From contig JACUTW010000016.1 in assembly GCA_014859605.1 (NCBI GenBank), positions 1 to 40,028 of the forward strand: DNA of 40,028 nucleotides, given 5' to 3'. The position numbers and the translations under genes were made by a program. Of the stretch, positions 1-40,028 are shown piece by piece. The notes under the pieces are model-generated. The model was not told the DNA's origin. It saw only the letters and a program-made list of their open reading frames with translations, and did not search any database. Every line of letters starts with the position of its first letter. Positions within the stretch are counted from its first letter, which is position 1. This stretch comes from Desulfuromonadales bacterium (GTDB lineage: Bacteria > Desulfobacterota > Desulfuromonadia > Desulfuromonadales > UBA2197).

Positions 1-52
1 TTATCCCTGTTAAACGAGTTTTGCCGTTAGGTTCAATATTCAGGAGGTAGTT

Positions 53-829
53 ATGAAAATTCTCGTTTGCATCAAGCAGGTTCCCGATCTCGAGTCACGT
101 TTCAAGCCGAACGCCGCCGGGGTCTGGTTCGACGAAGCCGACCTCGCCTGGCGCATGAATGAATATGACGAGTACGCGGTCGAGGAGGCGGTACGACTCC
201 GCGAGCAGCTCGGCGACACGGCGGAACTTACCGTCCTGTCGATCGGCCCGGATCGGGTCGTTGAGGCCTTGAAGAAGGCCCTCGCCATGGGCTGCGACCG
301 CGCGGTGCATATTCAGGATGCCGCTGCGGCGCAGAAGGATCCGTGGCAGATTGCCGATATCATCGCGACATATGCCGGCGGCAAAGGCTACGAGGTGATC
401 TTCACCGGCATGCAGTCGCAGGACCGCGGCAGTGCTCAGGTCGGCGTCACTCTGGCCGAACGCCTCAGCATCAGCTGTGTCACCACGCTCGTCGGCTTTG
501 CTTACAGCGATGGCGTCATCACCGCCAAGCGCGAGCTCGAAGGGGGGATCAAGGGGGTGGTCAAACTCCATATCCCGGCTCTGGTCACCTGCCAGCTCGG
601 CCTCAATGTTCCGCGCTATCCGACCCTCCCCAATATTATGAAGGCGAAGAAGAAAGAGATCGAAGCGATTCCGGTCGCCAGTCTCAGTAGCGACAACCCC
701 CGGGCGACGACGCAACGCTTCTATCCGCCGGCGAAAAAAGGGGGCGGCCTCGTTCTCGAAGGAGATGTCGCGACGCTGGTGGAGCAACTCTTCACTATTT
801 TGAAGGATAAGACTGCGGTCCTACGCTAG
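53..829 (+). CDS. etfB: Electron transfer flavoprotein subunit beta
   Basis: 258 aa ORF MKILVCIKQVPDLESRFKPN..., typical ETF-beta N-terminus and 'TGMQSQDRGSAQVGVTLAERL' motif; AGGAGGT SD at 41-47. Confidence 0.95.
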   Translation: MKILVCIKQVPDLESRFKPNAAGVWFDEADLAWRMNEYDEYAVEEAVRLREQLGDTAELTVLSIGPDRVVEALKKALAMGCDRAVHIQDAAAAQKDPWQIADIIATYAGGKGYEVIFTGMQSQDRGSAQVGVTLAERLSISCVTTLVGFAYSDGVITAKRELEGGIKGVVKLHIPALVTCQLGLNVPRYPTLPNIMKAKKKEIEAIPVASLSSDNPRATTQRFYPPAKKGGGLVLEGDVATLVEQLFTILKDKTAVLR

Positions 830-838
830 GAGGCAACG

Positions 839-1753
839 ATGAAAGCATTATTGGTCGGCGAATATCAGCAAGGTCAACTCCTTGACAGTACCTATGAACT
901 TCTCGGTTTTGCCGCGGGCAACGGCATCGACGCGTCCCTCTTTCTTATCGGCAGTGAAACTCAGCTTCCGGCCTGGAGCGGCACTCTCTACCTCGCCGAT
1001 GTCGCGAGCTGCGGCGAATACAATCCCGACCTGCACAAAGAGCTGATTCTGGCGGCAGTGGTGAAGTCACAGGCGGACTGCGTCGTCTTCCTCCACTCCT
1101 CCTACGGCTGGGATCTCGCCCCGCGGGTGGCGGCAGCCCTCTCGGCCGGACAGGTCTCTGAGGTGGTGGCGGTCGTCGACGGCGGTTTTGAGGTCGGCTG
1201 CTGCAATGCCAAGATGCGGCGCACGGTCCAGCCGACCACGCCGATCATCGTCCTGACGATCCAGGCCGGCGCCTTTCCGGCGGTCATTCCCGAAGGGATA
1301 CCCCAGGTCGAACCGCTGGCAGTGGCCGCCAACAGTGCGCAGTTCGAGTTCATCGGCTACGAGCCGGCCGAAGCCAAGGGGGTCGATCTTACTCGCGCCG
1401 AGGTCATCGTCAGCGCCGGACGCGGCGTCGGCAAGAAAGATAATGTGCCGGTGATTGCCGCATTGGCCAAGGCCTTGGGCGGCGAGCTCGGGGCGAGTCG
1501 GCCAGTAGTCGATGCCGGTTGGGTCGAGCACAGCCATCAGGTCGGCACCACCGGCCAAAGCGTTGCCCCCAAGCTCTACGTCGCCTGCGGCATCAGCGGC
1601 GCGATTCAACATCTGGCGGGGATGAAGAAGTCCGATTTCATCGTCGCCATCAACAAGGATAAGGAGGCGCCGATCAACGAGGTCGCCGATGTGCTCATTG
1701 TTGCCGACGTGATGCAGTTCGTCCCGGCCTTCACCGCAAGGTTGGCCAAATGA
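839..1753 (+). CDS. etfA: Electron transfer flavoprotein subunit alpha
   Basis: 304 aa; C-terminal FAD-binding motif 'VSAGRGVGKKDN...GASRPVVDAGW...HQVGTTGQSVAPKLYVACGISGAIQHLAGM' diagnostic of ETF-alpha. Confidence 0.95.
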   Translation: MKALLVGEYQQGQLLDSTYELLGFAAGNGIDASLFLIGSETQLPAWSGTLYLADVASCGEYNPDLHKELILAAVVKSQADCVVFLHSSYGWDLAPRVAAALSAGQVSEVVAVVDGGFEVGCCNAKMRRTVQPTTPIIVLTIQAGAFPAVIPEGIPQVEPLAVAANSAQFEFIGYEPAEAKGVDLTRAEVIVSAGRGVGKKDNVPVIAALAKALGGELGASRPVVDAGWVEHSHQVGTTGQSVAPKLYVACGISGAIQHLAGMKKSDFIVAINKDKEAPINEVADVLIVADVMQFVPAFTARLAK

Positions 1754-2280
1754 GTCTGGAACGGGGCTTGATTCAGGTTTACACCGGCAACGGTAAAGGG
1801 AAGACGACCGCGGCCCTGGGGCTGGCGCTGCGCGCCATCGGGCGGGGACTGCGGGTCTGCATGGTGCAGTTTATCAAAGGGGGCGGCGCTTACGGTGAGC
1901 ATCATGCCGCAGCCCGGTTGACGCCGCTGCTCACTATCTATCAGACCGGCCGCGATGGCTGGATCTTCCGCGACAACCTCGACCCCGAGGATATCCGCAT
2001 TGCCACCGAGACCCTGGCTCTGGCGCGGCGGGTCCTGACCGGCGGCGAGTACGATCTTGTCATTCTCGATGAGATCAACGGTGCGGCATGGTTTGGGCTG
2101 ATCAGTGTCGACGACATCCTCGCCCTCTGCGCCGCCAAACCGGCGCAAGTCGAGCTGGTGCTGACCGGGCGCAACGCCGATGCCCGGCTCATCGCCGCCG
2201 CCGATCTGGTCACGGAAATGTGCGAGATCAAGCATTACTACGGGGTGGGGGTCCAGGCCCGCATCGGTATCGAGAAGTAG
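1750..2280 (+). CDS. Cob(I)yrinic acid a,c-diamide (ATP:corrinoid) adenosyltransferase, CobA/BtuR family
   Basis: 'GLIQVYTGNGKGKTTAALGLALRAIGRGLRVCMVQFIKG' P-loop and 'YDLVILDEINGA'; start overlaps etfA stop (ATGA). Confidence 0.93.
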   Translation: MSLERGLIQVYTGNGKGKTTAALGLALRAIGRGLRVCMVQFIKGGGAYGEHHAAARLTPLLTIYQTGRDGWIFRDNLDPEDIRIATETLALARRVLTGGEYDLVILDEINGAAWFGLISVDDILALCAAKPAQVELVLTGRNADARLIAAADLVTEMCEIKHYYGVGVQARIGIEK

Positions 2281-2303
2281 CGTGCAAAGCTCCGGAGGTC
2301 GCC

Positions 2304-3029
2304 ATGGCTAAGAGCCTGACAGAACAATTGAAAACAGAGGCGCGAACCCTAGGTGCCGATCTGGTCGGGGTCGCGGATCTCCAGCTGCTGGCCGGGATCG
2401 AGACAACCCCTGCCGACCTCCTCGCGCCCTTTCGTTATGCCATCTCTTTTGCCGTCAAACTCCCCGATACGGTCTTTGAACAGCTCGTTGATCGCCCGAC
2501 CCCCCTCTATTCCCAGGTCTACCAGCAGGCTAATGCTCTGCTCGACACCATTGCCTTGCGTCTCTGCAGCTGGATCGAAGCCCAGGGCGGGAAGGCTCTG
2601 CCGATTCCGGCGTCTCTCCCCCTTGATATGGTGAACTTCACCTCCCATCTCTCCGCCAAGGCGGTGGCCAATGTCGCCGGGCTCGGCTGGCAGGGGAAGA
2701 GTCTCCTCATTATCACCCCGGAGTTCGGGCCGCGGGTGCGGCTGGCAACGGTCCTCACCGATCTGTCCCTGCTGCCGGATGCGCCGCTCAAGAACCGCTG
2801 CGGTACTTGCCGGGCCTGCACCGAAGCCTGCGTGGCCCAGGCGATTCGCAACGTCAATGTCGAATTCCATTATGCCTCACGCGAAGAGGCTCTCGATTTT
2901 AACAAATGTGCCGACAAACTCGTTCGCGAATTCAAGAATCTGCCGTTGATTGAGAAACCGATCTGTGGGATCTGCATCAAGGTCTGTCCCTGGGGGCGGC
3001 AAGGGAGGAAGAAGCATGACAGCTCTTAA
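2304..3029 (+). CDS. QueG-like (epoxyqueuosine reductase-related) 4Fe-4S double-cluster protein
   Basis: Start set at ATGGCTAAGAGCCTG (2304) with GGAGG upstream rather than the ORF start at 2088, which overlaps the upstream gene; 'CGTCRACTEACVAQAI' and 'CADKLVREF...CGICIKVCPWG' ferredoxin motifs; 'GLGWQGKSLLIITPEFGPRVRLATVLTD' as in QueG-like proteins. Confidence 0.8.
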   Translation: MAKSLTEQLKTEARTLGADLVGVADLQLLAGIETTPADLLAPFRYAISFAVKLPDTVFEQLVDRPTPLYSQVYQQANALLDTIALRLCSWIEAQGGKALPIPASLPLDMVNFTSHLSAKAVANVAGLGWQGKSLLIITPEFGPRVRLATVLTDLSLLPDAPLKNRCGTCRACTEACVAQAIRNVNVEFHYASREEALDFNKCADKLVREFKNLPLIEKPICGICIKVCPWGRQGRKKHDSS

Positions 3030-3837
3030 GGGTATGCGCGTAGTCACTCTCGCCCTTAATCTCCCTGGTCCGGCTGCGGCGCGGTATCTCCAGGGATTAG
3101 GCGCGAAGGTTATTAAAGTTGAGCCGCCCTCTGGCGACCCGATGGAGCAGTATCATGCCGGCTGGTATCGGGATATGGCTTCCGGCCAAACGATCCTCCG
3201 TCTCGACTTGAAGGAGAGCCGCGATCGCGAGCGCTTCGGCCGCATGCTATCCAACGCGGATCTCCTCCTCACCGCTTCGCGGCCCGCCGCCCTGGAACGT
3301 CTCAACCTCGATTGGCCGACCTTGCATAAGAAGTATCCGCGCCTGTGTCAGGTCGCCATAGTCGGTTATCCGACGCCGCGCCAGAACGAGGCCGGTCATG
3401 ATCTCACCTATCAGGCGGCTCTCGGCCTCCTCACGCCGCCGCACATGCCACGCACCCTGCTGGCGGATATGGCCGGCGCAGAAAAGAGTATCTCCGCCGC
3501 TTTGAGCTTGCTGCTGGCGCGGGAGCGGGGGGCAATCGGTGGTTATAGCGAGGTTGCCCTCTCTGCCGCTGCGGCGGCGATGGCCGAACCGTTGCGCTAT
3601 GCGACGACCAGTCCGGGGGCGAATCTCGGTGGGGGCCTCCCTGAATACAACCTTTACGCCACCACCGACGGCTGGGTGGCGGTGGCGGCTCTGGAACGGC
3701 ACTTCAAGGGGCGGTTGGAGACAGCTTTGCAGGTTCAGAGCGACGAAGAGTATCGCCAGGTCTTTGCCACCCGCAGCGCGTCCGAGTGGCAGGAGTGGGG
3801 GCAGCAGTTGGATGTTCCGATCGCTGCCGTCCGATAG
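3016..3837 (+). CDS. CoA-transferase family III (CaiB/BaiF-like) protein, short form
   Basis: 'MTALKGMRVVTLALNLPGPAAARYLQGLGAKVIKVEPPSGDPMEQYHAGWYRDMASGQTILRLDLK' and 'GHDLTYQAALGLL'; ATG at 3016 overlaps the preceding gene. Confidence 0.85.
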   Translation: MTALKGMRVVTLALNLPGPAAARYLQGLGAKVIKVEPPSGDPMEQYHAGWYRDMASGQTILRLDLKESRDRERFGRMLSNADLLLTASRPAALERLNLDWPTLHKKYPRLCQVAIVGYPTPRQNEAGHDLTYQAALGLLTPPHMPRTLLADMAGAEKSISAALSLLLARERGAIGGYSEVALSAAAAAMAEPLRYATTSPGANLGGGLPEYNLYATTDGWVAVAALERHFKGRLETALQVQSDEEYRQVFATRSASEWQEWGQQLDVPIAAVR

Positions 3838-3863
3838 GTTAACAGAGAAGAAGGAGGTCAAAG

Positions 3864-5024
3864 ATGTTTCTCGAACTGAGCGAAGAACAGAAGTTGATTC
3901 AGGAGACGGCCCGCGATTTTGCCAAGGCGGAGCTTGAACCGGTGGCGGCACAGCTCGACCAGGGGGACGACCGTGCCCCGCTCCTGGCCAATCTCAAGAA
4001 ACTCGCCGAGCTCGGTTTCATGGGGCTCAACGTCCAGGAGACCTACGGCGGTTGCGAAGCCGGAGTCGTCGCTTTCAGCGTTGCCATGACTGAAATCGCC
4101 CGCGCCTGCGCGTCGACGGCAGTGACGGTCTCGGTCAACAACATGGTCTGCGAGGTGATTCAGGCGATCGGCAGCGAAGAACAGCGCCGCGCTTATATCC
4201 CCAAAATCTGTTCCGGCGAATTTAGCGCTGGCGCCTTTGCCCTGACCGAGACCGGCGCCGGCTCCGATCCCTCGGGGATGACGACTCAGGCGGTTGAGGA
4301 CGGTGACAGCTTTATTCTCAACGGCAGCAAGATTTTCATCACCAGCGCCCCTTACGCCGGGGTTTTCGTTGTCTGGGCGGTGACCGACAAGAACGCACCA
4401 AAAGGGAAGGGGATCAGCTGTTTCCTCGTCGAGGCCGGCACGCCGGGGCTGATCATCGGCAAAGAAGAAAAGAAGATGGGGCAGCACGCCTCAGCGACTA
4501 ATGAGGTCATCTTCAGCGACTGTCGCATCCCCAAGAGTGCCCTGATGGGGAAGCTCAACGACGGCTTCCGCACCGCCGTTGCGGAACTCGCCGGCGGCCG
4601 CATCGGTATCGGTTCTCTCGGCCTCGGCATCGGATTGGCGGCGATGGACTACGCCAGCCGCTACGCCGGCGAACGGGTGCAGTTTGGCCAGAAGATCAGC
4701 AGCTTTCAGGCGATCCAGTGGAAGATCGCCGATGCCTACACCGAACTCGAAGCGGCGCGATTGCTGCTGCTGAGCGCCGCCTACCGCAAGGAGAGCGGCA
4801 AGGCCTTTGCCAAGGAAGCGTCGATGGCGAAGCTCTTCGCCACTGAGGCGGCGAACAAGGCCTGCTACCAGGCGCTGCAGATGCTCGGCGGTTATGGCTA
4901 TACACAGGACTTCCCGGTCGAGCGCTATGCCCGCGATGCGCGCATTACCGCCATCTACGAAGGGACCAACGAGATCCAGCGGGTGATTATCGCCCGCGAA
5001 ATTCTGAAAAACTTCGCGGCCTGA
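3864..5024 (+). CDS. Acyl-CoA dehydrogenase
   Basis: 'FALTETGAGSDPSGMTTQAV', 'YGYTQDFPVERYARDARITAIYEGTNEIQRVIIAREIL' signature; GGAGG SD. Confidence 0.95.
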   Translation: MFLELSEEQKLIQETARDFAKAELEPVAAQLDQGDDRAPLLANLKKLAELGFMGLNVQETYGGCEAGVVAFSVAMTEIARACASTAVTVSVNNMVCEVIQAIGSEEQRRAYIPKICSGEFSAGAFALTETGAGSDPSGMTTQAVEDGDSFILNGSKIFITSAPYAGVFVVWAVTDKNAPKGKGISCFLVEAGTPGLIIGKEEKKMGQHASATNEVIFSDCRIPKSALMGKLNDGFRTAVAELAGGRIGIGSLGLGIGLAAMDYASRYAGERVQFGQKISSFQAIQWKIADAYTELEAARLLLLSAAYRKESGKAFAKEASMAKLFATEAANKACYQALQMLGGYGYTQDFPVERYARDARITAIYEGTNEIQRVIIAREILKNFAA

Positions 5025-5046
5025 TCAGGTCCGCCAGGAGGCTGGT

Positions 5047-6009
5047 ATGAACGACAAACGGATTACCCTGCAACAGGCCGCCGAGATCATCAAGGACGGC
5101 GCAAGTCTCACTTTTTCCGGTTTCACCATCTGGCGCCGGCCGATGGCGATCGTCTGCGAACTGATCCGCCAGCAACGCCGGAACTTGCACCTCATCGAGG
5201 TCCAGGGCGGGCCGCACACCGAATTTCTCGTCGGTGCCGGCTGCGTCGACATCTGGGAATCGTGCTGGGTCGGCCATGAACTTTACGGCAAATACGGCGC
5301 CAACCTGTCGCGCAAGGTCGGCGCCAAGGAGATCATCGTCGAGGACTACAGCCACGCCGAGATGATGTTCCGCTTCGCCGCCGGCGCTTCCGGTGCCCCT
5401 TACGCCGCGACCCAGACTTCCCTCGGCACCGATATCCACAACCCGGCCTACGACATGCTCGGCCTTGCTGGCAAACGCGATGGCCAGCGCATCGCCAAGC
5501 ACAAGTATGTCTTTAGCGATGATCCCTTCTACGGTGCCGGCGCTCAGGTCCTGGTCCCGGCGGCCAAGGTTGACATCGCCGTGATGTGCGTGCAGCAGGT
5601 CGGCGAGGAGGGGACAGTGCGGGTCAACGGTCAGTATTACTCCGATCCCGAAGCCGCCCGCACTGCGGATCTCACCATCGTCATGGCCGAGGAGATCGTC
5701 CCCGAGGAGTATCTGCGCCGCAACGCTGATCAGAACACCATTGCCAGCTTCGAGGTCGACCATATTGTCGAATGTCCCTTCGGCGCCCACCCGACCGGGA
5801 TGTTCGGGCGTTACGACGTCGACGGTGCTTTTCTCAAGGATTTCTACGCCAGGACCCGCAGCCAGGAAGGCTTCGATGCCTTTGCCAAGGAGTGGATCCA
5901 TGGTCTTGATAATCTGAGTTATCTGGAGAAGCTCGGTTGGGGACGGATGCTAAATCTCAAGGCGAATACCGCACTCAACTATTCCACATCCGTGAAAAGG
6001 GGGCAGTGA
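5047..6009 (+). CDS. CoA-transferase subunit A (glutaconate CoA-transferase GctA-like)
   Basis: 320 aa; 'AAEIIKDGASLTFSGFTIWRRPMAIVCELIRQ...' class I CoA-transferase alpha subunit pattern; paired with the following beta subunit. Confidence 0.85.
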   Translation: MNDKRITLQQAAEIIKDGASLTFSGFTIWRRPMAIVCELIRQQRRNLHLIEVQGGPHTEFLVGAGCVDIWESCWVGHELYGKYGANLSRKVGAKEIIVEDYSHAEMMFRFAAGASGAPYAATQTSLGTDIHNPAYDMLGLAGKRDGQRIAKHKYVFSDDPFYGAGAQVLVPAAKVDIAVMCVQQVGEEGTVRVNGQYYSDPEAARTADLTIVMAEEIVPEEYLRRNADQNTIASFEVDHIVECPFGAHPTGMFGRYDVDGAFLKDFYARTRSQEGFDAFAKEWIHGLDNLSYLEKLGWGRMLNLKANTALNYSTSVKRGQ

Positions 6010-6010
6010 C

Positions 6011-6826
6011 ATGAGCAAAAACTACGCGTCCGCTGAAGAATACGGTCTTGCCGACCTGTTGTGCTGCGCCGCTGCCCGCGAGGTGGCGGATAACGAGATT
6101 GTCTTTGCCGGCACCGGCCTGCCGATGGTGGCGATCATGCTCGCCCAGAAGACCCATGCGCCGAATCTCAAGTTGATCTTCGAAGCCGGCACCCTCGACG
6201 GCCGGCCGCCGGAGATCCCGACCTCGGTCGGCGATGCCCGCTGCGAGATGGGGGCTTCCCGCGCCTCGGGCCTTTACGACGCCTTCAGCATCGCCCAGCG
6301 CGGCTACGTCGATCTCGGTTTTTTAGGGGGAGCCGAGGTCGACCAGTACGGGAATGTCAATACCACCTGCATCGGCGACTATCTCAACCCCGATCTACGC
6401 CTCACCGGCAGCGGCGGCAATCCCGACATCAACTCCTTTGCGCAGCGCACTGTCTTCATTATGGTCCACGAGCCGCGCCGCTTTGTCGAGAACGTCAGCT
6501 ACATCACCAGCCCCGGCTGGCGGGTGAAGAAGTGGCCGGGGGGCGAGCTCGTGCCCCGCCAGGAACTTTACGGGGCGGCCTTTCGCGGCGGGCCGTCGGC
6601 GGTGATCAGCACTGCCGGAGTCTTCCGTTTCGATGCCGGGAGCGGCCGCATGTACCTCGACACCTGTCACCCCGGCAAGAGCCCGGCAGAGATCAAGGGC
6701 CTCTGCCAGTTTGATCTCGACATTTCGCGGGTCAGCGGTGAGACCTTGCCCCCGACCCGCGAAGAGCTGCATCTCATTCACGAGGTTCTTGATCCGGAGC
6801 AGATCTTTATCCCCAGGGTGAAATAG
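6011..6826 (+). CDS. CoA-transferase subunit B (GctB-like)
   Basis: 271 aa; 'LLCCAAAREVADNEIVFAGTGLPMVAIMLAQKTHAPNL' and 'GFLGGAEVDQYGNVNTTCIGDY'; immediately downstream of subunit A. Confidence 0.87.
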   Translation: MSKNYASAEEYGLADLLCCAAAREVADNEIVFAGTGLPMVAIMLAQKTHAPNLKLIFEAGTLDGRPPEIPTSVGDARCEMGASRASGLYDAFSIAQRGYVDLGFLGGAEVDQYGNVNTTCIGDYLNPDLRLTGSGGNPDINSFAQRTVFIMVHEPRRFVENVSYITSPGWRVKKWPGGELVPRQELYGAAFRGGPSAVISTAGVFRFDAGSGRMYLDTCHPGKSPAEIKGLCQFDLDISRVSGETLPPTREELHLIHEVLDPEQIFIPRVK

Positions 6827-6856
6827 CCGGCGGTAAAACTCCGCACTTCTTATAAC

Positions 6857-6900
6857 AAAAAACCCCGCGAACCCTTTATCGGAGGGTTCGCGGGGTTTTA
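6857..6900. terminator. Bidirectional rho-independent terminator
   Basis: AAAAAACCCCGCGAACCCT-ttatcgg-AGGGTTCGCGGGGTTTT between convergent operons. Confidence 0.9.
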
Positions 6901-6920
6901 GCTGCTATCTGCTGATATTT

Positions 6921-7796
6921 TCAGATGATCTTGCTCAAAGGGTATTCGACGATCCCTTGCGCGCCGATCTTCATCAGTGCCGGTATAATCCGCCGCACCT
7001 GTTTCTCGGGGAGGATGCTCTCGATCGAGACCCAGTCGGATTTGTAGAGGTGGGAAACGGTCGGATTCTTCAGGCTTGGGAGGATAGCGATAATCTCTTC
7101 GATGCGATCGGCCGGGGCGTTCATCTTCAGTCCGACCATCCCCTCGGCACTCAATGCTGACTGCAGCATGGTGGCGATCTCTTCGATCTTGGTCCGCTTC
7201 CAGGGATCGTTCCAAGCGTCGCGATTGGCAATCATCACCGGTACTGACGACATCAGGTCGCAGACGATCCGCAGGTTATTGGCGCGAATCGTCGAGCCGG
7301 TTTCGGTGACCTCGACGATGGCGTCGCACAGACCTTCGACGACTTTTGCTTCAGTTGCGCCCCAGGAGAATTCGACGGTCACCGGGATATTTCGCTCGGC
7401 AAAGTAGCGCTTGGTGAATTCGACCAACTCGGTGGAGATGGTGCAGCCGGCGAGGTCTTCGGGACGTTCGATCTTGGAGTCCGGTCCCACCACCAGCACC
7501 CAGCGCACCGGTCGCCGCGACACCTTGGAGTAAACCATTTCGCAGACTTCGACGACGTTCGAGTCATTCTCCCTGACCCAGTCACGGCCGGCAATGCCGA
7601 CGTCGATCGTGCCGCGTTCGACGTATCGCCCCATCTCCTGCGGACGAATCAAACTGCACTTCATCTCTTCATCATCGATGGTCGGGAAGTAGCTGCGCGA
7701 AGAGATGCCGAGGCTCCAGCCGGCCTGTTTAAAGAGGTCAACGGTCGCTTCTTCGAGGCTCCCTTTGGGGATGCCGAACTTGAGGATATTGGACAT
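6921..7796 (-). CDS. hisG: ATP phosphoribosyltransferase
   Basis: [27 protein letters not shown]...; '[38 protein letters not shown]' HisG signature; start set at internal Met with upstream SD-like sequence. Confidence 0.93.
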
Positions 7797-7858
7797 ATTT
7801 GAAATCCTTATAGTGAAATGCTGCAAGAGGGTTTTTGTTTACTCTGAAAACAAAACTG

Positions 7859-7963
7859 TTTCACACGGATAACTTCGGATGGAATCTGATGAAAATCTGA
7901 TTAAACAGCAAAAATGGTGTCATCTGCTTTTATCCGAAGTTATCAGATTTGATCCGTGTGAAA
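7859..7963. repeat. Palindromic intergenic element between hisI and hisG
   Basis: Outer inverted repeat TTTCACACGGAT (7859-7870)/ATCCGTGTGAAA (7952-7963); inner ATAACTTCGGAT (7869-7880)/ATCCGAAGTTAT (7932-7943). Confidence 0.7.
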
Positions 7964-7974
7964 TTAGTCTTTTG

Positions 7975-8355
7975 TTAGGCTTTTTTATAGACTTCATTCG
8001 GATCAAAGAGCGGCTTGCTGTGTTCGACCCATTCGCCATTTTCCCAGCGCACATAGAAGCAGCTGCGATTGCCGGTGTGACAGGCGGCCGGACCGTTCTG
8101 CCTGACCTTGATGACGACAGTATCGGCGTCGCAATCGGTGAGGATTTCGATGACATCCTGGGTGTTCCCCGATTCCTCCCCTTTCATCCAGTACTTGTTG
8201 CGGGTGCGGCTGAAGAACCAGGTCTTCTGGTCGCGGATGGTATATTCCAGGGTCTTTTCATCCATAAAGGCGACCATCAGGACTTCGCCGTTTTCGTGAT
8301 CCTGAATAATCGCGGGGATCAATCCCCCCATCTTGGCAAAATCAATTTTAATCAC
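7975..8355 (-). CDS. hisI: Phosphoribosyl-AMP cyclohydrolase
   Basis: '[50 protein letters not shown]...[27 protein letters not shown]'. Confidence 0.95.
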
Positions 8356-8427
8356 AAGCTGACCTCCGTTTTTTAGGGATTAGGCTGTTTTTATGGCACA
8401 GGGACAAAGTGCTGTCAATCTGTCTGT

Positions 8428-8877
8428 TCAGGAGTTGCGAATCAGTACCACGCCGGCAATGAGCAGAAGCAGGCCAAGGCTGCGCTGCAGGTTCAGGGGG
8501 TGGAGCGGGTAGCCGAGGACGCCGAAATGATCAAAGAGGACTGAGGCGACAATCTGGCCGGCGAGGATCAGGGCGAGCATGGTGGTCGCGCCGAGTTGCG
8601 GGGCGATAAAGGTTGCGGCGGCGACAAAGAAGGCCCCCATGACGCCGCCGCTCCAGATCCACCACGGCAGCGCCGCGGCACTGGACCAAAGGGGGAGGGG
8701 GGTGGCCGTCACTACCGTAACGATGCTCAGCACCAGGGTGCCGACCGCAAAGGAGATGAGAGCGGCGGTAATCGATGAGCGTGTCCAGAGCCCGAGTTGG
8801 GCGTTGATTCCCGCCTGGGTCGGGAGACCGACGCCGGCAAGAAAGGCGAGGATGGCAGCGAGCAGTCCGGCTTTCAT
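8428..8877 (-). CDS. DMT-superfamily small multidrug-type transporter (YdcZ/DUF606-like)
   Basis: 149 aa hydrophobic protein; 'LPTQAGINAQLGLWTRSSITAALISFAVGTLVL...WWIWSGGVMGAFFVAAATFIAPQLGATTMLALILAGQIVASVLFDHFG'. Confidence 0.85.
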   Translation of the reverse strand: MKAGLLAAILAFLAGVGLPTQAGINAQLGLWTRSSITAALISFAVGTLVLSIVTVVTATPLPLWSSAAALPWWIWSGGVMGAFFVAAATFIAPQLGATTMLALILAGQIVASVLFDHFGVLGYPLHPLNLQRSLGLLLLIAGVVLIRNS

Positions 8878-8881
8878 CCGC

Positions 8882-10384
8882 TTACGATTTTGTCCGGGCT
8901 TGCAGGAAATCGATCAGCAAGCGGACGCCGACACCGCTCCCCCCTTTGGGGATGCCGGGGCGCCCCTTCTCTTCCCAGGCGGTACCGGCAATGTCGAGAT
9001 GGGCCCAGGGTTTTTCGCCGGCAAAGGCTTTGAGAAAGGCGGCACCGGTAATCGTGCCGCCCGGCCGGCCGCCGCTGTTTTTAATGTCGGCGACATCGCT
9101 CTTGATCAGTTGGTCGTAATCGTCCCAGAGGGGGAGCTGCCAGAGGCGCTCGTTGCTGCGGTCGCCGGCGGTGAGGAGGGCGTCGATCAGCGCCTGGTCA
9201 GTGCCGAGAACAGCGCTGGCCTGGTGGCCTAAGGCGATAATGACGGCACCGGTGAGGGTGGCGACATCGATGATGGCCTCGGGCTGGTAGCGTTGTACGT
9301 ATGTGATGGCATCAGCGAGGATCAGACGGCCCTCGGCATCGGTATTAAGAACTTCGATGGTCTTTTGGGACAGGGAAGTCAGGATGTCGCCGGGGCGAAG
9401 GGCGTGGCCGGAAGGGAGGTTTTCCACCGCCGGGATAATAGCAACAAGATTGATCGGCAGGCGCAGACGCGCGGCAGCGGTGATGGTGCCGAGGACTGCG
9501 GCTCCACCCGCCATATCCATCTTCATCTCATCCATCTTCTCCGACGGTTTCAGGGAGATGCCGCCGCTGTCAAAGACGACCGCCTTGCCGACCAAGGCCA
9601 ACGGGGCTTGATCGCCGGCGCCGCGATATTCCAATATGATCAGACAGGGTTCGCGCATGCTCCCTTGGGCAACGCTGAGGAGCGCGCCCATTCCTTCGTC
9701 CTCCAGCGCCTGGCGATGGAGGATGGTGCAGACGCAGCCGGCAGCTTCGCCTTCAATGCGGCAGCGTTCAGCAAGATCCTGCGGTGATTTGACATTCCCC
9801 GGCGCATTGACGAGATCACGGGCGAGGCAGACCCCGGCGCAGACGATCTGTGCCGCCGTAACAGCTCTTTCGACCCCGCGTTGCTCCGCAGCGCTGGCAT
9901 AGATCAGAAGCGCTTCCCGCAGCAAGGGAGTGAGATCTTTGGCAGTGTCGTGACGGAAATCGTCATAGCGGTAAGCACTCAGGACGATTCCCTCGGTGGC
10001 GGCTGCTGCCGCCTGGTTGAGCGCGACGGCGCTGGTGACGAAGCTGTCGAGATCAAGAGCCAGACTCGGGATCCTCTTCTTCTGCACCAGTTCGGCGGCG
10101 CTGGCGGCGGCCTGCCGCACTTGCGCCGGGCTGTAATTTTTTTCCTGGCCGAGTCCGACGCAAAGGATGCGCTGTGCAGGCAGGCGCTTGCCGCTGTGCA
10201 ACAGCAGGGTTTCGCCGGGTTTGCCGGAGAATTCCTGCTCGCGGAGGGCCTGCTCCAGTACCTCACCAAGAGCCGTGTTGATCTCTTGTTGCCGGGGGGA
10301 AAGAGCCTTTTCTGCAAAGAGACCGATCACGAGAACTGGAGTGGGGATGCTGAGCAGTGGCGCCGCCTGGGCGATAATTTTCAT
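8882..10384 (-). CDS. pepA: Leucyl aminopeptidase (M17)
   Basis: 'NTDAEGRLILADAITY' M17 signature, 'VGKAVVFDSGGISLKPSEKMDEMKMDMAGGAAVLG'; start at MKIIAQAAPLL (CAT at 10382-10384). Confidence 0.94.
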   Translation of the reverse strand: MKIIAQAAPLLSIPTPVLVIGLFAEKALSPRQQEINTALGEVLEQALREQEFSGKPGETLLLHSGKRLPAQRILCVGLGQEKNYSPAQVRQAAASAAELVQKKRIPSLALDLDSFVTSAVALNQAAAAATEGIVLSAYRYDDFRHDTAKDLTPLLREALLIYASAAEQRGVERAVTAAQIVCAGVCLARDLVNAPGNVKSPQDLAERCRIEGEAAGCVCTILHRQALEDEGMGALLSVAQGSMREPCLIILEYRGAGDQAPLALVGKAVVFDSGGISLKPSEKMDEMKMDMAGGAAVLGTITAAARLRLPINLVAIIPAVENLPSGHALRPGDILTSLSQKTIEVLNTDAEGRLILADAITYVQRYQPEAIIDVATLTGAVIIALGHQASAVLGTDQALIDALLTAGDRSNERLWQLPLWDDYDQLIKSDVADIKNSGGRPGGTITGAAFLKAFAGEKPWAHLDIAGTAWEEKGRPGIPKGGSGVGVRLLIDFLQARTKS

Positions 10385-10655
10385 GGTGAGCTCCTCGGTT
10401 AACATAGCAAAAAGTTCGCGTATTGTAGCGCCAATAGCTCCGATTGACAACACACGAAGTCAGCCACTTTTTTCGCCGGAGTTGTCGATATTTTCCCGCG
10501 GGGAGAAAAATAGAAGAGTCACCAGCTTGTCAAAGAACAAAACTATGTTAAGTGTAACAATTTTCCTTCGTTGGCTTGAATTGCAAAAATGAGTTAAGTC
10601 GGTAATTAAGGACTTGTTTTTTTGTTTTATTTATGTTTTATAACGTATCACAACT

Positions 10656-10779
10656 AGGCTAAAGCCTCAGGTTGGCCGATGGATGGAGCCGGATATAAGG
10701 ATCCGGTCTTCGAAAACAAATCGGGGTCTGCGGACAAAGTCTCAAGAATGGTTCCACAGAAGGACTAAAGGAGTAGAAA
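10656..10779 (+). promoter_or_regulatory. Structured 5' leader of the cold-shock gene
   Basis: Hairpins AGGCTAAAGCCT (10656-10667) and CCGGAT-ATAAGG-ATCCGG (10689-10706) in a noncoding stretch immediately upstream of the csp start. Confidence 0.45.
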
Positions 10780-10980
10780 ATGGCTGAAGGTACAGTTAAG
10801 TGGTTCAATGATGCTAAGGGGTTTGGGTTCATTCAGCAGGATGGGGGCCCGGATGTTTTCGTGCACTTCTCCTCCATTGGTTCTGACGGTTTCAAGTCTC
10901 TGGCCGAAGGTGAGCGCGTTGCTTTTGACGTCACCCAAGGGCAGAAAGGCCCGCAGGCCGCCAACGTCCGTAAAATTTAA
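10780..10980 (+). CDS. Cold-shock domain protein (CspA family)
   Basis: 66 aa [33 protein letters not shown]... canonical CSD with RNP1/RNP2. Confidence 0.97.
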
Positions 10981-11004
10981 TCGGCACCAGGTTTTGAAGC
11001 AGAA

Positions 11005-11037
11005 AGCCCCGCAACCAACAGGTTGCGGGGCTTTTTT
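11005..11037. terminator. Rho-independent terminator downstream of csp
   Basis: AGCCCCGCAACC-aaca-GGTTGCGGGGCTTTTTT. Confidence 0.9.
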
Positions 11038-13465
11038 AGTCTGATGCCGGGAGGTTCGGGCTGATGCCGATGCTGTTGCCAAGCGTCTTAAAGTGCTGCA
11101 GCCATTTTGCCGCCGCATCATTCTGCTGTACTGCGGCAAGCTTGACCGCTATGACCTGGTGGCGAATGTCAAAATAAATATTCTGCGCCTGCCATAAATC
11201 GATGGGCCACGGCAGGGTCAAAAGTTCTTCCAGATCTTTGATCGTTTGCTTGAGGCGCTGCAGATCATCCGGCGCTGCCGCCAGCGCCAGGAGGCGAGCG
11301 TGGCTGCTGCGGCTGGCGGCATGGGCTAACTGGGCCCGATCCAGCTTCAGATCAAAGGCCTGGGCGTTTGCGATCTTTTCACGAACCCGCCCGGAAAAAG
11401 CTGCATCACTCTCCAGGTAGCTGCGGATTTCTTCATTGAGAAGCTGTTCAGCGGCGGCAGAGAGGGGGGACGGAACCGGCAGGGCATTTTCGTGTAAAAA
11501 GTGCAGGAGGCCGAGATGATCACGATAGATGTGGTTGAATTCCTCGAGAATCCTGTCGACCTGGGCGCTGATCATCCGGTTGACGGTCCGCTGCCGCTCA
11601 TCCATAAAGAGATCGGTCAATGTATAGAGGTGTGGGCCGTAGAGCCTTTTTAATTCGACAGCGGCTTCCTGGCGATCTCCCTGCTCAAAGTGGCGCTGAA
11701 GAGCAGGATATTCGCTCAGCTTGGTTGCCGCTTCACCCTCGCGTACTCCGGCAAGAACGTCCAGATCGCCAAAGTGCAGGGCGGCGAACGCGAACTCCTT
11801 CTCTTGCCAGGTAATTTTCGAGCGGAGAAGAATTGTTCCGCTCACCATCTGCAGACGGTGACCGTTACTTTGCCGCCGGTGTTCGCATCGGAGCGTGTAG
11901 CAATAGAATTCCTCGGCCGGGTGACCACCTAAAAGGATGGCTATCGCATAGTTGGCCGCTACCCGGGGTAAATCGATGCGCTGTGGTATGACAAGTTCGG
12001 TGTAAATCGCCGCAGCATCCCGCCAGCGCGGCAGGTTGCTGGGCACAAGGCGTAACATCGCACAAAAACTTTCTTCCAGGTCGACGCCGCAGGCTGTGCG
12101 AGCGAGGTCGATGGCCCGAGCGGCGTAAGTGAGGAGCTGGACGGTCTCGATGCCGGAGACTTCATCGAAGAACCAGCCGCAGCTGGTGTACATCTGCATG
12201 GTGTGATGCTGCATTTCCAGTAGCTCCAGCCCCTGCTGCTCTTGCCGTGGCGTGAGTTCGTGCTTGGCTGCTTTGGCCAGAAAGTTTTTAACGTGAGTCT
12301 CGGAGCGATCAAGGATCACTGCAATGTAGGCATCGCGTGTGGCCCAGGGATCGCTGAAAATATCGCCGGCAAAGCGCTCAAAAAGGGGAATAAGCTGATC
12401 GCGCAGGTGATCGAAGGCGTCGCGCAGGGGGGCGCGCCATTTTTGGTTCCAGGTCGGATCGGTGCCGATATGACAGCCGCAGTCACTGCGCCAGCGTTCG
12501 ACGCCATGGGCGCAGCTCCATGAACTCATCGGCAGGATCTCTACCTCCAGTTGCGGCGGATGCGCAGCCAGGTAAGCGCCGTAGACGGTCATTTGTGCGG
12601 ATTTGTCGTTATCTATGTGGTCGATCGCCCGTGCCAGAGCCATTTCACCGAATTTGTGGTGGTGCCCGTAACTTTCGCCATCGGTGGCGAGATGAACAAG
12701 CTGAGCACTTTTTGTCGGGTGCAGTCCGGCTTTGAGTTCCGCGGCAAAGGTGTCACCACTGCTCAATAACCCGCCAAAAGCGACGCCCCTGGCGAGGGAA
12801 CCATCATAAAAGAAGATGGCAATCGTCCGCCCGGAAGGGAGATGGCAAAGATAAGGGTGGCGAGAATCGATGGCACCATCCTCCACCGGTTGCCAGGTCT
12901 CTTCGCTGAGTCTCCGGATTCGGCGGGCCTGAAAAGGGGAAAGGATGGTAAAGCGGATTCCCGCCTCGGCGAGAAGTTCCAGCGATTCAATGTCGACGGC
13001 CGCTTCCGGTAACCACATTCCTTCCGGGGCGCGCGCAAAGCGAGTAGTAAAATCGGCAATGCCCCAGCGGATTTGGGTCATTTTGTCCCGCAGATTGGCC
13101 AAGGGGAGGATAATATGTCCCCAGGCCTGAGCAATCGCGGCCCCATGGCCTTGATAAAGTTCGCGACTGGCCGCATCTGCGGCCAGGATGGCCGCATAAG
13201 TGGCCGGGTCTTCGCGTTGCAGCCATAACAGGAGGGTCGGCCCGAAGTTAAAGCTGATATGCCGGTAATTATCGATGAGAGACGTAATCTTCCCTTTGGC
13301 ATCAAGGAGTCGGGCGGCGCGGTTGGGCGCATAACACTCGGCGGCGATCCGTTCGTTCCAGTCGTGAAACGGAGCAGCACTCCTCTGGACTTCAATCGTT
13401 TCCAGCCAGGGGTTTTCCCGCGGGGGCTGATAAAAATGTCCATGGATACAGATGTAATTTTTCAT
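11036..13465 (-). CDS. GH57-family / DUF3536 domain protein (putative alpha-amylase/alpha-mannosidase-like)
   Basis: MKNYICIHGHFYQPPRENPWLETIEVQ..., 'ISFNFGPTLLLWLQ', 'GMWLPEAAVDIESLELLAEAGIRFTILSPFQA', 'ATDGESYGHHHKFGEMAL'; internal Met at 13465 chosen. Confidence 0.88.
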   Translation of the reverse strand: MKNYICIHGHFYQPPRENPWLETIEVQRSAAPFHDWNERIAAECYAPNRAARLLDAKGKITSLIDNYRHISFNFGPTLLLWLQREDPATYAAILAADAASRELYQGHGAAIAQAWGHIILPLANLRDKMTQIRWGIADFTTRFARAPEGMWLPEAAVDIESLELLAEAGIRFTILSPFQARRIRRLSEETWQPVEDGAIDSRHPYLCHLPSGRTIAIFFYDGSLARGVAFGGLLSSGDTFAAELKAGLHPTKSAQLVHLATDGESYGHHHKFGEMALARAIDHIDNDKSAQMTVYGAYLAAHPPQLEVEILPMSSWSCAHGVERWRSDCGCHIGTDPTWNQKWRAPLRDAFDHLRDQLIPLFERFAGDIFSDPWATRDAYIAVILDRSETHVKNFLAKAAKHELTPRQEQQGLELLEMQHHTMQMYTSCGWFFDEVSGIETVQLLTYAARAIDLARTACGVDLEESFCAMLRLVPSNLPRWRDAAAIYTELVIPQRIDLPRVAANYAIAILLGGHPAEEFYCYTLRCEHRRQSNGHRLQMVSGTILLRSKITWQEKEFAFAALHFGDLDVLAGVREGEAATKLSEYPALQRHFEQGDRQEAAVELKRLYGPHLYTLTDLFMDERQRTVNRMISAQVDRILEEFNHIYRDHLGLLHFLHENALPVPSPLSAAAEQLLNEEIRSYLESDAAFSGRVREKIANAQAFDLKLDRAQLAHAASRSSHARLLALAAAPDDLQRLKQTIKDLEELLTLPWPIDLWQAQNIYFDIRHQVIAVKLAAVQQNDAAAKWLQHFKTLGNSIGISPNLPASD

Positions 13466-13622
13466 ATATGGCTCTCTTTTCAGGGTCTTGCCATGAACTT
13501 TACACGCTTCTCCGGGATTTGGCCAGTGGCGAGAAAATACCCGATCTGTCCGGGAAATCAATTGACAGGCAGGGGGATAGCGTATTAAATGTTTTCACAA
13601 AAATATTTAACAGGAGGCAATA

Positions 13623-14324
13623 ATGAAGGGGCGTATTTTAGGGGTAACACTGGCTGGCGCTCTCGTGCTGATGGCAGCTGGCTGCGGCGCAGGGGAAAAG
13701 AAGATTGAGCTTAACGATCAAAAAGCCAAGGTCAGTTATGGTATCGGTATGTCCCTCGGCACAGATTTCAAAGCCCAGGGGATTGAAATTGATGCGGACG
13801 TGATGGCGCAGGCGATCAAAGATGTCACTGCCGGCGGCAAGACACGGATGACCGAGGAAGAAGTCCGCAAAGTCATTATGGAATTCCAGCAGGAGCTGGC
13901 CGAAAAGCAGGAAGCCAAAGCCAAAGAGGGGGGCATCAAGAATCTGAAAGACGGAGAAGCCTTCCTTGCGGAGAACGGTAAAAAAGAAGGGGTTGTGACC
14001 CTGCCGAGCGGTTTGCAATATAAAGTTGAAAAAAAAGGGAGCGGTAAGAAACCGGGTCCGAATGATACTGTCACTGTGCACTACAAAGGGACTTTGATCG
14101 ACGGAAGCGAATTTGACAGCTCTTACAATCGGGGTGAGCCGGTCAGCTTTCCGGTCGGCGGGGTGATCCCCGGCTGGACCGAGGCCTTGCAACTGATGGA
14201 AGAGGGCTCGAAATGGCAGCTCTTTATCCCCGCAAGCCTTGCTTATGGAGAGCGGGGCGCCGGCGCCCAGATCGGCCCGAATTCCACCCTCATCTTTGAG
14301 GTCGAACTACTGAAAGTTCAGTAG
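13623..14324 (+). CDS. FKBP-type peptidyl-prolyl cis-trans isomerase, lipoprotein (FkpA/Mip-like)
   Basis: Lipobox MAAGC; N-terminal dimerisation region; 'DTVTVHYKGTLIDGSEFDSSYNRGEPVSFPVGGVIPGWTEALQLMEEGSKWQLFIPASLAYGERGAG'. Confidence 0.94.
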   Translation: MKGRILGVTLAGALVLMAAGCGAGEKKIELNDQKAKVSYGIGMSLGTDFKAQGIEIDADVMAQAIKDVTAGGKTRMTEEEVRKVIMEFQQELAEKQEAKAKEGGIKNLKDGEAFLAENGKKEGVVTLPSGLQYKVEKKGSGKKPGPNDTVTVHYKGTLIDGSEFDSSYNRGEPVSFPVGGVIPGWTEALQLMEEGSKWQLFIPASLAYGERGAGAQIGPNSTLIFEVELLKVQ

Positions 14325-14343
14325 GATTTTTGTTGCATCGAAT

Positions 14344-14380
14344 AAAAAAGAGCCGCCCCTGAAGGGCGGCTCTTTTTTAT
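14344..14380. terminator. Bidirectional rho-independent terminator
   Basis: AAAAAAGAGCCGCCC-ctgaa-GGGCGGCTCTTTTTT between convergent fkp and cytochrome genes. Confidence 0.9.
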
Positions 14381-14397
14381 TCTTCTCTGTTTGCTGG

Positions 14398-14667
14398 TTA
14401 CTTTTTGTGGCACTCGCCGCACTTGGTTGGGCCGGCGCTTTTTTTGACGTGGCAGTCTTTACACAGAGCATGTGCCGCATCTTTGTCGAGCTCGACTTTG
14501 CCGGGTTTGGCGTCGCCGTGGCAGACCTTGCAATCCATGATGCCCGAGTGGGCTTTATGGTCGAAGGTCACGTCGCCGTTTTTGGCTTTCATGACGACAG
14601 TGTCAGAGGCAATGGCGGTCCCCGCCGTAAAGGCGAGCAGCAGTGCGATGGCAAGCATTTTTTTCAT
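14398..14667 (-). CDS. Triheme periplasmic cytochrome c7 (PpcA-like)
   Basis: Signal peptide MKKMLAIALLLAFTAGTAIA; CKVCH, CKDCH, CGECH; 'KAKNGDVTFDHKAH' and C-terminal 'GPTKCGECHKK' strongly resemble Geobacter PpcA. Confidence 0.92.
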   Translation of the reverse strand: MKKMLAIALLLAFTAGTAIASDTVVMKAKNGDVTFDHKAHSGIMDCKVCHGDAKPGKVELDKDAAHALCKDCHVKKSAGPTKCGECHKK

Positions 14668-14701
14668 GATGTCCTCCGTAGGGGTTAATTAAAGCTGTCA
14701 T

Positions 14702-14730
14702 AAAATATACAGCCAAAGGACAACAGTCAA
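14702..14730 (-). promoter_or_regulatory. Sigma-70-like promoter for the triheme cytochrome
   Basis: On the minus strand TTGACT-N17-TATTTT. Confidence 0.4.
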
Positions 14731-14777
14731 GAAAAAATAATTTGCCGCCATTAGTTAAAGGAGATGAATTTGCCGCA

Positions 14778-16811
14778 TCACTCCTCAAGGCGGGCTTTGA
14801 GGTTGGCGAAGAAAGCATTCGCCGCCTGATCTTTCTCCTCCTCAGTCAGCACGGGGGATGGAAGGGAAGAATCGCGCAACAGTTCCACCGGGATTTCGCT
14901 GAGAAAGCGGCTCGGTTGTCGCGGCCGCAACTTCCCGTACTTTTTGCGATGGCGGGCGTGTAAAAGGGTCAAGGTCTTTTGAGCGCGGGTAATGCCGACA
15001 TACAACAGTCTCCGTTCCTCGGCAAGATCGGCGGCTTCTCCATCGGCGGTGCAATGCGGCAGGGTCTCCTCTTCGATACCGGCCAGAAAGACGTGGGGGA
15101 ATTCAAGTCCTTTACTGGCATGCAGACTCATCAAGACTACGGCCTCACGGCGCAGTTTATTCTCTTTCTCTTCCCGGTTCGGTTCGTCCGCATCGAGCAG
15201 GGAAACCTTTTCGAGGAAGCCGGCCAGGGTTGGCTGCGCCTCCCGTTCTTCATAGGCAGCCAGGGCATTGACCGCTTCCACGAGATTTTCCAGGCGCCGT
15301 TTCCCCTGCTCGATATTTTCCGCAGCGCGCCAGATATCATCCTCCATGCCGATCTCCTCGATCAGCTCGCGAAAGATTTTGGCAGCAGGCCCTGAAGAGC
15401 GGAAGCGTTGCCGGAATTTTACGATTAATGCCGTAAAATTATACATGGCGGTCAGAGACTTCTCCCCTAAGTGACTCATCGCCTGAGGATGGCGCAGTAT
15501 TTCCCAGATCGATTTATGCAGCCGTGCGGACGTTTCGATCAGTGTATGTGCGCTCTGTTCGCCGATGCCCCGTTTCGGGTAGTTGAGAATTCTCAGTAGA
15601 TTGACGTCGTCTTGCGGATTGGCAATGACCCGCAGGTAGGCAAGGGCATCTTTGACTTCTTTGCGGTCAAAAAATTGTTGGCCGCCGATCAGAACATAAG
15701 GGATATTCTCGTAGCGTAATTGCTCTTCAAAGGCGCGCGACTGGGCATTTGTCCGGTACAAAATGGCAAAGGCGGAGAATGGATCGCTGCTGTCCGCCCG
15801 TTGGGTCTGGATCCGCTGTACGACGAATCTGGCTTCCTCTTCATCGTCGTGACAGCTGAGGAGTTCAATGCCGGCCCCGGCTCCGGCAGCGCTCCAGAGC
15901 TTTTTCGGGTGGGGACGGGGATTGTTGCCGATCACAGCATTGGCGGCGGCGAGGATATTGCATGTGGATCGATAGTTTTGCTCAAGTTTGATCACCCGTG
16001 CACCTTTGTAGTCCCGTTCAAAGTCGAGAATATTTTCCGGCGCTGCACCCCGCCAGCCATAGATCGACTGGTCATCGTCGCCGACCACACAAAGGTTGCG
16101 GTGTTCGTCGCAAAGGAGGCGCAGGAGTTGGTATTGAGCGAAGTTGGTATCCTGATATTCGTCGACCATGACATAGCGGAATTGTCTCCGCCAGAGAGTC
16201 AACAGATCGGCGTGTTCAACCAGAAGCTGGGCACTGAGCATGAGAATATCGTCGAAGTCGACGGCGTTGCAGGCGCGCAATGCCCGTTGGTAGAGGGGGT
16301 AGATGCGTGCTGCCAAAGCGCTGACCGGGTCGTTGTGGCGGGGTTTGAAGTTGCGCGGGGTGATCAGGCGGTTCTTAGCGCTTGAGATGCACCATAACAC
16401 CTGGCTGACCAGGGAAGTCCCTCCGGCATCGGTGGCGCGAACCAGGTCGCGGATCAGGCGCTCCTGGTCGCCGCCGATATAAATGGAAAAGTTTTTTTTG
16501 TAACCAAGCCGTTCGATCCCACTGCGCAGTATCCGCATGCCGAGCGCGTGAAAAGTCGAGATAGCGATGCCGCTGCAGCGCTCGCGCCCGACCAGGCCGA
16601 TGACCCGTTGCAGCATCTCGCGGGAAGCTTTGTTGGTAAAGGTGACAGCCAGGATATTCTCCGGCGCGATCCGCTTTTCGCGGAGCAGATAAGCAATGCG
16701 CATGGTAATGACCCGGGTCTTCCCGGAGCCGGCTCCCGCCAAAAGGAGGAGAGGGCCTTCGGTCAAAAGGACCGCCGCCCGTTGTTCCGGATTGAGTTTT
16801 GCAATATTCAT
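14778..16811 (-). CDS. UvrD/Rep/PcrA-family ATP-dependent DNA helicase
   Basis: MNIAKLNPEQRAAVLLTEGPLLLLAGAGSGKTRVITMRIAYLL..., 'VDEYQDTNFAQYQLLRLL', 'VVGDDDQSIYGWRGA', 'MSLHASKGLEFPHVFLAGIEEETLPH'. Confidence 0.95.
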   Translation of the reverse strand: MNIAKLNPEQRAAVLLTEGPLLLLAGAGSGKTRVITMRIAYLLREKRIAPENILAVTFTNKASREMLQRVIGLVGRERCSGIAISTFHALGMRILRSGIERLGYKKNFSIYIGGDQERLIRDLVRATDAGGTSLVSQVLWCISSAKNRLITPRNFKPRHNDPVSALAARIYPLYQRALRACNAVDFDDILMLSAQLLVEHADLLTLWRRQFRYVMVDEYQDTNFAQYQLLRLLCDEHRNLCVVGDDDQSIYGWRGAAPENILDFERDYKGARVIKLEQNYRSTCNILAAANAVIGNNPRPHPKKLWSAAGAGAGIELLSCHDDEEEARFVVQRIQTQRADSSDPFSAFAILYRTNAQSRAFEEQLRYENIPYVLIGGQQFFDRKEVKDALAYLRVIANPQDDVNLLRILNYPKRGIGEQSAHTLIETSARLHKSIWEILRHPQAMSHLGEKSLTAMYNFTALIVKFRQRFRSSGPAAKIFRELIEEIGMEDDIWRAAENIEQGKRRLENLVEAVNALAAYEEREAQPTLAGFLEKVSLLDADEPNREEKENKLRREAVVLMSLHASKGLEFPHVFLAGIEEETLPHCTADGEAADLAEERRLLYVGITRAQKTLTLLHARHRKKYGKLRPRQPSRFLSEIPVELLRDSSLPSPVLTEEEKDQAANAFFANLKARLEE

Positions 16812-16911
16812 TGGATGAGTCGCGAAGAGAGGATGGAATCGGGGGTGTCTTCATAGCACAGGCAGCGGCGAAGAAACAATCCTCAAGGCTAAAAGAATTT
16901 AAGCTGCAGCC

Positions 16912-16940
16912 TTGACAATATACAAACGGCATTCTAAAAT
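16912..16940 (+). promoter_or_regulatory. Sigma-70-like promoter upstream of the IclR gene (P1)
   Basis: TTGACA-N17-TAAAAT; a second TTGACA at 16968-16973 with a weaker -10 (TAGATT/AGATTA) may form P2. Confidence 0.5.
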
Positions 16941-17031
16941 AACACCGGCGAAAATAAGAAGTAATCCTTGACAAGACCTCAACTCTTTGTAGATTATTTG
17001 TGTTTTTGAGCGAAAGCTAAGAGGGAAGACC

Positions 17032-17814
17032 ATGGCGAAAAAAGATAAATCAGAATATATCATACAAGCCGTTTCGCATGCGCTTGATTTGCTGGAACAA
17101 TTCCATGGTGAGGTCGATGAGCTCGGCGTCACCGAACTCAGCAAGCGGCTGAAGCTGCACAAAAATAACGTCTTTCGCCTGTTGGCAACGCTGGAGTCAC
17201 GCGGCTATATCGAGCAGAATCGTGCGACGGAAAATTACCGTCTGGGCTTGAAGTCGCTGGAACTGGGACAGACTTTTGTCAAGCAGATGGGACTGCTCCG
17301 TCAGGCGCGACCCATCCTTGACCATATTGTTAAAGAGTGCAACGAAACCGCCTATGTTGCTATCTTCAAAGAAGGCTATGTGGTCTATCTTGACGTGGTC
17401 GAGACCGATCTGACCGTGCGCGTCGTCTCCCGGGTCGGCTCAAGGCTCCCCGGTTACTGTACAGCCACCGGCAAGGTGCACCTGGCGTATATGTCGGACG
17501 AAGATGTTGATCATCTTTATCCGACGAATGAGCTGAAAGCTTATACGCCGACGACCCTTGCGACAAAAGCTGCCTTGCGTGAAGAGTTGCGCAAGGTCTT
17601 TGAGCAGGGCTATGCTATCGATAATGAGGAACTGGACAGCGGCGTGCGCTGTATCGCCTGTCCGATTCGTGATTATACGCGGCGGATTGTCGGGGCGATC
17701 AGTATCTCGGGGCCGATCATGCGTTTCTCTGATGAACGGATCGAAAAGGAGCTGATCCCTTTGGCGAAACAGGCCGCGGATGATCTTTCCACCCGACTCG
17801 GTTACCATAAATAG
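17032..17814 (+). CDS. IclR-family transcriptional regulator
   Basis: 'SHALDLLEQFHGEVDELGVTELSKRLKLHKNNVFRLLATLESRGYIEQN' wHTH; 'LPGYCTATGKVHLAYMSDEDVDHLY', 'GVRCIACPIRDYTRRIVGAISISGP' effector domain. Confidence 0.95.
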   Translation: MAKKDKSEYIIQAVSHALDLLEQFHGEVDELGVTELSKRLKLHKNNVFRLLATLESRGYIEQNRATENYRLGLKSLELGQTFVKQMGLLRQARPILDHIVKECNETAYVAIFKEGYVVYLDVVETDLTVRVVSRVGSRLPGYCTATGKVHLAYMSDEDVDHLYPTNELKAYTPTTLATKAALREELRKVFEQGYAIDNEELDSGVRCIACPIRDYTRRIVGAISISGPIMRFSDERIEKELIPLAKQAADDLSTRLGYHK

Positions 17815-17823
17815 CTTATAGTT

Positions 17824-18531
17824 TTAGGCACGTTGTAAATCCCCCGGCTTCGGGGGATTTTTTTTATTGCGAGGCTTTAGTTCTGCAAAGATTGTCCGGA
17901 TCAATTTACGGGTCTCGGCACGCGGTGCATTATTTTCGACGAGAATATCCGCTCGGGAAATTTTTTCGGCCAGCGGCATCTGCGCGGCAATGCGCAGTAA
18001 GGCCTCTGCTTGCGACAACCCGTCCCTTTGCATTAAGCGTTCAAGCTGTTGCTCCGGGGAGGTCGCTACGACCAGGACCAGGTCGACCCGCTTTTCGGCT
18101 TTTGCCTCAAAGAGTAGTGGCGCTTCATAGATAATGAGGGGAACAGTCGGGTCCTGTCGCAATTCTTTGATGCGTTTGTCGGCAAGCTGAGCGATAGCCG
18201 GATGAGTTATCCGGTTCAGTTCCTGTCGCTCCGCCGGAACGCGAAAAATCTTTTTAGCCAGAAGAGCGCGATCAATGTCCCCTTCTGCCGTCAATATTTC
18301 TTTTCCAAAGTGCGCGATGATCTTTTCGTAGGCCTCTTCCCCCGGCCTGACCACATCCCGGGCCAATTCATCGGCACTCAGAACCGCAGCCCCCAGTTCT
18401 CTGAAAAACTGACAGACCAGGCTCTTGCCGCAGGCGATTCCGCCGGTTATGCCGAGAACAATGGTTTTGTCATCTTCCGGTAGTTTTTTCTGTAATGGAA
18501 TCATGTTATGATCATATCGATTTTTGAGCAT
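17824..18531 (-). CDS. coaE: Dephospho-CoA kinase
   Basis: 'IVLGITGGIACGKSLVCQFFRELGAAVLSADELARDVVRPG' P-loop and 'RITHPAIAQL'; start could alternatively be Met at 18504. Confidence 0.94.
   Translation of the reverse strand: MLKNRYDHNMIPLQKKLPEDDKTIVLGITGGIACGKSLVCQFFRELGAAVLSADELARDVVRPGEEAYEKIIAHFGKEILTAEGDIDRALLAKKIFRVPAERQELNRITHPAIAQLADKRIKELRQDPTVPLIIYEAPLLFEAKAEKRVDLVLVVATSPEQQLERLMQRDGLSQAEALLRIAAQMPLAEKISRADILVENNAPRAETRKLIRTIFAELKPRNKKNPPKPGDLQRA
17838..17866 (+). terminator. Rho-independent terminator (overlaps the 3' end of coaE)
   Basis: AATCCCCCGGCTTCGGGGGATTTTTTTT, GC stem plus T tract. Confidence 0.85.
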
Positions 18532-18598
18532 GGAAGTGTCCTTAGTTCCCTGGGCAGGTTATCCTGCATCTCTCCCGTATCATTAAAAGTGTAAGCGA

Positions 18599-20263
18599 AT
18601 GGCCGAAATAACGCAAAGCACAAAGAGTTCCTCAGTTGCAACGAAGTTGACGGCGTCCCAATTGGAAACGGCCCTCAAGGCGTTGGCTAAACTGCTTGTG
18701 TCGATTAAATTTTATCCGGCCGGTCACCCTGCGCTCAAAACCGTCACTGTCGATGCTCAGGCGGGTTTTTTGCCTTTGCTGCAAACAGAAGAGAGTGTGA
18801 GTGTTGTGGTGCGTCGCACCGGGTTTTTTTATGAGGATGAGTCTATCGGCGGGGCTAATCCGATGTTGCAAAAACTGGCCGCCAGTCTCTTTGCTCGCCG
18901 GGTCCAGCGCCTGACGATCCTGAAAGATCTTTCCTGCCGGGATCTCTGGGAAACCGCTAAAGTTTTACTGCTCGATGCCGATATTATTCAGAAAAATGGC
19001 GGGCTGCAGACCCTGCTTCAGCAGGCGCTGGTCACAACAATCTGGACCAATGCCGTCGATATGAACAGTATTTTTGAGTTGAAAAACCAGATTGAAGAGG
19101 AAAAATCGACTTTTCACGGCACAGCAGAGTTGGATGACGACGAGTTTCTCGCAGCTCTCGGGACAACGGCTGCTACCGAGAACAGTGATTCGTCATTGCC
19201 GCCGGCACCAGAGGTGGTTGCTGCTCCTGAAGGAGAACTCCCTTTTGAGGAGCTTCTCAAAGCTGTCGAAATGGTTTCGGATGATCAGGAGTTTATCACT
19301 CTTTTACAGCGATTGGTGCCGGTGGTCCACGCGAACCTGACCGAAAAGTCCGCCCATCTGGTTTTGCAAACTCTTTCTTTTTTGACAAATTGTAATCAAA
19401 GTAGTTATTTGGGGGAAGAAAAACGCCGGGCGGCCCGACAGACCATGACACAACTCTCTTCGCCCGCCCTGTTGAATTTTTACATTGATCTCCTTTGTGC
19501 CCGCCGGCGATTTGAAGATCACCGCGTCGCCTGGGATCACATTTCCCGCGCTTTGGGCGACCCCCTCGCGAAACTGTTGCTGACTCGTCTCGCCGCAGAG
19601 GAAGAGCCCGCGACGCGAAAAGTCTTTACCGAAACCTTGATCTCCCAGGGAGACGTCGCCCTTGCGGCGATTATTGCAACGTTAAAGGATGATCGTTGGC
19701 AGGTTCTGCGCAATGCTGCACAGCTCCTCGGCGAGATTCGGGCGGCAGCGGCCATTGAACCACTGCGGGCTCTGTTGCGGCATCGCGAGCTTGGTGTCCG
19801 TCGCGAAGCACTACGGGCCCTGACGCGTATTGGCGGCAGCAGTGTTATCAATATCATCGCAAAAATATTACAGGGGAAAGATATTGAGCTGCGCCGTCAG
19901 GCGATGCTTTGTCTCGGGGCGATCAAGAACCCGGCGACGATTCCTCTTCTTGTCCAATTTCTCCAGATCAGGGACTGGCAGTTTCAGCACCTTGAGGCCA
20001 AGGTTGATGCCTTGAAAGCCCTCGGCGAAATAGGTTCGACTGAAGTCCTGCCTTTACTGAAGAAGATCGTCAATCATCGTCCGTTATTTTATCGCAGCCG
20101 TAACGACACATTACGGGCTGCGGCCCTATTGGCGATGGGCGAGATCGGTGGCCAGCAAGCGCTAGAGTTCCTTGAGGCGATGGAAGATGATTCCTCCCCG
20201 GTCGTCGAAAAAGCTATTGTTCACGCATTAAAACAAGCGCAGAAAGGATTGCCGAATGACTGA
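18599..20263 (+). CDS. HEAT-repeat protein with N-terminal 'KFYPxxHPAL' domain
   Basis: C-terminal HEAT/PBS-lyase-type repeats ('DDRWQVLRNAAQLLGEIRAAAAIEPLRALLRHRELGVRREALRALTRIGG...'). Confidence 0.85.
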   Translation: MAEITQSTKSSSVATKLTASQLETALKALAKLLVSIKFYPAGHPALKTVTVDAQAGFLPLLQTEESVSVVVRRTGFFYEDESIGGANPMLQKLAASLFARRVQRLTILKDLSCRDLWETAKVLLLDADIIQKNGGLQTLLQQALVTTIWTNAVDMNSIFELKNQIEEEKSTFHGTAELDDDEFLAALGTTAATENSDSSLPPAPEVVAAPEGELPFEELLKAVEMVSDDQEFITLLQRLVPVVHANLTEKSAHLVLQTLSFLTNCNQSSYLGEEKRRAARQTMTQLSSPALLNFYIDLLCARRRFEDHRVAWDHISRALGDPLAKLLLTRLAAEEEPATRKVFTETLISQGDVALAAIIATLKDDRWQVLRNAAQLLGEIRAAAAIEPLRALLRHRELGVRREALRALTRIGGSSVINIIAKILQGKDIELRRQAMLCLGAIKNPATIPLLVQFLQIRDWQFQHLEAKVDALKALGEIGSTEVLPLLKKIVNHRPLFYRSRNDTLRAAALLAMGEIGGQQALEFLEAMEDDSSPVVEKAIVHALKQAQKGLPND

Positions 20264-21581
20264 GGAAATTGCCCGTCAGCTTGTGCAGGGTTTTGTCAGC
20301 AGCCTGAAGGGCTTGAAGCTTTATCCTTTGCAACATCCCGCCCTGGCCCGGCAGATTCAAACATTTCTCAGTGTCCTGCAGAGCTGCCATCAGGTCAACG
20401 CTGCGCTCCGTATCGGTCTGCATGACGGCGTTCTGGTTGTCGATGACCTGCTTATCTCTGACAACATTCCAGCGGCAGAAGATTTGAGTAAACTCTTGCA
20501 GCGACTGGAGTTGACAGGACTGCAATTTGATGCCGGAATGAGTGAGGATGAATTCTCCCGACTTTTAAGCGTATTGACGACACCGACAAAAGGCGATCAG
20601 TCCGTGGAGAGCCTCTTGGCGACGAAGGATTTCCCCCATGTTCACCCGCTTATCCAGGAATCTGAGCAGGAGACGCTGTCTTCCCGTGCGGTCTACGGCC
20701 GGGCACTGAAGGTCGTCGATAATATCTTTCAAGATGTCCGCCTTGGAAAAATCCCCTCATCAGCGGAGGCGGTCAGCGTGATGGGGGACATGGTTAAATT
20801 GATGATCTCGGAGCCGGACACTCTCTTTGCCTTGTCAATGCTCAAGGATTATGACAATTACACTTTTACGCACTCAGTGAATGTTTCGGTCATCTCTTTG
20901 GCCGTCGGTCGTGCTTGCGGTCTGAATGAAGAGCAGTTGCGCACGCTGGGACTCGGGGCGCTGCTGCATGATCTTGGCAAACTCAAAGTTGATGTGGCAA
21001 TAATCACCAAACCCGGGCGATTGACTGCCGAAGAATTTGCCGAGATCAAAAAACATCCTGGTGACGGGGCGGCTTTGGTCGTGGAGATGGAGGGGATCTC
21101 GCCGGAAGTGGTTGATATTGTTCTTGGACATCATTTGCGCTTTGATCGCAGCGGCTATCCGGGCTCGGCCCAGAGACAGGTCATGAGTGCCATGATTGAC
21201 ATGACGGCCATTGCTGATACCTATGATGCCTTGACGACTTTACGCTCCTATCAGCGCCCGCAAACTCCGAGAAATGCCACCGAAAAGTTACGGGAAATAG
21301 CGGGCACAGCCCTCCATCCCGACTACGTGGAGAAGTTTATTCTCTCCCTGGGGACCTATCCGGTCGGGACGCTGGTTCGGCTCGATTCCAATGAAATCGG
21401 ACTGGTGATAAAGGTCGAGGTGCGTGAGCAGGAGGCAGTAAAGCTCAAAATTCTCTTTGACAGCAGCGGCAACCGACTCACCGACCTCCCCCTGGTGGAG
21501 TTGATCGGTGCTGAAACTGCCAGGATTGTCGGTGAAGTCGATCCCTTCACCAAAGGCGTCGATGTGACAGAATATTTTTAA
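20256..21581 (+). CDS. HD-GYP-domain protein (putative c-di-GMP phosphodiesterase)
   Basis: 'HSVNVSVISLAVGRACGLNEEQLRTLGLGALLHDLGKLKVD', 'LGHHLRFDRSGYPG', 'AIADTYDALTTLRSYQRPQTP'; starts 8 nt inside the upstream gene. Confidence 0.9.
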   Translation: MTEEIARQLVQGFVSSLKGLKLYPLQHPALARQIQTFLSVLQSCHQVNAALRIGLHDGVLVVDDLLISDNIPAAEDLSKLLQRLELTGLQFDAGMSEDEFSRLLSVLTTPTKGDQSVESLLATKDFPHVHPLIQESEQETLSSRAVYGRALKVVDNIFQDVRLGKIPSSAEAVSVMGDMVKLMISEPDTLFALSMLKDYDNYTFTHSVNVSVISLAVGRACGLNEEQLRTLGLGALLHDLGKLKVDVAIITKPGRLTAEEFAEIKKHPGDGAALVVEMEGISPEVVDIVLGHHLRFDRSGYPGSAQRQVMSAMIDMTAIADTYDALTTLRSYQRPQTPRNATEKLREIAGTALHPDYVEKFILSLGTYPVGTLVRLDSNEIGLVIKVEVREQEAVKLKILFDSSGNRLTDLPLVELIGAETARIVGEVDPFTKGVDVTEYF

Positions 21582-21602
21582 ACGGCAGGATTAACGGACG
21601 GG

Positions 21603-22196
21603 TTAAATGCCGATGGCGGCAATGGCCCGGGTGGCGGCAAGACGTACGGAAGGACGGGGGTCCTGCATGGCGGCGAGAATGTGATCTTCACTTTCCCTGC
21701 CGCCGATTTTCCCGAGGGAACTTGTCGCCGCCGCCGCCAGGGTGTCATCTTTTTCGTTGATCAGTGTAGCCAGGAAGGGGATAAGGCGTTTGTCCGGGAA
21801 GTTGCCGACAGCTTCCGCCGCGTGCACACGAACGGCGGGGTGAGGATCTTTGAGGTGTTTGACGAGAGTCCCCAGGGTTTGGGGATTTTTTTTTGCCCCT
21901 AAAACCTGGATGCTGGCCGAGCGTAAATCCGGATCAGCTTGCTGTAGTAATTGCAGCAGGGGCGGAAAGACTTTGTCGGATTCGATTTTTTCGAGCGCGT
22001 AAATGGCGCTGACTTTAGCACCGCGCTCTCCGTCCCGCAATATTTCAAGAATCTGTTCAAGGGAATAAAGGGATTCAACCGCTTTCAGAGACTCCGCTGC
22101 CGCCCTGCGGATATCCTGATCGGGATCACGTAGCAGCTCAATTAATCTTTTCTTCCGGTCATCAAGCACGTTATTCCTCGTATTTTCATCCACCAA
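21603..22196 (-). CDS. HEAT-repeat protein
   Basis: 197 aa of alternating HEAT repeats ('DPDQDIRRAAAESLKAVES', 'DPDLRSASIQVLGAKKNPQTLGTLVKHLKDPHPAVRVHAAEAVGNF'). Confidence 0.88.
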   Translation of the reverse strand: MVDENTRNNVLDDRKKRLIELLRDPDQDIRRAAAESLKAVESLYSLEQILEILRDGERGAKVSAIYALEKIESDKVFPPLLQLLQQADPDLRSASIQVLGAKKNPQTLGTLVKHLKDPHPAVRVHAAEAVGNFPDKRLIPFLATLINEKDDTLAAAATSSLGKIGGRESEDHILAAMQDPRPSVRLAATRAIAAIGI

Positions 22197-22198
22197 GA

Positions 22199-22660
22199 CT
22201 AAAACGGTATTTCGTCATCCGCATTAAAGGGGGGCTCTTCCTCGTAACTTTGCGGCGCCCGTGTAGAGGGGGCTGCGGGCGTCTCATTGGCAGGGCGTCT
22301 TTGCTGATAGTCTGCGCGTCCTTCCCCTTCTCCTTTTGGCCCCAGCATCTGCATCTGGTCGGCAACAATTTCTGTGATATAGCGTTTGTTGCCATCCCGG
22401 TCATCGTAGGAGCGCGACTGGATTTTCCCCTCAAGGTAGACCTGCTTCCCTTTGTGGAGAAATTTTCCACAGATTTCCGCCAGTTGCCGCCAGACGACGA
22501 TGTTGTGCCACTCGGTCTTTTCCTGCATCTGACCATCGCGACCCTTAAACTTTTCCGAGGTCGCAAGGGTAAAGGTGGCAACAGCATCGCCGGAGGGGGT
22601 GTAACGCAATTCCGGATCTTTACCGAGATTGCCGACGAGAATGACTTTGTTGACCGCCAT
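22199..22660 (-). CDS. ssb: Single-stranded DNA-binding protein
   Basis: [40 protein letters not shown]...; acidic C-terminal tip 'DDEIPF'; internal Met at 22660 chosen. Confidence 0.96.
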
Positions 22661-22940
22661 AAAAAGTGCCTCCGCAGGGGGGAATTGAATCAATCTCAGG
22701 CACTTTAGCGAAAAGGTGTTGGAGAGTAAAGAATTTTTCTGAAGACAGCAGAAGGGATAGACTGGAAGGAAGAAGGTTGCGAGGAGCAAAGTGATTTGGC
22801 GGTTTAGTCGTTAATTCGCGCGAAGCATTCGTCATAATCAGGAGATAAATGTTGATGCAATCCTTGGTTTAATTAATTAATGCAAATATAAATCGAATAA
22901 CCACCTGATTTTGTTAGTACATAGTTAGTTTAATAATAAA

Positions 22941-22955
22941 GGCACTTTTATTGCA
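22941..22955 (+). promoter_or_regulatory. Sigma-54-like -24/-12 promoter element upstream of the giant cytochrome
   Basis: aGGCAC-TTTTA-TTGCA, GG and GC separated by exactly 10 nt, in an AT-rich intergenic region. Confidence 0.5.
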
Positions 22956-23059
22956 AATTATGAGTAAAGAGGTCATGTTTATTTGAAAGTTCTTATTAAA
23001 TATTACACATATAAATGAATAGTTGTCCGATTGTTTGGTTGGGCGTCTGTTTGCTGGAG

Positions 23060-26000
23060 ATGAAAATGGGTCGTAACAACGGGAGTCGAACGATGGTCAA
23101 ATTGATGAAGATGGGTCTAATCGCTCTGGTCGGAGTCGTGATCTGGGGTTTTACTCCGGGAGTTGTTTTTGCTGCAAAAAGTCACACAGTTATCTGTAAC
23201 GAGTGTCATCGCTCTTCGGCCGGTCCCCGGGAGATGGGTAATCTTTGCGTCAATTGTCACACGAAAACTGAAATATTCGCTACTACGGGGGCCAGGTTTA
23301 ATCTTGCCACGGCCAGTAATGCTTTGGGAAATAACCCGAATCCGGTTGACGGCTCCGGTGCCGAGACTTCACACTTTTGGGGGGGGAATTCGACCCTTCA
23401 AGCCGCAGCCGGTTCGGCGCATCCCCCGACATCTTTCTATACCAGCCGCTACTCCATCTCTAAAAATCGCATTACCTGTACGATCTGTCATGACCCCCAT
23501 GTTGAGGAAGGGACAATGCTTGTCCGTGCTGCTGTTGCCGGTGACGTGATCTGTCAGCAGTGTCACAGCAGCTGGTTTGTCCCCACTCCCAACGCAACCC
23601 TGACCCATCCGATCGTTGCCGACTACGCAGCGGTTGCTGCCGCAAAACCCAATGATTACCGGGCGACCGTGATCAATGCCGGCAGTGGCGATGTGCGACT
23701 CGTTAATGGCGGCGTCTCCTGTACCTCCTGCCATGGGACCCATTATGCCGACTCTTCCTCGGCAACCATCGATGGAAAAACAGCTTATAATGAATTAACC
23801 CTGGCTCAGGGCGACGGCAATATCCTGCGGAGCGACGGCCCCTTGCGCACCGGTCCGACTCGCAACGGTGCTAACGGCACCGCCCAGCTGCGCTCCAATC
23901 TCTGCCAGGCTTGTCACACTATCGAACTGCACGGACAGGGAACCAGCGGCGACCACATGCTCGGCTGCCTCGATTGTCACGGCGGTCACGCTTACAATGG
24001 CGGCACCCCCAACGCTTATATCCTCAACAAGATGACGCCGGGTGCCGTACCGACTCGCATCAACGGCGTCAATAGCGCCGCGGCGCAGATTACCTTCCCT
24101 AACTACCCGAATGGCGGCTCGACCCGCACCAAGTGGGCGGATGATGTTGCCGGCACGGCGGATGGTTTCTGTGAAAAGTGTCACGGCGATTCCAACAGTG
24201 TCGCCATGGTTGCCAAAGCCGCCGAACATGAAGCGGGGAATACCAACGAATGTAGCGCCTGCCACAAACATAATGACCCGGCGAATCTTTATTCCTTCAA
24301 TCGTGACGCTTCGGCGGCGACCTGCGGTCAGTGTCACGGCTTCCCCCCTTACAAGAACGTCCCCGGCGATCGAACCCTGGTACCTGCCAATGACGGTGGT
24401 TATGCCGAGAACAATTCAGGGGATGCGAATACCCCATATGATTATGTCAACAGCACCACGCACGAAAAGGATGAAACGAAAACCGGACATAAAGTCCATG
24501 CCGGTGCCGATCTGCCGATCAGTCCGGCCGGTGTCGGTGACTGGTATTTCGTCGGTGTTTCCGGGGTTGATAACTGTAAGGTCTGTCACGGCCCCGATGC
24601 CGGCGCTGCCGCCGGTGGCCATCGTGAGGCTCCGGCGACCCGTCCCAACACATTCCGTGACGTCCCCTTCGATGGCATCGCCAAGACCGGTGGCATGAAT
24701 CCGGTTTACCAGCTCAACTCGCCTTGGACCTGTTCCGCTGTTTACTGTCATACCAACGGAGCCCCTTACACCGGCGCCAGCCGTCCGACCCGTAACTACA
24801 CCGGGGTCAACGTCACTCCGGCCTGGGTCGGGACCGGTGGATCTTACGCCAACGGTGGTTTTGGCTCCATTTACAATACGGCCTCACGCTGTGCTAGCTG
24901 CCACGGCAACAGCACCGCCACCATGACCAGCAAGTCGAACTCCCCGGCGCATCAGGCGCACATGGGGGCGGCGACGACTTTAAATATGGGTAAAGTCTTT
25001 GATTGCAAGATTTGTCATGTGAATTCTGCGAGCAGCGCGACAGCCCTTGCGGCCGGAGCCATGGACGGACGCAGCGGCGGCAAACACGTCAATGGCGTCA
25101 TTGATGTTGATTTTGATACCGTTGCCTACAACGGAGAATTAACTGGTTCTACTTACACAGCCACGACCGGCGTCTGCGCCACCTACTGCCATAACGTCAC
25201 CGGCGCTGCCGGCGCTATGGCCGCTGACTGGGATATAGCCACCGACATGCAGTGCGATAGTTGTCACGGCGGCCTCGCCAGCGACAGCAGCGGCAACGGC
25301 GGCTACGGCCCGATCACCACCGGTTCGCACGGCCGCCATATCCTCACCTCCGGTACTGGCCCGAAACTCCTTTGTGCCGAGTGCCACGGTGCCGGTTCTG
25401 ACGCCGGTACCCATGCCGGCCATTTTGACGGCATCGTCAATATGAAGGTGGCGGTGGACACAGGAAGTTTTGGCAGCGACAGCGTTTCCATTTGCAAAGA
25501 GTGCCACGGTTACGATGCTGAACCCGGTGAAGTCCTGCCGGTCTGGGGGAATCCGGCAACCACCGACTGTGCGACCTGTCATGCCGGGAGCTCGTGCGGG
25601 GCTGATTTCAACGGCAAGACGCCACCGGTCTTTAACTATGCCCGTTCTACCGGTCATAACCGCACAAGCGGCAACTACCCGGTTTCCGGCAATGTGCCGG
25701 CTAACAGCAACTGTCTGGATTGCCACGCCGCCGATAGTGCCGGCCATTGGAACGGCACCTCCGGGGATGCACCGATGCTGCGTAGCGACCTTGGCTTCCC
25801 GGCGACATATACTGGCAACGAAAACGCTTTCTGCGGCAACTGTCATGGCACCGCCCCGGCGCATCCGACCCGGAGTGCCTCGGTGGCGACCCGTAATATC
25901 AATACCCATCAAAGTAAACTTTGCGCGGCCTGCCATAATGTCCATGGCACCAGCAATATTCAGATGATTATCGCCAGTCGCACCGAGCAGAACACCCGCG

Positions 26001-29000
26001 ACAATTCCGGGACCGGCGCCTACGGCGGCACGGTCAACTTTACCGCCCTCACCGGTTCGGATTCCTACGACGAAGATGACGGCGCTGTTGGCGGTGCCGG
26101 CGAGCTCAACGCCGATGACCTTTGCGCCACCTGTCACAGCGCTGCCGGCGGCACGAACCACAATAACCTCGAAGGTACCGGTGTCACGCATTATCAGGGC
26201 GAGAATTGCATGACTTGTCATGCTTCGCACAAAGATAGCAGCGACGCCTTTAAACTTGGCGCCGGCACCGCTTGCAATGACTGTCATGGCTTCCCGCCGA
26301 CCAGCGCCGCGCACAGCAAACACTCCAAGTCAGCCAGCAACGACAAGGATATCGAAGATCGCAGCGACTGCGCTTATTGTCATACCGGCGCGGACCTTTA
26401 CACCTACGATCTTGGCATCGACCAGGCTGCCGGCGGCGCCCAGGGCAACCACGGGGTCAGCCGCGCCAACCGCCAGACGGTCATGCAGAATAATGTCAAG
26501 GTCGGTTTCAATAACAACGGCACCCCGACCAATTCGGCCGACGATACCTGTACGACGGCGTGTCATGCCTCGTCGATCGGTGACGGCTTCTGGACCGATG
26601 CCAACGGGCTTAATTGCAATGCCTGTCACTACACCTCGACAACACCGTCCGGCAGCGCCAATACTGCGGCCGGCAGTCGCGCTGTCTCGGCCGTGCACAA
26701 CAAGCATTTCGATAAGAATGCGATGGCCTGCTCCAATTGTCACGACGTCAGTTACAGCCCGACGCTGGTTGCCGTGGCCGGTCCGCTGGTCCACATCAAT
26801 GACGCCAGCGGAGCCAACGAAGGGCTGCAGTACGAAGGGATGGCCAAAGCCCTTGCCGACGAAGCCGCTGTCGTTCGCACCAACATGACCTGGAACGACA
26901 CTCTTAACACCTGCTCCGGTTCGGGGATCGGTCTCGGCTGTCATGCCTCCGGCACCCCGGACTGGGATATCGTCATTCCCAACAGCAATGCCGGCTGTCT
27001 TGAGTGTCATACCAACACCACCAACGCCGCCTTCAATCCGGTCTCCGGTCTGCATAACAACGCCGTCCTGCCGACCGTGACCGGAAATGCCCACGACGGC
27101 AGCTTTGATAATGGCAGCGGCGGCAGTGCCGACTGCGTGACTTGTCACAGCTTGACGCCGACGGTGGTTGCAGCTAACCACATCAACGGCACCCTCAACA
27201 TCGGCACGGCCATCACCCAGCAGGCGATCGTCGGTTACACCGTGGCGACCGCCGACTGTGCCACATCCTGCCACAGCGCCGGCACTACCTGGCGTTATAA
27301 GTGGTCGTCCACGGCTTACAACAGCAATGGTACAGAGTGCGCCAACTGTCACGGCGACTACGCCAGCGGCTGGACCACTGGTGTGTCACCCCACACCGAG
27401 TTCCCGAACCGCGGCAACAAACATAACAACGTCGGCAACCTGACCTACCCCTGTTCCGACTGCCACGCCATCGGTTCGGCCGGCTACAAGTGGACCAGCA
27501 AGTGGGATCCGACCGGCGCCAACAGCCACCACGGCGACGACAAGATCACCATGAACCAGGTGGCCGGGGTCAACACCTTCGCCATCGACACCGCACCCAA
27601 CCCGGATCGCGCCGGCTGCACCACCTCAGCGTGTCACGGCAACAGCTCCGACTACAACTTCCGTGTCACCACCACGACGTTCACGACCCAAACCGTCACC
27701 GGCAATCCGCCGGAAGTCCTCTGCTCCGGTTGTCACGGCGGCACCGTCGGCACCAGTGCCAATGGCTACTGGCCGGATGGCGCCAATACTCGCGCTGATA
27801 ACGCCAGCGAGGACAACTCCGGCGCCCATCTCAAGCACATTGAGGCCCTGGCCAGCAAGGTTATGGGACAGACGATAGCCCAGTTGCTGACCGACAACGT
27901 CGGGGTCGGCGGCGCTCCCTGGAATACCGCTACGTCCGACACCAAGCAGAAGGAGCTGTGCACCTACTGCCACGGAACCACAAGCAACCCGATCGATGCG
28001 ACCCACGGTCTGCTCTCTTATCTGCCGGCCGATGTCAGCAGCATGTTCACCCTGTGGGGCAAGGTGGCGGATAACGGTGTTTACAATGCCGGCACCTATA
28101 CCTGCGCCACGGTCGATTGCCACTTCAATAAAACGACACCGACCACCAACGACTGGTACGATGCCCTTGGCAACGGCACCTGCATCATGTGCCACCTCGA
28201 CGCTCCTGCCGAAGCCAAGCACGCCGCCCACACCGGCGCGGTGGCAACCTATGGCCGGACCATCAGCTGTGCTGACTGCCATGAGGCGGCGACCAACTGG
28301 GCGACCAACACCGCCCCGGCCAGCGGCCACCTTGACGGCAATTACACTGTCGCCGGCGCGGTGGCCTTCACCTACACCAGCAACTCCTGCGGCACCAACG
28401 ACTGCCACGAAGACGGCAAGGGCGGCGCGCCGAAGACCAACCCTTATCCGTGGAACGGCGCTGCCTTGAGCGGCTGTGGCTTCTGTCACGACGCTGCGCC
28501 GACGACCGACGCCCACACTGTGCATCTGGCGGCCAAGGTCTCCAGTTACGTGCCGGGCAGCTGCAACGATTGCCACACTGCCGGCAGCAACGCTGCGCAT
28601 ATCGATAACAGCGTCAGCTACGCCGGTCAGATCAGCGATGCGCCGGGTAACGGCTCCTGCACCAACACCTGCCACCTCTCGCCGGAAGCCGGCGACTGGA
28701 CCGGTGGCTCCTCGGCCATCGCCTGCACCGACTGCCACAGTGGCAGCGGCGCCTCGGCCTACATCGGCGGCGACAAGAGCAGCGTTGCCGGCCCGAACCA
28801 CATGCCGCAGTACAATATGCACCCGGTCACACCGAGCGTCACCGGCAAGCTCCACACCGCTGCCGGCCTGAGCACCGCCTGCAGCACCTGTCACACCACA
28901 TTGGCCGGGCGCGCCACCCACATCAACGGCGTCTGGGCGGCAGATGATGCCGACAATACCAATGACCAGCACCGCGGGCTCTTTGCCGGCTTTACCGACG

Positions 29001-32000
29001 GCACGATCCCGACCTGCACGACCGCCTGCCACAGTGTCGGCACCGCCTGGACCTACAAGTGGTCAGCTTCGGCAGCCCTGACCGACGGCAGCCAGTGCGC
29101 CAACTGTCACGGCACCTTCGCAGCCGGCTGGAATAGCGGCGTGATGCACGCCGGCACCGGTGCGCGCGGCAACGGCGCCCATACCGCCGTCGGCACCCTC
29201 GGCTTCCCCTGTACCGATTGCCATGCCCTCGGCGCCAGCAACGGCGCTTATCCCTTTACCTATACCAGTAACGACTGGGCCGCCACCGATGCCAGCGCCA
29301 CCACCAAGCATGGCGACGGCTTCATCACCCTGAACAGCACCGGCACCAGTTGGGCACGGGTCTCTGGCCGCTCCGGCTGTGCCGGTTGTCACGAAGGTGC
29401 AGAGGTCGGCGGCAATGCTCACGACTATCCGGCCTCGACCTGGACTGCGCAGACCGTCGCCGGCGTCGCTCCCGACGTCAGCGGCAGCTGCACCGCCTGC
29501 CACGGCGGCAGCGAGTATTGGCCGGACGGGACGGTCTCACCGGATCGCGCCGGTAAGCATGAGGCTCACGTTCACGCCATTGCCACCAAAATGGCGGGTG
29601 GCAACAGTGCCGCTAACCGCAACGCTTCCTGTGACTACTGTCACCCCAACCCGGGGGCCAATGGCCACAATACCGGCGGCGGTGCTACGGCGACCGTCGG
29701 CCCCTTCAAGAATATTCTCACCGGTGCCTTCAGTGATCCCGATGGTATCCTCAACGCCGGCGACTCGACCTGCTCCACGGTCGACTGCCACTTCAACAAC
29801 GCGGTCACTCCGCATTGGTATGCCGACACCTACCCGCCGGCGCAGGTAACCCTGAGTGCCGTTGCCGTAGATCCGGCCACTAACCCGCGGGCAATCAAGC
29901 TCAGCTGGACCTCGCCTGGCGATGACGCCAATGTCGCCAACACCACGGTTTATCGTTACGACATGCGCTACGGTACCAGCAGTGGTATCGCCAGCGATTT
30001 CAACAGCCTTACCAATCATGTGGGCGGATTGCCCCTCGCCTACATGCAGGGGACTGTGCAGGAGGTGCTGGTCGACAACCTGACCCCGGGCACCACTTAC
30101 TACTTCTCGATGCGTAGTCAGGATGCCGCCGGCAACTGGTCGACTCCGTCGGCGGTGGTTAGTGCCGTCGCCAGTGGCGATACAGTCAAGCCTTACTTCG
30201 GTGGCGTCGACCGTGCTTACAAAGGGGACGAATCAGCCACCATCAACGTCGAGTGGTCGCATGCCGAAGACCACACCATGCCGGTCACCTACCAGTTATG
30301 GATGAAGAGCCTCGCGGCCGGACCGTTGGTCATGCGTACCGATGCGCCTTTGATTACCGGCATCAAGGGATACAAGTACCAGCTCACTGCCGCCAACGGC
30401 GTGGTCAACGACGAAGAGTACCAGATCGGTGTGCGTGCCTGCGACGGTGTCACTCCGACCGCCAACTGTGACAGCAACATCGAGATCGTCTCGGTGACGC
30501 CGACAGCAGTGCCGCTGGTTGGCAAGACCTATCCGATCTTCCGTGCTAACGGCGCCGCCAGCGGTGGCTACGTCGGACTGGAGAAGGGTGCCAGCTTTAC
30601 TGCGGCTGCGACCTCGGCCCTGCCGGTGACTTTCCGCCCGGCGGCTAACCAGAATTACCCGTCGACCTACTTCGTTGATGGCTTCAGCCTTTATATTACT
30701 AACGGCAACGCGACCTCGACGATTCGCGCCACCCTCGGCTACTCGACGGGGAACAACTTCACCGCCTTCACTCCGGCGGTGACCGCCGAGGTGAGCATGG
30801 CTGCCCGAGCCAAAGGGATCAAGGGCTTCAAGCTCTCCGACATCGCTGGCAAGCAGATCAACTCCGGACAAAGTCTAGCGGTGCAGTTGACCGTAGTTTC
30901 CGGCGCAGTCACCAGCGTCGGCTGGGGGAGCGCCGCTAACGACGGTACTCTGACCGCCGCTGAGCGATTGGTCAACGTCGCCCCGACCAGTCCCAATCTG
31001 CAGGGGACGGTCACTGGTGCACTGGTCAACCTCACCTGGACGGAGTCGACCGACGGTGCCGACGCGGTGGACGATACGGTGCATTACGACCTGTACGGTT
31101 CGGATGACAACGGCGCGACCTATGAGTACCTGATCGCCACCGGTCTGTCGGCAGACACCATCAGCTACACTTGGAACACCCAACTACACGGCATTGCTCT
31201 AGAGGGCGCGGCCAACGTGGCGGTCAAGATCAAGGCCGGCGATGGCTATGCCCACACCGAGTCGATCAAGACAGGGCTGCCGGTTAACAATCTTGCTGAT
31301 AATGTTGCGCCCAACGCCATCACCGACCTGGTGGTCAAGCGTCGCGCCAAGGCAGGCTCCGTCATGCTGCGCTGGACCGCTCCTGGCGACGACTTTGAAA
31401 ACAATGGCCGCGCCGCTTACTACGATGTGCGCTATTCTACCAGCGCCATCACCGAGGGGAACTTTGCCTTAGCCACCCGCTTCTACGGCGCGCCGCAGCC
31501 GACCTTCGGTGGCCAGATTCAGGAGATGGAGATTACTGGCCTCACGCCGTTGACACCCTACTACTTCGCCGTCAAGACCTACGACGAAGGGGGAAATGGC
31601 TCGCCGATTTCGACCCCTAAGTACACCAGCCCCTCTCCCACCGATCAGGAGATCGGTGGTCCGCGCTGTGGCATGTGTCATACCACCGCACCGAGCGTTG
31701 TCGAGAGTGTCGGCAACCACCGCATTCACGGGATTACCATCGCCGACTGTGTCAAGTGTCATGGCGGCGCGGTCGCCAGTTTCGGCCTTGATCATCAGGA
31801 CGGTCAGCTCCGCATGGGTTGGGGTGCCGGTGGCCCCCAACAGGCGATCATCAGCGGCAACCGCGTTTACTACACCGACGATGGTACCCCCGGCGGCAAC
31901 GTCATCTATGACGATATCAACGGTGGCGGCGGCTTCTACAACAACAACTACAACGGCATTGGCGATGGCATCGACAACGGTACCTGTGCCAACTTTGCCG

Positions 32001-33967
32001 CCGGTTGTCATGGTCCGGCTGGCTCCCCCGGCTACGAACAGCCGAACTGGATCTCCACGGCCAAGCTCAACTGCGCCAACTGCCACGGTGACCCGAGCCG
32101 GGTGAAGGACTCGGTCTACAACCGCCCCTTCGACTCCAACACCAGCGGCGGCACTGTCGCCACCGACCAGGTCAAGGGTTCGCCGCCGATCGACAACCAT
32201 GGTCTTTCCAGCGGCAAGTACGTCGGCCTGCATGAGAAGCATCTCAACTATTCTTTCCGCTTCGCCAAGGGGGACAGCTGTAATCTTTGTCACCCCGGCC
32301 GTTACAGCGATAAAAACGACCTCGACGGCAAACACGCTGATGGCTACATTGATGTCAAACTTTACACCGTCGCCGCTGGTGACAATGCCCTTTGGGAGGC
32401 AGGTGTCGATGTTGCTCCCGGTAGCTGCAGCAATATGTCACCTAACAGCTGTCATCCTTCAGCCTCAACCCCGATTTGGGACAGCTCAGAAAGCTTTGAC
32501 TGTGTCGAATGTCACGGTTTTGCCGGCACCTCCCCGAGCCATGTCACCGACCCTGCCGGCACGGTGAACACCGCAGACAAAGGCTGGGCCACTGACCCGA
32601 TGGTTGGCAACTGTACCTACTGTCACCCCGGTGGCCATCCCCTCGACGACCTCGGCGGCACCATGCTGATCCTGGCCAACAGCTCCCAGGTCGGCATCAA
32701 CTACAAGTCCGGCGGCATTCACCTGAAGAAGTCGATCGGCGGCCGCGCTGCGCGGCAGACTGAAGCCGAGCTCTGCTGGCAGTGCCACGATGCTAACGGC
32801 ATCTCCGAGTGGGGTGCGGATACAGGAAGCAACAACACGGCGACTGTGCCGCCAAACGGCTCAAACTATAACTATGGCAGCGTGACGACCTCCAACTGGA
32901 CTACCGCGACTTGGAGCAGTCCTATTGCTGAATTCAGCTACAAAACCGGCGCGATCCAGTCGACCCACTCGACCCACGAACTCGGAACCAGCGCAGTCAC
33001 CGGGGCAATGGGTAGTTACACTGAGACAAAAGATACAGTTGATAAAATCCGTTGTTCCAACTGTCACGACGTACACAATATGAACAAAGCACCGGGAGAT
33101 AATGTTAGCGGCCAGCCCTACCTGCGCGGTACCTGGATTCGCAACCCCTATCCCGAGGATGGCGCTCCTTGGAACAAGGCGTATGCAACAGTGATCGCTG
33201 GCTACGGCCCAGTCCCGCGTGCCGGCGGTAACGAAATGGGTGGATACCAGATTGACCAGAACAATGGTAACCCAACAGCAGGTATGTCATTAGCGACATC
33301 TGCCGGCATCTGCACCCTCTGTCATGGGAGCAATGTCGACACGATGGATAAGACCACTGGCGAGAACCTTTGGATTGGCACTAATGGTCACAGCAACGCG
33401 ACTCTTGGCGGGACTGCCAGTGCCGCGGCCAATATCTTTGGTAACGGTATCGGCGGTAGAGCCGTTGCTGTCGGTGACGCCAACACTAAAGTACTGTCGG
33501 CTACCGATGGAAAAATGGGCGCAGCAGATGTTTATGATATGGGATTACAGATCATGCCCAATACCCTAGGAGTGACAACGGCGTATGGCATGGGTTACCG
33601 GGGCAACGACTCGCAGGGCTATGCCCCGACTATTAGTCAAACAAGAGGGTATAATAGTTACCAATGGGGTGCCACAGTTGATCAGACAACAACAGATGTT
33701 GGTTACCATGCATTTACTTGTTCAAAGTGCCACAACCCGCATGCTTCGCGACTGCCGAAGTTGATGATTACTAATTGTCTCGATACCTCTCATAACACCT
33801 GGCAGTCGGGTAGTAATGGTGCCAACGGTCAAACCCAAAGTTATTGGACTGCTAGTACTGAAGACAGTGGGGAGATGGCGGCTACCTGGAATACCGCCCA
33901 GAACTGCCACCGGTACGATCCAAATACCAATGGCGGCGGCGGTTGGAATAAAGTCACCCCGTGGTAA
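23060..33967 (+). CDS. Giant secreted multiheme c-type cytochrome (CxxxxCH/CxxCH-domain family) with fibronectin-III-like domains
   Basis: ORF open from 23015; likely start 23060 or 23093; Sec signal 'MGLIALVGVVIWGFTPGVVFA'; hand count of 53 CXXCH motifs plus 13 CXnCH (n=3,4,6,7,9); FN3-like block about 29831-31620. Confidence 0.93.
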   Translation: MKMGRNNGSRTMVKLMKMGLIALVGVVIWGFTPGVVFAAKSHTVICNECHRSSAGPREMGNLCVNCHTKTEIFATTGARFNLATASNALGNNPNPVDGSGAETSHFWGGNSTLQAAAGSAHPPTSFYTSRYSISKNRITCTICHDPHVEEGTMLVRAAVAGDVICQQCHSSWFVPTPNATLTHPIVADYAAVAAAKPNDYRATVINAGSGDVRLVNGGVSCTSCHGTHYADSSSATIDGKTAYNELTLAQGDGNILRSDGPLRTGPTRNGANGTAQLRSNLCQACHTIELHGQGTSGDHMLGCLDCHGGHAYNGGTPNAYILNKMTPGAVPTRINGVNSAAAQITFPNYPNGGSTRTKWADDVAGTADGFCEKCHGDSNSVAMVAKAAEHEAGNTNECSACHKHNDPANLYSFNRDASAATCGQCHGFPPYKNVPGDRTLVPANDGGYAENNSGDANTPYDYVNSTTHEKDETKTGHKVHAGADLPISPAGVGDWYFVGVSGVDNCKVCHGPDAGAAAGGHREAPATRPNTFRDVPFDGIAKTGGMNPVYQLNSPWTCSAVYCHTNGAPYTGASRPTRNYTGVNVTPAWVGTGGSYANGGFGSIYNTASRCASCHGNSTATMTSKSNSPAHQAHMGAATTLNMGKVFDCKICHVNSASSATALAAGAMDGRSGGKHVNGVIDVDFDTVAYNGELTGSTYTATTGVCATYCHNVTGAAGAMAADWDIATDMQCDSCHGGLASDSSGNGGYGPITTGSHGRHILTSGTGPKLLCAECHGAGSDAGTHAGHFDGIVNMKVAVDTGSFGSDSVSICKECHGYDAEPGEVLPVWGNPATTDCATCHAGSSCGADFNGKTPPVFNYARSTGHNRTSGNYPVSGNVPANSNCLDCHAADSAGHWNGTSGDAPMLRSDLGFPATYTGNENAFCGNCHGTAPAHPTRSASVATRNINTHQSKLCAACHNVHGTSNIQMIIASRTEQNTRDNSGTGAYGGTVNFTALTGSDSYDEDDGAVGGAGELNADDLCATCHSAAGGTNHNNLEGTGVTHYQGENCMTCHASHKDSSDAFKLGAGTACNDCHGFPPTSAAHSKHSKSASNDKDIEDRSDCAYCHTGADLYTYDLGIDQAAGGAQGNHGVSRANRQTVMQNNVKVGFNNNGTPTNSADDTCTTACHASSIGDGFWTDANGLNCNACHYTSTTPSGSANTAAGSRAVSAVHNKHFDKNAMACSNCHDVSYSPTLVAVAGPLVHINDASGANEGLQYEGMAKALADEAAVVRTNMTWNDTLNTCSGSGIGLGCHASGTPDWDIVIPNSNAGCLECHTNTTNAAFNPVSGLHNNAVLPTVTGNAHDGSFDNGSGGSADCVTCHSLTPTVVAANHINGTLNIGTAITQQAIVGYTVATADCATSCHSAGTTWRYKWSSTAYNSNGTECANCHGDYASGWTTGVSPHTEFPNRGNKHNNVGNLTYPCSDCHAIGSAGYKWTSKWDPTGANSHHGDDKITMNQVAGVNTFAIDTAPNPDRAGCTTSACHGNSSDYNFRVTTTTFTTQTVTGNPPEVLCSGCHGGTVGTSANGYWPDGANTRADNASEDNSGAHLKHIEALASKVMGQTIAQLLTDNVGVGGAPWNTATSDTKQKELCTYCHGTTSNPIDATHGLLSYLPADVSSMFTLWGKVADNGVYNAGTYTCATVDCHFNKTTPTTNDWYDALGNGTCIMCHLDAPAEAKHAAHTGAVATYGRTISCADCHEAATNWATNTAPASGHLDGNYTVAGAVAFTYTSNSCGTNDCHEDGKGGAPKTNPYPWNGAALSGCGFCHDAAPTTDAHTVHLAAKVSSYVPGSCNDCHTAGSNAAHIDNSVSYAGQISDAPGNGSCTNTCHLSPEAGDWTGGSSAIACTDCHSGSGASAYIGGDKSSVAGPNHMPQYNMHPVTPSVTGKLHTAAGLSTACSTCHTTLAGRATHINGVWAADDADNTNDQHRGLFAGFTDGTIPTCTTACHSVGTAWTYKWSASAALTDGSQCANCHGTFAAGWNSGVMHAGTGARGNGAHTAVGTLGFPCTDCHALGASNGAYPFTYTSNDWAATDASATTKHGDGFITLNSTGTSWARVSGRSGCAGCHEGAEVGGNAHDYPASTWTAQTVAGVAPDVSGSCTACHGGSEYWPDGTVSPDRAGKHEAHVHAIATKMAGGNSAANRNASCDYCHPNPGANGHNTGGGATATVGPFKNILTGAFSDPDGILNAGDSTCSTVDCHFNNAVTPHWYADTYPPAQVTLSAVAVDPATNPRAIKLSWTSPGDDANVANTTVYRYDMRYGTSSGIASDFNSLTNHVGGLPLAYMQGTVQEVLVDNLTPGTTYYFSMRSQDAAGNWSTPSAVVSAVASGDTVKPYFGGVDRAYKGDESATINVEWSHAEDHTMPVTYQLWMKSLAAGPLVMRTDAPLITGIKGYKYQLTAANGVVNDEEYQIGVRACDGVTPTANCDSNIEIVSVTPTAVPLVGKTYPIFRANGAASGGYVGLEKGASFTAAATSALPVTFRPAANQNYPSTYFVDGFSLYITNGNATSTIRATLGYSTGNNFTAFTPAVTAEVSMAARAKGIKGFKLSDIAGKQINSGQSLAVQLTVVSGAVTSVGWGSAANDGTLTAAERLVNVAPTSPNLQGTVTGALVNLTWTESTDGADAVDDTVHYDLYGSDDNGATYEYLIATGLSADTISYTWNTQLHGIALEGAANVAVKIKAGDGYAHTESIKTGLPVNNLADNVAPNAITDLVVKRRAKAGSVMLRWTAPGDDFENNGRAAYYDVRYSTSAITEGNFALATRFYGAPQPTFGGQIQEMEITGLTPLTPYYFAVKTYDEGGNGSPISTPKYTSPSPTDQEIGGPRCGMCHTTAPSVVESVGNHRIHGITIADCVKCHGGAVASFGLDHQDGQLRMGWGAGGPQQAIISGNRVYYTDDGTPGGNVIYDDINGGGGFYNNNYNGIGDGIDNGTCANFAAGCHGPAGSPGYEQPNWISTAKLNCANCHGDPSRVKDSVYNRPFDSNTSGGTVATDQVKGSPPIDNHGLSSGKYVGLHEKHLNYSFRFAKGDSCNLCHPGRYSDKNDLDGKHADGYIDVKLYTVAAGDNALWEAGVDVAPGSCSNMSPNSCHPSASTPIWDSSESFDCVECHGFAGTSPSHVTDPAGTVNTADKGWATDPMVGNCTYCHPGGHPLDDLGGTMLILANSSQVGINYKSGGIHLKKSIGGRAARQTEAELCWQCHDANGISEWGADTGSNNTATVPPNGSNYNYGSVTTSNWTTATWSSPIAEFSYKTGAIQSTHSTHELGTSAVTGAMGSYTETKDTVDKIRCSNCHDVHNMNKAPGDNVSGQPYLRGTWIRNPYPEDGAPWNKAYATVIAGYGPVPRAGGNEMGGYQIDQNNGNPTAGMSLATSAGICTLCHGSNVDTMDKTTGENLWIGTNGHSNATLGGTASAAANIFGNGIGGRAVAVGDANTKVLSATDGKMGAADVYDMGLQIMPNTLGVTTAYGMGYRGNDSQGYAPTISQTRGYNSYQWGATVDQTTTDVGYHAFTCSKCHNPHASRLPKLMITNCLDTSHNTWQSGSNGANGQTQSYWTASTEDSGEMAATWNTAQNCHRYDPNTNGGGGWNKVTPW
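27047..28135 (+). repeat. Internal heme module copy 1 within the giant cytochrome
   Basis: Protein-level repeat: '...VTGNAHD..CVTCH...CATSCHSAGTTWRYKWS...CANCHGDYASGW...CSDCHAIG...CSGCHGG...YWPDG...CTYCH...CATVDCHFN' paralleled at 28812-29802. Confidence 0.75.
28812..29802 (+). repeat. Internal heme module copy 2 within the giant cytochrome
   Basis: '...VTGKLH..CSTCH...CTTACHSVGTAWTYKWS...CANCHGTFAAGW...CTDCHALG...CTACHGG..EYWPDG...CDYCH...CSTVDCHFN'. Confidence 0.75.
29831..31620 (+). other. Heme-free fibronectin-III-like domain block inside the giant cytochrome
   Basis: FN3 patterns 'IKLSWTSPGDD...YDMRYGTSSG...VDNLTPGTTYYFSMRSQDAAGNWSTPSA' and 'VMLRWTAPGDDFENNGRAAYYDVRYSTSAI...ITGLTPLTPYYFAVKTYDEGGNGSPIS'; no CXXCH in this stretch. 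Confidence 0.8.
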
Positions 33968-33992
33968 TAACCATCTCACAAAGGAGGCGCTT

Positions 33993-34046
33993 ATGAAGTA
34001 TGTCAAACCGAGAGTTGTAGGGAGCGGCAACGTTCACCCCTGCTAA
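33993..34046 (+). CDS. Putative 17-aa peptide MKYVKPRVVGSGNVHPC
   Basis: ATG preceded by AAGGAGG (33981-33987) at 5-nt spacing; 25 nt after the giant cytochrome stop; followed by TAA and then a strong terminator. Confidence 0.6.
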   Translation: MKYVKPRVVGSGNVHPC

Positions 34047-34055
34047 AGCAAGAGA

Positions 34056-34097
34056 AGCCAAGGGCCGGGAGAAATTCTCCCGGCCCTTGGCTTTTTA
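34056..34097 (+). terminator. Rho-independent terminator of the cytochrome/peptide unit
   Basis: AGCCAAGGGCCGGGAGA-aat-TCTCCCGGCCCTTGGCTTTTT, near-perfect 17-bp stem plus T tract. Confidence 0.93.
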
Positions 34098-34114
34098 GTC
34101 GGACACAATAATTC

Positions 34115-34143
34115 TTGACGCAGCTGCCGGTAGAGAATATTAT
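34115..34143 (+). promoter_or_regulatory. Sigma-70-like promoter of the Lrp/AsnC gene
   Basis: TTGACG-N17-TATTAT; the -10 ends 9 nt before the ATG. Confidence 0.6.
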
Positions 34144-34152
34144 TCTGTCTAA

Positions 34153-34632
34153 ATGGATATATTAAGAATAATCGACGAAATCGACCTGCAGATACTGCAC
34201 ATCCTTCAGGCAAAGGCGCGGATTCCCAATGCCGAGGTTTCCCGCCAGGTGGGGATGGCGCCGTCGGCGGTGCTGGAGCGGATTCGCAAGCTTGAAGAGC
34301 GCGGGATTATTGAGGGGTATGAGGTGCGCCTTAACCCTGAGCCCTTTGGGCAGGGACTCGCCGCCTTCATGTTTGTCGAGGTCGATCCGACCGCCAATGG
34401 CACCCTTGGCAAGCGTCTCGCTGCTCTTGCCGGCGTGCAGGAGGTGCATCAGGTCGCCGGACCGGACGGTTATCTGGTCAAGCTGCGCGCCGCGCATCCG
34501 CACGCCCTTGGGCAGATTATCCGCGATCAGGTGCAGACCCTCCCCGGTGTCCGCGCTACGCGTACCCAGATTGTCCTCGATACGATCAAGGAGACGCGGC
34601 GGATAGATTTGGGAAGTCCGCAGGAGGAATGA
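34153..34632 (+). CDS. Lrp/AsnC-family transcriptional regulator
   Basis: 'IDEIDLQILHILQAKARIPNAEVSRQVGMAPSAVLERIRKLEERGIIEGYEVRLNPEPFG' HTH and RAM-like domain. Confidence 0.93.
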   Translation: MDILRIIDEIDLQILHILQAKARIPNAEVSRQVGMAPSAVLERIRKLEERGIIEGYEVRLNPEPFGQGLAAFMFVEVDPTANGTLGKRLAALAGVQEVHQVAGPDGYLVKLRAAHPHALGQIIRDQVQTLPGVRATRTQIVLDTIKETRRIDLGSPQEE

Positions 34633-34634
34633 TT

Positions 34635-34658
34635 CTCCCTCCCCCTTGAAAGGGGAGG
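34635..34658. repeat. Short palindromic repeat copy (CTCCCTCCCCCTTGAAAGGGGAGG)
   Basis: Reverse complement of a segment of the element at 36056-36191. Confidence 0.65.
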
Positions 34659-34718
34659 AATGAAAAGCTAACCAGAAAAAACCACTTATAAAACTACCCA
34701 GCCAAGGAGCCAACCACC

Positions 34719-35984
34719 ATGCCGATGTCCCCATCCTTCAAAGAGCGCCTCTTCCCGATCCTGCCGCAGCTGGCCGAGCATTACGGCACCCCTTTTCATG
34801 TCTATGATGAAGCCGGCATCCGCGCCACCGCCGAGCGTATTAATCGCGCCTTTGCCGGCATTCCCGGTTTTCGCGAGTACTACGCAGTCAAGGCTCTCCC
34901 CAATATCCATATCCAGCAGCTGATGTTCGATCTCGGCTTCGGCTTTGACTGTTCGTCGATTCCTGAGCTCATCACTTCCCGTCAGGTCGGGGCGCGGGGG
35001 GAAGACATCATCTTCACCTCCAACAACACCAGTCAGGAAGAGTATCGCTTCGCCGCAGCCGATGGCGGCTGCATCCTCAATCTTGACGATATCAGTTTTA
35101 TCCCCAAGGTGCCGAACTTCCCGGAGCTGATCTGTTTCCGTTACAACCCTGGCCCGCGCCGTACCGGTAACATCATCATCGGCAACCCGGTCGAAGCGAA
35201 GTACGGTGTGGCTCACGAGCAGCTGGTTGACGCTTATCGTCAGGCAAGGGAGCGCGGAGCGTCACGTTTCGGCCTGCATACCATGGTTGCATCAAACGAG
35301 CGCGACTACACCTACATGGTCGAGACGGCGCGGATGCTCCTCGAATTGACGGCGCTGCTGAAGAGCGAACTCGGGATTGAGCTCGAATTTGTCAACATCG
35401 GCGGCGGCCTCGGCATCCCTTATCGCCCGGAACAGGAAGGGCTCAACCTCGAAGCGATGGCCGCGGAGATTACCGAACTCTTCAGCACTTTCCGGCAGGA
35501 AAACGGCTTTGCCCCGAAGATGCTGATGGAGAGTGGCCGTTTCATTACCGGCCCGCACGGCGCCCTGGTGACGACGGCGATTAATGCCAAGGAGACCTAT
35601 CGTCACTACATCGGTGTCGATGCCTGCATGTCGGCGCTGATGCGTCCGGCCCTTTACGAGGCGTATCATCACATCGATGTCCTCGGCAAAGAGGCTCTCC
35701 CCAAGAGTGAGATCTACGACGTTGTCGGTTCCCTTTGTGAAAATAACGACAAGTTTGCCGTGCAGCGCGAATTGCCGCCGATTGTCGACGGCGATCTCCT
35801 CGTCATCCACGACACCGGCGCGCACGGGCATGCCATGGGCTTCCAGTACAATGGCCGGCTCCGTCCCAAAGAACTGCTGCTGCGCACCGATGGCACGGTC
35901 GAATTGATCCGCCGCGCCGAGACGGTGGAGGATTATTTCACCACCTACAACTTTGCCCCGGATGTCTTCACCGCCAAAGGGTAG
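34719..35984 (+). CDS. Diaminopimelate decarboxylase-like, PLP-dependent fold-III decarboxylase
   Basis: 'YGTPFHVYDEAGIRATAERINRAFA', 'YYAVKALPN', 'FVNIGGGLGIPYRP', 'MESGRFITGPHGALVTT', 'VVGSLCENNDKFAVQRELPPIVDGDLLVIHDTGAHGHAMGFQYNGRLRPKELLL'. Confidence 0.9.
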   Translation: MPMSPSFKERLFPILPQLAEHYGTPFHVYDEAGIRATAERINRAFAGIPGFREYYAVKALPNIHIQQLMFDLGFGFDCSSIPELITSRQVGARGEDIIFTSNNTSQEEYRFAAADGGCILNLDDISFIPKVPNFPELICFRYNPGPRRTGNIIIGNPVEAKYGVAHEQLVDAYRQARERGASRFGLHTMVASNERDYTYMVETARMLLELTALLKSELGIELEFVNIGGGLGIPYRPEQEGLNLEAMAAEITELFSTFRQENGFAPKMLMESGRFITGPHGALVTTAINAKETYRHYIGVDACMSALMRPALYEAYHHIDVLGKEALPKSEIYDVVGSLCENNDKFAVQRELPPIVDGDLLVIHDTGAHGHAMGFQYNGRLRPKELLLRTDGTVELIRRAETVEDYFTTYNFAPDVFTAKG

Positions 35985-35990
35985 AAATTG

Positions 35991-36022
35991 AAAGAGGGAC
36001 GGCCAGCGGCCGTCCCTCTTTT
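35991..36022 (+). terminator. Rho-independent terminator
   Basis: AAAGAGGGACGGCC-agc-GGCCGTCCCTCTTTT. Confidence 0.9.
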
Positions 36023-36055
36023 GTATTAAACGCGTCAACAATGTTGTGATTAGCC

Positions 36056-36191
36056 AATCTTCCGCGTGGTTAAGTCCCTCCCCTTTCAAGGGGGAGGTTA
36101 GGAGGGGGATGGGACTTATTGGTGCGAATCTGCCCATCCCCACCCCGACCCTCCCCTTGAAGGGGATGGAGAATTTCTGTCGCGGAAGATT
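36056..36191. mobile_element. MITE-like palindromic element (no coding capacity)
   Basis: Perfect 11-bp terminal inverted repeats AATCTTCCGCG/CGCGGAAGATT; imperfect internal inverted repeat CCCTCCCCTTTCAAGGGGGAGGTTAGGAGGGGGATGGG / CCCATCCCCACCCCGACCCTCCCCTTGAAGGGGATGG. Confidence 0.6.
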
Positions 36192-36211
36192 ATCGTAAAT
36201 CAGGAATAGTG

Positions 36212-37552
36212 TTAAAGCGGAGCAATCTCGCCGATGACGAGATCTTTGCTTTGCAGCCAGGTATCGATCGCTTCGGCGACGCGGCGGCCTGCGCGCATGG
36301 CAAGGATGACGGTCTTTGGCTCGTGGACGACATCGCCGGCGGCAAAGACCCCGGCGCGGGTTGTCATGCCATAGTAAGGCTCATCCTCGGTGATAACGTA
36401 CCCTTGGGCATTGGTCTTGATGCCAGTGGTCGTCGAAACGATGCGGGCAAAGGGTTTCTGGCCAACGGCGATGATGACCTTGTCGCAGGGGAAGTCTTTG
36501 TCGCTGCCGCTGACCGGCAGGATGCTACTGTCCCGGCCAGTAATCTGCCGGGCAAACTTCTGAATAGTGACACTTTCGACACAGCAATCGCCGTGGATTT
36601 TGCTGACACTGGCAGAGAAGTGGAATTTGATCCCTTCATGCAGAGCCTCACTGTACTCTTTGTCGCTGGCGCGCCGCTCCTTCTCTGGGACAATATCGAA
36701 GACATCGACGCTGGCGGCTTTCAGGCGCAGGGCGGTGCGGGCGGCATCGACGGCGACGTTGCCGGCGCCCACGACCACGACCCGATCGCCGGCCATCACC
36801 GGACAGGGGCGCTCGATGAGGCTGCCGTCGCGAATCAGGCTGACTGTTTCGAGAAAGTAAATCGCCTGCATCACGCCTGTCAGATCTTCGCCGCTCACCC
36901 CGAGCTTCTTGGCCAGGCCGGTGCCGGTGCCGATAAAGATCCCTTGATAACCCATGGCAAAGAGCTGATCGACGGTCAGGTCCTCGCCAATAACGACGCC
37001 GGTCTCGATGCGCACGCCGAGATTACGGATGATCTCGATCTGCTTGTCGACGACCTTGTTGGGGAGGCGGTATTCGGGGATGCCGTAACGCAGGACGCCT
37101 CCTGGCTTATTTTGCGCTTCGAAGATCGTCACCCGGTAATTGAGCCTCGCCAGAATCGCCGCCACCGAGAGTCCGGCCGGCCCTGAGCCGATCACCGCCA
37201 CCTTGCCGCGCAGGCGGTTGAGAGTGAGTTCCATCTCCTTCTCGGCGAGGAAGCGTTCCAGTTTGCTGATCTTGATTCCTGCTCCTTTGCGATTGAGGAT
37301 GCAGGATCCCTCACATTGGTCGTTATGCGGGCAGACCCGAGCACAAATGATTGCCAAGTTACTGTTTTCGTTGATTATATCGATGGCGCGCTGATATTCC
37401 TTGACCGCAATCGCCGCGATAATTTCCGGGATGCGGTTTTCGATCGGGCAGCCGCTGACACAGGCGGGATTTTTACATTGCAGGCAGCGTTTCGCTTCGG
37501 CAATGGCGTCTTCCTCGCTAAACCCTTTTTCCAGTTCGTCAAAATTCAGCAT
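36212..37552 (-). CDS. NAD(P)-dependent glutamate synthase small subunit-like (GltD/NfnL-like) oxidoreductase
   Basis: 'AKRCLQCKNPACVSGCPIENRIPEIIAAI', 'ICARVCPHNDQCEGSCILNRKG', 'VAVIGSGPAGLSVAAILARLNYRVTIFEAQNKPGGVLRYGIPEYRLP'; Met at 37552 likely start. Confidence 0.9.
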   Translation of the reverse strand: MLNFDELEKGFSEEDAIAEAKRCLQCKNPACVSGCPIENRIPEIIAAIAVKEYQRAIDIINENSNLAIICARVCPHNDQCEGSCILNRKGAGIKISKLERFLAEKEMELTLNRLRGKVAVIGSGPAGLSVAAILARLNYRVTIFEAQNKPGGVLRYGIPEYRLPNKVVDKQIEIIRNLGVRIETGVVIGEDLTVDQLFAMGYQGIFIGTGTGLAKKLGVSGEDLTGVMQAIYFLETVSLIRDGSLIERPCPVMAGDRVVVVGAGNVAVDAARTALRLKAASVDVFDIVPEKERRASDKEYSEALHEGIKFHFSASVSKIHGDCCVESVTIQKFARQITGRDSSILPVSGSDKDFPCDKVIIAVGQKPFARIVSTTTGIKTNAQGYVITEDEPYYGMTTRAGVFAAGDVVHEPKTVILAMRAGRRVAEAIDTWLQSKDLVIGEIAPL

Positions 37553-37783
37553 TGCGATTTCACTCCTTATCGTCACGTTCTGTCTTTATAAGCGAGATCT
37601 TGCGCCAAGGTCAACCTGTCTGGCATGAATGATGCTTTTTTGTTGTTCTTCGTGTCAATCCGGGTAATATGATGGTTTTTTTTGACGTCGTTCTCCTTTA
37701 TTGTCGCCAAAAAACGGCATTGATGTCACAGAAACTTTCCGGCAGTTGATCAGTAGGGCAGACTAATTGAATTTTTTTTCGGG

Positions 37784-39706
37784 ATGAAGGCGTTGCAGAT
37801 GGAGAGAAAATCGTCGGCGGCATGTTATCGACAGTTTATCCGGATCATTACCTTTATCGATCTGGCGATCAATCGTAAGTTCACTCTCTTTTCTCTGGGG
37901 GTGCTCTTCTGGTTGTTGGCGCTGGCGGCAGTGGCGGTCGTCACTCTGGTCAGGGTCGATGCCACCTATGCCCGCATTTTACATGAAACGATTCCCCACG
38001 AACTCGCCGCGCAAAAGATTGCCGCCGAGTTGGCAACGATCACTCTCGAAACGACCGATCTCTATCAATCCCGCACCTCCAGTGACGTTCTCAGCCATGC
38101 CGACCTCCTTCTCACCAGACTGGATGAGATCCAGAAGCTGATCTCGACACTGAATGGCAGTATAGAGAAGAGTGCGGGGAAGGGCGGTCCGGTCAGCTTT
38201 TTGCTGAGAAAGCAACGGGAACAGGGGCCATATCTGCACGAACTGAGTGGTGTCATCGAGCAGATGAACCGGAGCGTGCGTAAGGCCACGGCCGACAAAA
38301 TCGAAGAACTGCTGCCGGGGAGTCAAGACACAGTGCTTTTGACGCACGGCGAAAAAGAGATGAAGGAGTTGCTGCACAAAGCCGAAAAAATTTCCCTGAA
38401 TTACGCCGGAGAGTTGGCAACCACTTGTCGCCAGTCGACGGAAGAAATCAGCGATACCATTCGTCACTCATTTCTCATCATGTTCGGGGTGCTGACTCTG
38501 GCGCTGGTTCTTCTCGTTATCTTTACCCGCTGGATTGCCGTAGCGATTTCCGGTCCGATTCAAGCCATTACCGGGCAGATTCATTCGCTCAGTATCGGTG
38601 ATGTTGATTTAAGCGAGAAGTTGGCGATTACCTCGCAGGATGAAATCGGCACCCTGGCAGCGGAGTTTAATGGTTTGATGGAGTCGGTCTATGGTATGAC
38701 CGCCTTTAAAAATGTCATTGAAGAAGATAGCCATCTGCAGGATATTTATGTCCGCCTTGGTGATGTCTTCGAAAGTGTGGCACAGATCCAGCGTTATTGT
38801 ATTTATGAAGTTCTGGATAATCAGCAGGAGATGGTGGCTGTCTACCCCCTTGGCCACGAAACATCAACCCTGCACTGCCAGGGCGAAATTTTAGCCGACT
38901 GTGAGCTTTGTCGCGTCTGCAAGACCGGACACCAGATCTCTTCTTTGGTCTTTGCCGGCATCTGTCAGCAGTTTAAGGGGGAGAATTTAGCACAGCAGCA
39001 TGTTTGCGTGCCGGTAAATGTTGGCGGCCGTATCGGCTTGGTGGTACAATTCCTCTTTGATCCGGAAGATGGGACGCCACTTGACCGGACGTTGCTGCAA
39101 CATCAGGTCGATCGCGCCACCCGCTATCTGAAAGAGGCGCAATCGGTTCTTGAAGCGAAGCGACTTCTGGCGACGCTGCGGGATTCAGCGCTGCGGGATG
39201 CCTTGACCGGGCTGTATAACCGCCGCTTTCTTCAGGAGCATTCGCAGCAGATTGTTGCCGGTTGTCAACGCCGCGGCACGAGTATCGGCCTGTTGATGTG
39301 TGATCTTGATTATTTTAAACAGGTCAACGATCAATACGGCCACGAAACCGGCGATCTGCTGCTGGTGGAGACTGCCAACGCTCTGCTGCATGCAGTGCGT
39401 GAATCGGATTATGTGGTCCGCTTCGGTGGCGAAGAGTTTTTGGTTCTGCTCGTCGATGTTGAACTCGGGGAGGCTGATGTTGTGGCGGAAAAAATCCGCC
39501 ACGCGGTCGCGGCCGTCGGAGTCCAGACCCAAAGTGGCCCGCTGAGTAAGACGATCAGTATCGGCGTCAGTATCTTTCCGGCCGATGGCGAATCTCTCTG
39601 GCAGACGATCAAGTTTGCCGATGTTGCCCTATACAAAGCAAAGGACGCCGGCCGCAATCAGGTGGTACACTTTCTGCCGGAGATGTGGAACGGCGATTCT
39701 TTCTAG
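37784..39706 (+). CDS. Membrane sensor diguanylate cyclase (N-terminal TM sensor, HAMP, cysteine-containing middle domain, GGDEF)
   Basis: Two TM segments, HAMP-like 'RWIAVAISGPIQAITGQIHSLSIGDVDLSEKL', 'DALTGLYNRRFL...CDLDYFKQVNDQYGHETGD', active site GGEEF with upstream RESD I-site. Confidence 0.92.
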   Translation: MKALQMERKSSAACYRQFIRIITFIDLAINRKFTLFSLGVLFWLLALAAVAVVTLVRVDATYARILHETIPHELAAQKIAAELATITLETTDLYQSRTSSDVLSHADLLLTRLDEIQKLISTLNGSIEKSAGKGGPVSFLLRKQREQGPYLHELSGVIEQMNRSVRKATADKIEELLPGSQDTVLLTHGEKEMKELLHKAEKISLNYAGELATTCRQSTEEISDTIRHSFLIMFGVLTLALVLLVIFTRWIAVAISGPIQAITGQIHSLSIGDVDLSEKLAITSQDEIGTLAAEFNGLMESVYGMTAFKNVIEEDSHLQDIYVRLGDVFESVAQIQRYCIYEVLDNQQEMVAVYPLGHETSTLHCQGEILADCELCRVCKTGHQISSLVFAGICQQFKGENLAQQHVCVPVNVGGRIGLVVQFLFDPEDGTPLDRTLLQHQVDRATRYLKEAQSVLEAKRLLATLRDSALRDALTGLYNRRFLQEHSQQIVAGCQRRGTSIGLLMCDLDYFKQVNDQYGHETGDLLLVETANALLHAVRESDYVVRFGGEEFLVLLVDVELGEADVVAEKIRHAVAAVGVQTQSGPLSKTISIGVSIFPADGESLWQTIKFADVALYKAKDAGRNQVVHFLPEMWNGDSF

Positions 39707-39737
39707 GTTGGTAACTACTCAGCAGCATCCAAATGTT

Positions 39738-39811
39738 GTCATTCCCGAGGGTTTTATCGGGAATCCAGGTTCTAAGGCACTGGATCCCCGATAGAATCAT
39801 TCGGGGATGAC
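39738..39811. repeat. Intergenic palindromic repeat
   Basis: GTCATTCCCGAGGGTTTTATCGGGAATCCAG ... CTGGATCCCCGATAGAATCATTCGGGGATGAC, imperfect ~31-bp inverted repeat. Confidence 0.8.
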
Positions 39812-39887
39812 GAAAAAAATCACAGAATCATTGCGGGGCTGGAGTTGCCCGGGTTGTTTGTCGGACTGTGTGAAAGCGAAGGTGTTT

Positions 39888-40028
39888 ATGTTGAAACTTA
39901 AAACAAAAAAATATGCGTTTTTCGCCAGTTACGCGCTGCTCTCTCTTTTGCTGTTGATCCTGTCCGGTTGCGATGCCAGCTCTGACCCCAGAGTTTATTA
40001 TCAGGCAACCGGTTCGTGGGAAGGGACG
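39888..40028 (+). CDS. N-terminal fragment of a predicted lipoprotein (truncated by window end)
   Basis: ATG MLKLKTKKYAFFASYALLSLLLLILSGCDASSDPRVYYQATGSWEGT; lipobox LSGC; open to window end. Confidence 0.6.
   Translation, partial: MLKLKTKKYAFFASYALLSLLLLILSGCDASSDPRVYYQATGSWEGT

Follow-up and report, generated by a model that had tools for sequence, protein, structure and literature searches.

A 17-codon gene behind a giant multiheme cytochrome is a probable dispersed precursor of the GeoRSP radical SAM system in Desulfuromonadales

Introduction

Immediately downstream of a gene for a giant multiheme cytochrome, a contig of a Desulfuromonadales bacterium carries an open reading frame of only 17 codons that ends in His-Pro-Cys. 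Is so short a reading frame a gene, and, if it is, what acts on its product? An earlier note on this DNA had proposed a RiPP-like precursor associated with giant cytochromes, with its maturase encoded elsewhere in the genome. Here, we follow up that proposal, using "the window" for the whole stretch of 40,028 nucleotides that was analyzed.

Results

A family of short peptides is conserved at the codon level. The placement of the open reading frame in the earlier note, together with the 5-nt spacing of its AAGGAGG, the 25-nt gap between the cytochrome stop and the peptide ATG, and the hairpin that follows, was confirmed throughout on the sequence (Table 1). Folding of this hairpin gives a minimum free energy of -41.8 kcal/mol (z = -9.3).

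Table 1. Features of the peptide locus in the window.
Feature	Position	Strand	Basis or remark
Giant multiheme c-type cytochrome, 3650 aa, 53 CxxCH, presumed upstream cistron	23015..33967	+	TIGR01904
Cytochrome C-terminus, GWNKVTPW-stop	33941..33967	+	Such a C-terminus only in peptide-carrying genomes
Shine-Dalgarno site, AAGGAGG	33981..33987	+	5 nt before the ATG of the peptide gene; direct reading
17-aa peptide gene, MKYVKPRVVGSGNVHPC	33993..34046	+	ATG...TAA, translation; dispersed copy of the GeoRSP-linked peptide family
Y-V-K-P-R-V codons, YxxPx[V/I] RRE-recognition motif, presumed leader	33999..34016	+	Translation; PMC13381572, PMC12710340
G-S-G-N-V-H-P-C codons, presumed core with the invariant Ser and C-terminal His-Pro-Cys	34020..34043	+	
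21-bp hairpin with a short T run, terminator-like, directly 3' of the peptide gene	~34052..34096	+	Fold z-score

The peptide has relatives throughout Desulfuromonadales, where at least 136 distinct copies share the consensus MK(K)YxKPxVVGS[SG]NVHPC-stop; no NCBIfam model matches it. A degenerate pattern, MK-x(1-3)-KP-...-HPC-stop, matched in 56 of the order's 136 genomes and not at all in a reversed control; most positive genomes hold between one and five copies. A genome-wide scan of the collection returned 106 stretches with the peptide, nearly all of them labelled Desulfuromonadales, Desulfuromonas, Geopsychrobacter, Malonomonas, Geothermobacter, Geoalkalibacter or Deltaproteobacteria. A single contig is labelled Phycisphaerae, but it has the HD/Bax-inhibitor context of Desulfuromonadales copies and is probably mis-binned. 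The degenerate pattern itself fixes HPC. With no constraint on the C-terminus, all genuine copies retained the HPC ending except one (G093:C122, which ends in VYPC), and the few remaining matches were recognizable noise, which rules out the ending as an artefact of the search.

Among 124 copies of 18 residues (115 distinct DNA sequences), pN was 0.155 and pS 0.764 (pN/pS 0.20), and the entropy in 18-residue copies was 0.44, 0.37 and 1.29 at the first, second and third codon positions. The flanks of the gene are near random except for the Shine-Dalgarno site; an SD-like site is present at 126 of 131 copies, and 87 of 134 copies are followed by a hairpin with a stem of 8 bp or more, versus 2 in shuffled sequence. 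The serine at position 12 is encoded by TCN in 47 of the 48 copies in GeoRSP cassettes (described below) and by AGY in 84 of the 88 copies dispersed elsewhere. No single synonymous substitution leads from one of these codon families to the other, and the serine has therefore persisted in two ancient paralogous lineages. The earlier note would have failed had related genomes lacked a conserved open reading frame or codon-level constraint at this site, and they have both. The 17-residue frame in the window is thus confirmed as a real gene of translated type, far beyond chance; its translation is inferred, with no direct evidence. At one locus (G125:C41:6395-6554), two copies stand in tandem about 100 nt apart.

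The N-terminus fits a known recognition motif. Discrete lasso-peptide RREs bind the motif [Y/W]xxPx[L/V/I/F/A] (PMC13381572), and related W/Y/LxxP motifs have been assigned to PqqD-type RREs (PMC12710340). The N-terminus of the peptide, Y-x-K-P-x-[V/I], fits the first of these, with Y in 123, P in 124 and V or I in 124 of the 124 18-mers at the motif positions (P is fixed by the search). The longer leader pattern proposed earlier, Y-x2-P-x-[L/V]-x3-G, holds only in part: Y-x2-P-x-[L/V] coincides with the published motif, but the terminal x3-G does not stand, the glycine being only 2 residues past the valine.

A paralogue lies inside a radical SAM cassette of the same genome. The source genome has three copies of the peptide: one in the window, one behind a second giant cytochrome with an identical GWNKVTPW C-terminus, and one inside a GeoRSP cassette. 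The search for radical SAM and RRE genes elsewhere in the genome that the earlier note had recommended leads to this cassette on contig C148, where the paralogue, MKRYTKPQVVGSSNVHPC, has a radical SAM/SPASM gene on one side and a SPASM gene on the other. The order of the genes is YedE-PqqD-rSAM-peptide-SPASM-Cys desulfurase. In NCBIfam, the radical SAM protein scores 431.8 bits against TIGR04303, above the cut-off of 400. The PqqD protein (TIGR04302, 87.2 bits, cut-off 100) and the SPASM protein (TIGR04304, 101.5 bits, cut-off 300) fall below theirs, yet these are still their best families. As judged from the sequences, they belong to a diverged Desulfuromonadales branch of GeoRSP with identical gene order.

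The domains of the cassette proteins agree with this assignment to families. The radical SAM protein matches PF04055 (88 bits) and the SPASM domain PF13186 (31 bits), carries its CxxxCxxC motif as CNFSCSHC, and has PqqE as its best solved relative. PqqD matches PF05402 at 54.2 bits (PqqD fold/RRE), and its model (pLDDT 88.7) is most similar to leader-bound TbiB1 (5v1v) and then to PqqD (5sxy); sequence profiles and structure matches concur. The SPASM partner (L033:8601-9590) shows no conserved CxxxCxxC in alignment, but it models as a radical SAM/SPASM fold similar, at modest confidence, to PqqE and SuiB, features that would make it probably a pseudo-radical-SAM partner. A YedE-type transporter of selenium/sulfur type (TIGR04112) precedes the cassette and a gene of the cysteine desulfurase family (TIGR01977) follows it (L033:6001-10744). 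The recurrence of these two neighbors hints at sulfur or selenium chemistry, by inference.

The peptide and GeoRSP occur together. Across the order, 48 of the 136 distinct copies are found in GeoRSP cassettes, directly after the radical SAM gene, and this place is the same in many genomes. GeoRSP was called present at a TIGR04303 score of at least 200 bits. Of the matches admitted in this way, 47 exceed the cut-off and 7 are partial, almost all of the latter truncated at a contig end; nothing below them scored more than 166 bits. By this measure, 54 of the 136 genomes have both peptide and GeoRSP, 2 have only the peptide, none has only GeoRSP, and 80 have neither (Fisher p ~5e-36, with genomes treated as independent). 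The two peptide-only genomes are drafts, 82 and 80 percent complete. Relatedness alone is insufficient to explain this near-perfect co-occurrence, because genera g1, g10 and g27 each contain some genomes with both and others with neither, the sole exceptions being the incomplete drafts G020 (g10) and G082 (g27).

Six genomes (G021, G092-G095 and G132) lack a peptide gene between the radical SAM and SPASM genes of the cassette but do carry dispersed copies; these copies are therefore the only known substrate candidates there. In another lineage, a diverged GeoRSP radical SAM gene (386 bits) has a stop codon that overlaps MKYIKPKTLGISTVHPC. Geobacterales differ: in their GeoRSP cassettes (L166-L215), the radical SAM and SPASM genes are directly adjacent with no HPC peptide, and a search of GeoRSP cassettes for tiny open reading frames, combined with the N-terminus pattern in 119 genomes, found a single genuine copy (G529). 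GeoRSP without an HPC peptide must be able to act on something else, which counts against the peptide as its substrate. A YedE-type transporter is often found within ~4 kb of these Geobacterales cassettes.

Many dispersed copies lie beside multiheme cytochromes. To characterize the surroundings of the peptide, we classed 132 distinct copies by the gene ending at most 300 nt upstream; the open reading frame calls were crude, so the counts are approximate. The upstream gene is the GeoRSP radical SAM gene in 47 cases, a multiheme cytochrome in 46, an FG-GAP/UnbV_ASPIC protein in 14 and an HD-domain protein in 5, with the remaining 20 copies being other, truncated or free-standing. Cytochromes ending in GWNxVTPW occur in 25 of the 56 peptide-positive genomes versus 0 of the 80 negative ones. 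They occupy 40 places in these 25 genomes, and at 20 of the 40 the peptide follows immediately 3'. It is possible that the ending is a recognition or sorting motif, or else a lineage effect. The 46 copies behind cytochromes comprise 27 after GWNxVTPW-like ends and 19 after others, several of which have F5/8-type C-terminal domains. When only copies with at least 4 kb of flank on each side were compared, an open reading frame with at least 5 CxxCH motifs was found within 4 kb of 13 of 16 dispersed copies versus 0 of 12 cassettes.

Dispersed copies also accompany hosts other than cytochromes, namely, FG-GAP/UnbV_ASPIC proteins, an HD/Bax-inhibitor operon and a rhodanese gene, and some appear to be free-standing. 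Six of the loci inspected have the peptide after an FG-GAP/UnbV_ASPIC protein; at one of them (L126), a 26-heme open reading frame lies ~0.5 kb downstream. Five others share a syntenic copy flanked by HD-domain and Bax-inhibitor-like genes, with an 8-heme open reading frame further downstream in two (L084 and L151). Four free-standing copies lie near a CarboxypepD_reg-type gene. A ResB cytochrome c biogenesis gene was confirmed near one of these (L039), and a similar open reading frame is present at two more (L062 and L161).

Known systems are similar in part. GeoRSP as curated (TIGR04302 PqqD, TIGR04303 radical SAM/SPASM, TIGR04304 SPASM) matches in that one copy sits inside the system and the radical SAM protein passes the curated cut-off; it differs in the sub-cut-off PqqD and SPASM proteins, in the peptide-free Geobacterales cassettes and in the copies on the cytochrome side, which lie outside the described system. 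The PQQ pathway (PqqA/PqqD/PqqE) likewise has a short precursor, a stand-alone PqqD chaperone and a radical SAM/SPASM enzyme. However, the GSSNVHPC core lacks the Glu/Tyr pair for the PqqA cross-link (the peptide has no Glu), precursor copies are many per genome, the radical SAM protein reaches only 119 bits against the TIGR02109 cut-off of 381, and no other pqq genes were recognized in the cassette. Mycofactocin (MftA/MftB/MftC), for which a redox role has been proposed (PMC3023750), shares a short precursor, an almost invariant C-terminal motif and an RRE with a radical SAM/SPASM enzyme. Here, too, the resemblance falls short: the radical SAM protein scores 192 bits against the TIGR03962 cut-off of 265, the peptide ends in HPC rather than VY, its genes accompany multiheme cytochromes instead of nicotinoproteins, and no other mft genes were recognized.

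Sactipeptides and ranthipeptides resemble the system inferred here in having a radical SAM/SPASM maturase acting on a Cys-bearing precursor under RRE guidance. The peptide, in contrast, has one invariant Cys, at its very C-terminal end, in 17 to 18 residues overall, and this single Cys makes a classical multi-ring sactipeptide impossible. Pearlins offer a parallel in the C-terminal Cys, which is the modified residue of the TglA-Cys scaffold; there, a tRNA donates the Cys and TglHI processes it, a precedent for chemistry at the C-terminus (PMC9016710). In the peptide, modification of the Cys is inferred, the residue is genetically encoded, and no TglB or TglHI was recognized in the GeoRSP cassette.

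Discussion

We hold with high confidence that the open reading frame is a dispersed GeoRSP precursor peptide that is modified in trans, with a product most likely serving electron transfer or cytochrome assembly. The paralogue in the cassette and the co-occurrence across genomes support what the earlier note had supposed, a RiPP-like precursor beside giant cytochromes and a maturase elsewhere, with modification itself remaining an inference.

The peptide gene would be translated as the final cistron, behind the cytochrome gene. The GeoRSP system on contig C148 comprises a PqqD-type RRE, a radical SAM/SPASM enzyme and a SPASM protein that lacks the cysteine motif of radical SAM enzymes. Its PqqD would bind the YxxKPxV N-terminus and present the GS[SG]NVHPC C-terminus to the radical SAM enzyme, which would modify the core; the likeliest site is the invariant C-terminal Cys or a position adjacent to it. 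MftC, acting on mycofactocin, sets a precedent for C-terminal chemistry. By analogy, the modification may be a C-terminal oxidation or decarboxylation, or it may be a thioether cross-link; there is no direct evidence that any modification occurs or of what kind it is. Export is likewise only inferred, and neither a peptidase nor an exporter could be identified among the genes of the GeoRSP cassette. With copies behind cytochrome genes, the cell would make modified peptide in step with its cytochromes, and this is what points to extracellular electron transfer or cytochrome assembly, with the product most likely a redox-active or metal- or heme-binding peptide. Such a role is suggested by gene placement alone.

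One possibility is that GeoRSP does modify the peptide but yields a signal, toxin or antimicrobial, with genes near cytochromes by chance and no part in electron transfer; this variant departs from our main reading solely in what the product does. Many radical SAM RiPPs are antimicrobials, and several hosts, such as the HD/Bax-inhibitor operon and the FG-GAP/UnbV_ASPIC proteins, are not cytochromes. We consider this unlikely, though not negligible: no immunity, toxin or exporter gene was recognized near the copies inspected, the core is nearly constant across families, unlike antimicrobial RiPP cores, and, where flanks are complete, cytochromes lie within 4 kb of most dispersed copies and of none of the cassettes.

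Alternatively, the peptide may never be modified and may act directly in cytochrome maturation by binding metal, heme or thiols through His-Pro-Cys, its place in the cassette reflecting shared regulation only. The many copies beside multiheme cytochromes, the His and Cys that almost never change, and the free-standing copies of one genus near a ResB gene would all fit. We give this reading very little credence, given the strict co-occurrence with the radical SAM gene, the position between the radical SAM and SPASM genes, the RRE-recognition motif retained in copies far from any cassette, and the diverged radical SAM-peptide pair in another lineage. A metal- or heme-binding or assembly-factor function of the mature product is not excluded. 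That only an RNA feature (SD site and terminator) is conserved at the ends of cytochrome operons, with the frame incidental, is refuted by the codon-level statistics for practical purposes, since amino acids are conserved amid third-position variability, both serine codon families encode the invariant Ser, and the flanks are near random outside the SD site, even though SD site and hairpin are present at most copies.

A PqqD/radical SAM RiPP system is itself already known; the new elements are the candidate substrate and its spread into cytochrome loci. No relevant paper on GeoRSP in this sense, or on the peptide sequence, was found in the literature searched, although papers or NCBI model comments beyond it may anticipate part of this. 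The peptide is thus a candidate substrate for a radical SAM system that has curated models and no precursor described in that literature. It also brings together RiPP biosynthesis and the multiheme cytochromes with which metal-respiring bacteria move electrons; our search found no overlap between the two fields. We tentatively propose, as a possibility we do not yet favor over its negation, that GeoRSP yields a redox cofactor derived from a peptide, or a ligand of heme or metal, that giant extracellular multiheme cytochromes incorporate or use, the precursor genes lying within the cytochrome operons and the product being matured in trans. If true, this would be a RiPP serving extracellular electron transfer.
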